From Vagococcus zengguangii (lineage in GTDB: Bacteria; Bacillota; Bacilli; Lactobacillales; Vagococcaceae), in the NCBI RefSeq assembly GCF_005145005.1, contig NZ_CP039712.1, positions 155,001 through 219,000 on the forward strand: a DNA stretch of 64,000 bases, read 5' to 3'. The notes under the pieces are model-generated. The model did no database searches. It saw only the letters and a program-made list of their open reading frames with translations, and had not been told where the DNA came from. Both the position numbers and the translations under genes were made by a program. This document shows, one piece after another, positions 1 to 64,000 of this stretch. Position 1 is the first letter of the stretch; each line of letters begins with the position of its first letter.

Positions 1-36
1 GGGGTTTCCCCCTGTGAGAGTAGGACGTCGCCACGC
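1..36 (+). rRNA. rrf: 5S ribosomal RNA, 3' end only
   Basis: The first 36 bases match the conserved 3' arm of Firmicutes 5S rRNA: the run of G, TTT and run of C, then a GAGAGTAGGAC stretch and a GCCACGC end. Most of the gene lies left of the window, so an rRNA operon ends here. The terminator that follows supports this. Confidence 0.85.
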
Positions 37-41
37 AAGTT

Positions 42-74
42 AAAGCTAATTCCAATTGGAATTAGCTTTTTTTT
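42..74 (+). terminator. Rho-independent terminator of the rRNA operon
   Basis: A perfect 12-bp stem (42-53 with 58-69, starting AAAGCTAATTCC) closes on the loop AATT and runs into a T tract. It sits six bases after the 5S end. Confidence 0.9.
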
Positions 75-139
75 GTTTTAATAAATTTGAACGTTTTTGG
101 AGGACTATATAAAAATAAAGATTGTTTTTGGTCTTTTGT

Positions 140-180
140 GGTTGAAATTGGTTGATTTTGATTGTGGACAGTGGTATATT
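140..180 (+). promoter_or_regulatory. Promoter and possible repressor repeats of the fructose operon
   Basis: A -35 box TTGATT (152-157) and a -10 box TATATT (175-180) are separated by 17 bp. Two near-identical 10-bp direct repeats, GGTTGAAATT (140-149) and GGTTGATTTT (150-159), overlap the -35. Direct repeats at one helical turn are plausible for DeoR-type repressors, so autoregulation by the first gene is inferred, not shown. Confidence 0.6.
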
Positions 181-200
181 ATGAATAAGGAGTGATGGAA

Positions 201-956
201 GTGCTTACAGAAGAAAGACATCAGTTAATTATGGATATTTTAGAAAGTCAGAATGTGGCGAAGGTTTTGGATCTTGTCACAGCAACTAATTCTTCTGAAA
301 CAACAATTCGGCGTGATTTACAGTTATTAGAGGAGGAAGGATATTTAAAACGTGTTCATGGTGGTGCGAAAATTATTAGAGAAGTAACACCTGAATTATC
401 TTTAACAATTAAAGAAAATATCCATATGGAAGAAAAGAAACAAATTGCTAAATGGGTAGGAGAGTTAATTAAAGATAACGAAGTAATTTTTATTGATTCT
501 GGTACGGCGACGTATCAAGTTTTACCATATTTAAAAGATAAAAAAATTAGGGCAGTGACCAATTCAGTTATTCATGCACAGTATTTAAGTTCGATTGACA
601 TTCCAACTATCGTTTTGGGTGGACAATTAAAAATGAATACGGGGGCAATTGTAGGAAATGAAACTTTGAAACAACTTGAGAAATATCATTTTAGTAAAGC
701 TTTAGTCGGTGTTAATGCGATTCATCACCAATACGGCTTAACGACCCCCGAAGAAGAAGAAGCATTGGTTAAGCAAGCTATTATAGAACATGCTGAAGAA
801 ACGTTTATCTTAGCCGATCATAGCAAATTTGAAACAATAAATTTTGTGAAGTTTGGCGAATTAACCGATGGAAAAATTATTACGGACTATTTACCAGCTA
901 AGTTCCATTCATTATATAAAGAAGAAATCCAAATTGTGGAGGTGACGCCTAAATGA
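201..956 (+). CDS. fruR: DeoR-family transcriptional repressor of the fructose operon
   Basis: This DeoR/GlpR-type repressor has an N-terminal DeoR helix-turn-helix (about residues 5-58, including SSETTIRRDLQLLEEEG) and a C-terminal sugar-phosphate sensor domain with the usual D-SGTAT phosphate-binding loop. The GTG at 201 is preferred because AAGGAG lies 8 bases upstream and the protein then begins MLTEERHQ, the family norm; the GTG at 192 and ATG at 195 sit on the ribosome binding site. Its stop overlaps the start of the 1-phosphofructokinase gene (ATGA), so the two are probably translationally coupled. The effector is expected to be fructose 1-phosphate, by family and context. Confidence 0.88.
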   Translation: MLTEERHQLIMDILESQNVAKVLDLVTATNSSETTIRRDLQLLEEEGYLKRVHGGAKIIREVTPELSLTIKENIHMEEKKQIAKWVGELIKDNEVIFIDSGTATYQVLPYLKDKKIRAVTNSVIHAQYLSSIDIPTIVLGGQLKMNTGAIVGNETLKQLEKYHFSKALVGVNAIHHQYGLTTPEEEEALVKQAIIEHAEETFILADHSKFETINFVKFGELTDGKIITDYLPAKFHSLYKEEIQIVEVTPK

Positions 957-1870
957 TTTATACAGTAACATTAAATCCATCGATTGATTATGTATTTAAA
1001 GTAGAACGATTTGAAGAAGGTTGTTTGAATCATATTTTTGATGAAGAAGCTTTACCAGGTGGCAAAGGTTTAAATGTTTCACGCATTATGAAAGAGTTGG
1101 GAACGACGTCTACTAATCTTGGGTTTTTAGGTGGGTTTACTGGCTCATTCATTGAAGATAAGTTAGAGGAGTATCAAATTGCTCATGATTTTGTGAGAAT
1201 TGCTCATTCAACGAGAATTAATTTAAAAATGAAATCAGCTACTGAAACAGAATTAAATGGAATGGGTCCGACAATAACCTCTCAAGAACGCCAACAATTC
1301 ATGGAGAATATTAATAAAATTGAAGCAGGAGATGTTGTTATATTATCAGGAAGTATTCCACACTCATTGTCAGAGAATTTCTATGAAGATATCGTTTCAA
1401 TTGTTGAAGCGAAGGGTGCGTCGTTTGTAGTAGATACGAGTGGTGAAAAACTGTGGAAATTATTAGCTAAGAAGCCATTGTTAGTTAAGCCTAATCGTGA
1501 CGAATTAGCTTTATTATTTAATCGTAAAATTAACTCATTAACAGAAATTATTGAATGCGGACAAGCTTTATTAACTAAAGGAGCACAACATGTCATTGTC
1601 TCGCTAGGAGGAGAGGGTTCCGTTTATATTGGACAAACAGGTATTTATAAGGCAAGACCAATAAAGGGACAGTTGGTTAATTCGGTTGGCGCAGGGGATT
1701 CTATGGTTGCAGGTTTTATTGACACCTTAATCAAAACACAGAACCCACTTGACGCTTACAGAGTAGCTGTTGCATGTGGCACGTCAACGGCCTTTACGCA
1801 AGATTTAGCTAATTTATCACAAATTAATGAAGTGCTACCGTCTGTTTCTATTAAACAAGTAAAGGAGTAG
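953..1870 (+). CDS. fruK: 1-phosphofructokinase
   Basis: FruK phosphorylates fructose 1-phosphate, the product of fructose PTS uptake, to fructose 1,6-bisphosphate. The 305-residue protein is a typical PfkB-family kinase: it starts TVTLNPSID, has the substrate-binding PGGKGLNVSR motif at residues 35-44 and the catalytic GAGD signature at residues 246-249. LacC tagatose-6-phosphate kinase is a close relative, but the position between a DeoR regulator and a fructose EIIABC makes FruK much more likely. A GGAGG site lies inside the end of fruR, and the PTS gene follows after 4 bp. Confidence 0.93.
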   Translation: MIYTVTLNPSIDYVFKVERFEEGCLNHIFDEEALPGGKGLNVSRIMKELGTTSTNLGFLGGFTGSFIEDKLEEYQIAHDFVRIAHSTRINLKMKSATETELNGMGPTITSQERQQFMENINKIEAGDVVILSGSIPHSLSENFYEDIVSIVEAKGASFVVDTSGEKLWKLLAKKPLLVKPNRDELALLFNRKINSLTEIIECGQALLTKGAQHVIVSLGGEGSVYIGQTGIYKARPIKGQLVNSVGAGDSMVAGFIDTLIKTQNPLDAYRVAVACGTSTAFTQDLANLSQINEVLPSVSIKQVKE

Positions 1871-1874
1871 GAAA

Positions 1875-3764
1875 ATGGGAATTAAAAATTTAATGAAAAA
1901 AGATTTAATGATTTTCTCTTTAGAAGGTAAAGAAAAAGCAGCTGTTTTAGACGAAATGGCTGCCAAGATTGTCGAATGTGGTTATGGAAGTCATCAAGCA
2001 GAAATTTTACAGGGATTATTAGACCGAGAAGCACAAATATCAACGGGAATTGGCGATGGTATAGCCATGCCTCATGTCAAGTCCATTAATATTAATGAGC
2101 CCGTAGTTTTATTTGCAAAAAGTGAAAGCGGTGTCGATTTTGCGGCCTTAGATAATCAACCAGTTCAGTTGTTTTTCTTAATTGCTGTACCAGAAACATC
2201 TGATAATACGCATTTAGAAACAATTTCTGCTTTATCTAGAGTATTGAATAATCCAGAAGTGATAAGTGAATTAAAACAAGTTAAGGCACCAGAGCAAGTC
2301 TTGAACATTTTTGATACGCAGATAGCGGCACAAAAACAATCTCAAAATGTTACGATTGCAGAAGATGCGCCTTTTATTGTCGCAGTGACAGCTTGTCCAA
2401 CAGGAATAGCGCATACTTATATGGCAGAAGATGCTTTAATTAAAAAAGCAGCTGAGCTAGGGGTTGAGATTAAAGTCGAAACAAATGGTTCAAAAGGTGT
2501 GGGGAACCAATTAACAGCTGAAGATATAGAACGTGCTAAAGGTGTTATTGTGGCAGCTGATACAAATGTTGCGATGAATCGTTTTGCAGGTAAACCGTTA
2601 TTGAATCGTAAAGTTACGGATGCCATTCGCCAACCTGAAACGCTAATTAAACAGATTGTTAACAATGAAGCAACGGTTTATCACGCTAAACAAACAACTG
2701 AAAATGAGGAAGTTTCGGTTTCTTCAGCAGGTTCAAATCTTTATAAGCATTTAATGAGTGGTGTCACGCATATGTTGCCATTTGTTATTGGTGGTGGAAT
2801 TGCAATTGCGATTGCCTTCTTAATTGACCAAATGATTGGTGTGCCAAAAAGTGAGTTAGGTCAATTAGGTAGCTATAATCAACTAGCTGCTTACTTCAAA
2901 CAAATTGGTGATGCTGCATTTGGCTTCATGTTGCCTGTACTAGCTGGGTTTATTGCACGTAGTATTGCAGACCGTCCGGGATTAGTAGCTGGTTTTGTAG
3001 CAGGAGCAATTGCCTCAACAGGTGGCGCTGGTTTCCTTGGTGCTTTGATAGGTGGTTTCCTAGCTGGCTACATTGTTAATTTCTTGAAAAAAATATTTGC
3101 GAATGTTCCACAGTCATTCAATGGAATTGTCACGATTCTATTCTACCCAGTATTAGGCGTTATTATTACAGGTGCCTTAATGTTAGTCGTTAATGTACCA
3201 ATGTCAATCATTAACAATGGTTTGAATAATTTCTTAAATGGGTTATCTGGAACGAATGCTGCGTTATTAGGGGCTTTAGTTGGTGGCATGATGGCAATCG
3301 ACTTGGGTGGTCCAATTAACAAAGCGGCTTATGTTTTTGGAACAGGGACACTAGCAGCGACAGTTGCAAGTGGTGGTAGTGTGGTCATGGCAGCTGTTAT
3401 GGCAGGTGGGATGGTTCCGCCATTGGCTATTTTCTTTGCTACTTTATTATTCAAAAATAAATTTGTCAAAGATGAAAGAAGTGCTGGCTTAACTAACTTA
3501 GTCATGGGCTTGTCTTTTATTACAGAAGGCGCTATTCCTTTTGCAGCGGCGAATCCTTTAAAAATTTTACCAGGTTTCTTTGTCGGTTCAGCTTTGTCAG
3601 GGGCTTTAGTTAGTTTGATGGATATTAAATTAATGGCTCCACATGGTGGTATTTTCGTGATTTTCTTAGTGAATAAACCATTATTATATATTCTGTTTAT
3701 TTTACTAGGTTCATTAGTTAGTGCAGTATTAGTCGGAATGTTACGCTCAAAAGTTTCTGAGTAA
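1875..3764 (+). CDS. fruA: PTS fructose transporter, fused EIIABC
   Basis: This 629-residue membrane protein imports fructose and phosphorylates it to fructose 1-phosphate. Domains in order: EIIA (about 1-150) with phospho-His67 in GIAMPHVKS; EIIB (about 165-265) with phospho-Cys174 in VTACPTGIAHTY; then the multi-span EIIC from about residue 290, rich in glycine-alanine transmembrane helices. Length and order match the fructose-specific EIIABC family. The AAAGGAG site lies at the end of fruK, so fruRKA form one operon, closed by a strong terminator. Confidence 0.94.
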   Translation: MGIKNLMKKDLMIFSLEGKEKAAVLDEMAAKIVECGYGSHQAEILQGLLDREAQISTGIGDGIAMPHVKSININEPVVLFAKSESGVDFAALDNQPVQLFFLIAVPETSDNTHLETISALSRVLNNPEVISELKQVKAPEQVLNIFDTQIAAQKQSQNVTIAEDAPFIVAVTACPTGIAHTYMAEDALIKKAAELGVEIKVETNGSKGVGNQLTAEDIERAKGVIVAADTNVAMNRFAGKPLLNRKVTDAIRQPETLIKQIVNNEATVYHAKQTTENEEVSVSSAGSNLYKHLMSGVTHMLPFVIGGGIAIAIAFLIDQMIGVPKSELGQLGSYNQLAAYFKQIGDAAFGFMLPVLAGFIARSIADRPGLVAGFVAGAIASTGGAGFLGALIGGFLAGYIVNFLKKIFANVPQSFNGIVTILFYPVLGVIITGALMLVVNVPMSIINNGLNNFLNGLSGTNAALLGALVGGMMAIDLGGPINKAAYVFGTGTLAATVASGGSVVMAAVMAGGMVPPLAIFFATLLFKNKFVKDERSAGLTNLVMGLSFITEGAIPFAAANPLKILPGFFVGSALSGALVSLMDIKLMAPHGGIFVIFLVNKPLLYILFILLGSLVSAVLVGMLRSKVSE

Positions 3765-3791
3765 TATCAAAGCGTCAATTAATAAAAAATC

Positions 3792-3836
3792 AGTGCCAGT
3801 GAGAGGTGTTATACTAAATCTCACTGGCACTTTTTT
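3792..3836 (+). terminator. Terminator between fruA and ppdK, likely bidirectional
   Basis: A 13-bp stem (3792-3804 with 3819-3831, AGTGCCAGTGAGA and its complement) is followed by a T run on the + strand. An A-rich stretch before the left arm gives a weaker T run for the convergent ppdK transcript. Confidence 0.9.
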
Positions 3837-3838
3837 AT

Positions 3839-6451
3839 CTATTTGTTGAATAAACTAGCCTGGGCGACAGCCAGGCGAGCAGCTGGGATCCGGTAGGCTG
3901 AGCATGACACATAGTCAATCCCGATTTGGTGGAAGAAATTAATGGAATGTGGGTCGCCACCGACTTCACCACATACACCAATCGTTAAATCTGGTTTAAT
4001 AGATCGAGCCTTTTTAACTGCTAATTTAATTAATTGACCGACGCCTTCTTGATCGAGTGTTTGAAATGGATCACTCGTCATAATATGTTTTTCTTGATAG
4101 CTAGTGATAAACTTTCCGATATCATCTCGAGAAAAGCCGTAGGTCATCTGAGTCAAATCATTCGTGCCGAAGCTAAAAAAGTCCGCTTCATTTGCCAGTT
4201 GATCAGCAATTAGACATGCCCGTGGTAATTCTATCATCGTACCTAATTCATAAGGAATGGGATCAATCTGATGTGTTTCAAAAATTTGATCAATGGTTGC
4301 TGTTAGAAAAGTTTTGATTTCTAAAAGTTCCGCTTTTTCAGAAATGAGTGGTATCATGATTTCTGGTTGAATGATGATACCTTCTTGGGATAACTGTAAG
4401 ACACTATTAAAAAGCGCGGTCACTTGCATTTGATAAATTAAAGGTTGCGTTATGCCTAAGCGACAACCACGATGACCTAACATCGGGTTAGTTTCCTGCA
4501 GATGCGCAATATGTTGTGCTACTTCTTCAGGGTGACGTTTTAATTGTTGTGAGAGGCTCTTAATTTCACCTGGACTGTGTGGTAAAAATTCATGCATCGG
4601 CGGATCCAAAAGACGTACAACCATCGGCTTATCTTGAATTATTTTAAACATTTGGTAAAAATCTGCTTGTTGGAATTGAAGTAAGCGACTAAGAGCCGTC
4701 TCTATCTCGTTATCATCTTGTGACAAAATAAGACGACGCATTTCTAATAAACGTTCTTCACCGAAAAACATGTGCTCAGTTCGTGCTAAACCAATGCCGG
4801 TTGCACCAAAATCAAGTGCAATGGCTAATTCTTGTGGGGTTTCAGCATTTCCCCTAACTTTCAAATGAGCAACCTCATCAGCCCAGGTTAATAATTGTTG
4901 TAAGGATTGATTATTTTCTTCAAAAACAGTTGGTAATTCGCCAACATAGAGACGCCCGCTACTACCATCCACTGATAAAATATCGCCTTCGGTTAATGTG
5001 ATATCCCCACATTGTATTTCTTTGAGGTCTTCATTGACAATTAAAGCTTCGCAGCCTGCTACACAACAAGTTCCCATTCCTCTAGCAACCACCGCAGCAT
5101 GAGATGTCATCCCACCGCGACTCGTCACAATCGCTTCGCTAACAATCATCCCTTCGATGTCTTCAGGTGAAGTTTCTTGGCGAACAAGAATGACGTTAAT
5201 TCCTTGATTGGCTAGGCCTTTGGCTTTTTCAGCGGTAAAGACGATAGTTCCTGTAGCTGCCCCCGGACTTGCTGGTAATCCTTCTGCTAAAATTGGCGTC
5301 TCTTTTAACGCTTGTGTTTCAAAGACCGGATGAATTAGTTGTTCAATCAAACTAGGCGTAATTCGAAGAAGAGCCTCTTCTTTACTAATCATTCCTTCGC
5401 TCACTAGGTCTAAGACAATTTGAACTGCAGCTTTAGCCGTGCGCTTGCCATTTCGTGTTTGAAGAATAAAGAGCCTTCCTTGTTCAATGGTGAATTCAAT
5501 ATCTTGCATATCAAGATAGTACTGTTCTAGTTGTTCAGCGTATTGAACAAACGCTTGATAAGCTTCAGGTAACTGTTCAGCTAGCGCGTCAATCGGTAGT
5601 GGTGTACGAATACCTGCCACAACATCTTCCCCTTGAGCATTAAGTAAAAACTCCCCAAATAATTGTTTTTCCCCAGTAGAAGGATTGCGAGTGAAGACCA
5701 CACCTGTTCCGCTTTTATCACCACTATTTCCAAAGACCATCGCCTGTATATTAACGGCAGTACCTAGGTTGTCTGGAATGTCATTAAGTTTGCGATACAC
5801 ATCAGCTCGTGGATTTAACCAAGACTTAAAGACAGCTTGCGTTGCTTCAAAAAGTTGCTCTATCGGATCTTGTGGGAAACTAACATGGTGATTTCTATAA
5901 ATGTCTTGGTAGGATTTTATCACCTCTATGTGTTCATCTTGGTTAAAGTCTATAGCTGTTTTACTTAACTTTTTTTCTTGGGCAGTCAATTGCTGATTAA
6001 ATTTATCTTTTGGAATACCATACACAACATCCCCATACATTTGCAGTAGGCGACGATAACAATCGTAGGCAAATGCTAGATTGGTGACCTTAGCAAAAAC
6101 TTGAACACGTTCGTCATTGAGACCTAGATTTAGAATGGTATCCATCATCCCTGGCATTGAGAAAGCAGCCCCACTACGAACAGAGACAAGTAATAGATTG
6201 GTAGACGCCGTAAATGACTTAGCTGTTTCTTGCTCTAGTGTTTTAACCGCTTTCAAAATTTCTGTTTTTAATTCGTTTTCAAAAAATTGTTCATCAGCTA
6301 AGTAGTTCATACAACATTCAGTCGTAATTGTGAAGCCTTGGGGGACAGGTAAGTTTAAGCTAGTCATTTCAGCTAAATTTGCCCCTTTGCCACCTAATAA
6401 TTCTTTGCCTTGACCTTTACCTTCTGTAAATGCATAAATCATTTTTTTCAT
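3839..6451 (-). CDS. ppdK: Pyruvate, phosphate dikinase
   Basis: This enzyme reversibly interconverts pyruvate, ATP and phosphate with phosphoenolpyruvate, AMP and diphosphate. The 870-residue protein is full length: N-terminal ATP-grasp domain, a central phosphohistidine domain with GGMTSHAAVVARG (catalytic His451, regulatory Thr449), and a C-terminal TIM barrel with the GVCGE cysteine motif near residue 826. The ATG at 6451 follows a GGAGG site. Its inhibitor PDRP is encoded on the other side of the divergent promoter region, which strongly supports dikinase rather than PEP synthase. A TTGACA/TATGAT promoter and a palindrome lie upstream. Confidence 0.95.
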   Translation of the reverse strand: MKKMIYAFTEGKGQGKELLGGKGANLAEMTSLNLPVPQGFTITTECCMNYLADEQFFENELKTEILKAVKTLEQETAKSFTASTNLLLVSVRSGAAFSMPGMMDTILNLGLNDERVQVFAKVTNLAFAYDCYRRLLQMYGDVVYGIPKDKFNQQLTAQEKKLSKTAIDFNQDEHIEVIKSYQDIYRNHHVSFPQDPIEQLFEATQAVFKSWLNPRADVYRKLNDIPDNLGTAVNIQAMVFGNSGDKSGTGVVFTRNPSTGEKQLFGEFLLNAQGEDVVAGIRTPLPIDALAEQLPEAYQAFVQYAEQLEQYYLDMQDIEFTIEQGRLFILQTRNGKRTAKAAVQIVLDLVSEGMISKEEALLRITPSLIEQLIHPVFETQALKETPILAEGLPASPGAATGTIVFTAEKAKGLANQGINVILVRQETSPEDIEGMIVSEAIVTSRGGMTSHAAVVARGMGTCCVAGCEALIVNEDLKEIQCGDITLTEGDILSVDGSSGRLYVGELPTVFEENNQSLQQLLTWADEVAHLKVRGNAETPQELAIALDFGATGIGLARTEHMFFGEERLLEMRRLILSQDDNEIETALSRLLQFQQADFYQMFKIIQDKPMVVRLLDPPMHEFLPHSPGEIKSLSQQLKRHPEEVAQHIAHLQETNPMLGHRGCRLGITQPLIYQMQVTALFNSVLQLSQEGIIIQPEIMIPLISEKAELLEIKTFLTATIDQIFETHQIDPIPYELGTMIELPRACLIADQLANEADFFSFGTNDLTQMTYGFSRDDIGKFITSYQEKHIMTSDPFQTLDQEGVGQLIKLAVKKARSIKPDLTIGVCGEVGGDPHSINFFHQIGIDYVSCSAYRIPAARLAVAQASLFNK

Positions 6452-6474
6452 CGTTAGCCTCCATTTTTGGTTTA

Positions 6475-6489
6475 AATATGTGACATATT
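6475..6489. promoter_or_regulatory. Perfect palindrome, probable CcpN operator
   Basis: AATATGT-G-ACATATT is a perfect 15-bp inverted repeat 23 bp upstream of the ppdK start codon, just downstream of the predicted ppdK transcription start. It contains TGTGACATATT, which fits the Bacillus CcpN motif as I recall it (TRTGHYATAYW). A matching half, AATATGTG, overlaps the -10 region of the divergent ccpN promoter (6571-6578). Control by CcpN is inferred. Confidence 0.6.
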
Positions 6490-6502
6490 GTGTTTAATAA
6501 TC

Positions 6503-6531
6503 ATCATATATGAGGTTTATATGTTTGTCAA
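6503..6531 (-). promoter_or_regulatory. Promoter of ppdK
   Basis: Read on the minus strand, -35 TTGACA (6526-6531) and -10 TATGAT (6503-6508) are 17 bp apart, close to the sigma-A consensus. The palindrome at 6475-6489 lies immediately downstream. Confidence 0.78.
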
Positions 6532-6555
6532 TTGATTAAACGTGCGAATATTATC

Positions 6556-6584
6556 TTGGAAAGACCCTTTAATATGTGTATAAT
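6556..6584 (+). promoter_or_regulatory. Promoter of ccpN and the PDRP gene
   Basis: -35 TTGGAA (6556-6561) and -10 TATAAT (6579-6584) are separated by exactly 17 bp. It is divergent from the ppdK promoter 25 bp away. Confidence 0.75.
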
Positions 6585-6650
6585 AAAAGCGTAGACATAA
6601 ATTCGAAGTGACGAAACAGTGAGTATCGTCTGTATTTTTGGAGGATAACA

Positions 6651-7280
6651 ATGAAATTAAGTGAACGACAAGAACAAATTATTCAAGTGGTTAAAGAGCA
6701 ACAACCAGTAAGTGGAGAAAAAATATCAGAATTACTAGATGTTTCTAGGGCAACGTTGCGTTCAGATTTGTCTTTTTTAACGCTAGCGGGCATTTTGGAA
6801 GCCACGCCTAAAGTCGGATACACCTATACCGGTTCAGATTTGGAGGCTTTCTTTTTTTTCAAGACATTTGAAACAACTGTGGGTGAGATTATGATTCCAC
6901 CCCTGATGATTTCGCTTGAAACATCGATACGAGACGCAATTACTACTTTGTTCATGTACGATGTGGGTTCGTTGTATGTCATCGATGAAGCACAACATTT
7001 AGTTGGGGTATTATCACGCAAAGACTTATTACGTGCCTCATTAAATACGAATATTGATGTGACCCCAGTAGCTCTATGTATGACACGTACTCCTCATATC
7101 AAAACATGTACGACAGACATGGATATTCTAGAAGCAGCTAGTATTATACAAGATTTTGAAGTGGATTCTTTACCCGTTGTGGATGAACAAAATGCAAAAA
7201 AAGTCATCGGAAAAATTACCAAGTCACGTTTATTAAGTTTCATTACCCAGCAAGCTAGAGCTGCCGAAATAAATAGATAG
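6651..7280 (+). CDS. ccpN: CcpN-type HTH and CBS-pair transcriptional repressor
   Basis: The 209-residue protein has an N-terminal winged helix-turn-helix (about 1-60, with VSGEKISELLDVSRATLRSDL) followed by two CBS motifs (about 80-135 and 145-200), the CcpN/YqzB layout. In Bacillus, CcpN represses gluconeogenic genes under glycolytic conditions and senses nucleotides through the CBS pair. Here it is divergent from ppdK and 12 bp upstream of the PDRP gene, so ppdK is its obvious target, along with its own promoter. The ATG at 6651 has a GGAGG site 7 bases upstream. Confidence 0.88.
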   Translation: MKLSERQEQIIQVVKEQQPVSGEKISELLDVSRATLRSDLSFLTLAGILEATPKVGYTYTGSDLEAFFFFKTFETTVGEIMIPPLMISLETSIRDAITTLFMYDVGSLYVIDEAQHLVGVLSRKDLLRASLNTNIDVTPVALCMTRTPHIKTCTTDMDILEAASIIQDFEVDSLPVVDEQNAKKVIGKITKSRLLSFITQQARAAEINR

Positions 7281-7292
7281 GGGAGTAATTAA

Positions 7293-8105
7293 ATGAAAAA
7301 TAAGGTCAATGTTTACACAATCTCAGATTCATTAGGCGAAACATCACAAAAGTTATTAGCCGCCGTTAGTGCGCAATATCCTACACTAGATTTTGATAAT
7401 AGTTATCGTTTTCCTTTTGTTAATCAGGAAGAAGAATTGTTAGCGATTCTAAGAGATGCACTAAAAGATGAAGCGATTGTTATTAGTACGCTAGTAAATG
7501 CTGAGCTAGCCGACAAAGCTGAAGTGTTTAGTAAAAAAACAGGCCTACAATATTTAGATTTAATGGCGCCATTTTTTGATATAATTCAACACAAGACAGG
7601 TGAACAGCCGATTGAACAACCTGGATTAGTTCATAAGTTAGATCGCACCTACTTTAACAAAATCGAGGCGATTGAGTTTGCTGTAAAATATGATGACGGT
7701 AAACACCCTCAAGGTTTAGTCGCTGCAGACGTGGTTATTTTAGGCGTTTCCCGAACTTCTAAAACACCAGTCAGCATGTACCTTGCTAACAAAGGCTATA
7801 AAGTCGCAAATTTTCCTTTAATTCCAGAAGTTCCTATCCCTCAAACGCTAGCAAAAGTTAATCCTAATCGAATCATCGGATTAGTTTCAGAAGCTGAAAA
7901 CCTATCTAAAGTGAGAAGCAGTCGCTTAGACTCTTTAGGCTTGAATGGTGAAACTAGTTATACGAATTTAACTAAGATTTATGAAGAATTAGATTACTCT
8001 AAAAAAATATTCGCACAATACGGCGCACATATGATTGATATGACCAATAAATCAGTAGAGGAAACGGCCTATGAAATCGAAGCGTATTTAAAAAGTGTGG
8101 AATAA
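7293..8105 (+). CDS. Pyruvate, phosphate dikinase regulatory protein (PDRP, bifunctional kinase/pyrophosphorylase)
   Basis: This 270-residue DUF299-family protein inactivates pyruvate-phosphate dikinase by ADP-dependent phosphorylation of the threonine next to its catalytic histidine, and reactivates it by phosphate-dependent dephosphorylation. It starts with the family hallmark VYTISDSLGETSQK and carries the P-loop-like GVSRTSKT at about residues 151-158. Both the target Thr449 and the neighbouring His451 are present in the divergently encoded PpdK. It shares an operon with ccpN, so transcriptional and post-translational control of ppdK are made together. Confidence 0.92.
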   Translation: MKNKVNVYTISDSLGETSQKLLAAVSAQYPTLDFDNSYRFPFVNQEEELLAILRDALKDEAIVISTLVNAELADKAEVFSKKTGLQYLDLMAPFFDIIQHKTGEQPIEQPGLVHKLDRTYFNKIEAIEFAVKYDDGKHPQGLVAADVVILGVSRTSKTPVSMYLANKGYKVANFPLIPEVPIPQTLAKVNPNRIIGLVSEAENLSKVRSSRLDSLGLNGETSYTNLTKIYEELDYSKKIFAQYGAHMIDMTNKSVEETAYEIEAYLKSVE

Positions 8106-8118
8106 CAATAAAAAATGG

Positions 8119-8179
8119 AAAGTCGAAATAGCTTACGTTATCACGGGGGTTCATGTGAGGTGAGTATTCGGCTTTTTTT
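8119..8179 (+). terminator. Probable terminator of the ccpN operon
   Basis: AAAGTCGAA (8119-8127) pairs with TTCGGCTTT (8167-8175), including G-U pairs, across a long loop and is followed by a T tract. The large loop keeps confidence moderate. Confidence 0.55.
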
Positions 8180-8209
8180 GTTGAGTCATCAACTATCCGT
8201 TGTCATTCT

Positions 8210-8238
8210 TTGATTCTTTTGAAAATTACTTGTATAAT
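8210..8238 (+). promoter_or_regulatory. Promoter of the dihydrouridine synthase gene
   Basis: -35 TTGATT (8210-8215) and -10 TATAAT (8233-8238) are 17 bp apart, about 67 bp upstream of the start codon. Confidence 0.7.
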
Positions 8239-8305
8239 AAGAATGATTTTTAGATGACATTTAATAAATGTATCGTCTATATAGATGAGAATGGAGAATA
8301 AATAG

Positions 8306-9304
8306 ATGAGTCAAAATTTTTGGGCAGATTTACCGAAGCCTTTTTTTGTTTTAGCACCAATGGAAGATGTGACGGATGTAGTGTTTCGTCATGTGGTAAA
8401 AGAAGCTGGCGCGCCAGATGTCTTTTTTACGGAATTTACCAATTCAGATAGCTATTGTCATCCTGATGGCAAAGAAAGTGTCCGTGGGCGTTTAGTTTTT
8501 GAAGAAGATGAACAGCCAATGGTGGCGCATATTTGGGGAGATAAACCAGAATTTTTCCGTGAAATGAGTATCGGTATGGCGGAGATGGGCTTTAAAGGGA
8601 TTGATATTAACATGGGATGCCCCGTGCCAAATGTTGCGGATCGTGGGAAAGGCAGCGGATTGATTTTACGTCCGGAAGTGGCAGCAGAATTAATCGAAGC
8701 GGCTAAAGCTGGAGGCTTACCTGTGAGTGTTAAAACGCGTGTGGGCTTTACCGAGTTAGATGAGATGACAGACTGGATAACACACATTCTAAAACAAGAT
8801 ATTGCGAATTTATCCATTCATTTACGTACACGTGAAGAGATGAGTAAAGTACCAGCGCATTGGGATTTGATTCCTGAAGTGCTAGCAATTCGTGACAAAA
8901 TTGCACCCCAAACTAAGATCACGATTAATGGTGATATTTTAGATCGTCAGATGGGCTTAGAACTAGCGAAAAAATATGATGTGGATGGCATCATGATTGG
9001 CCGTGGAATTTTTAAAAATCCTTACGCCTTTGAAAAAGAACCTCGAGAGCACAGTTCAGAAGAGCTACTAGGCTTGTTGCGTTTGCAACTTGATTTGCAA
9101 GACAAATATGCTAAACAAGTACCACGTTCGATTGTTGGTTTACACCGTTTCTTCAAGATTTATGTTAAAGGTTTCCCAGGGGCAAGCGACTTGCGTGCGA
9201 AACTGATGAACACGAAGTCAACGGATGAGGTGAGAGCTTTGTTGGATGAGTTTTTTGACGGGAAGCATCGTCCGGAAGTATCACAAGAAGCTAAATTGTT
9301 ATAG
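8306..9304 (+). CDS. tRNA-dihydrouridine synthase
   Basis: This FMN- and NADPH-dependent enzyme reduces specific uridines in tRNA to dihydrouridine. The 332-residue TIM-barrel protein shows the Dus hallmarks: an N-terminal [12 protein letters not shown] segment, the catalytic-cysteine stretch INMGCPVP followed by KGSGL, and the phosphate-binding [10 protein letters not shown] near the C-terminus. Length fits a DusB/DusC-type enzyme; which positions are modified cannot be read from sequence. It stands alone between its own promoter and terminator. Confidence 0.9.
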
Positions 9305-9331
9305 TTTGTTGATGATTTGTTGTTATATAGT

Positions 9332-9378
9332 AAAACGTCAACCCTTAAGTAACTTACTTAAAGGTTGACGTTTTTGCT
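9332..9378 (+). terminator. Strong terminator between dus and xylR
   Basis: A 21-bp hairpin with a single mismatch (9332-9352 with 9354-9374) has AACGTCAACC arms and a T tract on the + strand. The A-rich left edge lets it act on the convergent xylR transcript as well. Confidence 0.88.
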
Positions 9379-9396
9379 TTATTTTAAGAGGTTTGT

Positions 9397-10551
9397 TTAT
9401 TTAATAAACTTAAGGTGGCTAATATTTAAAAATTGTTGAACGGCTTTGATAGTTGCACCTTGTAATGTTGCGTTGTTTTGGAGTGGACTATTAATGATTT
9501 CAAGTTCAGAACGTTGTAAAGTATTTAAATCATTAATTAACCATTCAAGCATAGCTGGATTTTTTTGATAAACAGAGCTATTAATAACGATGACTTCTGG
9601 ATCGTAAACAGAAATCAGGTTGTTAACACCGATACTTAAATAGTGACTATTGTTTTTCAGTGCTACAATCACGTCAGGATGGTGTTCTTGGTAAAGCTGT
9701 GTCACCAAATCGCTATTCATAGTCGCATTAGCTGTGGCTTGTTTGATTTCCTCATAAAGGGTTACGTGAGATGCATATTGTTCCAAGCATCCTTTGTTAC
9801 CACAAGGACATGGTTTACCGTCCGGGAAAAGTACACTGTGGCCGATTTCACCAGCGCGACCATGTGGCCCTGTTTGTAGCACGCCATTTTCCACAATTCC
9901 TGCTCCGATACCGTCATGGATGCTGATACAAATTAAATTGCGAGAGTCTGAAGTGAAAGCATATTCGCCGAGTGCTGCTAAATTGGCTTCGTTCTCGATG
10001 AAGACAGGGCAATCAACTAATTCTTCTAAGATATTAGCCATGCTCCCTTGATCTAAGTCATAGTTGGGCGTATAGATAATTTCTTCGTTCAAGACGACGC
10101 CATGTATAGCGGCAGTTAAGCCTACGATACCATGATAAGTAGTAGGGACATTAAGTAGTAGTTGTTCAATACAATTGGCTAATTCAGTCTTAATTGTTTG
10201 TTGATTAATCTTGATATTTTTTTCTTCGAATGAGGTAATAGTTTCTGCGTCTAAATATGTAAGCTTCCCATTTAAATAATTGGTTCCAACATCGATACCA
10301 ATTACTAGAGCTGCTTTAGGATTAAACATCAACATAATCGGTTTACGACCACCAACATTACTAGAATCACCGATACCTGTTTCTATAATTAACTCTTCTT
10401 CTATTAGTTTTTTCGTGATAGATGAAACACTTGCTTTGTTAAGTCTCGTGACAGTTGCCAATTCGGCTCGAGAAATTGGTTGATGTTCAATGATAGTTTG
10501 TAGAATCACTGCTTCATTCCGTTCACGAATAGTATATTTACTATTAATCAT
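9397..10551 (-). CDS. xylR: ROK-family xylose repressor
   Basis: The 384-residue protein combines an N-terminal winged helix-turn-helix (about 15-65, with ISRAELATVTRLNKASVSSI) and a ROK sugar-kinase-like domain with the zinc-binding motif CPCGNKGCLEQYAS. This is the XylR layout of Firmicutes: it represses xyl genes and is released by xylose. It is divergent from xylA across 121 bp that hold a XylR-type operator, a cre and the xylA promoter. No obvious decay is seen. Confidence 0.92.
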   Translation of the reverse strand: MINSKYTIRERNEAVILQTIIEHQPISRAELATVTRLNKASVSSITKKLIEEELIIETGIGDSSNVGGRKPIMLMFNPKAALVIGIDVGTNYLNGKLTYLDAETITSFEEKNIKINQQTIKTELANCIEQLLLNVPTTYHGIVGLTAAIHGVVLNEEIIYTPNYDLDQGSMANILEELVDCPVFIENEANLAALGEYAFTSDSRNLICISIHDGIGAGIVENGVLQTGPHGRAGEIGHSVLFPDGKPCPCGNKGCLEQYASHVTLYEEIKQATANATMNSDLVTQLYQEHHPDVIVALKNNSHYLSIGVNNLISVYDPEVIVINSSVYQKNPAMLEWLINDLNTLQRSELEIINSPLQNNATLQGATIKAVQQFLNISHLKFIK

Positions 10552-10573
10552 TTACAAAACCCCTTTTATTTTA

Positions 10574-10611
10574 TGAAAGCGCTTGACTTTTGTTTACTTT
10601 CGCGTTATTCT
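10574..10611 (+). promoter_or_regulatory. xylA promoter overlapped by a cre-like half site
   Basis: -35 TTGACT (10583-10588) and -10 TATTCT (10606-10611) are 17 bp apart. TGAAAGCGCTTGAC (10574-10587) overlaps the -35; its left half fits the CcpA cre consensus well and its right half poorly, suggesting glucose repression. Confidence 0.65.
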
Positions 10612-10622
10612 TGTCTCGTAAG

Positions 10623-10647
10623 TTAGTTTATCATACAAACAAACTAA
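10623..10647. promoter_or_regulatory. XylR operator
   Basis: TTAGTTT (10623-10629) and AAACTAA (10641-10647) form an inverted repeat spanning 25 bp. This closely resembles the XylR operator of Bacillus and lactic acid bacteria and lies just downstream of the xylA -10 box. Confidence 0.85.
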
Positions 10648-10672
10648 AAACAAATAAAACGGAGGATTTATA

Positions 10673-11980
10673 ATGAAATATTTTGAGAATTTAGAAGCTA
10701 TCAAATATGAAGGACCTACAACAGAAAATCTTTTTGCGTTCCGTCACTATAACCCAGAGGAAGTAGTAATGGGTAAAACCATGAAAGAACATTTACGTTT
10801 TGCGGTAGCATATTGGCACACAATGACTCAAGATGGAACAGATCCATTTGGCCAACCAACTAACATTAGAAATTGGAATGGCTCAACACCAATGGAAACA
10901 GCCAAAAATCGTGTCGAAGCATTCTTTGAAATTCTAGAAAAATTAGGTATTGAATACTTCTGTTTTCACGATATTGATATTGCGCCAGAAGGTGACTCAT
11001 TAGAAGAGTTCTTTGCTAACATCGATGAAATTACTGATTTAATTAAAGAAAAAATGGATCAAACAGGTATTAAACTATTATGGAACACAGCGAATATGTT
11101 CTCTCAACCTCACTTTAATAATGGTGCGGCTTCATCAAACAGCGCAGAAGTGTATGCGGTTGCAGCAGCGCAAGTTAAAAAAGGTTTAGATATTTCTAAA
11201 AAATTAAACGGTCAAAACTATGTGTTCTGGGGTGGTCGAGAAGGTTACGAATCATTACTAAACACTGATATGGCATTTGAACAAGACAACATTGCTCGTC
11301 TATTCAGAATGGCAATCGCTTACGGTGAGAAAATTGGTCACAAACCACAATTCTTAATCGAACCTAAACCAAAAGAGCCTTCAAAACATCAATATGATTT
11401 TGATGCAGCAACAACTATGGCGTTCATTCAAAAATACGGCTTAGAAGGCGACTTCAAGTTAAATTTAGAAGCCAACCACGCAACGCTAGCTGGACATACA
11501 TTCGAACACGAATTAAATGTGGCACGCAGCTATGACGCGCTAGGTTCAATCGATGCTAACCAAGGGGACTTATTATTAGGCTGGGATACTGATGAATTCC
11601 CAACAAACATCTACGACACAGCCTTTACAATGTATGAAATTTTAGAAAATGGTGGCATCGCTCCAGGCGGTATTAACTTTGATGCGAAAGTTCGTCGTTC
11701 ATCATTTGAAATGGAAGACCTAATTTTAGCGCATATTGCTGGTATGGATACGTATGCTCGCGGATTGAAAATAGCAGCGAAATTAAAAGAAGATGGCTAC
11801 TTAGATAAATTAAAAGAAGCTCGTTATGCTTCATTTAAAGGTGACTTAGGTCAACGCATCTTAGCAGACGAAGAAGATTTAGAAACATTAAGCGAATACG
11901 CATTAACACATGACACGCCAGCATTAGAATCAAGCCATTTAGAGATGGTGAAATCTAGACTTAATGATTATTTAGTTTAA
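10673..11980 (+). CDS. xylA: Xylose isomerase
   Basis: XylA converts D-xylose to D-xylulose with divalent metal ions. The 435-residue protein carries both class signatures, [11 protein letters not shown] and a metal-ligand LIEPKPKEP segment, plus the catalytic [11 protein letters not shown] region, and has the length of class II enzymes. The start has GGAGG 7 bases upstream. It is the first gene of a six-gene xylose operon; a hairpin after it may reduce downstream expression relative to xylA. Confidence 0.96.
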
Positions 11981-11990
11981 GATCATGTTA

Positions 11991-12034
11991 GGCTAGATTA
12001 GATGGAAATCACATTTAATCTGGCCTTATTTTTT
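11991..12034 (+). terminator. Intra-operon hairpin after xylA (attenuator or mRNA stabiliser)
   Basis: GGCTAGATTAGATG (11991-12004) pairs with CATTTAATCTGGCC (12012-12025), including two G-U-type pairs, and is followed by TTATTTTTT. The xylosidase ribosome binding site comes immediately after, so it probably lets only part of the transcript through. Confidence 0.6.
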
Positions 12035-12048
12035 GGAGGAGGAACGTA

Positions 12049-13665
12049 ATGTATATTCAAAATCCAGTATTAAAAGGATTTAATCCTGACCCATCAATTG
12101 TTAGAAAAGATGATACTTATTATATTGCAACATCAACATTTGAATGGTACCCAGGTGTACAAATTCATCAATCAACAGATTTAGTAAATTGGGAATTAGT
12201 TACCCATCCACTTGCTGATTTATCACGTTTGAACATGATTGGTAACCCTGATTCCGGTGGTGTTTGGGCACCAGACTTATCTTATGCAGATGGTCAATTT
12301 TGGCTAGTTTATTCGGATGTAAAAGTTGTAGAGGGAGCATTCAAAGATTGCACGAACTATTTAATTACAGCTGAAGAAATTACGGGTCCGTGGAGTGCCC
12401 CGATTAAACTTAACGGCTTAGGTTTTGATGCTTCATTGTTCCATGATACTGACGGACGTAAGTATCTATTACAAATGGAATGGGATCATCGTGAATATCA
12501 TCATCAGTTTAATGGGATTAAGTGTACTGAATATTCAGTAGAGGAAGAACGGTTATTACCGGAAACGGCTAAAATCATCTGGAAAGGTACAGATGTTAAA
12601 TTAGTTGAAGCACCTCATCTGTATAAATTATTTGGTCAGTATTATCTATTTTGTGCCGAAGGTGGTACAACTTATGCCCATCAAGAAGTTGTCGCACGTT
12701 CAAGTGAGCTTTATGGCGAATACGAAACACAACCAGAAACGTTCTTAACAGCTTATGATGATTCTAGTAATTACTTACAAAAATGTGGACATGGTTCATT
12801 AGTTGATACGCCAGAAGGTGAGTGGTATTTTGCTCATTTAACAGGACGTCCTTGGCAAGAGCCAAATGTTTCAACACGTGAAACAAGAGGTTGGTGTACG
12901 TTAGGTCGTGAAACAGCGATTCAAAAAGTGGAATGGACAGAAGATAAATGGCCAGTTATAGTCGGTGGTAGACAAGGTAGTCAATTTGTGGAAGTTAATC
13001 ATGAAGTAATCGTTCAAGACAACTCATTAAATAACGTTCGTGATGGATTTGACGAAGAAGGATTATCGATTCATTTTAACACGTTACGCCAACCGTTTAG
13101 TTCTGCAATTGGTTATTTAGAAAATAGTCAGTTATGTCTGATTGGTAAAGGTTCCTTTGAGAATTTACATGAATGCTCGCTAGTTGCAAGAAGATGGCAA
13201 CATTTTGAGTTTACAGCAACGACGAAAGTCAGCTATCATCCAGACACTTTCCAACAAATGGCAGGTCTAACAAACTATTATAATAGTAAACATTGGTCAA
13301 TGATTCATATTACATGGAATGAAATCAATGGACGTGTAATTGAAATTTCGGAGAACAATGCAGGTCGTTATCAAAGTTATTTGAAAGATCAAGCAATCCC
13401 AGTTCCAGAATCAGTCGAGGATGTTTATTTTAGAACAATTGTATCAACAAATAATTATCGTTATCAATATTCATTTGATGGGATTGAATGGCATGATACA
13501 GGAATTGTGTTGGATGCTAAAGTATTAAGTGATGATTACGTGAATCAGTCTTATGGAGGCTTTTTCACAGGTGCTTTTGTCGGAATGGCGAATATTGATT
13601 ATTCTGGTTATGACAAAGTGGCGAAATTTGACTTCTTCCATTATGAGGAAGGGTTGGAAAAATAA
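12049..13665 (+). CDS. xynB: GH43 beta-xylosidase
   Basis: This 538-residue glycoside hydrolase family 43 enzyme releases xylose from short xylo-oligosaccharides. It starts with the five-bladed propeller hallmark NPVLKGFNPDPS (catalytic base Asp14), has a second acidic residue in GFDASLF (Asp127) and the general acid Glu187 in KLVEAPHL. A C-terminal beta-sandwich domain follows from about residue 330, as in long GH43 xylosidases. No signal peptide is visible, so it acts in the cytoplasm on imported oligosaccharides, which fits the ABC transporter downstream. Arabinofuranosidase side activity is possible in this family. Confidence 0.9.
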   Translation: MYIQNPVLKGFNPDPSIVRKDDTYYIATSTFEWYPGVQIHQSTDLVNWELVTHPLADLSRLNMIGNPDSGGVWAPDLSYADGQFWLVYSDVKVVEGAFKDCTNYLITAEEITGPWSAPIKLNGLGFDASLFHDTDGRKYLLQMEWDHREYHHQFNGIKCTEYSVEEERLLPETAKIIWKGTDVKLVEAPHLYKLFGQYYLFCAEGGTTYAHQEVVARSSELYGEYETQPETFLTAYDDSSNYLQKCGHGSLVDTPEGEWYFAHLTGRPWQEPNVSTRETRGWCTLGRETAIQKVEWTEDKWPVIVGGRQGSQFVEVNHEVIVQDNSLNNVRDGFDEEGLSIHFNTLRQPFSSAIGYLENSQLCLIGKGSFENLHECSLVARRWQHFEFTATTKVSYHPDTFQQMAGLTNYYNSKHWSMIHITWNEINGRVIEISENNAGRYQSYLKDQAIPVPESVEDVYFRTIVSTNNYRYQYSFDGIEWHDTGIVLDAKVLSDDYVNQSYGGFFTGAFVGMANIDYSGYDKVAKFDFFHYEEGLEK

Positions 13666-13677
13666 GAGGTGTCGAAT

Positions 13678-15162
13678 ATGAATGAGTTATTTGCAATGCG
13701 TGATATTCGTAAGTCTTTTGGGAAAGTTAACGTCTTAAAAGGAGTGAAACTAGAAGTTTTACCAGGTGAAATTCATGCGTTAATGGGTGAAAATGGTGCA
13801 GGAAAGTCAACTTTAATGAATATTTTAGGTGGGGTTATCCCGAAAGATAGTGGAATAATCGAATTTGAAGGAAAAGAAATAACAGAAATGACACCTGAGA
13901 TTGCAAAAGAGTTAGGGATTGGCTTTGTTCATCAAGAGTTGAACTTATCTGAGCAAGTGAGTGTTGCTGAAAACATTTATATGGGTAGATTACCTTATAA
14001 AAATGAATGGCTGGGCATCGTTGACTACGATAAATTATATGAAGAGACACAAGGCTTAATTAATTTGCTAGGTGCTGATTTTAAACCAACGGATATTGTG
14101 GAACAATTATCAACTGCCAATAAACAATTAGTTGAAATTGCTAAAGCCATTAGTTTAAATGCAAAGGTAATTATTTTCGATGAACCAACAACCGCTCTAT
14201 CTGATCAAGAGGTAGAAGTGTTATTTATTATCATTAAAGCCTTAAAAGATAAAGGTATTTCAAGTGTTTATATTTCGCATCGTATGAATGAAATTTATGA
14301 AATTTGTGATCGTATCACTATTTTGAGAGATGGTGAGTATATCGATACGAATATTGTAAAAGAAATGTCGCATGAAGATATTATTCATCAATTAGTTGGC
14401 CGAACATTAGATAATTTATATCCGAAAGAGCCAACAGAAATTGGTGAGACCTACTTGGAAGTCCAAGAATTGACTGATCGTAATCAAAAAGTGAAAGGCG
14501 CTAATTTTTACGCCAAAAAAGGTGAGGTGGTTGGATTCTCAGGATTAGTTGGTAGTGGTCGTACAGAGATGATGCGTTTGCTGTTTGGAGCGGACCGCGC
14601 CAAATCGGGTAAAATTTTAATTGAAGGTCAGGAAAAAACAATTAAATCACCGATTGATGCAATTAATCAGGGGATTTGTTTGTTAACCGAAGACCGTAAG
14701 CACCAAGGATTAGCGCTGAATTTATCGATTGAAGATAATATTAGTATTACTGCGCTGAATGATTTTGTTGTCGATCATCAAAAAGTATCTGACACAGCAG
14801 ATAAATTAATCAAAGATTTGAACATCAAAGTTTCGAATAAGAAAAATGCTGTTTCAAGTTTATCAGGTGGTAATCAACAGAAAGTCGTACTAGCTAAATG
14901 GTTGAATACTGATAATAATGTATATATTTTCGATGAGCCAACTAAAGGAATTGATGTTGGAGCTAAGTCAGAAATATATGCCATCATCAATCAATTAGCA
15001 CAACAAGGGAAAACCATTTTAATTGTTTCTTCAGAAATTCCTGAATTATTAGGGATTTGCGATCGTATCTATGTATTACGAGAAGGAGAAATTACAGGAG
15101 AACTTACTGCTAAAGAGGCAACGCAGGAAAAGATTATGACACTAGCAACTTTAAGTGCATAA
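13678..15162 (+). CDS. xylG: Sugar ABC transporter ATP-binding protein (RbsA/XylG type)
   Basis: This protein of about 494 residues has two fused ABC ATPase domains, as in the ribose/xylose/galactose importers. The N-terminal half carries Walker A GENGAGKSTLMNIL and Walker B VIIFDEPTTALSD; the C-terminal half has the degenerate first motif GLVGSGRTE and an intact SLSGGNQQKVVLAKWL signature. The ATG at 13678 is chosen because AGAGGTG lies 6 bases upstream; the in-frame GTG at 13669 overlaps that site. It is followed by its permease and binding protein. D-xylose is the likely cargo from context; ribose-type specificity cannot be excluded. Confidence 0.88.
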   Translation: MNELFAMRDIRKSFGKVNVLKGVKLEVLPGEIHALMGENGAGKSTLMNILGGVIPKDSGIIEFEGKEITEMTPEIAKELGIGFVHQELNLSEQVSVAENIYMGRLPYKNEWLGIVDYDKLYEETQGLINLLGADFKPTDIVEQLSTANKQLVEIAKAISLNAKVIIFDEPTTALSDQEVEVLFIIIKALKDKGISSVYISHRMNEIYEICDRITILRDGEYIDTNIVKEMSHEDIIHQLVGRTLDNLYPKEPTEIGETYLEVQELTDRNQKVKGANFYAKKGEVVGFSGLVGSGRTEMMRLLFGADRAKSGKILIEGQEKTIKSPIDAINQGICLLTEDRKHQGLALNLSIEDNISITALNDFVVDHQKVSDTADKLIKDLNIKVSNKKNAVSSLSGGNQQKVVLAKWLNTDNNVYIFDEPTKGIDVGAKSEIYAIINQLAQQGKTILIVSSEIPELLGICDRIYVLREGEITGELTAKEATQEKIMTLATLSA

Positions 15163-15209
15163 TTTAAGCAGCTTTAAAATTTGGAGATTTTTATAGGGAG
15201 ATTTAAATT

Positions 15210-16196
15210 ATGGAAAATCAAGTAGCGACAGAACCAAAAAAATTTAAATTTGATTTGAAATCGTTGTTTTTGAAATACTCGGTATACATTGTATTAATTG
15301 TTTTGTTCTTATATTTTTCATTTGCTAGTCCGATGTTTTTGAGTGCAGGTAATATTGGGAACTTCTTCCGTCAAATACCTGCTGTTGGGATTTTAACAAT
15401 TGCCTATGCGATGGTATTAATTACAGGTTATGTAGATTTATCCATTGCGTCAATAGCTGCGTTTTCTGGAACAGCAGCGGCATATCTAGCAGCTCAAGGG
15501 ATGCCGGCGCCAGTTGTGATTATTGCAGCGCTACTAATTGGTGGCGTTTTTGGGGCAATTAACGGTATCTTAATTAAAAAGTTTGATTTACCAGCTTTCA
15601 TTTTAACGTTAGGAACAAATTACATCATTCGTGGTTTGATTATGTTCGTAACCAATGGTATTTATATTACGGGAACACCTGATTGGTTCGGTAAATTAGC
15701 GACAACGAAAATTTTTGGAAACGTTATCTTTAGCAACACCATTATTTTCTTTGTTTTAGTCTTAATTTTTTCTTATATTATGAAAAATACACGCTTCGGT
15801 AAATATTGCTACGCAATTGGGTCTAACCCTGAAGCAGCAAGATTATCAGGGATTAAAACAGACAAACAAGTGATTAAAGTTTTTGTGATTGAAGGAATGT
15901 TGGCAGCGATAGCTGGTATCTTATTAATGTCAAACTTAAATGTTGGGGGTCCTAACGAAGGCCAAGGGTTAGACTTATTAGCGATGGCTGCTTCAATCAT
16001 GGGTGGTACACAATTTAGTGGAGGTGTCGGAACAATTGGTGGAGCAATTGTTGGAATCTTTACATTACAAATTTTCACCAATGGTTTAGCGATTATGGGT
16101 GTTAACGCCTTTATGCAACAAGCGGTTACAGGGGCGGTTATTATCTTTGCGATTATTGTCGATTACTTAAGAAGAAAAGCAGAAAAAAACAGCTAA
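15210..16196 (+). CDS. xylH: Sugar ABC transporter permease (RbsC/XylH type)
   Basis: The 328-residue protein has about eight to ten hydrophobic helices and the conserved block AIGSNPEAARLSGI before a cytoplasmic coupling region, characteristic of BPD_transp_2 sugar permeases. The N-terminal 25 residues are lysine-rich and cytoplasmic. It sits between its ATPase and lipoprotein genes, so it is the membrane channel of the xylose-operon importer. Confidence 0.88.
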   Translation: MENQVATEPKKFKFDLKSLFLKYSVYIVLIVLFLYFSFASPMFLSAGNIGNFFRQIPAVGILTIAYAMVLITGYVDLSIASIAAFSGTAAAYLAAQGMPAPVVIIAALLIGGVFGAINGILIKKFDLPAFILTLGTNYIIRGLIMFVTNGIYITGTPDWFGKLATTKIFGNVIFSNTIIFFVLVLIFSYIMKNTRFGKYCYAIGSNPEAARLSGIKTDKQVIKVFVIEGMLAAIAGILLMSNLNVGGPNEGQGLDLLAMAASIMGGTQFSGGVGTIGGAIVGIFTLQIFTNGLAIMGVNAFMQQAVTGAVIIFAIIVDYLRRKAEKNS

Positions 16197-16209
16197 GAAA
16201 AGGGGAAAA

Positions 16210-17244
16210 ATGATGAACAAAATGAAAAAAATTTTATTAGGTACGGTATTGCTATCAGGGTTAGCTTTAGTGGGATGTTCTTCAAGTGAAGACGCAAAAG
16301 ACAGTGGTAAAGTAGAAGATGCAAGCAAAACATTATATTTCGTACCAATTGTTGATACAGGTGCTTATTGGAATCCAATGAGACTTGGAGCAGAAGTAAC
16401 AGCTGAAAAGCTAGGCTATGATTTAGTCGTTAAAACAAGTCCACCAGCTGAAGCACAAAAAAATGATAAACATATCGGCTTTATCAAAGAAGCAGTTGCT
16501 AATAAAGTAGCGGGTATTGCGGTATCACCAATTGAACAAAATATGTTTAAAAATCCAATTAAAGAAGCAATGGATGCGGATATTCCTGTTATTACATTTG
16601 ATGCAGACTTAGAAAATAAAGAAGATCGCGTTGCGTATGTTGGAACGGATAATGTTTTAGCCGGAGAAGACCTAGGTCGTAATGCTGCTAAAGAGATGAA
16701 AGAAAAAGGCATCACAAGTGGTACATTAACAATTGTCTGTGTTGATAAATCTCAACCAACAATGATTGCTCGTGAAAAAGGCTTAAAACAAGGCTTTGAA
16801 GAAGAAATGGGTGCAGATGCTAAAAATTTCAAATGGTTAGAAACTATTCAAGATAACGATCAATCAGCGGTGTCTAAGCAACAATTAGAGGGACAAATTA
16901 CAGCTAATAGTGATTTAGTTACGGTATTCTCTTTAGGTTCTGAAGGACCAGACGTTGGAGTTATGGAAGCATTAGCATCACAAGACAAAGCTGGAAAAAT
17001 TTTACACTATGGTTTTGATTACACAGATACATGGAAAAAAGGAATTGAAGATGGCCGTATTACAGCAATCGTTGACCAAGATGCTTATGGTATCGGAGTT
17101 CAAGTTATTGAAAATTTAGTAAAAGCGGTTGAAGGTGAAGAAATCGACAACAATATTCCGATTCCAGTTAACTATGTAAAAGCGGATGAAATCGAAGCTT
17201 ATGGTGTAGAGAAAAATAGTCAAACTACTACAAAAACAGAATAA
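16210..17244 (+). CDS. xylF: Sugar ABC transporter substrate-binding lipoprotein
   Basis: This 344-residue periplasmic-binding-like protein begins with a lysine-rich signal peptide and a lipobox LALVGCSS, so the mature protein is anchored at its cysteine. The remainder is a Peripla_BP_4 fold with PIVDTGAYWNPM at the start and typical sugar-pocket residues. Two adjacent ATGs exist; the second (16213) is better spaced from AGGGG. It probably captures xylose or xylo-oligosaccharides, judged by operon context. Confidence 0.88.
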   Translation: MMNKMKKILLGTVLLSGLALVGCSSSEDAKDSGKVEDASKTLYFVPIVDTGAYWNPMRLGAEVTAEKLGYDLVVKTSPPAEAQKNDKHIGFIKEAVANKVAGIAVSPIEQNMFKNPIKEAMDADIPVITFDADLENKEDRVAYVGTDNVLAGEDLGRNAAKEMKEKGITSGTLTIVCVDKSQPTMIAREKGLKQGFEEEMGADAKNFKWLETIQDNDQSAVSKQQLEGQITANSDLVTVFSLGSEGPDVGVMEALASQDKAGKILHYGFDYTDTWKKGIEDGRITAIVDQDAYGIGVQVIENLVKAVEGEEIDNNIPIPVNYVKADEIEAYGVEKNSQTTTKTE

Positions 17245-17260
17245 AAAGGAATGAAGACTG

Positions 17261-18757
17261 ATGTCATACGTTTTAGGAATCGATTTAGGAACTAGTTCTT
17301 TAAAAGGGCTGTTAGTTAATAAAAAAGGGGAAGTCGTTGCGACAGCAAGCAGCGACTACCCGCTTATCCACGAAAAACCAGGATACAGTGAGCAACAACC
17401 ACAAGACTGGATGACCGCTTGTGAACAAGTGTTAGGACAACTAAAAGAAGAGGTTGCTGATTTCACACAAGAGCTTGAAGGTATTAGTTTTTCAGGGCAA
17501 ATGCATAGCTTAGTTGTGTTAAATGACACTCATGAAGTATTACGTCCAGCGATTTTGTGGAATGATGTGCGGACAACTAAACAGTGCGAACGCATTATGT
17601 CAGAATTTGGTGAAGAGGTCTTAGCCATTACTAAAAATATTGCGCTAGAAGGCTTTACTTTACCAAAAGTTTTGTGGATTCAAGAAGAAGAACCAGGAAT
17701 TTGGGCGAAAGTTCGACACATGATGTTACCTAAGGATTATTTAGGCTACTGTCTGACGGGGAATATTCACATGGATTACTCTGATGCAGCAGGGACGTTA
17801 ATGCTTGATATCGAAGCACAAAAATGGTCAACGAGTATTTTGAGTAAATTTAATATTCCAACTGACTATTTACCGCAATTAATTGATGCAGCGGGCCAAA
17901 TAGGCACCTTATTACCCACTATTCAAGAAAAATTTGGCTTTGAAAAAGAAGTCAAAGTGTTTGCAGGTGGCGCGGATAATGCATGTGCGGCTTTAGGTGC
18001 CGGTATTTTGGATCAAGAAACAGGTATGGCAAGTATCGGAACGTCAGGCGTCTTCTTATCATATGAAGGGCCTAATAATAAAGGCTATCAAGGGAAATTG
18101 CACTTATTTAACCATGTAATCCCAAATGCTCATTATTCAATGGGGGTAACTTTAGCAGCTGGTCATAGTTTGAACTGGTTTAAAGACACCTTTGCTTCAA
18201 ACGAATCATTTGAATCACTACTCTCAGACATTGATAAAATAGCACCGGGATCAGATGGCTTGTTATTTACACCTTACATCGTCGGTGAACGTACACCACA
18301 TGCGGATAGTCAAATTCGTGGAAGCTTCATTGGATTAGATACAACTCATAGCTTAAAACATTTAGCTAAAGCGATCCTAGAAGGGATTACTTTCTCCTTG
18401 AAAGACTCACAACAACTGATGGAAGTGGAATCAAATCGAAAATTTGAACGTATTGTTTCAGTCGGTGGCGGAGCTAAAAATAAAGATTGGTTGCAAATGC
18501 AAGCAGATATTTTTAATGCTGAAATCATTGGTCTTGAAACCGAACAAGGACCGGGCATGGGTGCTGCTATGTTAGCAGCTATCGGTCTAGGTTGGTTTGA
18601 CGATGCGCTTGCGTGCGCGGAGCAATTTGTTAAATATAAAGGCTCAACTAAACCAATTGTGGAAAATGTTGAAAAGTATCAACAATACTATGAACTTTAT
18701 CAACAAGTCTATCCGGCAACAAAAACACTATCTCACGCGCTACAAGCGTTGAAATAA
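17261..18757 (+). CDS. xylB: Xylulokinase
   Basis: XylB phosphorylates D-xylulose to xylulose 5-phosphate, which enters the pentose phosphate or phosphoketolase route. The 498-residue FGGY-family kinase starts LGIDLGTSSLKGLLV (phosphate 1 motif), has the substrate segment SGQMHSLVVL and the catalytic aspartate in GGADNACAALGAG. It is the last gene of the operon and is followed by a strong terminator. Nothing suggests inactivation. Confidence 0.95.
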   Translation: MSYVLGIDLGTSSLKGLLVNKKGEVVATASSDYPLIHEKPGYSEQQPQDWMTACEQVLGQLKEEVADFTQELEGISFSGQMHSLVVLNDTHEVLRPAILWNDVRTTKQCERIMSEFGEEVLAITKNIALEGFTLPKVLWIQEEEPGIWAKVRHMMLPKDYLGYCLTGNIHMDYSDAAGTLMLDIEAQKWSTSILSKFNIPTDYLPQLIDAAGQIGTLLPTIQEKFGFEKEVKVFAGGADNACAALGAGILDQETGMASIGTSGVFLSYEGPNNKGYQGKLHLFNHVIPNAHYSMGVTLAAGHSLNWFKDTFASNESFESLLSDIDKIAPGSDGLLFTPYIVGERTPHADSQIRGSFIGLDTTHSLKHLAKAILEGITFSLKDSQQLMEVESNRKFERIVSVGGGAKNKDWLQMQADIFNAEIIGLETEQGPGMGAAMLAAIGLGWFDDALACAEQFVKYKGSTKPIVENVEKYQQYYELYQQVYPATKTLSHALQALK

Positions 18758-18778
18758 TTTTTATCCCCTAAAAATAGT

Positions 18779-18824
18779 AAAGACATAGACAAGCGGAAGT
18801 TTCCGCTAGCTATGTCTTTTTGTT
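18779..18824 (+). terminator. Terminator of the xylose operon
   Basis: AAAGACATAG (18779-18788) pairs with CTATGTCTTT (18810-18819), and an inner AGCGGAA/TTCCGCT stem extends the hairpin. A T tract follows. Confidence 0.88.
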
Positions 18825-18905
18825 GTGATCAATCACTAGCTCCCTTAATATAGGCTCTTCGTCAAATAGTGTTGATGGACTCAAATTTTATAAAATTAAG
18901 TGACT

Positions 18906-18935
18906 AGGTGAAGTGTAAAAGCTTCACCTTTTTTG
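18906..18935 (+). terminator. Terminator inside the IS, facing outside transcription
   Basis: AGGTGAAG (18906-18913) pairs with CTTCACCT (18922-18929) and is followed by TTTTTT on the + strand. It overlaps the transposase stop codon and would block transcripts entering from the xylose operon. Confidence 0.75.
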
Positions 18936-20213
18936 CGTAATATTTTGGAAAATTAATCCTTGAGAAATATAAATTCTATCACGTAAGTTTCTAAAGTTAC
19001 GATAGCCGTAGGAAACCCGTTTAATTAATTTGATTTTGTTGTTGATACCTTCGGTAATACCATTCGAATAAGGCAGCATCAACGCGTTATAGATACCTTG
19101 GTCGTGTTGGTTAAAGAAGGTTAATTTCTTTCTAAACCAGTTAGGAAGCTCTTTAGATAGGTCATTTATTATATGAAAGAAGTTCTCTACATCTGCTTTT
19201 TTACGATAGTGATGTAGGAGCTGGATAGTATCGTATGCTAGTCTTAGACGCTCATCATAAGTTAATAATTCGTCAATAATCTCCTGTTGGAAAAGTTCAC
19301 GTTTAAACAGATAGTGATAGTGTGAATGCGTATTATCTAAAGAATCGGCATCTTTTAAAAGGAGCTTCCAGTAACGTTTTAATCTGCGATATTTCTTCAT
19401 ATCTTCTGATTGATGATTTCGGAAAGTATTCATGATATTGATACGTAACTGATTAAAGCTACGGTTAATGTGTTGGACAATATGAAAACAATCCGTGACA
19501 ATTTCAGCACAAGGAAAGACTTTTTTGATTAATTGGGCATAACTACCATTCATATCCATGACTAAGTATTTAACGGATTTGCGTGCTTTAAGCGAAAACT
19601 TCATGAAATAACTAGCTAACTTTTTGTCCTCTAAGAGGACAAAAAGTTCATTTCTAACGCCGTCAACACAAATAAAGCTCATAGAGCCTACACATGATTT
19701 CATTGATTTAAATTCATCAATACATAGAATCCTTGGTAAATGATTGTAGTTAATGGTCCGTTGTTTAGCTAACTCTTTTTGTATACGTAATATAGTTACA
19801 TCAGAAACAAAGTAACGATCCGCAATGTCTTTACGAGATGATACACGCTTTAAGTCCATCATAATTTGGTATTTTAGTTCACGAGAAATATGATGATTGC
19901 GTTCAACGATAGGAGTTGAGGCGATAAATGTAGCCCCACAGGTATAACAACGAAATCTTGAGCGTTTAAGCTGTAGATACGTCAGTCTATTTCTAAAGGG
20001 CGGTAATTGTGTTTTGGTCGTTCTATGTCCATTTTTAACGATTTTTGAGCTATCTAGTTCACCACATTTTTCACAGCAAGCAGGACGATAGGTTAATACA
20101 CCTTCAATAATATAAGCCAGAACACCTTTTTTCTTTTCTTCTTTTAACCAATCTTCGTCAAAATATATGTTTTTATCTTCCAATCCAAGTAATTTTCTAG
20201 TATGCTTATCCAT
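18924..20213 (-). CDS. ISL3-family transposase
   Basis: The 429-residue protein has an N-terminal zinc-ribbon region with paired cysteines (CCEKCG and CYTCGATF), a helix-turn-helix segment with SSRKDIADRYFVSDVTI, and a DDE catalytic core including LCIDEFKSMK, VMDMNGSYAQL and the C-terminal NGITEGINNKIKLIKR. This is the DDE_Tnp_ISL3 layout and appears intact and full length. A GGAGGGG site lies just upstream of the ATG. It is transcribed towards xylB, against the direction of the xylose operon. Confidence 0.92.
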   Translation of the reverse strand: MDKHTRKLLGLEDKNIYFDEDWLKEEKKKGVLAYIIEGVLTYRPACCEKCGELDSSKIVKNGHRTTKTQLPPFRNRLTYLQLKRSRFRCYTCGATFIASTPIVERNHHISRELKYQIMMDLKRVSSRKDIADRYFVSDVTILRIQKELAKQRTINYNHLPRILCIDEFKSMKSCVGSMSFICVDGVRNELFVLLEDKKLASYFMKFSLKARKSVKYLVMDMNGSYAQLIKKVFPCAEIVTDCFHIVQHINRSFNQLRINIMNTFRNHQSEDMKKYRRLKRYWKLLLKDADSLDNTHSHYHYLFKRELFQQEIIDELLTYDERLRLAYDTIQLLHHYRKKADVENFFHIINDLSKELPNWFRKKLTFFNQHDQGIYNALMLPYSNGITEGINNKIKLIKRVSYGYRNFRNLRDRIYISQGLIFQNITQKR

Positions 20214-20355
20214 AAGAGACCCCTCCGATATATTTTTGGTTTTAGTCGACTTTAATTTTATCAGATTGAGGTCTCTTTTTTTGTCTAAAAATCAAAAAAA
20301 GTGTTAACAGAAAACCCTAATGGGATTTTCCATCAACACCCAATATTATACAGCC

Positions 20356-21565
20356 TTAATGGATAGTAAGTTTTTCAATGATTACTTAGGCATGCCGGTT
20401 GAATTTGTGGATATGACTGAGATTTTAAGAAGAATGACCTTAGAAATTTATGATCCAGAAGAATATGAAAAAGCCTTAACTTGGATTAAAAAGTATTGTA
20501 AAGAAGGCGTCGATATCAATGAAGGTAAAGACTACCCTGAAGTGATTACGAAATCTAAAGTTATCGCAGCTGATAAAGATTGGGAGTTTATCGCTAAACA
20601 AGCTTTAATTATTCGCGATATTATGTTTGGTAATGAGAAATTAGCTGACTTAGGTTGGCACGAAGAAGCACGTGGCCGTGATGCCATTGCTGGTGGTTTC
20701 CAAGGCCAACGTCAGTGGACAGACTGGTTACCAAATGGCGACTTCACCGAAGCTATCATGGCGTCCACCTTTGACTGGAATGGTGCACGACCTGTAACAG
20801 CCTTTGCTACAGAAAATGATACTTTAAACGGCGCGTCGATGTTGTTTGGGACACTTTTAACAAATAAAGCCCCTATTTTCTCAGATGTTCGTACGTATTG
20901 GAGCCCTAAAGCGGTGGAAGAAGTAACAGGTAAGAAATTAACAGGAAAGGCGTCAGAAGGGATTATTCATTTAATTAATTCAGGTGCTTCCGCTCTAGAT
21001 GGTACGGCGGCTGCAAAAGATGAACACGGCAATGGCACGATGAAAGAATTCTGGAATATGACACAGGCTGATATTGAAAATTGTTTAGAAAAAACAGATT
21101 GGTGTCGCGCAAACTATGAATATTTCCGTGGCGGTGGTTTTTCTTCTCACTTTAGAACAGAAGCAGAGATGCCGGTAACCATCATTCGAATCAATATGGT
21201 GGATGGTGTGGGACCAACGTTACAAATTGCGGAAGGCTATACGTGTCTATTAGAAGAAGAGGTCCATCGCACATTGGATGAACGAACAGATAAGACATGG
21301 CCAACAACCTGGTTTGCACCAAACTTAGGCGAACCTGGTTTTGAATCTGTATACGAAGTAATGAATCAGTGGGGATCAAATCACTGTGGAGCATGTCGGT
21401 CACGATATTATTACAATGGCTAGCATGTTAAGAATTCCAGTAGCGTTACATAACGTACCACGTGAACGAATTTTCCGACCACATGCATTTAGCGGGTTTG
21501 GTACAAAAGATTTAGAAGGTGCCGATTTCAAAGCATGTCAGTACTTTGGACCGTTGTATAAATAG
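20356..21565 (+). pseudogene. fucI: L-fucose isomerase, 5'-truncated and frameshifted remnant
   Basis: Translation from 20356 matches the middle and C-terminal part of L-fucose isomerase: FQGQRQWTDWLPNGD, FATENDTLNG, YWSPKAVEEVTGKKL, HLINSGASALDG and EYFRGGGFSSHFR. About the first 210 residues of the usual 590 are missing; the IS end takes their place. Near 21390 the frame shifts by one base after WGSNHCGA; the rest (VGHDIITMASMLRIP to the family ending FGPLYK) continues in the next frame to a stop at 21563-21565. The ATG at 20320 belongs to the IS end. The product cannot be functional. Confidence 0.9.
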
Positions 21566-21608
21566 AAAAGATATAAGTTGAAAAGTTAATAATCTAAGGA
21601 GAGGTTAA

Positions 21609-21672
21609 TAGCTAGTTAGTTTTCTGAAAAATTATCGTGATTGTTAAGAGAAGACAGTAAAATAACTAGCTA
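21609..21672. repeat. Imperfect inverted repeat after fucI
   Basis: TAGCTAGTTAGTTTTCTG (21609-21626) and CAGTAAAATAACTAGCTA (21655-21672) form 18-bp arms with about three mismatches around a 28-base loop. It could be a weak terminator of the former fuc gene or a small mobile-element remnant. Confidence 0.55.
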
Positions 21673-21675
21673 AAA

Positions 21676-21740
21676 AATCTCTTCTATTTATTTTGTCATA
21701 TTGTCCGTCCGACAATGTCATAAAATAAATAGAAGAGATT
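21676..21740 (-). terminator. Long hairpin overlapping the end of the yitT pseudogene
   Basis: Two 30-base arms (21676-21705 and 21711-21740) are complementary with about three mismatches, around a 5-base loop. On the minus strand the hairpin ends in TTTTTT. The upstream arm on that strand is also the coding sequence for the last residues of the YitT-like protein. Confidence 0.7.
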
Positions 21741-22350
21741 CATTTGAATGATGTTATGTTTTCTTTTGAAGAAAAAATCAAGTAGATAGGAATTGACGAA
21801 GCTAAATAATATTCCAATAATAACCGCTTTTATACCATAAGTTATTAGTCCTAAACCAAGTACAATAAAATTAATATAACGAAGAGCAGTTGCGATGGCT
21901 ATTTTAGGTTGTTTTTTATTAATAATCAGCGCAATTACATCCATGCCAACAGTGGAAGCATTAGCGGATAGACAAAGATAATAGCCACGCGCGATAAAAA
22001 GACTCGCAGCTATAAAATCAATGCCCAAATTAACTTGTGTATTAAAAGACGAAACATAAAAAAGTGTAAAAAAGACGTTATAGCAAATACTGCTTAAAAT
22101 GGATTGAAAGAAATTTTCTTTTCCAAGAAAGAGCCAACAGATTAGTAATAAAACGAGTGAAGACAGTCGTTAGATAAAAAATTGGGATACCGGTTATTTT
22201 TTCAAAAATCATACTAATGCTGGTGACACCGCCATTAATAATCCCATCAGGTTTCATCCATTTTGCATAGGCAAATCCTAATAATAAATTACCCAAAATT
22301 ATTTTGCTGACATTTCGAAGTTCGCGTATGCCAAAATGAGTCGTCAACAA
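21696..22350 (-). pseudogene. YitT/DUF161-family membrane protein, frameshifted
   Basis: Two adjacent reading frames give one YitT-like membrane protein of about 218 residues. The first (TTHFGIRELRNVSKIILGN to IPIFYLTTVFT) and the second (WLFLGKENFFQSIL to the C-terminal helices) join across a single extra base near 22160. The natural start is probably the TTG at 22350, 8 bases after GGAGG and just after the metallophosphoesterase stop, so the two genes were coupled. The function of YitT proteins is poorly defined; the C-terminal DUF2179 domain of long members is absent. Confidence 0.8.
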
Positions 22351-22363
22351 TATGTTGCCCTCC

Positions 22364-23227
22364 TTAATACTGTTGAATAGTTGTTTCAACGTTCTCACTA
22401 TTGATTAAAATTTGACGATAGCCGCGTGGTAAAACGCCGTAAGTATTGTAGCCAGAAACATTTCCGAAAATACAGCGAATGCCTAAGAAAAGACCTTCAA
22501 AATTATTATCATGGTCATGACCACAAAAAATCGCGTTAACATGCTGATTATAGTAAAGAGAGGCAAATAATCCTGTATTTAGTTTTGGTGAACAAATCCG
22601 AGGTGCACCTTCCCAAAATTTTCCATCAACAATATGCTCAGCTGCTAAATGATATTCAGGTAGTGGAATATGTAAAAAGACTAAATCGTTTTTCAGTGTA
22701 TGCTGAGCCGAGTAGTGTTTAAATGTTTCTTGATACCAATTAATTTGTTCAAGTGAGATTCAATCATAGCCATCTAAGCTATTTGTTGGGTAGTCGCCTG
22801 AATCGAAAATATAGAGGACGTTTGATAATTGATCATGATGATAAATTTCAACGGCATAAGATTCTTTATTATACGAATCGATAAAGGCATGCTTTTTCTC
22901 AACGAGATGGTTAATGTTTTTTTCAATTTCACGCAAATCAGTTCTTGTAACGGATTCTTCAGAATCATGATTACCATAAGTAACAACGACAGGAATATCG
23001 TATTTGTTTAAAATATTAATCAGTGCGTGATACGTTTTTTCGGGATTTTTGACCCCATGTGTCCACATTAAATCGCCGGTAATACATAGCAAGTCAGCGG
23101 CAGTAGACGCCAGCAACTGATCAATTTTCTCTAATGTCAATAAATCTTCGTCGTTAAAAGGCATTTGCCCTAGGTGAATGTCAGTTAATTGGATAATTTC
23201 AAAAGATTCTTTCGTATAAGATAACAT
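22364..23227 (-). pseudogene. Metallophosphoesterase with one in-frame stop codon
   Basis: The frame encodes a 287-residue calcineurin-like phosphoesterase: TDIHLGQMPF, CITGDLMW and VTYGNHDSEE (metal-binding Asp, His and Asn) in the first half, then IFCGHDHDNNFEG in the second. It is interrupted only by TGA at 22760-22762, in the context SLDGYD-stop-ISLEQINWYQ, where homologues usually have tryptophan. A single TGG to TGA change explains it. The ATG at 23227 follows AAGGAG. Without readthrough, the truncated 155-residue product would lack the C-terminal metal ligands. Confidence 0.85.
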
Positions 23228-23265
23228 AAAAACACTCCTTATTTATGATGGGTGATGATACATAT

Positions 23266-23294
23266 ACGATAAAGCGCTAACAAATTAAAGTCAA
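23266..23294 (-). promoter_or_regulatory. Promoter with embedded cre upstream of the metallophosphoesterase
   Basis: On the minus strand -35 TTGACT (23289-23294) and -10 TATCGT (23266-23271) are 17 bp apart. ATAAAGCGCTAACA (23269-23282) fits the CcpA cre consensus at 12 of 14 positions and lies between and over them, so the former operon was probably under catabolite repression. Confidence 0.65.
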
Positions 23295-23384
23295 CACAAG
23301 TCTGTAGATTATTATAAGATTCTTTTTTGGCCCTAGTGTTTATTAAGTAAGAAGATCAAGGAGATAAGCTACCTTAAAAATATG

Positions 23385-23427
23385 AAAAATCCCCCTATGG
23401 AGTTTTTTCCAAGGGGGATTTTTTTAT
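23385..23427 (-). terminator. Terminator of the beta-glucoside operon
   Basis: AAAAATCCCCCT and AAGGGGGATTTTT pair around a short loop with T runs on both strands. It is 23 bp after the GH1 stop codon, so it serves that minus-strand operon. Confidence 0.85.
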
Positions 23428-23449
23428 TTTAAATTAGTTACCTGCAAGA

Positions 23450-24922
<1,473 letters not shown>

Positions 24923-24925
24923 TTA

Positions 24926-26305
24926 TTAAACTGTTTTCTTTTTTTCGTAGCCAGTTAATTGCATAATCACGATTGGTAAAATTAAAGCAATCGCACAACC
25001 AATCATTAAACCTGTAAATGATGATGGGTTATCTTTGCTGATTCCGTTGACGGTTGTTAATAAACCAGGTAACCCAGCGTAGACATAGTACACACTATTG
25101 AAGAAACTTACAACTAACCCACCGATTGCTCCTGAAATACAACCGATAATAAATGGTTTTTTCAAACGTAAGGTAACACCGTAAATTGATGGTTCCGTAA
25201 TTCCGAAGAAACCAGTGATGGCTGCTGATAACGAGATATTTTTAAGTGATTTATCTCTTGTTTTAAAGAATACCCCTAGCGTAGCACCAACTTGTGCGAC
25301 GACCGCAATTGTTTGGAATGCTTGGAATGAATCTTGTCCGTATTGTTCAAAGTTAGCGATACACATGGGTGTGACACCCCAATGAATTCCGAAAATCACG
25401 ACTACTTGCCATAATCCACCGATTAACATGCCGGCAACAGCAGGTGCAACTTCGACTAGTTTGTTGTAACCATCTGCGATTAAAATGGCACCACCATTTG
25501 ATAAAGGACCCACTACTAATAATGTTAAAGGAACCATAATAACCATTGATAAGAATGGAATTAATAAGGCACGTGTTACTTCTGGTAAATATTTGTTTAG
25601 AGCTTTTTCTAAGTATGACAATAACCAAACTAATAAGATTGGTGGTAACACAGTTGAACCGTAAGTTGTCTTAGAAAGAGCAATACCTAGGAATGTTAAG
25701 TTTTCGCCACCTGCAATACGTGCTGCCATTTCAGCCCAAGTAGGATTAATTAGGGCCGCACAACAAGCGACTGCAATATATGTGTTTGTTTTGAAATGCT
25801 TAGACGCTGTAATCGCTATTAAAATTGGTAAGAAAGTAAAGGGTGTCCATGAAATAAGTTCTAATACTTGGAAAGTTCCAGTCGTACTAATGCTTTCATT
25901 AAAATATTTAGCAATAATTAAACAACCTTGTAAAATACCACCCGCTGCTAAAATATATACAAAAGGTGCGAAAACAGCTGACATTGTTGCAATAATGCGA
26001 TTTAAGATGCTTCCTTTTTCAACAGTTACGTCATTTTCTTCAACGTTTGCTAGTTGAGAAAACTCATTGAAAACTTCTCCAACGTGTGAGCCGATAACAA
26101 CTTGGAATTGCCCACTATTTTCAACTACGGTAATAACACCTGCCAATTGTGAAACTTGATCAACCATTTCAGGCGTTGTGTTTTGTAGTACGATTCTTAA
26201 ACGTGTCGCACAGCGAGTAACGTTGACAATATTGTCGTTACCACCGACGATATCAAAAATATCTTTTGCTAATTTACTGTAATCTCTTACTTTATTCTTG
26301 CTCAT
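24926..26305 (-). CDS. PTS beta-glucoside transporter EIIBC
   Basis: The 459-residue protein has an N-terminal EIIB domain (1-90, phospho-Cys32 in NVTRCATRLRI) and a ten-helix EIIC domain of the glucose/glucoside superfamily, with IFGIHWGVTPM and GFFGITEPSIYG. It imports and phosphorylates an aryl- or oligo-beta-glucoside for the GH1 enzyme. The third domain, EIIA, is missing from the C-terminus, so a separate or promiscuous EIIA must supply phosphate. The gene is divergent from a GntR regulator across twin palindromes. Confidence 0.92.
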   Translation of the reverse strand: MSKNKVRDYSKLAKDIFDIVGGNDNIVNVTRCATRLRIVLQNTTPEMVDQVSQLAGVITVVENSGQFQVVIGSHVGEVFNEFSQLANVEENDVTVEKGSILNRIIATMSAVFAPFVYILAAGGILQGCLIIAKYFNESISTTGTFQVLELISWTPFTFLPILIAITASKHFKTNTYIAVACCAALINPTWAEMAARIAGGENLTFLGIALSKTTYGSTVLPPILLVWLLSYLEKALNKYLPEVTRALLIPFLSMVIMVPLTLLVVGPLSNGGAILIADGYNKLVEVAPAVAGMLIGGLWQVVVIFGIHWGVTPMCIANFEQYGQDSFQAFQTIAVVAQVGATLGVFFKTRDKSLKNISLSAAITGFFGITEPSIYGVTLRLKKPFIIGCISGAIGGLVVSFFNSVYYVYAGLPGLLTTVNGISKDNPSSFTGLMIGCAIALILPIVIMQLTGYEKKKTV

Positions 26306-26323
26306 GTGTATCCTCCTAAAAAT

Positions 26324-26339
26324 ATTATACCGGTATAAT
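26324..26339. promoter_or_regulatory. Operator 1 of the beta-glucoside operon
   Basis: ATTATACCGGTATAAT is a perfect 16-bp palindrome about 20 bp upstream of the EIIBC start codon. The same core recurs at 26366-26381. Palindromes of this kind are typical for the adjacent GntR/UTRA regulator. Confidence 0.8.
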
Positions 26340-26348
26340 TTAAGTCTT

Positions 26349-26362
26349 TGTAAACGCTATAT
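26349..26362. promoter_or_regulatory. cre site of the beta-glucoside operon
   Basis: TGTAAACGCTATAT fits the CcpA cre consensus at 12 of 14 positions and lies exactly between the two GntR-type operators. Confidence 0.6.
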
Positions 26363-26365
26363 TAC

Positions 26366-26396
26366 ATTATACCGGTATAGTTTGTCAATAGGTGTA
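26366..26396. promoter_or_regulatory. Operator 2 overlapping the beta-glucoside promoter
   Basis: ATTATACCGGTATAGT (26366-26381) repeats operator 1 with centres 42 bp apart, four helical turns. On the minus strand a TTGACA box lies immediately upstream of it (26387-26392) with a TAATAT -10 at 18-bp spacing, so a bound repressor would cover the promoter. Confidence 0.72.
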
Positions 26397-26454
26397 TAAT
26401 TATTTTATCTTTGTTTTTTTTATGTTAAAATGGTGATGTTTAGGAGGAGTGCAC

Positions 26455-27162
26455 GTGTTAAAGTATGAAGAAATCGCTCATAATATTGAACGTTATATTA
26501 GAGAGCATAATTTAAGACAAAATGATAAATTACCTAGTACAGAAGAGATGATGAACGAATATCAAGTGAGTAAAAGTACCATTGTTAAGGCGTTATCTTA
26601 CTTGCAGCAAAAAGGGATGATTTATCAATTGCGTGGTAGTGGCATTTTTGTACGTCGAACGAATCGTAAAGGTTATATTAACTTATTTGAAAATCAAGGT
26701 TTTACGTCGCTATTTGATTATTCAAATGTCTCAGCTAAAGTGTTAGCTATTGAAGAACTTGGGGCAAATGAAGAAGTGGCAGAGTCGTTAAATATTGCAG
26801 TCGGGGAGCCTGTGCTATACGTGAAACGTTTACGTTATATTGAGGAACAGATTTTTTGTGTTGAGGAGTCTTATTTTAATAAGATGACAGTTCCGTATGT
26901 TAATAAGGAAATTGCTGAACAGTCTCTTTATCAATATTTAACCAATGTTTTGAAGGTTAAAATTGGTTACTCAGACAAGTTTTTACATGTTATTAAATTA
27001 TCGGAGCAAGTTGCTCAATTGTTGGAGCTAGAGAAAGATGATCCAGCATTATTAACGGAAGAAATCTTCCATAAAGGTAATGGAGAGCCATTTAACTTCT
27101 CGAAAATCACTTATCATTATGTGAATTCGCAATTTTATATGGCATCAGTGGAGATGAAATAG
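26455..27162 (+). CDS. GntR-family regulator with UTRA domain
   Basis: The protein of about 235 residues has an N-terminal GntR winged helix-turn-helix (about 1-70, LPSTEEMMNEYQVSKSTIV and LRGSGIFV) and a C-terminal UTRA ligand domain, as in TreR and BglR regulators that bind sugar phosphates. It is divergent from the beta-glucoside PTS, and the shared region carries two matching palindromes. GTG at 26455 is preferred: AGGAGG ends 7 bases before it, whereas the GTG at 26449 lies next to the site. It probably represses the PTS-GH1 operon until a phospho-beta-glucoside appears. Confidence 0.88.
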   Translation: MLKYEEIAHNIERYIREHNLRQNDKLPSTEEMMNEYQVSKSTIVKALSYLQQKGMIYQLRGSGIFVRRTNRKGYINLFENQGFTSLFDYSNVSAKVLAIEELGANEEVAESLNIAVGEPVLYVKRLRYIEEQIFCVEESYFNKMTVPYVNKEIAEQSLYQYLTNVLKVKIGYSDKFLHVIKLSEQVAQLLELEKDDPALLTEEIFHKGNGEPFNFSKITYHYVNSQFYMASVEMK

Positions 27163-27207
27163 CGGAAGCGACATAATTTTTGTGATCAAAATCAAATAGA
27201 AAAAATG

Positions 27208-27250
27208 AAAACCCAGCTAGGACAATTATTTGTCTCAGCTGGGTTTGGCA
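27208..27250. terminator. Bidirectional terminator between gntR and the helicase gene
   Basis: AAACCCAGCT and AGCTGGGTTT (27208-27246) pair, with an inner GGACAA/TTGTC extension. The + strand T run is short; the minus strand gives TTTT and T-rich sequence after the helicase stop at 27252. Confidence 0.72.
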
Positions 27251-27251
27251 T

Positions 27252-30098
27252 TTATTTAGTCAAGAAATTAAACAACGAAATCTCCACTGGTTCTTCTAAT
27301 TGTAATAGCATCTTGACCAATGATTTTGTTTCGCCTTCTGAGGTGGCGCGGGTGACTTGTTCCATTGAGTTAACATCAGGCTTAACTTTCCCTAGATAAT
27401 AGAAGTCAGAACCATGATCATCAGCTTTTTTGATAAAGAAGTGGATATTAGCTGTTTGTCCATGTTCTTGTAAATAACGAACTTCAGGACTATTTATGGT
27501 TCGTGGTGCTTTGGTAAACCATTGGATGGTCTGGCTATCAACGAATCCATCTTCATAGGCGACTAGTGAACCTCGGAAATCTTCGCCCTTTTCAAGTGTC
27601 ACAAAAATGATGAAATCGGCGTCGTTATATATATAACCACCAATATTTTGGTTAACCATTTGCTCTTGCCAATTTAGTAGACGCAATGTATCACGGCGAC
27701 GATATTTTTGATATAAGGTAAAAGGTAGCTGTTTAATATGCTCACGATATTTTGCTATTCCTACTCGAATTAAATCACGCAAATGAGTAACAAAATAGTC
27801 ATTTTTCATCACGTGAAGGAATGACGGAGTAACATTTCCTTCTAAATCAATAAAAGTCGCTTGCTTAAATCTTTTTTTATCGCCACCGGTATAGAAATTC
27901 ATAGATAATACATTTAAAGTAGAAGCAATTGTTTGTTCGTCATGTTGAATTTCACATGACATAAACAACTGATGTAGTGCGTCATAAGAGTAAGTTGTTT
28001 TTTTAGTATCAAGTATGTCATTAATCAAGACTAATTCATTAAGTCGTAAGCCTACTAATAATTCATCTGAGACAAAATTCAAATAAGTCTCCTCTAGTTC
28101 AGACAGCACCGGAATATCCTCTTTCATACTCTTTAAAAATCGATAGTAATTTTTTTGTTTTGTTGCGATTACAACGGGATCGACAATTTTTTGAGTATAA
28201 AAGTCCCATAGCTTTGGGATTCGGTTTAACCGATTTTTTAATTCTTGATAAGGTTTACGAAGCATCGTCATACTATCAATTTTTACTTGGTCAATTGATG
28301 AGGAAATCCGTTCCTTAGCAATCTGCTCAAAGTTGATAGCAGAGAGACCTGAAATGTAATGGGTATCGTAAGTATCTTTTCTTAGGTTATTTTTGTTGAG
28401 TGACATATCCCCAGACAGGGCCATCGGAATTAAGTAGTTATTTTGATAATTCCCGATAAAATCGATAATGGTAACGTAGTCTTTGTCAGGGTGTTTTCTT
28501 AGACCGCGTCCTAATTGTTGAATGAAAATAATACTAGATTGTGTATTCCTAAGCATCACTACTTGATTTACGATTGGGATGTCGATGCCTTCGTTAAAAA
28601 TATCAACGGTAAAAATATAATGGAGATTACCAGCTTCTAATTCTGAAATCACGGCTTCACGTTCGCTAATAGAATGTTGCCCAGATAAAAATTTTGAAGG
28701 AACTCCTCGTTCGTCAAATCGTCTCGATAATTCCTCTGCTTCGTCAATAGAAGAACAGAAAACTAATCCTTTAGGTTGGTTATTACTACAGCTGTAGTAG
28801 TTGATTTTTTCTAATAAAAAATCAACACGTTCATCCGCGATAAGATAGTTAAAATCAATTTTCTCATGGATGGTCATGCCATCTTTTTCGTAATCTGTTA
28901 CACCAAAATAGTGAAAAGGGCACAGCATATTTTCTTTGAGCGCATCCTGCAGGCGGATTTCATAAGCGATATTGTAATCAAATAATTCAAAAATATTAAA
29001 ATTATCTGTTCTTTCAGGTGTAGCTGTCATCCCTAATAAAAAGTTGGGCTTAAAATAGTTAAGCGTGCGTAAGTATGATTCAGCACCGGCTTTATGAACT
29101 TCATCAATTAGCACGTAGTCAAAATAATCCTCAGTGAACAACTGGTAGTTTTCAGGTTTTGAAATGGTTTGAATGGTCGCAAAAAGATAGTTTGCGTCAA
29201 TTTCACGCGTGTTTCCTGAAAGTATTCCATAGTCACTATCAGAGCCGCCTATTATTTGTTGAAAGGATTCTTTTGCTTTAGTTAAAATCTGTTCTCGGTG
29301 AACAATGAACAGCATTTTCTTTGGTTTGTAATTTAGAACATCAAAGGCAGCCAAATAAGTTTTCCCCGTTCCTGTCGCGGAAATGATTAAGCCTTTTTGT
29401 TGACCTTCTGCACGCAATTGTTCCAAACTATCCAGTGCTTGCCGTTGCATTTTATTAGGTACAACGTAAGCTGGTTTTTCTTCAGTTAGTTCGATGGGGT
29501 GATAGTCTGATTTAAAAACTGGCTGTTCGTAATTCATCTGATACTGCTTAATCCATTCGGTAGATAAGGGAGACGCTTCATTCCACTCTTTTTCCATATG
29601 ATGTGTAACTTGATGAATGATTTCCCCATGTTCGTAGGATGTTAGTTTGACGTTCCATTCGTAATTTAATTTTAAGGCACTAAGCGTTAAATTAGAGCTT
29701 CCGACAATTAACGAATGATGGGTTGTTTGTGAGAATAAGTAACCTTTAGCATGAAAACCAGCTTTATTTGAGATTCTCACATCTAAGTTAGGAATATTTA
29801 ACAAATCTTCAAAGACTTTCGGCTGATTAAAAGATAAATAAGTCGATGTCAGCAAACGGCCTCCTAATCCTCGTCGATGTAAATCTGCCAGTTGCGCTTT
29901 AATGGAAGCTAATCCATCTTTTGTTATAAAAGCGATGGAGAAAAAGAAATCTTGGCAATTATCTAGTTCATTTTGAAGCGTGTTTAAAAGAAAGGTTTTA
30001 TCGACGGGCTGATTGATAATTACTTCTGGGTCATAGGCAGAACCAGGAACAGTTTTGTCGATGAAAGCTTTTTTAAGTGAGCGTTCTAAAATTTCCAT
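27252..30098 (-). CDS. PLD-like / DEAD-box helicase / DUF3427 protein
   Basis: This 948-residue cytoplasmic protein has three parts. Residues 1-190 form a phospholipase D-like nuclease domain with one HKD-type motif (His116, Lys118, and Gly133-Asn136 in VGSSNLT). Residues about 215-560 are a superfamily 2 helicase: Walker A ATGTGKT (241-247), DEVH at 332-335, and motif VI QQLGRGLRK (527-535). The rest, to 948, matches the DUF3427 family by character. Such proteins are widespread and proposed to act in DNA repair or defence; no activity is established here. A Nudix gene ends 19 bp upstream and is surely co-transcribed. Confidence 0.85.
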   Translation of the reverse strand: MEILERSLKKAFIDKTVPGSAYDPEVIINQPVDKTFLLNTLQNELDNCQDFFFSIAFITKDGLASIKAQLADLHRRGLGGRLLTSTYLSFNQPKVFEDLLNIPNLDVRISNKAGFHAKGYLFSQTTHHSLIVGSSNLTLSALKLNYEWNVKLTSYEHGEIIHQVTHHMEKEWNEASPLSTEWIKQYQMNYEQPVFKSDYHPIELTEEKPAYVVPNKMQRQALDSLEQLRAEGQQKGLIISATGTGKTYLAAFDVLNYKPKKMLFIVHREQILTKAKESFQQIIGGSDSDYGILSGNTREIDANYLFATIQTISKPENYQLFTEDYFDYVLIDEVHKAGAESYLRTLNYFKPNFLLGMTATPERTDNFNIFELFDYNIAYEIRLQDALKENMLCPFHYFGVTDYEKDGMTIHEKIDFNYLIADERVDFLLEKINYYSCSNNQPKGLVFCSSIDEAEELSRRFDERGVPSKFLSGQHSISEREAVISELEAGNLHYIFTVDIFNEGIDIPIVNQVVMLRNTQSSIIFIQQLGRGLRKHPDKDYVTIIDFIGNYQNNYLIPMALSGDMSLNKNNLRKDTYDTHYISGLSAINFEQIAKERISSSIDQVKIDSMTMLRKPYQELKNRLNRIPKLWDFYTQKIVDPVVIATKQKNYYRFLKSMKEDIPVLSELEETYLNFVSDELLVGLRLNELVLINDILDTKKTTYSYDALHQLFMSCEIQHDEQTIASTLNVLSMNFYTGGDKKRFKQATFIDLEGNVTPSFLHVMKNDYFVTHLRDLIRVGIAKYREHIKQLPFTLYQKYRRRDTLRLLNWQEQMVNQNIGGYIYNDADFIIFVTLEKGEDFRGSLVAYEDGFVDSQTIQWFTKAPRTINSPEVRYLQEHGQTANIHFFIKKADDHGSDFYYLGKVKPDVNSMEQVTRATSEGETKSLVKMLLQLEEPVEISLFNFLTK

Positions 30099-30117
30099 AT
30101 AACACGTCCTTTTTACC

Positions 30118-30510
30118 TTATTTTGTGCTTAATTTTTCTACTGCTGGAATATCAGCGGGCGCCCAAGTTAACGTTTGAAGTTCGTTAGGATATAACCATT
30201 TAATCGCTGCATGTTCGGTTAATTGTGGTGTGCCACTGATTAAGTGACAAATAAAAGTTGTTAATGTTACAACGCCAAAGTCATATTCGTACGTAGTGGT
30301 TTCAAAAATATCTTCAGCAACATTGACGTCAATCAATAATTCTTCATTTAATTCTCTTTTTAGTGCAGCTTGTGGTGTTTCACCAGGTTCTATTTTTCCG
30401 CCAGGGAATTCCCACATTAGGCTAAGGGACATATGTTCACTGCGTTGGGCACATAATATTTTGCCCTCATTCATCAAAATTGCGCCTACTACATTGATTT
30501 GTTTCTTCAT
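30118..30510 (-). CDS. MutT-like Nudix hydrolase
   Basis: This 130-residue protein has a clear Nudix box at residues 38-60 (Gly38, Glu44, Arg52-Glu53, Glu56-Glu57; GGKIEPGETPQAAL then KRELNEEL). It resembles MutT/8-oxo-dGTP diphosphatases in length and in the AQRSEHMSLSLMWEFPGG lead-in. It forms a two-gene operon with the PLD-helicase protein. Sanitation of oxidised nucleotides is the likely role, but substrate range in this family is broad. Confidence 0.85.
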   Translation of the reverse strand: MKKQINVVGAILMNEGKILCAQRSEHMSLSLMWEFPGGKIEPGETPQAALKRELNEELLIDVNVAEDIFETTTYEYDFGVVTLTTFICHLISGTPQLTEHAAIKWLYPNELQTLTWAPADIPAVEKLSTK

Positions 30511-30664
30511 TGTATCTCGTCCTTTTTCAATTAATATAATAATTGTAACAGATCTATTCGCGTAACAAATACTTTAATTAAATAAAAAGATTTATATAGT
30601 TAGCTATTTAACAATCTCTTCATCTAATAAAGCTCTTTTCCTTTATTCCTACTTTCAAAATCTG

Positions 30665-30695
30665 TATAATATATATAAGGTCAAATATAGTCAAG
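30665..30695 (+). promoter_or_regulatory. ctsR promoter -10 and CtsR box
   Basis: TATAAT (30665-30670) is followed by AGGTCAAATATAGTCAAG (30678-30695), a tandem heptad repeat matching the CtsR operator (RGTCAAA-NAN-RGTCAAA) with one deviation. Its place over the transcription start indicates autorepression of the class III heat-shock operon. The -35 is weak. Confidence 0.82.
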
Positions 30696-30710
30696 AAGTT
30701 GGTGAGGAAA

Positions 30711-31181
30711 ATGGATAATCAAAACATGTCCGATTTGATCGAACAGTATTTAAAAAGAATTCTGCAAGAAGAAGAGGTTGTTGAGATTCGTCGTATTGAG
30801 ATGGCATCCCAATTTAGTTGTGTGCCATCGCAGATTAATTATGTTATTAAAACCCGATTCACACTGGCACAAGGCTACATGGTTGAAAGTAAACGAGGTG
30901 GCGGTGGCTATATTCGCATCCAAAGAGTACAATTAGGTCATAACGAAGATTATTTAAGTTATTTAAGTGATTTAATAACGGACCGTTTGACATATAGCGA
31001 AGCACAGGCTGTTATTGAACAGTTATACCAACAAAAATTATTAACCAAAAATGAAAGTCAATTACTACTATCCGTCGTCCATTACGATGTGATTGGTAAA
31101 CAAAATGATCGAGAAGAATACGTTAGAAGTAATATTATCAAAGCAGTAATCGATCGTTTACGCTATGAAGAAAAGAGGTAA
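30711..31181 (+). CDS. ctsR: CtsR, class III heat-shock repressor
   Basis: CtsR represses clp genes and is inactivated by heat. The protein of about 156 residues has the family's winged helix-turn-helix and conserved stretch (CVPSQINYVIKTRF, SKRGGGGYIRI with the tetraglycine thermosensor loop) and a C-terminal dimerisation domain. The ATG at 30711 gives the usual N-terminus (MSDLIEQYLKRIL close to the start); upstream TTG and GTG codons lie in the ribosome binding site. It overlaps clpC, with no mcsA or mcsB between, as in other Lactobacillales. Confidence 0.94.
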   Translation: MDNQNMSDLIEQYLKRILQEEEVVEIRRIEMASQFSCVPSQINYVIKTRFTLAQGYMVESKRGGGGYIRIQRVQLGHNEDYLSYLSDLITDRLTYSEAQAVIEQLYQQKLLTKNESQLLLSVVHYDVIGKQNDREEYVRSNIIKAVIDRLRYEEKR

Positions 31182-31186
31182 TGAGG

Positions 31187-33670
31187 ATGTTAGAATTAAC
31201 AGGAAAAGCACGCCAAGTCTTAATGATTGCACAACAAGAAGCGAAACGTTTTCGTCATCAATCAGTCGGTTCAGAACATTTGCTATTGGGGCTGGTAATG
31301 GAAGAAGAAGGTGTTGCAGGTTCTATTTTAAGAAGTTACGATATTCAAGTTGAGGATATCCAACGTGAAATTAACTCACTAACGGGGTTCAATACGAACC
31401 GTTATAGTAAGGCAGTAGATTACTTGCCGTATTCACCAAGAACGAGTCAAATTATTACGTTTGCGCAAGATGAAGCCGTGCGCTTGCGTTCCCCAAAAGT
31501 CGGAACAGAGCATATTTTGTTAGGTATTTTACGTGATGATGAAATTTTAGCATCACGCATTTTACGCAACTTTGGCTTAGATTTATCAAAAGCGCGTCAA
31601 ACAGTATTGAAAAAAATTGGTGCTATGGAAACTAAAGGATTTAAAGGCAAACGTTCTGCAGGTAGCAGCGAGCAAACTCTTGATTCTAAGACACCAACTC
31701 TTGATGCTTTAGCGCGTGATCTTACCAATTTAGCACGTGAAGGCGGACTAGATCCGGTCTTAGGTCGTGAAAAAGAAGTCAAACGTTTGATTCAAATTTT
31801 GAGTCGTCGTACAAAAAATAATCCAGTCTTAGTCGGGGAACCAGGTGTGGGTAAGACGGCTATCGCCGAAGGATTAGCGCAAAAAATCGTTAACGGTCAA
31901 GTGCCGGAAGATATGTTTGAAAAACGTTTGATGATGCTAGATATGGGCGCAGTGGTAGCTGGTACTAAATACCGTGGCGAATTTGAAGAACGCATGAAAC
32001 AGTTAGTGTCTGAAATTTATGTGGATGGTAATGTGATTTTATTCATTGATGAATTACATACATTAATTGGTGCTGGGGGCGCAGAAGGAGCGATTGATGC
32101 GTCAAACATCTTGAAGCCAGCTTTAGCGCGTGGTGAAATCCAAACAATTGGTGCGACTACGTTAGAAGAGTATCAAAAATATATCGAAAAAGATTCTGCC
32201 TTTGAGCGTCGTTTTGCTAAAATTCAAGTTGATGAACCAACACCTGAAGAAGCGCTAGAAATCTTGAAAGGTATTCGTCCAAAATACGAAGAACATCACA
32301 AAGTAGCTATCACAGATGAGGCCCTATCTGAAGCAGTTAACTTATCTGTTCGCTACATTAGTGGCCGTCAATTGCCAGATAAAGCGATTGATTTAATTGA
32401 CGAAAGTGCGGCTAAAGTTCGTTTGAGTCACACAACGAAGGTGACGCCGTTAATGCGCGCTAAAAATAAATTAGCTGAGATTCGTGAAGCGAAAGAACTG
32501 GCGATTTTAGAACAAAATTTTGAAGAGGCATCAAAATTACGTAAGCAAGAAAAACGTCAAGAAGAAAAAATTGTGAAGCTAGAGGCAGAACAATTAAGCG
32601 ACACGCCTAACTATCAAAAATCAGTCACAGATTTAGATATCGGTGAAGTGATTTCTCTATGGACCGGTATTCCGTTACAACAATTGGAGAAAAAAGAAAG
32701 CGAACGTCTATTAGAACTTGAAAAAGAGCTGCACAAACGTGTAGTAGGCCAAGACGAAGCGGTTGTAGCAGTTTCTAAAGCAATTCGTCGTGCACGTAGT
32801 GGATTGAAAGATCCAAAACGTCCGATCGGTTCATTCATGTTCTTAGGCCCAACCGGTGTGGGGAAAACGGAATTAGCCAAAGCGTTAGCTGAAGCGGTAT
32901 TTGGAGCCGAAGATGCTTTAATTCGTGTCGATATGTCAGAATTTATGGAAAAACATTCGACTAGCCGTTTAATTGGTTCACCTCCAGGCTATGTTGGGTA
33001 TGATGAAGGCGGACAGTTAACGGAAAAAATTCGTCAAAAACCTTATTCAGTCATTTTGTTTGATGAAGTTGAAAAAGCACATCCAGATATTTTCAATGTC
33101 TTACTTCAAGTGTTGGACGATGGCCACTTAACGGATACCAAAGGGCGTAAAGTTGATTTCCGTAATACGATTATCATTATGACCTCTAATATCGGGGCGA
33201 CGGCGCTAAAAGAAGAAAAATTTGTCGGATTTAACGCCACAGACTTGAGCGCTGATCATAAAGCCATGTCTAGTCGTATGATGGAAGAATTGAAGAAGGC
33301 TTTCCGACCAGAATTCATCAACCGTATTGATGAAACCATCGTCTTCCGTTCATTAAACAAAAAAGAATTACGTGAAATTGTGAAGATTATGTCGCAATCG
33401 TTAGTGACACGTTTAGCCGAGCAAGACATCAAATTAAAATTAACGGCAACAGCGTTAGATTTAGTTGGTGAAGCAGGATTCGATCCGGAATACGGAGCCC
33501 GACCATTAAAACGTGCGTTACAAACGAAAGTGGAAGATCGTTTGAGTGAAGAATTACTAGCCGGTAAGATTACGGTAGGTAGTCAAGTGACAATTGGTGC
33601 AAGTAAAGGTGAAATCACGATTAACGTTAAGGATAAAGGTACTGAAAAGACAAAGGTTAAAACTAAATAA
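31187..33670 (+). CDS. clpC: ClpC, ATP-dependent protease chaperone subunit
   Basis: ClpC unfolds substrates and feeds them to ClpP. The protein of about 827 residues has two N-terminal Clp repeats (1-145), AAA1 with Walker [14 protein letters not shown], a central UVR-like coiled coil ([17 protein letters not shown]) and AAA2 with [17 protein letters not shown]. The ATG at 31187 is preferred over 31181 because AAGAGG ends 8 bases upstream and the product then begins [10 protein letters not shown]. It shares the CtsR-controlled promoter. McsB-type arginine kinase targeting appears absent at this locus. Confidence 0.95.
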
Positions 33671-33704
33671 TTTTATTTCACAAACAATAACTGTGTTATA
33701 ACAG

Positions 33705-33738
33705 AAAACGCTACAGGCGAAACTTGTAGCGTTTTTTT
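33705..33738 (+). terminator. Terminator of ctsR-clpC
   Basis: AAAACGCTACA (33705-33715) pairs with TGTAGCGTTTT (33725-33735) and continues into a T tract. Confidence 0.9.
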
Positions 33739-33776
33739 GTATGTGAAAAAAGCAACTATATTTATTGGTTAGTATG

Positions 33777-33790
33777 TGATAATATTATCA
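33777..33790. promoter_or_regulatory. Perfect palindrome upstream of the U32 gene pair
   Basis: TGATAATATTATCA is a perfect 14-bp palindrome 25 bp upstream of the first U32 start codon. It resembles a Fur-family box but lacks the central unpaired base of the usual 7-1-7 form. The regulator is unknown. Confidence 0.45.
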
Positions 33791-33815
33791 TGATTGCAAA
33801 CAAAGGAGTGTTATT

Positions 33816-34742
33816 ATGGAAATCCATTTAACGGCAACTGTTGAGTCATTAGAACAAGCCAAACAATTGCTTGAAGCAGGCGTAGATACGCTGTATTTCG
33901 GCGGTGGCACGTATGGTTTACGTTTACCACATAATTTTTCGTTAGAAGAACAACGTCAATTAGTTGAATTAGCCCACACATATGGGAAACGTGCAGTTGT
34001 CGCGGTTAACGCGATTATGCACCCAGAAAAAATGTTAGAAATTAAAGACTATTTAGATTTTTTACAAGAGATTAAAGTCGACGCAATTACCGTAGGAGAC
34101 ACGGGTGTGATTCATGTGTTGCGTCGTGATGGGTATAACTTACCGTTTATTTATGACGGCCACACAATGGTGACAAGTGCACGTCAAATGAACTTTTGGG
34201 CGAAACGTGGGGCGATTGGTTCAGTGGTCGCTCGTGAAGTTCCGTACTTAGAGTTATGTGAAATGAAAGACAAATTAATCGGTTTTGGTGAGATCTTGGT
34301 TTACGGTGCATCATGCATCCATCAATCAAAACGTCCGCTAGTGGAGAACTATTTGAATTTTGTTGAAACACCTGAACAAGATAAGTCTAAAGAAAGCAAT
34401 TTATTCTTATCGGAGCCACGTAAAGGGGGCACCCATTATTCAATTTACGAAGATGAGCATGGCACGCATATTTTTGCGAATAACGATGTCAATTTAATGG
34501 TACAGTTAGACGCATTAGCGGCGATTGATTTCCATGAATGGAAATTAGAAGGTATTTACACACCAGGTGAAACGTTTGTCGAGATTGCGAAGTTATTCAT
34601 TGAGGCGCGTGACTTATTGGTTAGCGGTCAGTGGACCGTTGAAAAAGGCTTGGAATTAAATGAAAAAGTAAAGGTACTACATCCTGAAGAGCGTGATTTA
34701 GATAGCGGGTTCTTCTTGATGAGTCCTGAAGAGGTGAAATAG
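33816..34742 (+). CDS. Peptidase U32 family protein, first of pair (TrhP1/YrrN-like)
   Basis: This 308-residue protein has a U32-type TIM-barrel half (LEQAKQLLEAGVDTLYFGGG) with the conserved YGASCIHQSKRPLVENYL. In Bacillus the adjacent pair YrrN/YrrO (TrhP1/TrhP2) is needed for prephenate-dependent hydroxylation of tRNA wobble uridine (ho5U); the peptidase label is historical. The tandem arrangement here, 4 bp apart, matches that pair. This member lacks the multi-cysteine cluster seen in its partner. Confidence 0.85.
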   Translation: MEIHLTATVESLEQAKQLLEAGVDTLYFGGGTYGLRLPHNFSLEEQRQLVELAHTYGKRAVVAVNAIMHPEKMLEIKDYLDFLQEIKVDAITVGDTGVIHVLRRDGYNLPFIYDGHTMVTSARQMNFWAKRGAIGSVVAREVPYLELCEMKDKLIGFGEILVYGASCIHQSKRPLVENYLNFVETPEQDKSKESNLFLSEPRKGGTHYSIYEDEHGTHIFANNDVNLMVQLDALAAIDFHEWKLEGIYTPGETFVEIAKLFIEARDLLVSGQWTVEKGLELNEKVKVLHPEERDLDSGFFLMSPEEVK

Positions 34743-34746
34743 AAAG

Positions 34747-35988
34747 ATGACAACAAAAAAAGTATTAAAACGTCCTGAGGTGTTAGCGCCAGCTGGAACT
34801 TTAGAAAAATTAAAAGTGGCGATTCATTACGGTGCGGATGCAGTGTATATTGGTGGGAATGCTTACGGATTGCGTAGTCGTGCCGGAAACTTCACCTATG
34901 AAGAGATGCAAGAAGGTGTGGCGTTTGCGAAAGAACACGGTGCAAAAGTTTATGTGGCGGCGAACATGGTAACGCATGAACATGACGAAGAAGGCGCGGG
35001 CGAGTTTTTCCGTGAATTACGTGATGTCGGAATTAGTGCGGTCATCGTATCAGATCCAGCATTAATCGAGATTTGTGCGACCGAAGCACCAGGATTGCCG
35101 ATTCACTTATCAACGCAAGCGTCAGCGACAAATTTCGAAACGTTAGAATTCTGGAAAGAAGAAGGACTTGAGCGTGTGGTGTTAGCACGTGAAGTCTCAA
35201 TGGAAGAAGTTAAAGCAATTCGTGAAAATACGGATGTCGAAATTGAAGCCTTTATCCACGGTGCAATGTGTATTTCTTATTCAGGTCGTTGCACGTTATC
35301 AAATCACATGTCCAAACGTGACGCGAACCGTGGTGGCTGTTGTCAGTCTTGTCGTTGGAAATACGACTTGTATGAGATGCCATTTGCTAACCAAAAACGT
35401 TCATTAGTCGCGCGCACGAAATCAGAAGAGCCGTTTTCAATGAGTGCGGTGGATATGTCGATGATTGAGCATATTCCTGAATTAATTCAAAACGGTGTTG
35501 ATAGTTTCAAAATCGAAGGTCGTATGAAGTCGATTCACTATGTTTCAACAGTTGCCAATGTTTATAAGACAGCGGTCAATAGCTACATGGAAGATCCAGA
35601 AAATTATGTATGTAAGCAAGAATGGATCGATGAATTATGGAAAGTTGCACAACGTGAATTAGCAACGGGCTTCTACTACAAAACACCAGGTGAAGATGAG
35701 CAATTATTTGGTGCGCGTCGTAAAATTCCCGCGTATAGCTTTATCGGCGAAGTCATGGCGTATGATGAAGAAACAAAAATGGCGACCGTTCGTCAACGTA
35801 ATGTCTTTAGTGTTGGAGATGAAGTCGAGTTTTATGGACCTGGTTTCCATCATTTCGAACAAACGATTGATGTCATGTGGGATGAAGAAGGAAACGAAAT
35901 TGATCGTGCACCTAACCCAATGGATTTATTGACGATTCCAGTTTCTCAACCCGTCAACGTGGGTGATATGATGCGCAAAAAGAAATAA
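34747..35988 (+). CDS. Peptidase U32 family protein, second of pair (TrhP2/YrrO-like tRNA hydroxylation)
   Basis: The 413-residue protein carries the full U32 signature: VLAPAGTLEKLKVAIHYGAD at the start, then FIHGAMCISYSGRCTLS followed by GGCCQSCRWKY, whose cysteines probably hold an iron-sulfur cluster, and a C-terminal U32 beta-barrel domain. By homology to YrrO/TrhP2 and RlhA it likely hydroxylates RNA, here tRNA uridine 34, rather than cutting protein. It is translationally close to the first U32 gene and forms an operon with it. Confidence 0.9.
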   Translation: MTTKKVLKRPEVLAPAGTLEKLKVAIHYGADAVYIGGNAYGLRSRAGNFTYEEMQEGVAFAKEHGAKVYVAANMVTHEHDEEGAGEFFRELRDVGISAVIVSDPALIEICATEAPGLPIHLSTQASATNFETLEFWKEEGLERVVLAREVSMEEVKAIRENTDVEIEAFIHGAMCISYSGRCTLSNHMSKRDANRGGCCQSCRWKYDLYEMPFANQKRSLVARTKSEEPFSMSAVDMSMIEHIPELIQNGVDSFKIEGRMKSIHYVSTVANVYKTAVNSYMEDPENYVCKQEWIDELWKVAQRELATGFYYKTPGEDEQLFGARRKIPAYSFIGEVMAYDEETKMATVRQRNVFSVGDEVEFYGPGFHHFEQTIDVMWDEEGNEIDRAPNPMDLLTIPVSQPVNVGDMMRKKK

Positions 35989-36122
35989 ATGAGAATTTTT
36001 TTTAGATTAGAATCATTATTAATTAGAATCCACTCATTTATAGAGCGTTTTCAATACGATTTGTTTCCATTATGATGTTTTTATTTGTATAATGTAGAGA
36101 TGATAGGATGGAGGGATTACGT

Positions 36123-37466
36123 TTGGATAATTACGATTACATTGTCATCGGTGGCGGTAGTGGCGGTATTGCTTCAGCAAATCGCGCAGCTATGCACGGT
36201 GCCAAAGTGTTGTTGATCGAAGGGAATCGTTTAGGTGGAACATGTGTGAACGTTGGATGTGTCCCTAAAAAGGTCATGTGGCAAGCGAGTGTCATGCGTG
36301 AGAATATGTTACAAGATAGTCAAGGGTATGGTTTTGATGTTGAAACAAGTTTTGATTTTAAAACATTAGTAGCCAATCGTGATGCGTATATCAAACGTTT
36401 GAATGGGTTGTATGCCCAAGGTTTAGCGAGCAACCAAGTCGATGTCGTGACAGGTTATGCTAAATTTATTTCTAAACATACGGTTGAAGTGAATGGAGCA
36501 ACGTATGAAGCGCCACATATCCTCATTGCAACAGGTGGCAAGTCAGTTTTTCCTGATATGCCTGGTGCTGAATATGGAGACGATTCAGATAGTTTCTTCA
36601 CATGGGAGACCTTACCGGAGAAAGTTGCGTTGGTTGGTGCAGGTTATATTGCGCTTGAAATAGCTGGCGTGTTAAATGGTTTAGGGGTTGAGACGCATTT
36701 GATTTATCGTTATGAGCGTCCACTACGTCAATTTGATACGGATATCGTTGACGAATTGCTTAGCATTTACGAAGCAGAAGGGATTCATTTGCATCCTGAA
36801 AGTCATATTCAACACATTGAAAAAACAGCGACCGGTTCATTAGTACTAACGACTCAAAAAGAAACGTTAGAAGTTGAACGTCTAATTTGGGGCATTGGTC
36901 GTACGCCAAATGTCGATTCGTTAGGTTTGGAAAATACTGATGTGAAGCTCGATGAACAAGGCTTTATTCAAGTTGATCGTTATCAAAATACTACTGCAGA
37001 AGGGATTTATGCTGTAGGAGATGTGATTGGAAAAATCGATCTAACACCCGTTGCGATTGCATCAGGTCGTCGTTTGTCAGAACGTTTATTCAACGGTCAA
37101 ACGGCGTTATATCTAGACTACGAAAATGTTCCAACTGTTATTTTTACCCATCCACCGATTGCGACAATCGGTTTATCAGAACAAGAAGCGCTTGAACAGT
37201 ATGGTGAAGATCAAGTGAAAATTTATCGTAGCCAGTTTAATCCGATGTTGTACGCGTTACAAGATCGCAAGGTTAAATCAACGATGAAATTAATTTGTGT
37301 CGGACCAGAAGAAAAAATTGTCGGCTTACACGGCATAGGTGTTGGAGTCGATGAGATGTTACAAGGCTTTGCGGTTGCCATTAAAATGGGGGCAACTAAA
37401 GCGGATTTTGATAACACTGTTGCGATTCATCCAACTGGTGCAGAAGAATTCGTTACCATGCGTTAA
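36123..37466 (+). CDS. gor: Glutathione-disulfide reductase
   Basis: This FAD- and NADPH-dependent enzyme of about 447 residues reduces glutathione disulfide. It starts with the FAD-binding [20 protein letters not shown], has the redox-active pair in [16 protein letters not shown], an NADPH-binding [17 protein letters not shown] and the C-terminal [12 protein letters not shown] with the catalytic histidine. TTG at 36123 is favoured: GGAGGG ends 7 bases upstream and the product begins DNYDYIVIG; the ATG at 36108 would place that site inside the gene. It lies just before the cyd operon, though no promoter stands out. Confidence 0.9.
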
Positions 37467-37547
37467 CCAATTGAATTTTCTCGAGAGCTATCGGTTGAGA
37501 GCAAATTCAAGTTAAAAACTAAATAATTTTTTAGAGGAGGTATTTTG

Positions 37548-38954
37548 ATGGATATTTTGACATTAGCAAGAATCCAGTTCGGAATGACCACTGTATTCCA
37601 CTTTTTATTTGTGCCATTATCAATTGGTCTAGGTCTGGCAGTTGCTATTATGGAAACACTATATGTTATCAAAAAAGACGAAATTTACAAAGACATGACC
37701 AAATTCTGGGGTAAGATTTTCTTACTAAGTTTTGCAGTCGGTGTCGTAACAGGTATTATCCAAGAATTCCAATTTGGGATGAACTGGTCTGAATACTCAC
37801 GATTCATGGGAGATATCTTCGGTGCACCACTTGCCGTTGAAGCGTTATTAGCGTTCTTCTTAGAATCAACTTTTATTGGTTTATGGGCGTTTACTTGGGA
37901 TAAAGTAAAACCAAGAACCCATGCAATTTTCATGTGGTTAGTAGCGATTGGTTCTGCGCTTTCGGCGTTATGGATTTTAGCAGCTAACTCATTCATGCAA
38001 CATCCAGTAAGTTACACCATCAATCCAGAAACAAACCGTGCGGAAATGGATAGCTTCTTCGGATTATTACAAAATCCACAATTATGGTTAGAATTCCCAC
38101 ACGTTATCTTAGGTGCTTTCACAACAGGTGCATTTGTTATCGTCGGAATTTCAGCGATGAACTTACGTAAAAAACGTAACATTGAATTTAACCGTAAATC
38201 AATGAAGTTGGGTGCTATCTTAGGAACAATCTTCGCAATTGCAACAATGGGTGTTGGTCACCAACAAATGATCGCTTTAGCAACCGATCAACCAATGAAA
38301 TTTGCTGCAATGGAAGCAATGTATGATGATTTAGAAGATGGTTCTTGGACAGCAGTTGCTTTCCCAGATACTGAAAATAAAGATGCCGGTTTTGAAATTA
38401 AAGTGCCTAAATTAATGAGTTTATTAATGGGTGACGACGGCAACACAACGTATAAAGGGATGAATACCCTTGATAAAGAATTAGTGGAAAAATATAAAGG
38501 TGAACACGATATTGCAAGTTTCTACGTGCCAGTTAAGACCTTATTCTGGAGCTTCCGCTTCATGGCAGGTTTTGGTTCTGTGATGGCGATTGTTGGTTTA
38601 CTAGTTTTATTCTTCTTACGTAATGATAAAATCATGAATATGGGTTGGGCGCTATTCGGTACAAGCTTGATGGCATTGGCACCATTTATCGCTAATACTT
38701 CAGGTTGGTTAATTACTGAATTAGGTCGTTTCCCATGGACTGTTTATGGTTTATTCACTATCGCTGATAGCGTATCTCCAAACGTGACAGCTAACCAATT
38801 ATTATTCAGTAACATTGTTTACTTCTTATTATTTGCATTAATGGGAACAGTTTTAGTTAAAATGATCTTACGTGAAAACAAAAAAGGTCCTTACTATGTG
38901 GATCCAGATGCAGCAAATAACGAAATCGATCCTTTAGCAAAGGAGGAATTCTAA
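37548..38954 (+). CDS. cydA: Cytochrome bd ubiquinol/menaquinol oxidase subunit I
   Basis: CydA oxidises quinol and, with CydB, reduces oxygen to water at the membrane. The protein of about 468 residues has the family start LTLARIQFGMTTVFHFLFV (haem-ligand histidine), a GW/SEYSRFMGDIFG segment, and multiple transmembrane helices. The Q-loop is short, as in Firmicutes. ATG at 37548 follows GAGGAGG by 7 bases; the TTG at 37545 is too close. First gene of cydABDC. Lactobacillales need external haem for the enzyme. Confidence 0.95.
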   Translation: MDILTLARIQFGMTTVFHFLFVPLSIGLGLAVAIMETLYVIKKDEIYKDMTKFWGKIFLLSFAVGVVTGIIQEFQFGMNWSEYSRFMGDIFGAPLAVEALLAFFLESTFIGLWAFTWDKVKPRTHAIFMWLVAIGSALSALWILAANSFMQHPVSYTINPETNRAEMDSFFGLLQNPQLWLEFPHVILGAFTTGAFVIVGISAMNLRKKRNIEFNRKSMKLGAILGTIFAIATMGVGHQQMIALATDQPMKFAAMEAMYDDLEDGSWTAVAFPDTENKDAGFEIKVPKLMSLLMGDDGNTTYKGMNTLDKELVEKYKGEHDIASFYVPVKTLFWSFRFMAGFGSVMAIVGLLVLFFLRNDKIMNMGWALFGTSLMALAPFIANTSGWLITELGRFPWTVYGLFTIADSVSPNVTANQLLFSNIVYFLLFALMGTVLVKMILRENKKGPYYVDPDAANNEIDPLAKEEF

Positions 38955-38955
38955 G

Positions 38956-39984
38956 ATGATAGCAGGTTTAGAACCGTTACACTTTATCTGGTTTTTATTA
39001 ATTTGTGTGTTATTCGTAGGCTTCTTCTTCTTAGAAGGCTTCGACTTTGGTGTTGGGCTAGCAACGCGTTTGTTAGCTAAAGATGAAAAAGAACGTGATA
39101 CAGTTGTTCAAACAATTGGACCTGTTTGGGATTCCAATGAGGTTTGGTTAATTACGGCAGGTGGGGCGATGTTCGCTTCATTCCCACACTGGTATGCAAC
39201 ATTATTTAGTGGTTACTATATTCCATTATTCTTGATTTTAGTTGGTTTGATCGTACGTGGCGTGTCATTTGAATTCGCTGCTCATTCAGAAACTAAAAAA
39301 GAGAAAAACTTCTGGCAATGGATGTTATTTGTAGGTAGTTTAATTGTGCCATTCATGTTTGGTATGATCTTTACAAGTATGATTCAAGGGATGCCAATTG
39401 ATGAAAACTTTAACATCTTCGCTAAATTTGGTGACTATGTTAACTTAATGTCAATCGTTGGTGGTGTGGCTGTAACATTAATTTGTTTCATCCATGGCTT
39501 AAACTATATCCGTCTTAAAGTTGAAGGCGACTTACGCGTGCGTGCTGAAAAATTATCTCAAAAATTATACCCAGTATTATTTGTGGGATTAGTAGTTTTT
39601 GCCGTCTTAGTTTATAGAAATACGGACTTCATTGAGCGTCGTCCTGTTTCAACGATTGCTATTTTAGCCGTTATCGTAGCAGCTGCTGTGGCCGCATACT
39701 ATGGTGCGTTAAAAGGTAAAGAAACATTATCGTTTCTTTCAACAGGTGCTGTCTTAGCAGGTATCGTCGTGTTAATCTTCAATGGAATTTTCCCATATGT
39801 GATGATTGGCGATGTCGCAGCTAACAGCATCAAAATCAGTGAAGCAGCGAGCACATTATATACATTGAAAACAATGACGATTGTGACAGCATGTATCTTG
39901 CCATTTGTGTTAGCGTATCTTTCATGGTCATACTATATCTTCCGCAAACGTATTAAAGTTGGCGAAGGTAATGAGCATTATTAA
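38956..39984 (+). CDS. cydB: Cytochrome bd oxidase subunit II
   Basis: The 342-residue membrane protein is typical CydB: FLEGFDFGVGLATRLLA, the charged GPVWDSNEVWLITAGGAMFASFP block and eight predicted helices. It pairs with CydA. The gene starts one base after the cydA stop, with AAAGGAGG inside the cydA end. Confidence 0.95.
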   Translation: MIAGLEPLHFIWFLLICVLFVGFFFLEGFDFGVGLATRLLAKDEKERDTVVQTIGPVWDSNEVWLITAGGAMFASFPHWYATLFSGYYIPLFLILVGLIVRGVSFEFAAHSETKKEKNFWQWMLFVGSLIVPFMFGMIFTSMIQGMPIDENFNIFAKFGDYVNLMSIVGGVAVTLICFIHGLNYIRLKVEGDLRVRAEKLSQKLYPVLFVGLVVFAVLVYRNTDFIERRPVSTIAILAVIVAAAVAAYYGALKGKETLSFLSTGAVLAGIVVLIFNGIFPYVMIGDVAANSIKISEAASTLYTLKTMTIVTACILPFVLAYLSWSYYIFRKRIKVGEGNEHY

Positions 39985-40007
39985 AAAAGTTAGAGGGTAA
40001 AAAACGA

Positions 40008-41747
40008 ATGATAGATAAGAATATTTTCAAATTTGAAAAGATTCGACCTGTGTTCGTAGGGCTTGCAGCGTATAGTATACTGCAAGCTCTTTTAATTATC
40101 GGCCAGGCGTATTTTTTATCGAAAAGTATTACTAATGTGTGGTCTGGTGAAACCGTCCGCGCACAGTTCGTTAATATTGGGATTTTCTTTGGTTGTTTCA
40201 TGATGCGTCAACTAATCAACTTTATTAAAGACAAAGTTTTAGATAAGTATGCGTATGAGCAATCAAGAAAAGTTCGTCAACAATTAATGAAAAAAGTTTT
40301 CTCACTTGGACCAAATTTTGTCCAACGTGAAGGGTCAGGGAATATGGTCACAATGGCAATTGAAGGGATTAGTCAAATTGAGAATTATTTGACGATTATT
40401 TTACCTAAAATCACCAACATGATGATTGTTCCTTGGATTATTGCGTTATTTGTCTTTTTCCAAAATAAACGCTCAGCGATTATTTTAGTCCTAGTCTTCC
40501 CGGTGATTATCATTTTCATGATTGTCTTGGGATACGCGGCGAGAAGTAAGGCTGACAAGCAATATGAAGGGTTCCAACGTTTAAGTAATCACTATTTAGA
40601 TACCTTACGTGGTTTAGAAACATTGAACTTGTTAGGTCTTGGTAAACGTTATGCTAAGAATGTGTTCAAAGTAAGCGAAGATTATCGTAAAGCAACGATG
40701 AGTACGTTAAAAATTGCGATTCTTTCAACGTTTGCGTTAGATTTCTTCTCAACTCTATCCATCGCTTTAATTGCGCTGTTATTGGGAATTGATTTGATTG
40801 AACAACGTATCGTGTTATTACCAGCTTTAACGACGTTAATTTTAGCACCAGATTTCTTCTTGCCAGTCCGAGATTTTGCTAATGACTATCACGCAACACT
40901 TGATGGTGGGAATACTTTAAAACAAATTTTTGGTATTTTAAATGAGGAAGAAGAAGGTATTACAGACAACTTATCGTTGACAGACTGGAATGCCTCATCT
41001 AACTTAACATTACAAAATGTTAACGTGAAATATGCTAGCACTAAAGATAAAAACACGTTAGCTGATATTAACTTTGAGTGGCAAGGTTATGGGAAAATTG
41101 GGGTGGTAGGTTTATCTGGTTCAGGAAAATCAACGCTAATCAAACTATTAGGTGGTTTCTTACAACCGGCTGACTATGACAAAATTGCGGTCAATGAGCA
41201 TGAAATGAAAGGTTTCCGTGAAGTGTCATGGCAACGTCAATTGTTCTATATTCCGCAAGATCCGTATATTTTCCATGCAAGTTTAGCAGAGAATATTAAA
41301 TTCTATGTGCCTGAAGCAAGCGAAGCAGAAGTTGCTTTAGCGATTGAGCAAGCGGGTCTTAAAGAAGTTGCGGCAGAATTGCCCAACGGATTAGCCACAA
41401 TCATTGGTGAAGGTGGCCACGTCTTAAGTGGTGGGCAAATGCAACGTGTCGCTTTAGCACGCGCCTTTCTAGACAAAAACCGTCACATTTTACTGTTTGA
41501 TGAGCCTACTGCACATTTAGATATTGAAACAGAAGCAGAATTAAAAGAAACAATTCTACCAATGTTTGACAATAAATTAGTCTTTTTTGCAACGCACCGT
41601 CTACACTGGATGCGTGAAATGGATTATATTTTAGTCATGGATAAAGGTCAAATTGTTGAAAGTGGCACGTACGAGGAGTTAATTGCCAAAGATGGCGCTT
41701 ATAAACAATTCGTCAACGAAGTAACAGGAGGTGGCGAACATGTCTAA
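40008..41747 (+). CDS. cydD: ABC exporter for cytochrome bd assembly, CydD
   Basis: The 579-residue half-transporter has six N-terminal transmembrane helices and a C-terminal ATPase with Walker A GLSGSGKSTLIKLLGG, the signature LSGGQMQRVALARA and Walker B ILLFDEPTAHLD. CydDC exports cysteine and glutathione in Escherichia coli and is needed for cytochrome bd maturation; the neighbouring glutathione reductase fits that theme. Its end overlaps cydC by 8 bp. Confidence 0.93.
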   Translation: MIDKNIFKFEKIRPVFVGLAAYSILQALLIIGQAYFLSKSITNVWSGETVRAQFVNIGIFFGCFMMRQLINFIKDKVLDKYAYEQSRKVRQQLMKKVFSLGPNFVQREGSGNMVTMAIEGISQIENYLTIILPKITNMMIVPWIIALFVFFQNKRSAIILVLVFPVIIIFMIVLGYAARSKADKQYEGFQRLSNHYLDTLRGLETLNLLGLGKRYAKNVFKVSEDYRKATMSTLKIAILSTFALDFFSTLSIALIALLLGIDLIEQRIVLLPALTTLILAPDFFLPVRDFANDYHATLDGGNTLKQIFGILNEEEEGITDNLSLTDWNASSNLTLQNVNVKYASTKDKNTLADINFEWQGYGKIGVVGLSGSGKSTLIKLLGGFLQPADYDKIAVNEHEMKGFREVSWQRQLFYIPQDPYIFHASLAENIKFYVPEASEAEVALAIEQAGLKEVAAELPNGLATIIGEGGHVLSGGQMQRVALARAFLDKNRHILLFDEPTAHLDIETEAELKETILPMFDNKLVFFATHRLHWMREMDYILVMDKGQIVESGTYEELIAKDGAYKQFVNEVTGGGEHV

Positions 41748-43521
41748 AACGACACCAAAACGTTTACTTTTATCAAAAGAAGATACATGGATTCGTCCGT
41801 ATTTTAAAAAGTATAAAAAATTATTAGCATTAGTGTTGTTCTTAGGTTTACTAACGTTTTTCTCAGCGAGTGCCTTGATGTTTACGTCAGGTTTCTTGAT
41901 TAGTCGTTCGGCAGCTATTGGGGTGTTTAACGCAACTTTACCCGCTAAACCTGAGAATATTATGAAAGTTTATGTGGCCTCTGTTTTGACGCGTTTGTTC
42001 GGGATTAGTCGTCCGGCTTTCCGTTATTTTGAACGTTTAGGCAGTCATAACTGGGTCTTAAAAATGACCTCTGATATTCGTTTACGTTTATATAACTCAT
42101 TAGAAACGCGTGCGGCTAAAGCTAAACAAAATTATCAAACTGGGGATATTATGGGGATTTTAGCTGAAGATATTGAGCATATTCAAAATCTTTACTTGCG
42201 AACAATTTTCCCTACTTTAATTGGTTTAGCCATGTATGTCTTAGTGATTATTGCGTTAGGTTTGTTCTCAGTGCCATTTGCGTTATTTGCGGCGTTGATG
42301 TTTGGGGTGATTACGATTTTAATTCCGTTAGTGTCTGTGGCGGTTAACCAAGCACGTATTTACCGTCGTAAAGCGAAACGTCATGAATTGTATACAGAAT
42401 TAACAGATTCTATTTTAGGTGTCGGAGACTGGCAATATAGCGGTCGCCAGGCTGAGTTTCTAGAACGTTATAATCAGAGTGAAGCAAGTGTACGTGAAGA
42501 AGAAGCGGCGCTAAATAAACATACCCGTTTGCGCAATGTTTTGATTCAATTTATTTATGGTGTTTTGATCATTGGTTTATTTATTTGGGCAGGGACTTAT
42601 TTTGCACCTGATCAATTAAACTGGGTAGGAGCATTTGTATTGGCGGCGTTCCCGTTAATGGATGCCTTTAATCCGATTGCTAACGGTGTAACGGAGATGC
42701 CACTTTACGAAGATTCAGCGCAACGTCTACATCAATTACCAAATCCTGATGAAGAAGCGTTGAAAGAAAAGCATGTCTTGGAACAGCTACCTACAACAGG
42801 AGCGCTATCGTTTAAAGATGTCGTATTCCATTATCCAGATAGTAACAAACTCGTTGTGAATCACTTTGACTTAGAAGTACCATCTGGTGAAGTATTAGCG
42901 GTTCTTGGTAAGAGTGGAACGGGAAAAACAACGTTATCAAAAATTCTACGTGGCGACTTATTAGCAACGTCGGGTGAGATTACGATTGATGGTGTTGACG
43001 TGAGCTTAATCGGGGACGATATGTCCAAAGTTATCGGTGTCTTGAACCAAGCGCCTCACATTTTTGACACAACGATCTTTAATAATGTTCGAATGGGGAA
43101 TATGGCGGCGAGTGATGAAGAAGTCATTCAGGCGATTTACCAAGCAGGCTTAGGTCCGGTGGTAGATGAGTTGCCAAATGGTGTCCATACGTTCGTAGAA
43201 GAGGGCGGTAAACGTTTCTCAGGTGGCGAACGTCAACGTATTGCGTTAGCACGTATCTTGTTACAAAATGTGCCCGTTGTTATCATTGACGAGCCAACGA
43301 TTGGTTTAGACCCTATTACTGAGCGTGCCTTATTAGAAACTGTGTTTGAGGTCTTAAAAGGCAAAACAGTTTTTTGGATTACGCACCATTTAGTGTCTAT
43401 TCAACACGCTGACCGTGTTATCTTTATGGAAGATGGTCAAGTCAAAATGGACGGTACTCCGCAAGAATTAAAAGCTACCAACGAGCACTTTAAGTACTTA
43501 TTAAGTCTAGATGACGCTTAA
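41740..43521 (+). CDS. cydC: ABC exporter for cytochrome bd assembly, CydC
   Basis: Second half-transporter, about 593 residues, with an N-terminal membrane domain (FSASALMFTSGFLISRSA) and an ATPase having GKSGTGKTTLSKILRG, FSGGERQRIALARI and VVIIDEPTIGLD. The ATG at 41740 follows AGGAGG by 8 bases; the GTG at 41731 overlaps it. It forms a heterodimer with CydD. The operon ends in a bidirectional terminator. Confidence 0.93.
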   Translation: MSKTTPKRLLLSKEDTWIRPYFKKYKKLLALVLFLGLLTFFSASALMFTSGFLISRSAAIGVFNATLPAKPENIMKVYVASVLTRLFGISRPAFRYFERLGSHNWVLKMTSDIRLRLYNSLETRAAKAKQNYQTGDIMGILAEDIEHIQNLYLRTIFPTLIGLAMYVLVIIALGLFSVPFALFAALMFGVITILIPLVSVAVNQARIYRRKAKRHELYTELTDSILGVGDWQYSGRQAEFLERYNQSEASVREEEAALNKHTRLRNVLIQFIYGVLIIGLFIWAGTYFAPDQLNWVGAFVLAAFPLMDAFNPIANGVTEMPLYEDSAQRLHQLPNPDEEALKEKHVLEQLPTTGALSFKDVVFHYPDSNKLVVNHFDLEVPSGEVLAVLGKSGTGKTTLSKILRGDLLATSGEITIDGVDVSLIGDDMSKVIGVLNQAPHIFDTTIFNNVRMGNMAASDEEVIQAIYQAGLGPVVDELPNGVHTFVEEGGKRFSGGERQRIALARILLQNVPVVIIDEPTIGLDPITERALLETVFEVLKGKTVFWITHHLVSIQHADRVIFMEDGQVKMDGTPQELKATNEHFKYLLSLDDA

Positions 43522-43566
43522 TAAAATAATTAAATTTGTTCATCTTGCTTAAGAAGGTACCCCAAT

Positions 43567-43600
43567 AAAAAAACTCTCGGATTTCCGAGAGTTTTTTTAT
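43567..43600. terminator. Bidirectional terminator after cydC
   Basis: ACTCTCGGA and its complement CCGAGAGT pair tightly, with A7 before and T7 after. It can stop both cydABDC on the + strand and the CPBP protease gene on the minus strand. Confidence 0.9.
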
Positions 43601-43650
43601 TGCTAATTACCAAAAGGAATACTAATCAAAATTAATGGACAGGGGTTAGC

Positions 43651-44304
43651 CTAAAGTAAGTTTGAAGCAAAAGTAATTACTAAGTACGCCAAGAAATTAT
43701 TGATAAAATGCAAAGCCATCGACACTTCGATACGTTTTGATTTGACATATATATATCCCATGATAAAGCCCATAATAGTATAGGCGAAGAATGCCGGAAT
43801 AGAGTCCGGTGTATGTGGTAAACAAAATAGGACAGAGCTGATAATCAAGCCAAACCAAACTTTTTTGGTATCATCGGGGTTCATGATGTCACCAAATAAA
43901 CGAATAATACCAAAGCGGAAAATTAACTCTTCGCCAATAGGTGCTAAAACACATAGAATGAAAAATAACGTACCCGGATTGATTTGTGTAGCTAAATCAT
44001 AAATGGCTTCGTTATTGCTAGTAGTATCATTTTCCATTAGAGGAAGAATCAGCAAGTTAGAAAGATAAATAGCGATATAGCCACCAATAATGTAGAATAA
44101 ATGTTTCTTTTGAAATAATTTTGGGAAAAATTGATGCTTTGTTTTTGTTAAATAAAAACCGATAAAAGCTAATAAAACTAAAAAGACACTAATAATACCG
44201 ATTTTTTCATAGCCTAACATAATAAGAGAGCTGGGTAATGAGTAGACAATGAAAAAAATAATTAATAGCCCAAATTGCCATAATTTGGAGATGATGTTCT
44301 TCAT
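43651..44304 (-). CDS. CPBP-family intramembrane metalloprotease
   Basis: The 217-residue protein has about six to seven hydrophobic helices and the CPBP (Abi/CAAX-like) motifs: IGEELIFRFGIIR (EExxxR), SVLFCLPHTP and HFINNFLAY. Members act as intramembrane proteases, in some cases giving self-immunity to bacteriocins; no bacteriocin genes are seen nearby. The ATG has AGGAGG upstream. It is a single-gene unit between two hairpins. Confidence 0.85.
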   Translation of the reverse strand: MKNIISKLWQFGLLIIFFIVYSLPSSLIMLGYEKIGIISVFLVLLAFIGFYLTKTKHQFFPKLFQKKHLFYIIGGYIAIYLSNLLILPLMENDTTSNNEAIYDLATQINPGTLFFILCVLAPIGEELIFRFGIIRLFGDIMNPDDTKKVWFGLIISSVLFCLPHTPDSIPAFFAYTIMGFIMGYIYVKSKRIEVSMALHFINNFLAYLVITFASNLL

Positions 44305-44332
44305 ATCGTAACCTCCTAGAATTTATAAATAA

Positions 44333-44366
44333 AAGGGACTGTGACTAGTGGTCGCAGTCCTTTTTT
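44333..44366. terminator. Hairpin terminator downstream of the hepT repeats
   Basis: GGACTGTGAC (44336-44345) pairs with GTCGCAGTCC (44351-44360) with one G-U pair; T6 follows on the + strand and TTTTATTT on the minus. On the minus strand it would end a hepT transcript after it has passed the repeat units. Confidence 0.75.
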
Positions 44367-44375
44367 ATTATGATT

Positions 44376-44434
44376 GAGTTAAGGTGCTAGGTGCAAGTTT
44401 TCTGCATAAATCATCAGACTAAATGCTTCCTGAA
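44376..44434 (-). other. Non-coding stretch after the repeats, with a small hairpin
   Basis: This piece of the 375-bp gene-free interval 44305-44679 contains a perfect hairpin, ATGCTTC (44423-44429) with GAAGCAT (44432-44438), and an AAGGTGCT tag like those flanking the repeat units. It looks like a degenerate end of the repeat array. Confidence 0.45.
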
Positions 44435-44553
44435 GCATCTGGGTAAACGGGCTTTCGTGGGCTACTTTTTTTCAATATGTTGTAACTCTCAAAAATTGTT
44501 GTACAATTTTCGTCGTCCCACGCATATTGCGCAAAAGCAAAACACCCACTCAA
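44435..44553 (-). repeat. Structured intergenic repeat, copy A
   Basis: On the minus strand the unit starts GGTGCTTGAG and ends CGAAAGCCCGTTTACC. It folds into nested stems: outer GTGGGT/GCCCAC (+ strand 44544-44549 and 44457-44462), middle CAATATG/CATATTG (44523-44529 and 44473-44479) and an AAAATTGT/ACAATTTT tip. It is tandem to copy B with a 119-bp period. It follows the polyprenyl synthase gene in the sense direction. Confidence 0.82.
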
Positions 44554-44679
44554 GCACCTTGGTAAACGGGCTTTCGGACGCAACTTCCTCGGTAATATGT
44601 CACGACTCCTAAAAATTGCTACGCAATTTTTGTCCTCGTACGCATATTACTCGAAAGTTAAACGCGTCCTCAAGCACCT
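44554..44679 (-). repeat. Structured intergenic repeat, copy B
   Basis: It begins directly after the polyprenyl synthase stop codon, as GAGGTGCTTGAGGACGCG on the minus strand. Stems: outer GGACGC/GCGTCC (+ strand 44664-44669 and 44576-44581), middle GTAATATG/CATATTAC (44592-44599 and 44643-44650) and tip AAAAATTGC/GCAATTTTT. The outer and middle stems differ in sequence from copy A yet pair fully. Confidence 0.85.
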
Positions 44680-45657
44680 CTAATAATCTCGTTGTAGTAG
44701 TTGTTGGGTCATTTCTTGTAAGACGGTTTTGGCTGGGATGTTTGGTAGTTTGCTGATTTCTTTTAGGGCACTGTCCGTATAGCGTTTGGCCATTGATTGT
44801 GCTTCAGTAATCCCGTTATAACGTTTAATGTTTTCTAATATTTCTTTGACATCTTCTTCTGATAAATCTTGTTTAGTTCTTAAAATATCGAATGCTTGTC
44901 GGTTATTTTTCATCGCTAAGATTAAAGGTAACGTATAATTACCATTCTGGATATCCTCGAGCACTGGTTTTTGTAAGACGTCTTCATCAGCGGTGAAATC
45001 TAAAATGTCGTCTAAAATTTGAAATGCCATCCCGATATCGTGGCCAATACGATAAGCACGTAGTTGTGTCATTTTTGAGCAACCAGCAAAGCGAGCACCT
45101 TCTGCACAGCTTAGTTGGAATAGTTGTGCGGTCTTACCTTTGACATGACGCAAATACTCTTTAACAGTAATCTCAGGATTGTGACGCAAATGCATTTGAT
45201 CTAATTCACCAATTAAAATATGGCGCATATTTTTTGCATTGAAATCCAAGACTTTATAGTCACGCGTTGCCTGTGTTACTAATTGGAAATAAACGGTAAA
45301 TAAGAAATCACCAGTATAAACTGCGATATCTTTACCGTAAAGAGATTGAATGGTTTCCATGTTACGACGAATAGGCGCTTCGTCGATAATATCATCATGG
45401 ACTAAGGTTGCTGCATGTAAAATTTCAATAGCTGCAGCATATTGGTATTTTCTCTTATTAGAAGGGACTTCTCCAAATTTTGTGAACAGTAAGAAAAAGG
45501 CTGGTCGTAAAAGCTTTCCACCATTGGCAAAGAAAGATTGCAAGGCACGAGAGATTTCCTTATTTCGAATCGTCACTTCTTGATTCATGATTTTTTGTGT
45601 TTCTAATAATTCTTGTTGTAGTTCTGGAAATTTTTCCCATATGGAGTGAATTGCCAT
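44680..45657 (-). CDS. Polyprenyl diphosphate synthase (heptaprenyl-type)
   Basis: The 325-residue trans-prenyltransferase condenses isopentenyl units into a long all-trans chain. Both aspartate-rich motifs are clear: LVHDDIIDEAPIRR (first) and FQILDDILDFTAD (second). Length and motifs match HepT/IspB-type long-chain synthases; the product is probably the menaquinone or demethylmenaquinone side chain used by cytochrome bd, encoded 1 kb away. Chain length cannot be fixed from sequence. The ATG follows AGGAGG. Its stop codon abuts repeat copy B. Confidence 0.88.
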   Translation of the reverse strand: MAIHSIWEKFPELQQELLETQKIMNQEVTIRNKEISRALQSFFANGGKLLRPAFFLLFTKFGEVPSNKRKYQYAAAIEILHAATLVHDDIIDEAPIRRNMETIQSLYGKDIAVYTGDFLFTVYFQLVTQATRDYKVLDFNAKNMRHILIGELDQMHLRHNPEITVKEYLRHVKGKTAQLFQLSCAEGARFAGCSKMTQLRAYRIGHDIGMAFQILDDILDFTADEDVLQKPVLEDIQNGNYTLPLILAMKNNRQAFDILRTKQDLSEEDVKEILENIKRYNGITEAQSMAKRYTDSALKEISKLPNIPAKTVLQEMTQQLLQRDY

Positions 45658-45745
45658 GCGAACCTCCTAGTGAAATAATATTGATAATGTTCTCATTTTA
45701 ACATAATTTTAGCAAATTTAAGAATAAATAGATTGTTTAATCCAA

Positions 45746-46294
45746 CTAGTCTTTGAAACTTCTAAACTTATAGGCCCAACCCAATTTGTTTTTTGCTAAA
45801 AGTGGGGTAGATTCCTTATGACGGTTTAATTGCCAGTAATCTAAAAGGGAGGCAATACAGATACAAACCGGCGCCAACTCATCCTGTGAGATATCTAAAT
45901 CATAAAAATTTCCTCTAGCTAAATAGCTCTTGCTCATTTTCATAATCGGTTGTTTGAATTGATAAATGCCATATTGAAATTTTGGAATATCCCCCATCGC
46001 CAACCAATTTAATTGACTGATAAAATAATAGTCTTTTTTTAAGGATACAAGATGGTGGAATGTCCCAATTTTTTCATTTTGAAAATATAGCGTAAATTTA
46101 TTGGCGTGCTTATATTGAGATGTTTCTTGTCGCACATAGGCGATGCGCTCATTGTGAACCGAAAAAAGAGATAGGACATCTCCTTGATTTCCCCATTTCC
46201 CCACGATTAAGTAACATAATTTCCCTGATTCATCTTTGACAACGCTCGGTTGCTTCGTTACTAACATGTTTTCTTGGATATAGTAATGTCCCAT
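45746..46294 (-). CDS. LURP-one-related (LOR) family protein
   Basis: The protein of about 182 residues looks like a bacterial LURP-one/YxjI-type beta-barrel protein: short alternating strands, KDESGKLCYLIVGKWGNQGD, then SVHNERIAYVRQE. No catalytic motif or signal peptide is visible, and the role of this family in bacteria is not settled. ATG at 46294 follows GAGG by 8 bases; the GTG at 46303 lies on that site. Divergence from the family is considerable, so the assignment is tentative. Confidence 0.62.
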   Translation of the reverse strand: MGHYYIQENMLVTKQPSVVKDESGKLCYLIVGKWGNQGDVLSLFSVHNERIAYVRQETSQYKHANKFTLYFQNEKIGTFHHLVSLKKDYYFISQLNWLAMGDIPKFQYGIYQFKQPIMKMSKSYLARGNFYDLDISQDELAPVCICIASLLDYWQLNRHKESTPLLAKNKLGWAYKFRSFKD

Positions 46295-46309
46295 CTTGCT
46301 CACCTCAAG

Positions 46310-47179
46310 CTATAGATTCTCGTCGATTGCACGTTTAATGGCTTTACCTACGCCGCCTTCAGTATTCAAATCAGTGATATATTTTGCAGTTTCTTTGACG
46401 TCTTGCTCGGCATTTCCCATCGCAAAACTTACCCCTGCGATGGCTAACATACTTAAATCATTAAAGTTATCACCAATCGTCATGACTTGTTCTAATGGAA
46501 TATTTAATTGATCCGCTAGTTGTTTAACTGCGATACCTTTTTGAGCATTATGATGATTGATTTCAATATTATTTGGATAAGATGAAGTTACGACCACATC
46601 ATCTAGGGTTTCAATCACTTGTCGAATAGGTCCTAAGACTTCGGCTTCATCGTGAGAAAAAGCGATGAATTTTAATATTTTATGCTCAGGATTATTGATT
46701 AATTCATCATAGCTCGCAATCGGCGTAACAGGTAATTCATCAAGTTGTGCTGAAGCCATTGCAACTGCCATTTTAAATGTTAAATGGGGAATTTGATGGG
46801 CGACATGAATCGCCATATTTTCTACACGTTGGGCCATGCTATTAGTATAAACACTGTTTTGTGTACAAATTTCATAATAGACGCGGTCGTGATTAAGCGC
46901 GTTCATTATTTGTTTGGCTATTTCTTTATCAATTTCGATTGTAAATAACTCGTTGCCTGCTTCATCAAAGGCTTGTGCACCATTTGCTGAAATAATCGGG
47001 CATTCAATCCCTGCTTCTTTTAGTGGCGTAATCGCTTCGGCGTAATTACGGCCAGTAGCAATTACAAATTTTACACCTTTTTCTTTAGCGTAATGGATAG
47101 CGTCAATATTTTCGGCATGAACCTCCATTTTTTTTCCTAAAAGTGTTCCGTCCATGTCTGATGCGATTAATTGAATCAT
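46310..47179 (-). CDS. Cof-type HAD-IIB phosphatase
   Basis: This 289-residue cytoplasmic phosphatase has HAD motif I in SDMDGTLLG (nucleophile Asp), motif II VIATGRNY and motif IV MTIGDNFNDLSML, with a type IIB cap between them. Cof-like enzymes hydrolyse sugar phosphates and pyridoxal phosphate among others; the substrate here is unknown. It lies just upstream of the LOR gene on the same strand, 16 bp apart, and may be co-transcribed. Confidence 0.88.
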   Translation of the reverse strand: MIQLIASDMDGTLLGKKMEVHAENIDAIHYAKEKGVKFVIATGRNYAEAITPLKEAGIECPIISANGAQAFDEAGNELFTIEIDKEIAKQIMNALNHDRVYYEICTQNSVYTNSMAQRVENMAIHVAHQIPHLTFKMAVAMASAQLDELPVTPIASYDELINNPEHKILKFIAFSHDEAEVLGPIRQVIETLDDVVVTSSYPNNIEINHHNAQKGIAVKQLADQLNIPLEQVMTIGDNFNDLSMLAIAGVSFAMGNAEQDVKETAKYITDLNTEGGVGKAIKRAIDENL

Positions 47180-47335
47180 CTGTTGCCCTCCTAATAGTTC
47201 TTCTTATCGTTATTTTACCACAAAAGGGACTGATGTACGAAAAAACGCACAATTAATTATGAGGTGCTAAGAGCGACTTTGGTTTGCAAGTTGTGTAAGG
47301 ATTTTGTATGCTTGAGGGGAAAGGGAGTGTGTCTC

Positions 47336-48007
47336 TTGGAACTTAATTTAGATAAAAATTGGCAAACAGTATTAGCTGAGGAGTTATCACAAAGTTATTT
47401 TAAGGACTTGTGGCAATTTGTTGAAACCTCTTATGAAACACAAACTGTTTATCCACCAAAAACAGAAATTTTTAGTGCGTTTAACTTGGTACCATTTGAT
47501 AAAGTGCGCGTCGTGATTTTAGGGCAGGATCCTTATCACGGTGAAAATCAAGCTCATGGGTTGAGTTTTTCAGTTAAAGATGGCGTGACACCGCCACCTT
47601 CATTAAGAAATATGTTTAAAGAATTAGAAGATGATTTATCGATATTATTAATGGGGGATAATGGGAATTTAACTACTTGGGTTGAACAAGGCGTGTTCTT
47701 GTTAAATACAGTGTTAACGGTTGAAGCAGGCAAAGCCAATTCGCATAGTGGCCATGGTTGGGAAACATTTACTGATGCCGTGATTAAGCGTCTAGGCGAA
47801 CGTGAAGAGCCTATCATTTTTGTGTTATGGGGTAAACAAGCGCAAGCGAAAGAGCGTTTGATTCAAAACAACTATCATGTCATTTTAAAAGCACCACATC
47901 CGAGTCCGTTATCTTCGTACCGTGGATTTTTTGGCTCAAAACCTTATTCAACCATCAATGCCCAATTGGAGCAGTGGGGGCAATCCCCCATAAATTGGGA
48001 AATATAG
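47336..48007 (+). CDS. ung: Uracil-DNA glycosylase
   Basis: Ung removes uracil from DNA in base-excision repair. The protein of about 223 residues has the catalytic water-activating motif ILGQDPYHGENQAHGLSFSV and the leucine-loop APHPSPLSSYRGFF. TTG at 47336 is chosen: GGGAG ends 8 bases upstream and the product starts MELNLDKNWQ, matching family length; upstream in-frame codons give a poorly conserved extension. Confidence 0.94.
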   Translation: MELNLDKNWQTVLAEELSQSYFKDLWQFVETSYETQTVYPPKTEIFSAFNLVPFDKVRVVILGQDPYHGENQAHGLSFSVKDGVTPPPSLRNMFKELEDDLSILLMGDNGNLTTWVEQGVFLLNTVLTVEAGKANSHSGHGWETFTDAVIKRLGEREEPIIFVLWGKQAQAKERLIQNNYHVILKAPHPSPLSSYRGFFGSKPYSTINAQLEQWGQSPINWEI

Positions 48008-48159
48008 CTGTTATAGTTTTTTAGAAAAACTGTCTTAAAATTATCGAAAATAAAATGAGTCAGAATTGAGAAAATGGGGAAAATTTCGTATCAAAATCTG
48101 TCTTTTTTCACAAATAAGTTGTATTATAAAATAGATAATACTGAATGGAGGAAATTTAA

Positions 48160-49137
48160 TTGGATATTTTAATTAATTTAACAGCAAAAGTTAAAGGTAA
48201 AGATGTAAAAATCGTTTTTCCAGAAGCAACAGATGTACGTGTTTTAGGTGCAGCTATTCGTTTAAAAAATGATGAGGTAGTAGAGCCTGTTTTAGTTGGT
48301 TCTCCTGAAGAAATCAATGCAGTTGCAGCTGAAAAAGGTTGGGATGCATCTAAATTAACTATTATTGACCCAACAAACTACTACAAATTTGAAGAAATGG
48401 TGGCTGCTTTTGTTGAACGTCGTAACGGTAAAGCAACTGAAGATCAAGCACGCACAACGTTATTAGATCCTAACTATTTCGGAACAATGTTAGTTTACAT
48501 GGGTGTGACTGATGGAATGGTAAGTGGTGCGATTCACTCAACAGGTGATACAGTACGTCCTGCTTTACAAATCATCAAAACAAAACCAGGCGTTAGCCGT
48601 ACAAGTGGTGCTTTCTTAATGATTCGTGGCGAAGAAAAATATGTCTTCTCTGACTGCGCTATCAACATTAACCCTGATTCACAAGCATTAGCTGAAATCG
48701 CGGTTGAAAGTGCTCGTACAGCTGAAATGTTCGACATTGACCCACGCGTTGCTATGTTAAGCTTCTCAACTAAAGGTTCAGCAGCCTCAGAAGAAGTAAC
48801 AAAAGTTGCTGAAGCGACTAAAATTGCGCAAGAATTAGCACCTCAATACCAAATTGATGGTGAATTACAATTTGATGCTGCGTTTGTAGAATCAGTTGGT
48901 GCTCAAAAAGCACCTGGATCAGCAGTTGCGGGTAAAGCAACAGTCTTTGTATTCCCAGAAATTCAATCAGGTAACATTGGTTACAAAATTGCTCAACGCT
49001 TCGGTGGTTTTGAAGCAGTAGGACCAATCTTACAAGGTTTAAACAAACCTATCTCTGATTTATCTCGTGGCTGTAACGAAGAAGATGTTTACAAATTAGC
49101 TATCATCACAGCTGCTCAATATTTAATGGATAAATAA
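48160..49137 (+). CDS. pta: Phosphate acetyltransferase
   Basis: Pta converts acetyl-CoA and phosphate to acetyl phosphate, used with acetate kinase for ATP formation. The 325-residue protein matches the short bacterial form, with IVFPEATDVRVLGAA near the N-terminus, GVSRTSGAFLM, FSDCAININPD and SFSTKGSAASEE. It starts at TTG (48160) with GGAGGAAA upstream. The gene is monocistronic and ends in a strong terminator. Ung-pta adjacency is common in this order. Confidence 0.95.
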   Translation: MDILINLTAKVKGKDVKIVFPEATDVRVLGAAIRLKNDEVVEPVLVGSPEEINAVAAEKGWDASKLTIIDPTNYYKFEEMVAAFVERRNGKATEDQARTTLLDPNYFGTMLVYMGVTDGMVSGAIHSTGDTVRPALQIIKTKPGVSRTSGAFLMIRGEEKYVFSDCAININPDSQALAEIAVESARTAEMFDIDPRVAMLSFSTKGSAASEEVTKVAEATKIAQELAPQYQIDGELQFDAAFVESVGAQKAPGSAVAGKATVFVFPEIQSGNIGYKIAQRFGGFEAVGPILQGLNKPISDLSRGCNEEDVYKLAIITAAQYLMDK

Positions 49138-49150
49138 ACTTTTAAACACT

Positions 49151-49187
49151 AAAACAGGTCTTGGAACTTCAAGACCTGTTTTTTTGA
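49151..49187 (+). terminator. Terminator of pta
   Basis: AAACAGGTCTTG (49152-49163) pairs with CAAGACCTGTTT (49170-49181), followed by a T tract. Confidence 0.92.
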
Positions 49188-49231
49188 TGATTAATGAATT
49201 AATAGCCCGCTAATTTTAGCCAATCAGCTAA

Positions 49232-49423
49232 TTATTCCGCTGTAAATAGTTGGTCCACTGTTGTCTCTAAGACCTCTGCCAATTTAAATGCGAGTTGTAA
49301 AGTGGGATCATACTTGTTATTTTCAATCGCATTAATCGTTTGGCGACTGACCTCACAGGTTTTCGCTAATTCATCTTGCGATAGTTTCTTGGCTTTACGT
49401 AGTTCTTTAATGATATTTTTCAT
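49232..49423 (-). CDS. Small XRE-family transcriptional regulator
   Basis: The 63-residue protein is a single Cro/C1-type helix-turn-helix (LSQDELAKTCEVSRQTINAIENNKYDP) with no further domain, the size of YozG/YgzD-like regulators that often accompany small membrane proteins. It begins one base after the stop of the membrane-protein gene, so both form one operon. Confidence 0.88.
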   Translation of the reverse strand: MKNIIKELRKAKKLSQDELAKTCEVSRQTINAIENNKYDPTLQLAFKLAEVLETTVDQLFTAE

Positions 49424-49424
49424 T

Positions 49425-49730
49425 TTAACTGTACTTTCTTTTGTTTAAATATAAATTAACAGTGAACAGTAGCGAACTAATTAAGAGCCAATTGAAAGGC
49501 GAACTGTGCTTGATCAACGCGCCATCTGTTGTAAAAATTTTAATAAATTCTTCAATTATTTTAATTAGAAAGACACCGGTTATAATGGCAAAAGAATCTG
49601 CCGCCGATTTTTGAATAATCATTTTACGTCGCTCATCACCAACAACTGCTAGCGATTTAAACATATAACTAATCATCACGAAACTCGCTAACATAAATAA
49701 CCCGAAGAAAATTAAAAATAAATCATCCAT
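49425..49730 (-). CDS. Small membrane protein partnered with an XRE regulator
   Basis: The protein of about 101 residues has three predicted transmembrane helices with a charged cytoplasmic loop (VVGDERRKMIIQK) between the first and second. It resembles DUF2178-type proteins that are co-encoded with 60-70-residue XRE regulators; no function is established. ATG at 49730 is chosen because AGAGG lies 8 bases upstream. Confidence 0.78.
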   Translation of the reverse strand: MDDLFLIFFGLFMLASFVMISYMFKSLAVVGDERRKMIIQKSAADSFAIITGVFLIKIIEEFIKIFTTDGALIKHSSPFNWLLISSLLFTVNLYLNKRKYS

Positions 49731-49769
49731 TGATAACACCTCTTTTTGTCAAATGTTTTTTACATTTCT

Positions 49770-49798
49770 ATCTTAACTTCCTTAATTTGAAATGTCAA
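49770..49798 (-). promoter_or_regulatory. Promoter of the membrane protein-XRE pair
   Basis: On the minus strand -35 TTGACA (49793-49798) and -10 TAAGAT (49770-49775) are 17 bp apart. A TTTGA-CATT-TCAAA dyad overlaps the -35 and could be the XRE operator. Confidence 0.72.
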
Positions 49799-49811
49799 AT
49801 TCTTTTTACAA

Positions 49812-49848
49812 AAAAATCCTGAACCGATGATTAGTTCAGGATTTTTTC
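49812..49848 (-). terminator. Terminator overlapping the end of the PF06541 gene
   Basis: AAAAATCCTGAAC pairs with GTTCAGGATTTTT around a 9-base loop. The stop codon of the minus-strand gene (49836-49838) is inside the hairpin, and T-runs exist on both strands. Confidence 0.85.
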
Positions 49849-50555
49849 TTGAAATAAATATTCGGATAGTTTTTCGTAATGCGACGCAAAGTGTGTTGTT
49901 GCCAATGGTAATGTCTGTTCAAATGGTATAACAGTTTTTGGCGTGTTGGATGTTCGCGTCGATTTTTGAAAAGTTGGGCTAAGCGGTACTCTTTGAAGAC
50001 CGCGTTTTCAGTGTCCGTCTGATCAATCACTTTCGCAACTTCGGCTTTGGTTGTGTAAGTGAAAGTGAGAGTGGAAAGTAAATCTAAGATAAAGACACTC
50101 GCCATCACGATAACGCCCCAGTTTGCGGTTGCGTTTAAAAAGCTCGTCGTTAGTTCGTGAATCACAGGTTGGATGACTTTAATTAGAAAGACACAGCCAA
50201 TGCCCCAAAACATAGACACCGGAACGGCTACCCGTCCTTCGATGTTAAGTGGTACTTCTTTATAATTCCATAATTGCATGTTGAATAATTTTTCTAAGAG
50301 CCAGCTTGTCACGTATTCAATTAAAGTCACAATGACAACCGTGTTGAAATACAGATTAAGTAGCGTGCCGTAATTTTTAGGTACTAGCAGTGGCACGGAG
50401 ACAACCGCAAAGCCGTAAACTGGGCAATATGGGCCGAGTAAAAAGCCACGATAGACAAAGTGGCGTGCCTTAAAAGAACAATAAACGGTCTCCCAAAGCC
50501 AGCCGATAAACGCATAAATAATAAAGGTAATAAATAATTGTGCGATAGTTTTCAC
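49836..50555 (-). CDS. PF06541-type putative ABC transporter permease
   Basis: The 239-residue protein has five to six hydrophobic segments and the family landmarks FIIYAFIGWLWETVYCSF, RGFLLGPYCPVYGFA and LWNYKEVPLNIEGR. It ends in a basic, histidine-rich cytoplasmic tail. Despite the family name, no ATPase partner is nearby and transport has not been shown. Single-gene unit. Confidence 0.82.
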   Translation of the reverse strand: MKTIAQLFITFIIYAFIGWLWETVYCSFKARHFVYRGFLLGPYCPVYGFAVVSVPLLVPKNYGTLLNLYFNTVVIVTLIEYVTSWLLEKLFNMQLWNYKEVPLNIEGRVAVPVSMFWGIGCVFLIKVIQPVIHELTTSFLNATANWGVIVMASVFILDLLSTLTFTYTTKAEVAKVIDQTDTENAVFKEYRLAQLFKNRREHPTRQKLLYHLNRHYHWQQHTLRRITKNYPNIYFKKKS

Positions 50556-50713
50556 CTTCTTTTTTTAAAGGTGCTTTTATTTTAAGGGGTAATGATAATT
50601 TAAGCAATTGAAACCCGTGATGGCTAGGCTTCATTTTGGTGTATTAGAGAGGTGTTTTTTTACGTTAATTAAGGTACAATGAGGGAGACTCTTAAATAAG
50701 GACAGGGAATATT

Positions 50714-51175
50714 ATGGAAAAGTATTTAAAAAATGAAGAAGAGATGTTGGCGGTTGGTCAGATAATCGGAGAACACTTGCAGGCAGGCGATGTACTGGTC
50801 TTAACGGGTGAGTTAGGTGCCGGCAAAACAACGATGACTAAAGGAATTGCGTTAGGTCTTGAGATTACCCAAATGATTAAAAGTCCGACGTATACGATTG
50901 TCCGTGAGTATCCTAAAGGTCGTTTGCCACTTTATCATATGGATGTGTATCGTTTGGCTGAAGGTGAAGGCGAAAGTTTTGGACTTGAAGAATACTTTGA
51001 GCGAGAAGGTGTGGTCATTATGGAGTGGGGCAATAATTTGCTAGATGAATTGCCAGAAGATTATATTGAAATCTTCTTAAACTATCATGAAACAGAAGGA
51101 CGTACGTTACGAATAGAAGGGCAAGGAATAACTGGTAAGGAACGTGCACAAGTATTAAACGAATTAATGCGATAA
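50714..51175 (+). CDS. tsaE: tRNA threonylcarbamoyladenosine biosynthesis ATPase TsaE
   Basis: TsaE is the P-loop ATPase that works with TsaB and TsaD to form t6A37 in ANN-decoding tRNAs. The 153-residue protein has Walker A in LTGELGAGKTTMTKG, the family block SPTYTIVREY and HMDVYRL. It is complete: an IS1182-type element begins 2 bases after its stop codon, so the coding sequence escaped but any co-transcribed genes downstream were separated. Confidence 0.93.
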   Translation: MEKYLKNEEEMLAVGQIIGEHLQAGDVLVLTGELGAGKTTMTKGIALGLEITQMIKSPTYTIVREYPKGRLPLYHMDVYRLAEGEGESFGLEEYFEREGVVIMEWGNNLLDELPEDYIEIFLNYHETEGRTLRIEGQGITGKERAQVLNELMR

Positions 51176-52837
51176 TAAAGAGGCTGTGACAAAAGTTAGT
51201 GTTATTAGTCTAAAATAAAAAATCCGAAACGGACAAAAAGTGTTATTTTTCGTTTGTTTCGGATTTTTTCTATTTTCTATGTCTTTCTGCGTCTCCCAAG
51301 ACGCTAATTTCATCATATTTAGCGCCAAGGAAACAATACCGGTTTCCTTGAGAACTTTTCCAAGTCCTCTCACAGAGAAACGAGTGAAGCCCAAAGAAGC
51401 CTTCATCCGTCCGAAAACTGGTTCCACATCAATCTTACGTTTAGCGTAAATTTTTCCAGTTTCTTTCGTTGAAAGAAAATCTCGTTGCTTCGCTTTATAA
51501 TATTCCCATGAAGGATTAATCATTATTTTTCTTATGTGGCCTTTGGCTGTTAACGCAGCAGGAATTTCTTCACGATTTTCGTCATATTTTTCTGCCACAT
51601 ATTCCTTGAAATCACGTGAAAAACCGTCTGTGTCTGTGCGTTTTCGATACTTATTAAAATTAAAACGGACTCCTTTTGGGTCAATATAATAGTCTTCTTT
51701 TTCTTCGTAAAACCAATTCATTACCTTTTTATCATCTGACTGCCATTTCTTACTATTTTCTTTCAACATTGTCCCGTACGGGATTAATGAGGTATGTTGA
51801 GATAATTTGTCTTCTAGATATTGATAGTTACTTTCTGAACCATAACCTGCATCTGCTACTATATACATGGCATCCTTTTCTGCTAAATTCATTTTTTCTA
51901 AGAAAGGGATTAACGTTTTAGTATCTGTTGGATTTTGGTAAACATCATAGCCTACGATAAATTGCTTGCTCGTAGCAATTTGCAGATTATAAGCTGGCTT
52001 AAGCTGACCATTTTTCATGTGATCTTCTTTTACTCTCATGAAAGTGGCATCGTGATCAGTTTTTGAAAAGCTGTTTCGTTTCCCGAAAGTCTTAAATTGC
52101 TTTTGATGTTCTAGCATTTTAGCTCGACGTGCAGCTAATTTTCTTTTAGTTGATTTTAAAGAACGTCGTTCTTGTTTAGCAGGGTTGGGAGAAAGCTTAG
52201 GTGTTGTTTCAATTTGTTTTTCTAATTCTTCTAATCTGAATTCTAAACGAGTTAGAACTTCATCAACCATATCTAAAGACAGATTAGAACCATCTGGTAT
52301 ATGAGACGACGAATAAGCCTCTTTTAATTCATTCATTAAAGAGACGGTTGCTTCTCGATTCATCGCATCGAAACGAATCGTGCTTTTCTTCCAAACAAAA
52401 CTAAATTTATTGGCATCAGCTAAAATTTTAGTTCCATCAATAAAAATGGCATCATCAATCATGTTTTGTTGACGTAAATAAGCGGTTAGCTGCTCCAAGC
52501 CTTGATTAATAAGACCTTCTAATTCATCAGATATTCTAAAGCGTGCAATCGTTCGATAAGAAGGCATCATTTCTTGTGTTAACCAACGAGCCGGTAGGCT
52601 CTCTTCAGCCAATTGAGCAATTTTACGACTACTAAAAACACTGCGTGTGTACGCAAATAAGACCAGCTTTAACATAGCAGATAAATTATATTGACGTGGT
52701 CTTCCGAATAAATAAGATTCTTTGATTTTTAATGTTTCAACTAGCTCGTTAATAAACCAAGCCGTATTATTTTTTTCTGGAATATATGAAGTTGTAATAT
52801 CCAAACTTAACTGATTCATGTTATAATTAGAATACAT
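51164..52837 (-). CDS. IS1182-family transposase
   Basis: The 557-residue protein has an N-terminal DUF772-type domain (LFGRPRQYNLSAMLKLVLFAY) and a DDE core with FIDGTKILADANKFSF, VADAGYGSESNY and the C-terminal AKRKIDVEPVFGRMKASLGF. It appears full length. The frame has no stop inside the element: it reads through a hairpin and the left inverted repeat and ends 14 bases into host DNA, overlapping the end of tsaE on the other strand. Confidence 0.92.
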   Translation of the reverse strand: MYSNYNMNQLSLDITTSYIPEKNNTAWFINELVETLKIKESYLFGRPRQYNLSAMLKLVLFAYTRSVFSSRKIAQLAEESLPARWLTQEMMPSYRTIARFRISDELEGLINQGLEQLTAYLRQQNMIDDAIFIDGTKILADANKFSFVWKKSTIRFDAMNREATVSLMNELKEAYSSSHIPDGSNLSLDMVDEVLTRLEFRLEELEKQIETTPKLSPNPAKQERRSLKSTKRKLAARRAKMLEHQKQFKTFGKRNSFSKTDHDATFMRVKEDHMKNGQLKPAYNLQIATSKQFIVGYDVYQNPTDTKTLIPFLEKMNLAEKDAMYIVADAGYGSESNYQYLEDKLSQHTSLIPYGTMLKENSKKWQSDDKKVMNWFYEEKEDYYIDPKGVRFNFNKYRKRTDTDGFSRDFKEYVAEKYDENREEIPAALTAKGHIRKIMINPSWEYYKAKQRDFLSTKETGKIYAKRKIDVEPVFGRMKASLGFTRFSVRGLGKVLKETGIVSLALNMMKLASWETQKDIENRKNPKQTKNNTFCPFRIFYFRLITLTFVTASLLSH

Positions 52838-52979
52838 TTTTTGGTCCTTTCTAGGATTCTTTGAAGCATGGGTCGGACCGTGCTTCTTTTTTATTTTATT
52901 ATACCAAAACCCCTGATAAATTTGGCTTTATTGCCAAATTTATCAGGGGTTTTTTTAGAGACTTATGTCACAGCCTCTT
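51178..52979. mobile_element. IS1182-type insertion sequence, complete
   Basis: Perfect 14-bp terminal inverted repeats AAGAGGCTGTGACA occupy 51178-51191 and, inverted, 52966-52979, bounding 1802 bp with one transposase. No convincing target duplication flanks it. An AAATCCGAAAC/GTTTCGGATTT hairpin (about 51219-51268) lies near the left end, and a very strong hairpin near the right end. Confidence 0.92.
52910..52957. terminator. Strong hairpin shielding the transposase gene
   Basis: CCCCTGATAAATTTGGC (52910-52926) pairs perfectly over 17 bp with 52933-52949 around TTTATT; T8 follows on the + strand and TTTTGG on the minus. A second hairpin GAAGCA/TGCTTC with a T run lies at 52863-52890. Both would limit outside transcription into the element. 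Confidence 0.85.
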
Positions 52980-53011
52980 GCTCATGTTAGAAAATTTTTC
53001 TCACAGTTGTT

Positions 53012-54934
53012 TTAATCGTCTTCACTTATTATTTTAAAGAAATCTTGGTAACTAGTTGCGTAGCTAAGCTGTTCTTGCTTAGGAAGATTATCAAGCAAAT
53101 CAGAAACCCAATCCATAAATTGTTGTAATAGGTTGTTGTCTTTAGGAGAAATTAGCATCAAAAAGATAATTTTGACACTATTTTGACTATCCCATTTAAT
53201 CGCGTGATCAGTAATTAAGGTCAAAAGTTGTGACTCTTTGATTTTTTCATCAATAATATGAGGAATTGCAACAAATGGACTAATATTGGTAGGGTTAGTG
53301 TCTTCTCTTTCGAGAATATTTTTCGTGAAATAAGAAACTTCTTCCGAATTAAGGTTATATTGTTCGATTAAAAAATGGATGGCTTCAAGTTTCGTATAGG
53401 AACGTCTTGTATGAAAGAAAAGGGACGGGTGGAATAAATGGGAGAGTAGTTGCTGATGTTTGTTTTGTTCTTCAAGTTGTTCGGTCAATAAGGTGATACT
53501 CTTATTGACGTGTAATAAATCAAAATAAAAAACAGGAATATTTGAACGTTTGATGGGCATCGTTGAAATAATTAAGTCAATGTTATCGGGCGGTTTAGCT
53601 TTATATTCTGCATAAGATAGAAGGTTAATAATGTTGATAGACTCATAAAAATGCTGTTTGATTTTGGCTTCAATTAAACGGCTAGTTGAAAAACCTTGGC
53701 TACATAAAATGACAACTTTTGTCAAACGTGGTTGAGAATTTTTACGACGTTCCAAAGCTGCAGCAATATGTAACGCTATATAACCAATGTCATGTTCACT
53801 TAATTTAAAGGGTTTAAAAATAGGTAGCTGTTTAACCGCGTGACGACATATTTTATAAGCATAGGCGTATTTATTTTTAATGCCCTTCATCAAAGGGTTG
53901 ATTTTCTCTGGATTATTCGCTTTGACAGGTAAGTAAGTAGCAAGGTGGTTATTCAAATCATTGATAAGCGTTTGATCATTAGAGAAGTCTAGTTGAGCAT
54001 CATGTTTAATTTGCTCGATAAAAGCTGTGACTAATGCAGCAAAAGGGGCACTACCCGGATGATAATCACGATCGGTCATTAGGTTAGGCCATATTTTAGA
54101 TAACAGCCATTTTTTATTATTGGTACTAATATTGATATGATAAATATTTTCAAGTTTAGCTAACATCTTGTTGAGGGATTGATTAGCAAATGTAGCGGTA
54201 GATTTGTCATTTATTAGTTTGTCAGAAGGATGCTGTTGAATAAGACGATTTAACATAATAGCCGTTTGAATAATAAAATTTTTTCGGGAATAGTCATTAA
54301 ATGGATAAGTAGCAGGTGGGAAGTACGTTAAGCTAATATTGTAGAGATTCTCCAAGTCGACATGATTAAACAGGGTCATTTCATAAGGCGAAAAAATGGT
54401 CATGTAATTGGGGGCGTTTTTATCAATTAAGTAGTCAAAAATGTAACGACGAAAATCTTGTTCGGAACCAGTTATTTTATAACCAAGATTATTTTTGGAT
54501 AATAACGTTAAATGATAGCGTTCCAAATTTTCTTTGATTGTGCGTAGATAGCTGGTCATCGTGGAAGGACTAACGTAAACAACGCGGCATAATTCTGCCA
54601 TGGAACAGTAATCTGTTTGACTCAGTAAGTAGTTAATAACTAAAAAAATGCGATTTTCAAGTGAGTCAACGGACAGATGGTGTTGCTCGTGTTGACTGAT
54701 ATCATGATACAGAGCATCCAACCTTTTTTTAGACTCAATGGTATAACCTTTTTTTCTTAGCAATACAATTTTTGCACCATACTTTTCTAAATAAGCATTT
54801 AATTCTTTAATATCGTTGCGAATGGTACGATCAGAAATGTTGAACTGGCTCATAATGTCAGCAAGAGGGACAACATCGTTTTCATAAATCATCATCAATA
54901 TCTTATTCATACGTTCTTGTAATAAATATTTCAT
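53012..54934 (-). CDS. PRD-containing transcriptional activator with EIIB- and EIIA-like domains (MtlR/BglG type)
   Basis: The 640-residue regulator has two N-terminal helix-turn-helix regions (VPLADIMSQFNISDRTIRNDI and SMAELCRVVYVSPSTMTSYL), two PRD modules with regulatory histidines (about 180-400), an EIIB-like P-loop VVILCSQGFSTSRL and a C-terminal EIIA-like domain with FVAIPHIIDEK. Such proteins switch sugar operons through PTS phosphorylation. No PTS or metabolic gene is adjacent, so its target is unknown; an IS1182-type element lies on one side. The frame is intact. Confidence 0.9.
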   Translation of the reverse strand: MKYLLQERMNKILMMIYENDVVPLADIMSQFNISDRTIRNDIKELNAYLEKYGAKIVLLRKKGYTIESKKRLDALYHDISQHEQHHLSVDSLENRIFLVINYLLSQTDYCSMAELCRVVYVSPSTMTSYLRTIKENLERYHLTLLSKNNLGYKITGSEQDFRRYIFDYLIDKNAPNYMTIFSPYEMTLFNHVDLENLYNISLTYFPPATYPFNDYSRKNFIIQTAIMLNRLIQQHPSDKLINDKSTATFANQSLNKMLAKLENIYHINISTNNKKWLLSKIWPNLMTDRDYHPGSAPFAALVTAFIEQIKHDAQLDFSNDQTLINDLNNHLATYLPVKANNPEKINPLMKGIKNKYAYAYKICRHAVKQLPIFKPFKLSEHDIGYIALHIAAALERRKNSQPRLTKVVILCSQGFSTSRLIEAKIKQHFYESINIINLLSYAEYKAKPPDNIDLIISTMPIKRSNIPVFYFDLLHVNKSITLLTEQLEEQNKHQQLLSHLFHPSLFFHTRRSYTKLEAIHFLIEQYNLNSEEVSYFTKNILEREDTNPTNISPFVAIPHIIDEKIKESQLLTLITDHAIKWDSQNSVKIIFLMLISPKDNNLLQQFMDWVSDLLDNLPKQEQLSYATSYQDFFKIISEDD

Positions 54935-55082
54935 AAAGATACCCTCCTCATTATAATAATCATATCATAAGGATTGTGTATATTAAAAAATGATATATTT
55001 CCAGTTGAATTGGCAATAGTTCGTTATTTTAGTTTGCATTAAATAACTATGGTTTCGGATGGTGACAACCAACTAACTTCAC

Positions 55083-55119
55083 TAAAAAAAGCCGTACAAC
55101 GAGTTATCGTTGTATGGCT
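55083..55119 (-). terminator. Terminator of the quinone oxidoreductase gene
   Basis: On the minus strand AGCCATACAACGA pairs with TCGTTGTACGGCT (one G-U-type position) around four bases and is followed by T7. Confidence 0.9.
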
Positions 55120-55132
55120 AAGAGTTTGCTCG

Positions 55133-56137
55133 TTATAAAGTAACTAAATATCTTCCAACCATCGTACCATCCAATAATTGTGTAAACGTTGCTGGTAGTT
55201 TTTCCAATGATACTTCATCTTTCACAAAGGTCTCTAATGTATCGGGCTTCATCTTATTGGCCAGCATCTCCCACATGTGCTCACGTTTTTCAGGCGTAAT
55301 ATTGACAGAGTCTATCCCAATCATGGAGATACCACGTAGGATGAATGGTAAGACAGTCGTATTTAATTTAATTCCTGCTGCATTCCCGCATAGTGTGATA
55401 CAACCGCCATAAGCCAGTTGAGGTAGTAGAATGATGAGTTGCTCACCACCTACCGCATCTAAAATAAAATCGAATTGTTGTTTCATTAAAGGACGGACTT
55501 TTTCAGGTGTTAGTTCTTCAAGTGTAACAATGTGATGTGCACCGATCCGTAATAAGTAATCATCGGCAGTGCCTTTTTTACGAGACAGAGCACTAATATT
55601 GCGATAGCCCATGTGGTTTAGGATAGAAATTGCTAAACTTCCGACGCCACCAGTAGCACCCGTTACCAAAAGACGGGCATCGAAATTTTCTGCTAAACCA
55701 TTTTTTAATAAAGCTTCAATAGAAAGCGCGGCAGTAATTCCCGCTGTACCGTAAATCATTGCTTCTTTAGTTGTTAAGTTACTTGGTAGTTTGGTCACCC
55801 AATCAGCAGGGACTTGTGCAATTTCACTGTAGCCACCTGGATGGGAAACCCCAAGACCATAACCGGTAACAACGACTCGATCCCCTACTTTGAAACGCTC
55901 ATCTTTTGAGTTAATAATTTCCCCACTTAAATCAATTCCTCCAACTAATGGATAGTGGGCAATAACACCATTTTTTACATGATCAGAGGCTAAGGCATCC
56001 TTATAATTGACACTAGAATAGTGGACCTTAATTTGTACCTCCTCTTCTTGTGTAGCGCTTACATCTTTCTTCGTTAAAACAGGGATCACTTTTCCAGAAA
56101 GTTCGTCTTTTTGAAATTCTAAACATTGATAAGTCAT
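55133..56137 (-). CDS. YhdH/YhfP (AcuI-type) NADPH-dependent oxidoreductase
   Basis: The 334-residue medium-chain dehydrogenase/reductase lacks zinc ligands and has the family marks SSVNYKDALA near the start, GTAGITAALSIEAL and the nucleotide-binding GATGGVGSLAISIL. It belongs with acryloyl-CoA reductase AcuI and YhdH/YhfP quinone oxidoreductases; the physiological substrate cannot be predicted. It is a single-gene unit divergent from the polyamine operon. Confidence 0.88.
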   Translation of the reverse strand: MTYQCLEFQKDELSGKVIPVLTKKDVSATQEEEVQIKVHYSSVNYKDALASDHVKNGVIAHYPLVGGIDLSGEIINSKDERFKVGDRVVVTGYGLGVSHPGGYSEIAQVPADWVTKLPSNLTTKEAMIYGTAGITAALSIEALLKNGLAENFDARLLVTGATGGVGSLAISILNHMGYRNISALSRKKGTADDYLLRIGAHHIVTLEELTPEKVRPLMKQQFDFILDAVGGEQLIILLPQLAYGGCITLCGNAAGIKLNTTVLPFILRGISMIGIDSVNITPEKREHMWEMLANKMKPDTLETFVKDEVSLEKLPATFTQLLDGTMVGRYLVTL

Positions 56138-56217
56138 TATTATTCTCCTTTTTTATTTTATAACAATAGTATATTAGAAAAAAATGGAAAAAGCGAACGG
56201 ATTTCATCAAATTTTAT

Positions 56218-56246
56218 TTGAAAAATCGTTGATTGCCTTGTATAAT
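56218..56246 (+). promoter_or_regulatory. Promoter of the potR-potABCD operon
   Basis: -35 TTGAAA (56218-56223) and -10 TATAAT (56241-56246) are 17 bp apart, near consensus. The start of transcription would fall about 10 bp before the first leader dyad. Confidence 0.78.
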
Positions 56247-56262
56247 CATTTTATTGTAAACA

Positions 56263-56319
56263 TGAAGTTTAGTATTATAAAACTTTTGTGAGTTGAAGTT
56301 TAGGAATACTTAACTTTTG
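56263..56319. promoter_or_regulatory. Twin dyad repeats in the pot leader, candidate PotR operators
   Basis: TGAAGTTTAGTATTATAAAA (from 56263) and TGAAGTTTAGGAATACTTAA (from 56294) are direct repeats 31 bp apart, each ending CTTTTG. Each also holds an internal AAGTT/AACTT dyad. Three helical turns between copies suits cooperative repressor binding downstream of the promoter. Binding by PotR is inferred. Confidence 0.6.
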
Positions 56320-56339
56320 GGAATGGAGGACTACTTATC

Positions 56340-56882
56340 ATAGATATTGGCCAGAAAATAAAAAATCTGCGTGTTCAGAAAGGTTTGACTCAAGAAGAGT
56401 TGGGTGAACGGACAGATTTAACAAAAGGTTATATTAGTCAATTAGAACGCGATTTAAGTTCACCTTCAATGGAAACGTTCTTTACATTGTTAGAAGTATT
56501 GGGCTCAACACCGCAAGCTTTTTTTAATGAAGAGCAACGTGAACAAACAGTCGTCTACAAGGAAGAAGATCGTACGTCGTTTGTTGATGAAGAAAAGAAA
56601 TATCAAATTGAGTGGTTGGTGCCGGAATCAAATGAAAATGATATGGAGCCGATTTTTCTAACGTTGGAAGAGCAGGGTGAGTACAAAGAATTTGATCCGT
56701 CTCTTTCAGATACGTTTGCTTACGTAATGGAAGGCGAAGTATGTATTGAAATTGGTTTGCGTCGTTATTATGCACGTGCTGGCGAAACAATCTATTATCA
56801 AGCAACAGAAAAGCATCAAATAAAAAATAACTATCAAGGAACTAGTCGTTTACTATTGGTGGCGACAGAATCCTATTTATAA
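56340..56882 (+). CDS. potR: XRE-cupin regulator of polyamine uptake (PuuR-like)
   Basis: The protein of about 180 residues has an XRE helix-turn-helix (1-60, [20 protein letters not shown]) and a C-terminal cupin (about 105-175, [20 protein letters not shown]), the layout of PuuR-like regulators heading pot operons. The helix-turn-helix homology extends upstream of the first regular start codon (TTG 56385) to [10 protein letters not shown], where homologues begin; the codon there is ATA (56340), 10 bases after GGAGG. No ATG, GTG or TTG fits, so a non-standard AUA start is likely. The alternative start would lose the first helix. Confidence 0.8.
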
Positions 56883-56901
56883 GAAAAGAGGTCGGGGAAA
56901 C

Positions 56902-57999
56902 GTGTCAAATAACATTATTACTTTTCGTGATGTCCGCAAAGAATACGACGGGCAAGTGGTATTAAAAGATGTGAGTTTCGATATTGAACAAGGAAAATTT
57001 TATACTTTATTAGGTCCTTCAGGTTGTGGTAAAACAACGATTTTACGTCTGATTGCCGGATTTATTGAGGCTGACAAAGGAGATATTCGTTTAGAAGGTA
57101 AGCGTGTCAATGATATTCCCGCTAACAAACGTAAAGTAAACACAGTTTTCCAAGATTATGCGTTATTTCCGCATTTAAATGTGTTTGATAACATTGCTTT
57201 TGGCTTAAACTTAAAGAAAATGCCGAAGAAAGATATTGAGGCGAAAGTAACTGAAGTTCTAAAAATGGTACAGTTAACCGGTTTTGAAAACCGTGAAATT
57301 AGCGAAATGTCAGGTGGACAACGTCAGCGTGTTGCTATCGCGCGTGCTTTAGCAAACGAACCAGAAGTATTGTTGCTTGATGAGCCATTATCAGCACTTG
57401 ACTTGAAACTACGTACAGACATGCAATATGAATTACGTGAATTACAAAAACGTTTAGGGATTACGTTTATTTTCGTTACGCATGACCAAGAAGAAGCGTT
57501 GGCGATGAGCGATGAGATTTTTGTAATGAATAAAGGTGAAATCGTTCAAAGTGGCACGCCTGTTGATATTTACGATGAACCAATTAACCGTTACGTAGCT
57601 GACTTTATTGGTGAAAGTAATATTGTTGAAGCGATTATGAAAGATGATAACTTAGTAGAATTCGTTGGGAAAGAATTTGAGTGTGCCGATGGTGGGATGC
57701 GTAAGAACGAACCAGTTGAAGTGGTATTACGTCCGGAAGACATCTTCATTACAACGGTTGAAAAAGGTAAACTGAAAGTTAAAGTTGATACGCAATTATT
57801 CCGTGGCGTTCATTATGAAATTGTTTGTTACGATGAAGACGGTAATGAGTGGGTCGTTCATTCAACGCGTAAAGCGATTGAAGGCGAAGAAGTGGGCTTA
57901 TACTTTGAACCAGAAGATATTCACGTAATGCGTTTTGGTGAAACTGAAGAAGAATTCGATGCTCGTTTAGAAAGCTACGAAGAGCAAGAGGAGGCGTAA
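56902..57999 (+). CDS. potA: Spermidine/putrescine ABC transporter ATPase
   Basis: The 365-residue ATPase energises polyamine uptake. It has Walker [20 protein letters not shown], the signature [15 protein letters not shown], Walker [15 protein letters not shown] and a C-terminal TOBE domain (from about 285). It starts at GTG 56902, 19 bp after potR. Part of potRABCD. Confidence 0.94.
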
Positions 58000-58001
58000 C
58001 C

Positions 58002-58814
58002 GTGACAAAAACAAAACGAATTTATTCGGTTCCCTATGTTCTATGGTTGTTATTATTTGTTATCGCACCGGTCTTGTTAATCGTCTATTATTCATTTTTA
58101 GATGGTAGTGGTGGTTTCACCTTAGAAAACTACAAAAACTATTTTACGTCTGGTACAAGTTTACGTATGACATTGAACTCACTAATTTATGCGGGGATTA
58201 TCACGTTAGTTGTATTGTTAATTAGTTATCCAACGGCGTATTTATTAAGCAAAACCAAACATAAACAGCTATGGTTAATGTTAATTATTTTACCTACATG
58301 GATTAACTTATTATTAAAAGCCTATGCTTTTATCGGGATTTTTAGTATTAACGGAAGTGTGAATAACTTCTTATCATTCCTAGGGTTAGGTCGTCAGCAA
58401 ATTCTTTTTACTGACTTGAGTTTTATTTTAGTGGCGGCATATATCGAAATTCCGTTCATGGTTATTCCCATTTTTAATGCGTTAGAAGAGTTAAACCCGT
58501 CGTTAATTAGTGCTAGTCGTGATTTAGGAGCAAATAGTTGGCAAACGTTCCGTCGTGTTATTTTTCCGTTATCAATGAACGGCGTGAGAAGTGGGGTACA
58601 AGCGGTCTTCATCCCATCACTAAGCTTGTTCATGTTAACGCGCTTAATTGGTGGTAATCGTGTTATTACTCTTGGTACAGCCATCGAACAACATTTCATG
58701 GTGACTCAAAACTGGGGAATGGGTTCAACGATTGGGGTCGTCTTGATTGTGGCAATGTTACTGATCATGACCTTAACTGGTGAGAAAAAACGTAAAGGAG
58801 TGAAAGTGAAGTAA
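58002..58814 (+). CDS. potB: Spermidine/putrescine ABC transporter permease PotB
   Basis: The 270-residue protein has six transmembrane helices and the permease coupling motif around EELNPSLISASRDLGANSWQ. It begins at GTG 58002 with GAGGAGG upstream, two bases after potA, and its stop overlaps the potC start. Confidence 0.93.
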   Translation: MTKTKRIYSVPYVLWLLLFVIAPVLLIVYYSFLDGSGGFTLENYKNYFTSGTSLRMTLNSLIYAGIITLVVLLISYPTAYLLSKTKHKQLWLMLIILPTWINLLLKAYAFIGIFSINGSVNNFLSFLGLGRQQILFTDLSFILVAAYIEIPFMVIPIFNALEELNPSLISASRDLGANSWQTFRRVIFPLSMNGVRSGVQAVFIPSLSLFMLTRLIGGNRVITLGTAIEQHFMVTQNWGMGSTIGVVLIVAMLLIMTLTGEKKRKGVKVK

Positions 58815-59644
58815 TGAAAAAATCATTTAAGTGGTCCAATTTATATTTAGTGTTAGTATTTGTGATTTTATATTTACCGATTATTTACTTAACGTTTTAC
58901 TCGTTCAATGCCGGTGGCGATATGAATGGTTTCACAGGCTTTACGTTGGAACATTACCAAGCTCTATTTGAAGATAAACGTTTGTTACTGATTGTAGCAG
59001 ATACCTTTTTACTAGCGTTCTTATCAGCGTTAATCGCAACGGTTATCGGAACATTTGGAGCAATGATGATTTACTATACGAAGAAAGTAGAACGCCGTAA
59101 TTTATTATTAAGTTTAAATAACATTTTAATGGTGTCGCCTGATGTTATTATCGGGGCTAGTTTCTTAATCTTCTTTACATTACTAGGTATTAGTTTAAAC
59201 TTCTTATCAGTGTTGCTATCACATATTGCGTTCAGTATTCCAATTGTGGTGCTAATGGTTTTACCAAAACTAAAAGAAATGAATCCATCGTTAGTTGATG
59301 CAGCAAAAGATTTAGGTGCAACTAACTGGCAAATTATTCATAAAGTTATTTTACCGTTCATTACACCAGGGATTATCGCGGGCTACTTTATGGCCTTTAC
59401 GTATTCGTTAGATGATTTTGCCGTGACATTCTTTGTAACCGGAAATGGTTTTTCAACCTTAGCTGTTGAGATTTACTCACGTGCTCGTCAAGGGATTAGT
59501 TTAGAAATTAATGCCTTAAGTACGTTGTTATTCTTGTTCTCGATGTTATTAGTTGCAGGTTATTATTTCATCAGTCAAGAAAACACCACAAAAAAACAAC
59601 GTGTGAATCGTAAGAAACAAAACGAGGTGGCAGACTTACTATGA
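58814..59644 (+). CDS. potC: Spermidine/putrescine ABC transporter permease PotC
   Basis: The 276-residue second permease has six helices and the coupling motif NPSLVDAAKDLGATNWQ, followed by SLDDFAVTFFVTG, conserved in PotC. It overlaps potB by 1 bp and potD by 4 bp. The C-terminal tail is highly basic. Confidence 0.93.
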   Translation: MKKSFKWSNLYLVLVFVILYLPIIYLTFYSFNAGGDMNGFTGFTLEHYQALFEDKRLLLIVADTFLLAFLSALIATVIGTFGAMMIYYTKKVERRNLLLSLNNILMVSPDVIIGASFLIFFTLLGISLNFLSVLLSHIAFSIPIVVLMVLPKLKEMNPSLVDAAKDLGATNWQIIHKVILPFITPGIIAGYFMAFTYSLDDFAVTFFVTGNGFSTLAVEIYSRARQGISLEINALSTLLFLFSMLLVAGYYFISQENTTKKQRVNRKKQNEVADLL

Positions 59645-60714
59645 AAAAATTAAAAGTTTTATTAATCGGCATCCTTGCCATCATTGTGATTTTATTTTTC
59701 ACTAGTCGTCATATGCGTACAGCGCAAGGACATACTAGTGGTAACACTTTAACGATTTATAACTGGGGTGATTACATTGACCCAGAGTTAATTGGGAAAT
59801 TTGAAGACCAAACAGGTTACAAAGTAAGTTACGAAACCTTTGATTCCAATGAAGCGATGTTTACTAAAATCAAACAAGGTGGGACGTCTTACGATTTAAC
59901 GATTCCAAGTGAGTACATGATCCAAAAGATGATGAAAGAGGATATGCTTCATAAATTGGATTACTCAAAAATTAAAGGAATTGAAGCGATTGATCCGCGT
60001 TTTATGGACTTAGACTTTGATCCAGATAATCAATATTCTATTCCTTACTTTTGGGGGACGCTAGGGATTGTTTATAATGACAAACAATTTTCAGAAGACG
60101 ATATTCAACACTGGGATGATTTATGGAAACCAGAATTACATGACAGTTTGATGTTAATCGACGGAGCTCGTGAAGTGATAGGCTTAGCTTTAAACAGTAA
60201 CGGTCAGTCATTAAATAGTACGGATAAAGACGAGCTGTTAGCGGCGTCTAAGAAGTTAAGCACATTAACTGATAACGTCAAGGCTATCGTCGCTGATGAA
60301 ATTAAAATGTACATGATTAATGAAGAAGCAAGCGTTGCCGTAACCTTCTCTGGGGAAGCAGCTGAAATGGTTGATAGTAATGAACATTTACATTATGTCA
60401 TTCCAAGTGAAGGGTCAAATTTATGGTTTGATAATATCGTCATTCCTAAAACAGCTAAAAATATTGACGGTGCCTATGATTTCATTAACTTCATGTTAGA
60501 ACCGGAAAATGCCGCTCAAAATGCCGAGTACATCGGTTATGCAACACCTAACAAAGAAGCAATGGCCATCATGCCAGAAGAAATCACAAGTGATGAACAG
60601 TTTTATCCAAGCGATGAAACCGTTAATAACTTAGAAGTCTATGAAGATTTAGGCTTAGAATATTTAGGTATTTATAACGATCTGTTCCTAGAATTCAAAA
60701 TGCATCGAAACTAG
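59641..60714 (+). CDS. potD: Spermidine/putrescine-binding protein PotD
   Basis: This 357-residue extracellular binding protein captures polyamines for PotABC; LTIYNWGDYIDPELIGKFE is the family hallmark. The N-terminus (KKLKVLLIGILAIIVILFF) is a hydrophobic segment without a lipobox cysteine, so it is held by an uncleaved anchor or released, as in several other Lactobacillales PotD proteins. Repeat copy C starts immediately after its stop codon. Confidence 0.93.
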   Translation: MKKLKVLLIGILAIIVILFFTSRHMRTAQGHTSGNTLTIYNWGDYIDPELIGKFEDQTGYKVSYETFDSNEAMFTKIKQGGTSYDLTIPSEYMIQKMMKEDMLHKLDYSKIKGIEAIDPRFMDLDFDPDNQYSIPYFWGTLGIVYNDKQFSEDDIQHWDDLWKPELHDSLMLIDGAREVIGLALNSNGQSLNSTDKDELLAASKKLSTLTDNVKAIVADEIKMYMINEEASVAVTFSGEAAEMVDSNEHLHYVIPSEGSNLWFDNIVIPKTAKNIDGAYDFINFMLEPENAAQNAEYIGYATPNKEAMAIMPEEITSDEQFYPSDETVNNLEVYEDLGLEYLGIYNDLFLEFKMHRN

Positions 60715-60840
60715 AAAGTGCTTGAGGACGCGTTTAGGCCTGAGAAATATCGAAGAACAGTTAAAAATTGTTTCTCAAATTTTTAAACTGTTAAGAGCTA
60801 TTTCCGAAGGACTGCGTTCGAAAGCCGGATTAAGCAAAGT
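60715..60840 (+). repeat. Structured intergenic repeat, copy C
   Basis: It starts at the potD stop codon with AAAGTGCTTGAGGACGCG, sharing 19 identical bases (GTGCTTGAGGACGCGTTTA) with copy B. It ends in GCGTTCGAAAGCCGG. Stems: outer GGACGC/GCGTTC (60726-60731, 60814-60819), middle GAAATA/TATTTC (60744-60749, 60799-60804) and a tip built on AACAGTT/AACTGTT. The interior sequence differs strongly from copies A and B but keeps the same fold. Confidence 0.8.
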
Positions 60841-60868
60841 TCTAACTCGTAAGATAAATATTTAAAGT

Positions 60869-60907
60869 AACAGGTGAGAGATAAATGATATCTTTCACCT
60901 GTTTTTG
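60869..60907 (+). terminator. Terminator of the pot operon
   Basis: ACAGGTGA (60870-60877) pairs with TCACCTGT with further A-G/C-T pairs inside, followed by T5. It comes after repeat copy C, the same order as downstream of the polyprenyl synthase gene. Confidence 0.85.
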
Positions 60908-60965
60908 TTGGTTGAATAATGTTATATTAGTAAGAAAATAGACATTAAATAATAGAGGTGCTCCG

Positions 60966-62030
60966 ATGGTTGATAAAGAAAAATGGTTAGAAATGTATAA
61001 AATAGCGAAGAAGTTAAAAAACACACAACATTTAGATATTTTTAACAATAAATATGTGGTTTTTAATTTTGATGATAAGCAACAACCAATCGTTGCTAGA
61101 ATAGGAATAAGTAAGGGTACGCTAGTTGGTGTTAGTATTTTTCCAACAATTAAATCGCAATTATTTTTAAAAGATATGCATCACGGGACATCAAAAGTTG
61201 TCGACGCCTTTTCCTATGATCTTGCGTCGGTAGAATGTTTAATGGTTTATTTTGGTAATCGCTACGAAGTGTCGAAAGTGAGTTATCAGGTGATGAAGCA
61301 ATTAGGTGTTAGCTTTCGAGGAGATGGCAACTGGATAATAGCAGAGTCTAATCAAATTGGATTTGACGGGAAGGTACCTACAAGTAAAGAAATTGAAGTA
61401 ATGCAACAAGTTATGCGGGGCTATTTAAATTTATCAAAAAAAATTGAACAAGGTATATTTAATTTTAACTCTTCACTTCATTCAAAAAAATGGTTACATA
61501 CTAAAATGAATTTAGCAACAGGCAAAAGTTTTGAAAGTTTAGAAAATTTTCAATATCCTAAGGCTTCCGTCGTTAAAATGCCAACACCTTTAAGTGATTT
61601 GGAGAAATATGAACTAAATAAAATAAGTAACCATCCTAAAATAAATCACGAATTAGAAATAACTTATTTTTATACAAGTACCTCAGAAAATGGTCAGTAT
61701 TTTCCGATGTTAGCTGTTGCAGAACGTCATTCAAGCTTAATAGTAGCCATGGAGATGTTTAATGATGTCGAAGTAGTTATAGGTAATTTAAAATGTTTAC
61801 TCTATAATTATGTTGTTGATTTTGGAAAACCTAAAAAGATATATCTTCGCTTAGAAGTGTTGAAAGAAGCTTTATGGGCTTTATGTCATGAACTTAATAT
61901 AAAAATTGAGATGACTAATAATCTCCCTACACTTGAAATAGCTTTGATAGAAATAGGAGACTATTTACTGGATTCAGAAGAACTGCCAGAGGCTTTTGAT
62001 GATGATACTGATTCGGATTACTGGTTTTAA
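60966..62030 (+). CDS. Protein of unknown function, 354 residues
   Basis: I do not recognise this protein firmly. It is soluble by composition, with no signal peptide or membrane segment and mixed alpha/beta character. The N-terminal half contains FNFDDKQQPIVARIGIS and the C-terminal half a second, similar-looking module (TYFYTSTSENGQYFPMLAVA, then KKIYLRLEVLKEALWALC); it ends in an acidic tail (EAFDDDTDSDYW). It may be related to DUF7309/DUF6930-type proteins, by impression only. ATG at 60966 has GAGGTG upstream. It is transcribed alone between the pot terminator and ispE. Confidence 0.72.
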   Translation: MVDKEKWLEMYKIAKKLKNTQHLDIFNNKYVVFNFDDKQQPIVARIGISKGTLVGVSIFPTIKSQLFLKDMHHGTSKVVDAFSYDLASVECLMVYFGNRYEVSKVSYQVMKQLGVSFRGDGNWIIAESNQIGFDGKVPTSKEIEVMQQVMRGYLNLSKKIEQGIFNFNSSLHSKKWLHTKMNLATGKSFESLENFQYPKASVVKMPTPLSDLEKYELNKISNHPKINHELEITYFYTSTSENGQYFPMLAVAERHSSLIVAMEMFNDVEVVIGNLKCLLYNYVVDFGKPKKIYLRLEVLKEALWALCHELNIKIEMTNNLPTLEIALIEIGDYLLDSEELPEAFDDDTDSDYWF

Positions 62031-62143
62031 TGATTGAAGATGATTTATCCTTGTTACTATAAAGTATACCTAGCTTTTTTTGTTTTTCTCTATTAAAAAT
62101 ATGTTATCATGAACTTAATAAACTTTAGTAAGGATTGAGGGCT

Positions 62144-62998
62144 ATGGAAATCATTGAAAAAGCGCCAGCTAAAATCAATCTAGGCCTAGATATTCTAGGG
62201 AAACGTCCTGATGGTTATCATGACTTGGAGATGATTATGGCGAGTGTTGATTTAGCAGATAAACTGATTATCAATGAATTACCGCAAGATAAAATTATCG
62301 TCAGAACCAATGCAACGTTTTTACCAGTCGATGAGAAAAATAATGTCTATCAAGCGGTAGCGTTAGTCAAAGAACAGTTTGGTATCAAGCAAGGACTGTC
62401 TGTTGAAATTAAAAAGACGATTCCTGTAGCTGCTGGTCTAGGTGGAGGTAGTAGTGATGCTGCGGCAGTATTACGTGGTGTCAATAAACTATGGCGTTTA
62501 GGTTTAAGTAAACAAGAACTAAGTGATATTGGTTTTAATGTAGGGACAGATGTTCCTTATTGCGTGCATGGGACCACGGCTTTTGTAGCTGGACGTGGTG
62601 AAATTGTAGAGCCTTTACCTCCAATGCCACAATGTTGGGTGGTAATTGTTAAGCCCCAGTTCAGTGTGTCTACTCGCAAAATTTTTGCTGACTTTGATAT
62701 GACGGGTATTGAACATCCAGATATTCCAGGGTTAAAAGCAAGTATTCTTGAGCAAGATTACGATAAGATGATTAGCTTGATGGGGAATTCAATGGAACGT
62801 GCGACCATGCAACGTCGACCGGTTGTTCGTGAAATAAAAGAAAAAATGATGAAGTACGGTGCAGATGCAGCGTTGATGAGTGGCAGTGGACCAACCGTTT
62901 TCGGCCTTTGCCAAAATTATTCCCGAGCTAAACGTGTTTATAATGCCTTTCGTGGTTTTTGTAAAGAAGTTCATTTAGTTAGAACCATTAATCAATAA
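62144..62998 (+). CDS. ispE: 4-diphosphocytidyl-2-C-methyl-D-erythritol kinase
   Basis: IspE is a GHMP-family kinase of the MEP isoprenoid pathway. The protein of about 284 residues has EKAPAKINLGLDILGKRPDG at the start, the ATP-binding PVAAGLGGGSSDAAAVLRG and the C-terminal MSGSGPTVFG. ATG at 62144 is preferred over the TTG at 62135, which lies in the ribosome binding site. No other MEP gene is in the window, and most Lactobacillales use mevalonate, so it may be an orphan copy as in enterococci. Confidence 0.92.
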   Translation: MEIIEKAPAKINLGLDILGKRPDGYHDLEMIMASVDLADKLIINELPQDKIIVRTNATFLPVDEKNNVYQAVALVKEQFGIKQGLSVEIKKTIPVAAGLGGGSSDAAAVLRGVNKLWRLGLSKQELSDIGFNVGTDVPYCVHGTTAFVAGRGEIVEPLPPMPQCWVVIVKPQFSVSTRKIFADFDMTGIEHPDIPGLKASILEQDYDKMISLMGNSMERATMQRRPVVREIKEKMMKYGADAALMSGSGPTVFGLCQNYSRAKRVYNAFRGFCKEVHLVRTINQ

Positions 62999-63004
62999 AA
63001 AAAC

Positions 63005-63032
63005 TTGATTTTTGAACGGAAAACGTTATAAT
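63005..63032 (+). promoter_or_regulatory. Promoter of the licT-type operon
   Basis: -35 TTGATT (63005-63010) and -10 TATAAT (63027-63032) are 16 bp apart, leaving a leader of about 100 bases before the regulator gene. Confidence 0.72.
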
Positions 63033-63044
63033 TTAACTATTAAT

Positions 63045-63128
63045 AGACATGTGACTGGATAATACTAGGCATGGAACTAAGGGGACTTGATTTGATAGGC
63101 AAGCTCTTATTTCCGTGGCTAGTTTTTT
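63045..63128 (+). promoter_or_regulatory. RAT antiterminator element overlapping a leader terminator
   Basis: The leader has a LicT/SacY-type ribonucleic antiterminator candidate (63045-63080, with TGTGACTGGATAA and AGGCATGGAACTAA). Its 3' half is also the left arm (63064-63081) of a terminator whose right arm is 63106-63123, followed by T6. The two folds are mutually exclusive, so the downstream antiterminator probably controls its own expression. Confidence 0.7.
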
Positions 63129-63145
63129 ATTTAAGGAGAAATTAA

Positions 63146-63997
63146 ATGAAAGTCGTAAAGGTATTTAATCAAAATGCAGTGTTAGTAAATGATGAGGGAC
63201 AAGATAAAATTGTAACGGGAAAGGGCATAGGTTTTGCTCGTAAACGTCATGATTTGATTAAACCTGATGAAGTAGAACGTATTTATGTGAACGATGAGAG
63301 CAAAAGTAAAATGATGCAATTACTGGAACACATCCAGCCAGAATATTTTATTGTGTCAGAAGAAATTATTTCAGAAGCAGAAAAAACGTTGAATTTGAAT
63401 ATGAATGAACATGTTCATCTTGTGTTAGCTGATCACATTGCGTTTGCAGTTGAGCGAATGAAATCAGGCATTGTGATGCAAAATAAATTATTGAATGAAA
63501 TTCAAATCATGTATCCCGATGAATTTAGAATGGCCGAATGGGCAGTGAGACATCTAAAAAAACGATTTGACCTCGAATTTCCACTTGATGAAGCCGCTTA
63601 TATTGCACTCCATTTTCACAGTGCTATTAATGGTAAAAGTAACACAAGCAAAAGTTTACGTGAAGTCACAATTGTTTCTGAAATGATTGAACTAATTGGC
63701 GAACGTTTGGCGATTGATTTTTCTCAAATGGCTAACAGTTTGGATTACTCGCGCTTGGTTTTACATTTGCGCTATGCGATTGAACGAGTCTATCAAGGGA
63801 AGTTACATAGTATGGATCAGGACGTACTCGCGATTATTAAAACAAAGTATTTAGAGAGCTATCAAATTGCGTGTGAAGTGACAGAAACGATTATGAATTA
63901 TTATAATATCATTATTCCAAATGAAGAAATTGGTTATTTAACGTTACATGTGGAACGTTTAAAAAATCAGGTGCCAACATCTGATCATAAAAATTAA
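63146..63997 (+). CDS. licT: BglG/LicT-family transcription antiterminator
   Basis: The 283-residue RNA-binding regulator has an N-terminal CAT domain (1-55, VFNQNAVLVNDEGQDKIVTG then GIGFARK) and two PRD domains with regulatory histidines (LADHIAFAVERM, YIALHFHSAI, RLVLHLRYAIERV, YLTLHVERLKNQ). Phosphorylation by HPr and a beta-glucoside EII governs its activity. A RAT/terminator leader lies just upstream, and by family habit a beta-glucoside PTS gene should follow beyond the window end. Confidence 0.92.
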   Translation: MKVVKVFNQNAVLVNDEGQDKIVTGKGIGFARKRHDLIKPDEVERIYVNDESKSKMMQLLEHIQPEYFIVSEEIISEAEKTLNLNMNEHVHLVLADHIAFAVERMKSGIVMQNKLLNEIQIMYPDEFRMAEWAVRHLKKRFDLEFPLDEAAYIALHFHSAINGKSNTSKSLREVTIVSEMIELIGERLAIDFSQMANSLDYSRLVLHLRYAIERVYQGKLHSMDQDVLAIIKTKYLESYQIACEVTETIMNYYNIIIPNEEIGYLTLHVERLKNQVPTSDHKN

Positions 63998-64000
63998 TAA

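Follow-up and report, generated by a model that had tools for sequence, protein, structure and literature searches.

We read the two hairpin units that lie head-to-tail behind the polyprenyl synthase gene hepT in the window (the whole 64,000-nucleotide stretch analysed here, from Vagococcus zengguangii) as the product of repeated insertion of a structured non-coding element, rather than as gene-specific regulation. In full, the reading is that a mobile-looking element of about 120 nt inserts behind stop codons, is folded as 3' untranslated RNA, and slows or directs decay of the message; we consider this moderately probable. The sequences show that the copies share a common structure with compensatory change and an excess of G-U cells, stand at stop codons and often before a terminator, turn over between sites from species to species, and form arrays of mostly unlike units. 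The family is defined by its structure, and has no Rfam match in the stretches tested. If the reading is correct, repeats of several bacterial families join into one structure-defined family, and the unlike units at one gene end are natural sets for testing. Two questions become testable: whether such repeats persist through fold-driven movement, through shielding of mRNA, or through the two together, and what places an element within a few letters of stop codons.

The hepT array and the reach of the family

The hepT gene occupies 44680..45657 on the minus strand (Pfam PF00348, polyprenyl_synt, E 5e-65), and its TAG stop codon lies at 44680-44682. Unit 1 starts at 44679, the next base after the stop, with zero gap; its model span, 44561..44681 on the minus strand (116.5 bits), takes in the last two letters of the stop codon. 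Unit 2 follows on the same strand at 44442..44561 (105.5 bits; genome position 199442-199561), the two model spans overlapping by one base. The units are 73% identical and are spaced 119-120 nt apart, in agreement with the 119-bp tandem period given in the initial annotation. Coordinates and model spans likewise bear out its placement of two head-to-tail units on the sense side behind the hepT stop, and the flanks and paired arms of both units are exactly as it described them. Its third copy, mentioned without coordinates, was located at 60714..60834 on the plus strand (92.2 bits), directly behind the stop codon (60712-60714) of the open reading frame 59641-60714. A possible 5'-end remnant of a further unit, CAGATGCTTCAGGA, was seen by eye at 44428..44441 on the minus strand; it was not significant in the fragment test, where the best match lay elsewhere in the stretch and scored 24 against a threshold of 29. 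Behind the array, a terminator-like inverted repeat (no strand assigned) was read from the sequence at 44336..44360. Downstream of hepT, at 43651-44304, the same strand carries a CAAX-protease-like gene (PF02517).

The bit scores come from a covariance model, designated R1, built from 36 copies and used with a cut-off of E <= 0.01. Run on the window alone it gave units 1 and 3; unit 2 came from the genome-wide search. A DNA search of the 2.19-Mb genome with the region found 26 matches, the query among them. R1 found at least 44 copies at 25 sites, a lower bound because 150 of 2101 candidates were scored; two or three units are present at 14 of these sites. Within the genus, R1 matched two of four genomes, with 44 copies in this genome (G000) and 26 in the sister species G003. 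Judged by hepT, the closest relatives with names are Vagococcus lutrae, V. proximus and V. fessus, which have 0, 0 and 1 copies, respectively. In the family, 11 of 29 genomes had matches, with up to 85 copies; in the order, 78 of 395 genomes, representing 22 of 80 genera; in the class, 16 of 398 genomes, of which 11 come from a family outside the order (f17), with one single match in family f11. In the phylum sample only the genome itself matched, out of 398. Nine candidates per genome were scored in the order, class and phylum searches, so that copy numbers there are lower bounds; ten chosen genomes scored more fully gave 0 to 42 copies. Tandem copies occur in other relatives too. One unit, from family f3, matches 68 plasmid records, 57 of them Enterococcus, and f3 is taken as the Enterococcus family for that reason. 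For f17 there is a weak hint of a relation to Staphylococcus, as a neighboring gene matches Staphylococcus records at 74-75% identity.

A common hairpin with compensatory change

The common structure is one long hairpin of 41 modelled pairs, with bulges and internal loops at fixed places. Minus-strand folds of the two hepT units beat 200 of 200 dinucleotide shuffles, with z values of -4.56 and -4.33 (the latter for unit 1), and predicted fold energies were -47.1 kcal/mol for 44550-44680 (unit 1) and -41.3 kcal/mol for 44435-44560 (unit 2). On the plus strand z was -1.77 for unit 2 and -6.95 for unit 1; given the latter value, fold energy alone cannot pick the strand.

Four alignments were used to assess paired change. 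Alignment A1 holds 36 of the 44 genome copies, aligned by sequence alone, and omits one identical duplicate, truncated copies and copies not yet collected; because its rows were chosen by end motifs, conserved ends are partly built in, while pairing is not. A2 has 34 rows mostly from other genera (31 in the G-U count and the tree-based test), A3 has 67 distinct rows (62 in the same two analyses), and A4 has 112 distinct rows from four groups and two orders. A2 to A4 were fitted to the model and so lean towards the structure. Rows shorter than 105 nt were left out of the G-U counts (A1 to A3) and the tree-based test.

In A1, 91.3% of cells at the 41 pairs are standard pairs, two-sided changes occur in 30 pairs (23.1 in shuffles), and the covariation score is 0.520, compared to 0.179 for shuffled alignments and at most 0.144 for slid partners. 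The score in A2 is 0.313 against a null of at most 0.125. A4 has 91.1% of its cells paired and a score of 0.673 (0.195 shuffled, at most 0.130 slid), with two-sided changes at 40 of 41 pairs (34.0 in shuffles, at most 27 slid) and in 1149 cells (338 in shuffles). Against a tree-based null, computed by a purpose-written script that follows the R-scape idea and that recombination among copies could weaken, 15 (A1), 4 (A2) and 20 (A3) of the 41 structure pairs reached E<0.05. Tests of all pairs gave 18 hits, of which 16 fall inside the structure, one lies beside it, and one joins the outer ends. Conservation in loops did not clearly exceed that in stems (0.90 vs 0.86 bits). On the pattern of substitution, the structure is under selection, with the fold kept through compensatory change in several families.

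The initial annotation had called for a covariance model and a covariation test, and had named two outcomes that would count against its proposal, namely no further copies in related genomes and no covariation beyond phylogenetic expectation. The model, once built and run, found further copies both in the genome and in relatives, and covariation exceeds the shuffled, slid and tree-based nulls, so neither outcome was seen. Its two suggestions, a structure under selection or a spreading hairpin element, both gain support, and the evidence fits the two at once.

G-U cells outnumber A-C cells at paired columns by 76 to 26 (A1), 69 to 7 (A2), 117 to 35 (A3) and 233 to 43 (A4); pairs with more G-U versus more A-C number 14/7, 15/4, 21/7 and 23/7 in the same order. 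A single conserved G-U pair supplies 27 of the 76, 26 of the 69 and 40 of the 117 G-U cells in A1, A2 and A3, and without it the counts are still 49/26, 43/7 and 77/35. This excess favors the gene-sense strand, be it RNA or single-stranded DNA, as the folded form. Beyond the modelled pairs, columns 4 and 120 of A1, at the outer ends, covary: a left end AGTG goes mostly with a right end CCGGATTA, and GGTG with CCCGTTTA, with exceptions such as 807745.

Stop codons, arrays and site turnover

A site was counted as lying at a stop codon if a sense open reading frame of at least 80 codons ended no more than 12 nt from the first unit. This was so at 65 of 99 sites, compared to 317 of 3960 (8%) random intergenic positions beside the same sites. 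By genome, the counts are 22 of 25 sites in this genome, 10 of 14 in G003, 19 of 31 in G043, 9 of 16 in G024, 3 of 7 in G286 and 2 of 6 in G241. The rule is looser outside the genus (33 of 60 sites), where sites are the best-scoring of the matches rather than a random sample (34 of 85 matches in G043, making 31 sites, and the best-scoring listed elsewhere: 16 of 24 in G024, 6 of 11 in G241, 7 of 18 in G286). In family f17 it fits 3 of 16 loci, with several others beginning behind another unit. Of nine Enterococcus faecalis copies, five follow a stop in sense at a distance of 0-11 nt, and four are antisense or unclear. Some misses are short genes whose stop falls inside the first letters of the unit, for example a 72-codon open reading frame at 2177253. 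Beyond the last unit, 61 of 99 sites have a terminator-like hairpin within 220 nt, a feature of 18 of 495 resampled stretches; the counts are 20 of 25 sites in this genome and 0 of 6 in G241.

The location between stop codon and terminator suggests that units are transcribed with the upstream gene, as part of the 3' untranslated sequence of its mRNA. In that position the hairpin would slow or direct decay from the 3' end and leave the coding sequence untouched, a proposed action through which the position could be tolerated or favored.

Units of one array are mostly unlike. Median identities within arrays and across sites are 0.72 and 0.70 in this genome and 0.70 and 0.68 in G003 (p 0.19 each), and tandem duplication as the main route to arrays was rejected, because same-array pairs overall are no more alike than cross-site pairs. 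Some tandem duplication does occur, since 3 of 34 pairs within arrays are at least 0.9 identical, a higher share than the 8 of 1080 across sites. A 97% pair in G003, behind two copies of one gene, may reflect segmental duplication; in this genome, copies at two sites with different upstream flanks are 96% alike. Units would seem to arrive singly, by insertion in trans, with a preference for the spot behind stop codons and for the ends of resident units.

Arrays usually trail off in a partial unit. At 29 of the 39 sites in this genome and G003, with about 0.4 expected, the downstream stretch matches the element with a score above 29, the 99th percentile for 117 resampled stretches, whose highest score was 32. 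The match is a 5' fragment, running from element position 1-11 to 16-65, at 28 of the 39 sites, and a further nearly full unit at one (G003 28477). Most of these half-units start within 10 nt of the last unit, and one at 40. Six agree with a unit of their own array in 27-28 of 28 letters, and most are no closer to their own array than to other sites; either loss of the 3' arm or insertion could have produced them. In G003 arrays, for example at sites 1619180, 127709 and 1712111, the two or three letters behind full units are often constant within the array, in units whose interiors differ by about 30%, as though each insertion had copied the local junction.

The upstream flank was found in the compared stretches of G003 for 15 of the 25 sites in this genome, and was not found there for the other 10. 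In the sister species, 7 of the 15 comparable sites are occupied, one by truncated units only, and 8 are empty. The hepT site is empty, with a possible remnant, TAATAGGTGCT; some empty sites may hold such remnants, so that absence can reflect loss. Reading occupied and empty site pairs by eye established no clean target duplication and linked no transposase.

Known repeats and competing explanations

Rfam returned no match at gathering score within the window. Over 20 loci of relatives it returned one, a sodium riboswitch (RF03071, at 713-760 of locus L202) away from the element, and assignment to a known RNA family was rejected. The earlier remark that the repeat matches no named RNA family agrees with the Rfam result in the window; a named kind of repeat does exist, Efa/EFAR of enterococci. 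In available excerpts, Efa-1 is described as a 163-bp intergenic element in 65(18) copies, with a pair of adjacent stem-loops (PMC2267715), Efa elements are placed near the 3' ends of coding sequences (PMC1590033), and EFAR elements are counted as MITEs (PMC3733652).

R1 finds nine copies, scoring 53.8-74.4 bits, in a 747-kb E. faecalis record, so one structure model recovers both these and the copies of the window. Seven of the nine consist of a hairpin unit of about 122 nt to whose 3' end, after a 7-nt spacer, a second hairpin is attached; this is about 42 nt long and similar in sequence from copy to copy (loci L238, L219, L240, L241, L242, L243 and L244). The total of about 170 nt, with two hairpins, resembles the published form; the second hairpin may be a terminator. 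In the window, by contrast, units adjoin every 119-120 nt and lack an intervening second hairpin, and so depart from the two-stem-loop form of about 163 bp; they often have AGTG and CCGGATTA ends, and usually a trailing 5' half-unit. The EFAR trait of intergenic location, preferentially at 3' ends of coding sequences, is found in the family of the window. We infer from anatomy that the E. faecalis copies are the published EFAR, and this resemblance makes the kind one already known in enterococci. The family of the window is probably of the EFAR kind, and its arrays are a distinct subfamily. That subfamily, arrays of unlike units, half-units, near-exact placement at stop codons, and reach to a second order are added here; none appears in the excerpts of EFAR literature covered, which do not include the 2009 EFAR paper. 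A literature search that left subscription journals mostly uncovered did not show the family outside enterococci. In the excerpted text of PMC1590033, preliminary data suggest that Efa RNA may enhance the stability of co-transcribed mRNA; this statement is the only printed support found for the proposed effect on mRNA decay.

Other small repeats are likened by description, not sequence. Excerpts give RUP (107-108 bp) and BOX (100-200 bp) as small intergenic repeats of the Gram-positive Streptococcus pneumoniae, and ERIC as a single long predicted stem-loop tied to mRNA stability (PMC2267715, PMC2229807); Ype repeats, like Efa, are reported near 3' ends of coding sequences (PMC1590033). ERIC and Ype differ in belonging to enterobacteria, in another phylum. 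REP elements are likewise dispersed intergenic hairpins, but measure 20-40 bp according to an excerpt of PMC3733652, compared to about 120 nt here. Membership in the REP/RAYT group was rejected because this genome lacks a Y1 transposase (0 matches to PF01797; control rings were positive in 5 of 14).

The hairpin might instead be selected as single-stranded DNA for its own movement, after the manner of REP or IS200/IS605-type elements, with no RNA role and with the stop codon merely the spot of least harm. Turnover of sites and the 96% copies behind different flanks fit such movement, the sole covarying pair away from the hairpin links both ends, and the G-U excess suits one DNA strand equally well. 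The missing Y1 transposase argues against it, and avoidance of harm predicts equal placement on the antisense side, where one of 99 sites has the stop of a gene no more than 12 nt from the 3' end, though 34 of 99 have such a stop 13-80 nt further on; we regard this explanation as possible but rather unlikely. Location at gene ends would also suit a transcription terminator or insulator, as would the second hairpin in E. faecalis, which is preceded by a T-rich stretch and, in some copies, followed by one too. That the element has this role is improbable, for the unit ends in CCGGATTA or CCCGTTTA with no T run, and separate terminator-like hairpins follow the last unit far more often than in resampled stretches. 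An intrinsic terminator proper was rejected, as a GC-rich stem with an immediate T run is absent and the terminator-like hairpins lie further on.

Least credible, to the point of being very improbable, is a cis-regulatory RNA kept to regulate particular genes. Seven of 14 G003 sites are common to this genome, and an element matching R1 at 55.9 bits lies behind hepT in genome G022. Yet no gene is common to the 25 upstream open reading frames of this genome and the 25 of G043, eight comparable sites are empty in the sister species, and cross-genus pairs of upstream genes, in a comparison covering part of the G043 copies only, come to one between G003 and G043 (46% identity, behind a weak G003 match) and two between G043 and G286 (28-34%). 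Gene-specific regulation is disfavored because element-bearing genes are hardly common to different genera. Insertion of a structured element, folded in the 3' untranslated RNA, is the reading we prefer. A more specific form of it, which we offer tentatively and think rather unlikely as a whole, is a structure-defined mobile element present in two or more orders of Bacilli. It would insert head-to-tail, aimed at the letters beside stop codons and at the ends of copies of itself already in place, with a 5' half-unit left at the tail of every array, and would ride as 3' untranslated RNA, its fold kept while its sequence turns over.

The unit of the window has no match in the plasmid collection, and that of f17 none in the plasmid or phage collections. 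Enterococcus-like units also have matches in plasmid records OL539428.1 and NZ_CP151545.1, whose labels read Escherichia coli and Pseudomonas aeruginosa. A G043 unit matches 87 records of the phage collection, 66 of which carry a Listeria phage name, such as LM 4-11-1 and LM 4-14-1; the 30 records listed are short and unannotated, and may be stray bacterial DNA rather than phage.
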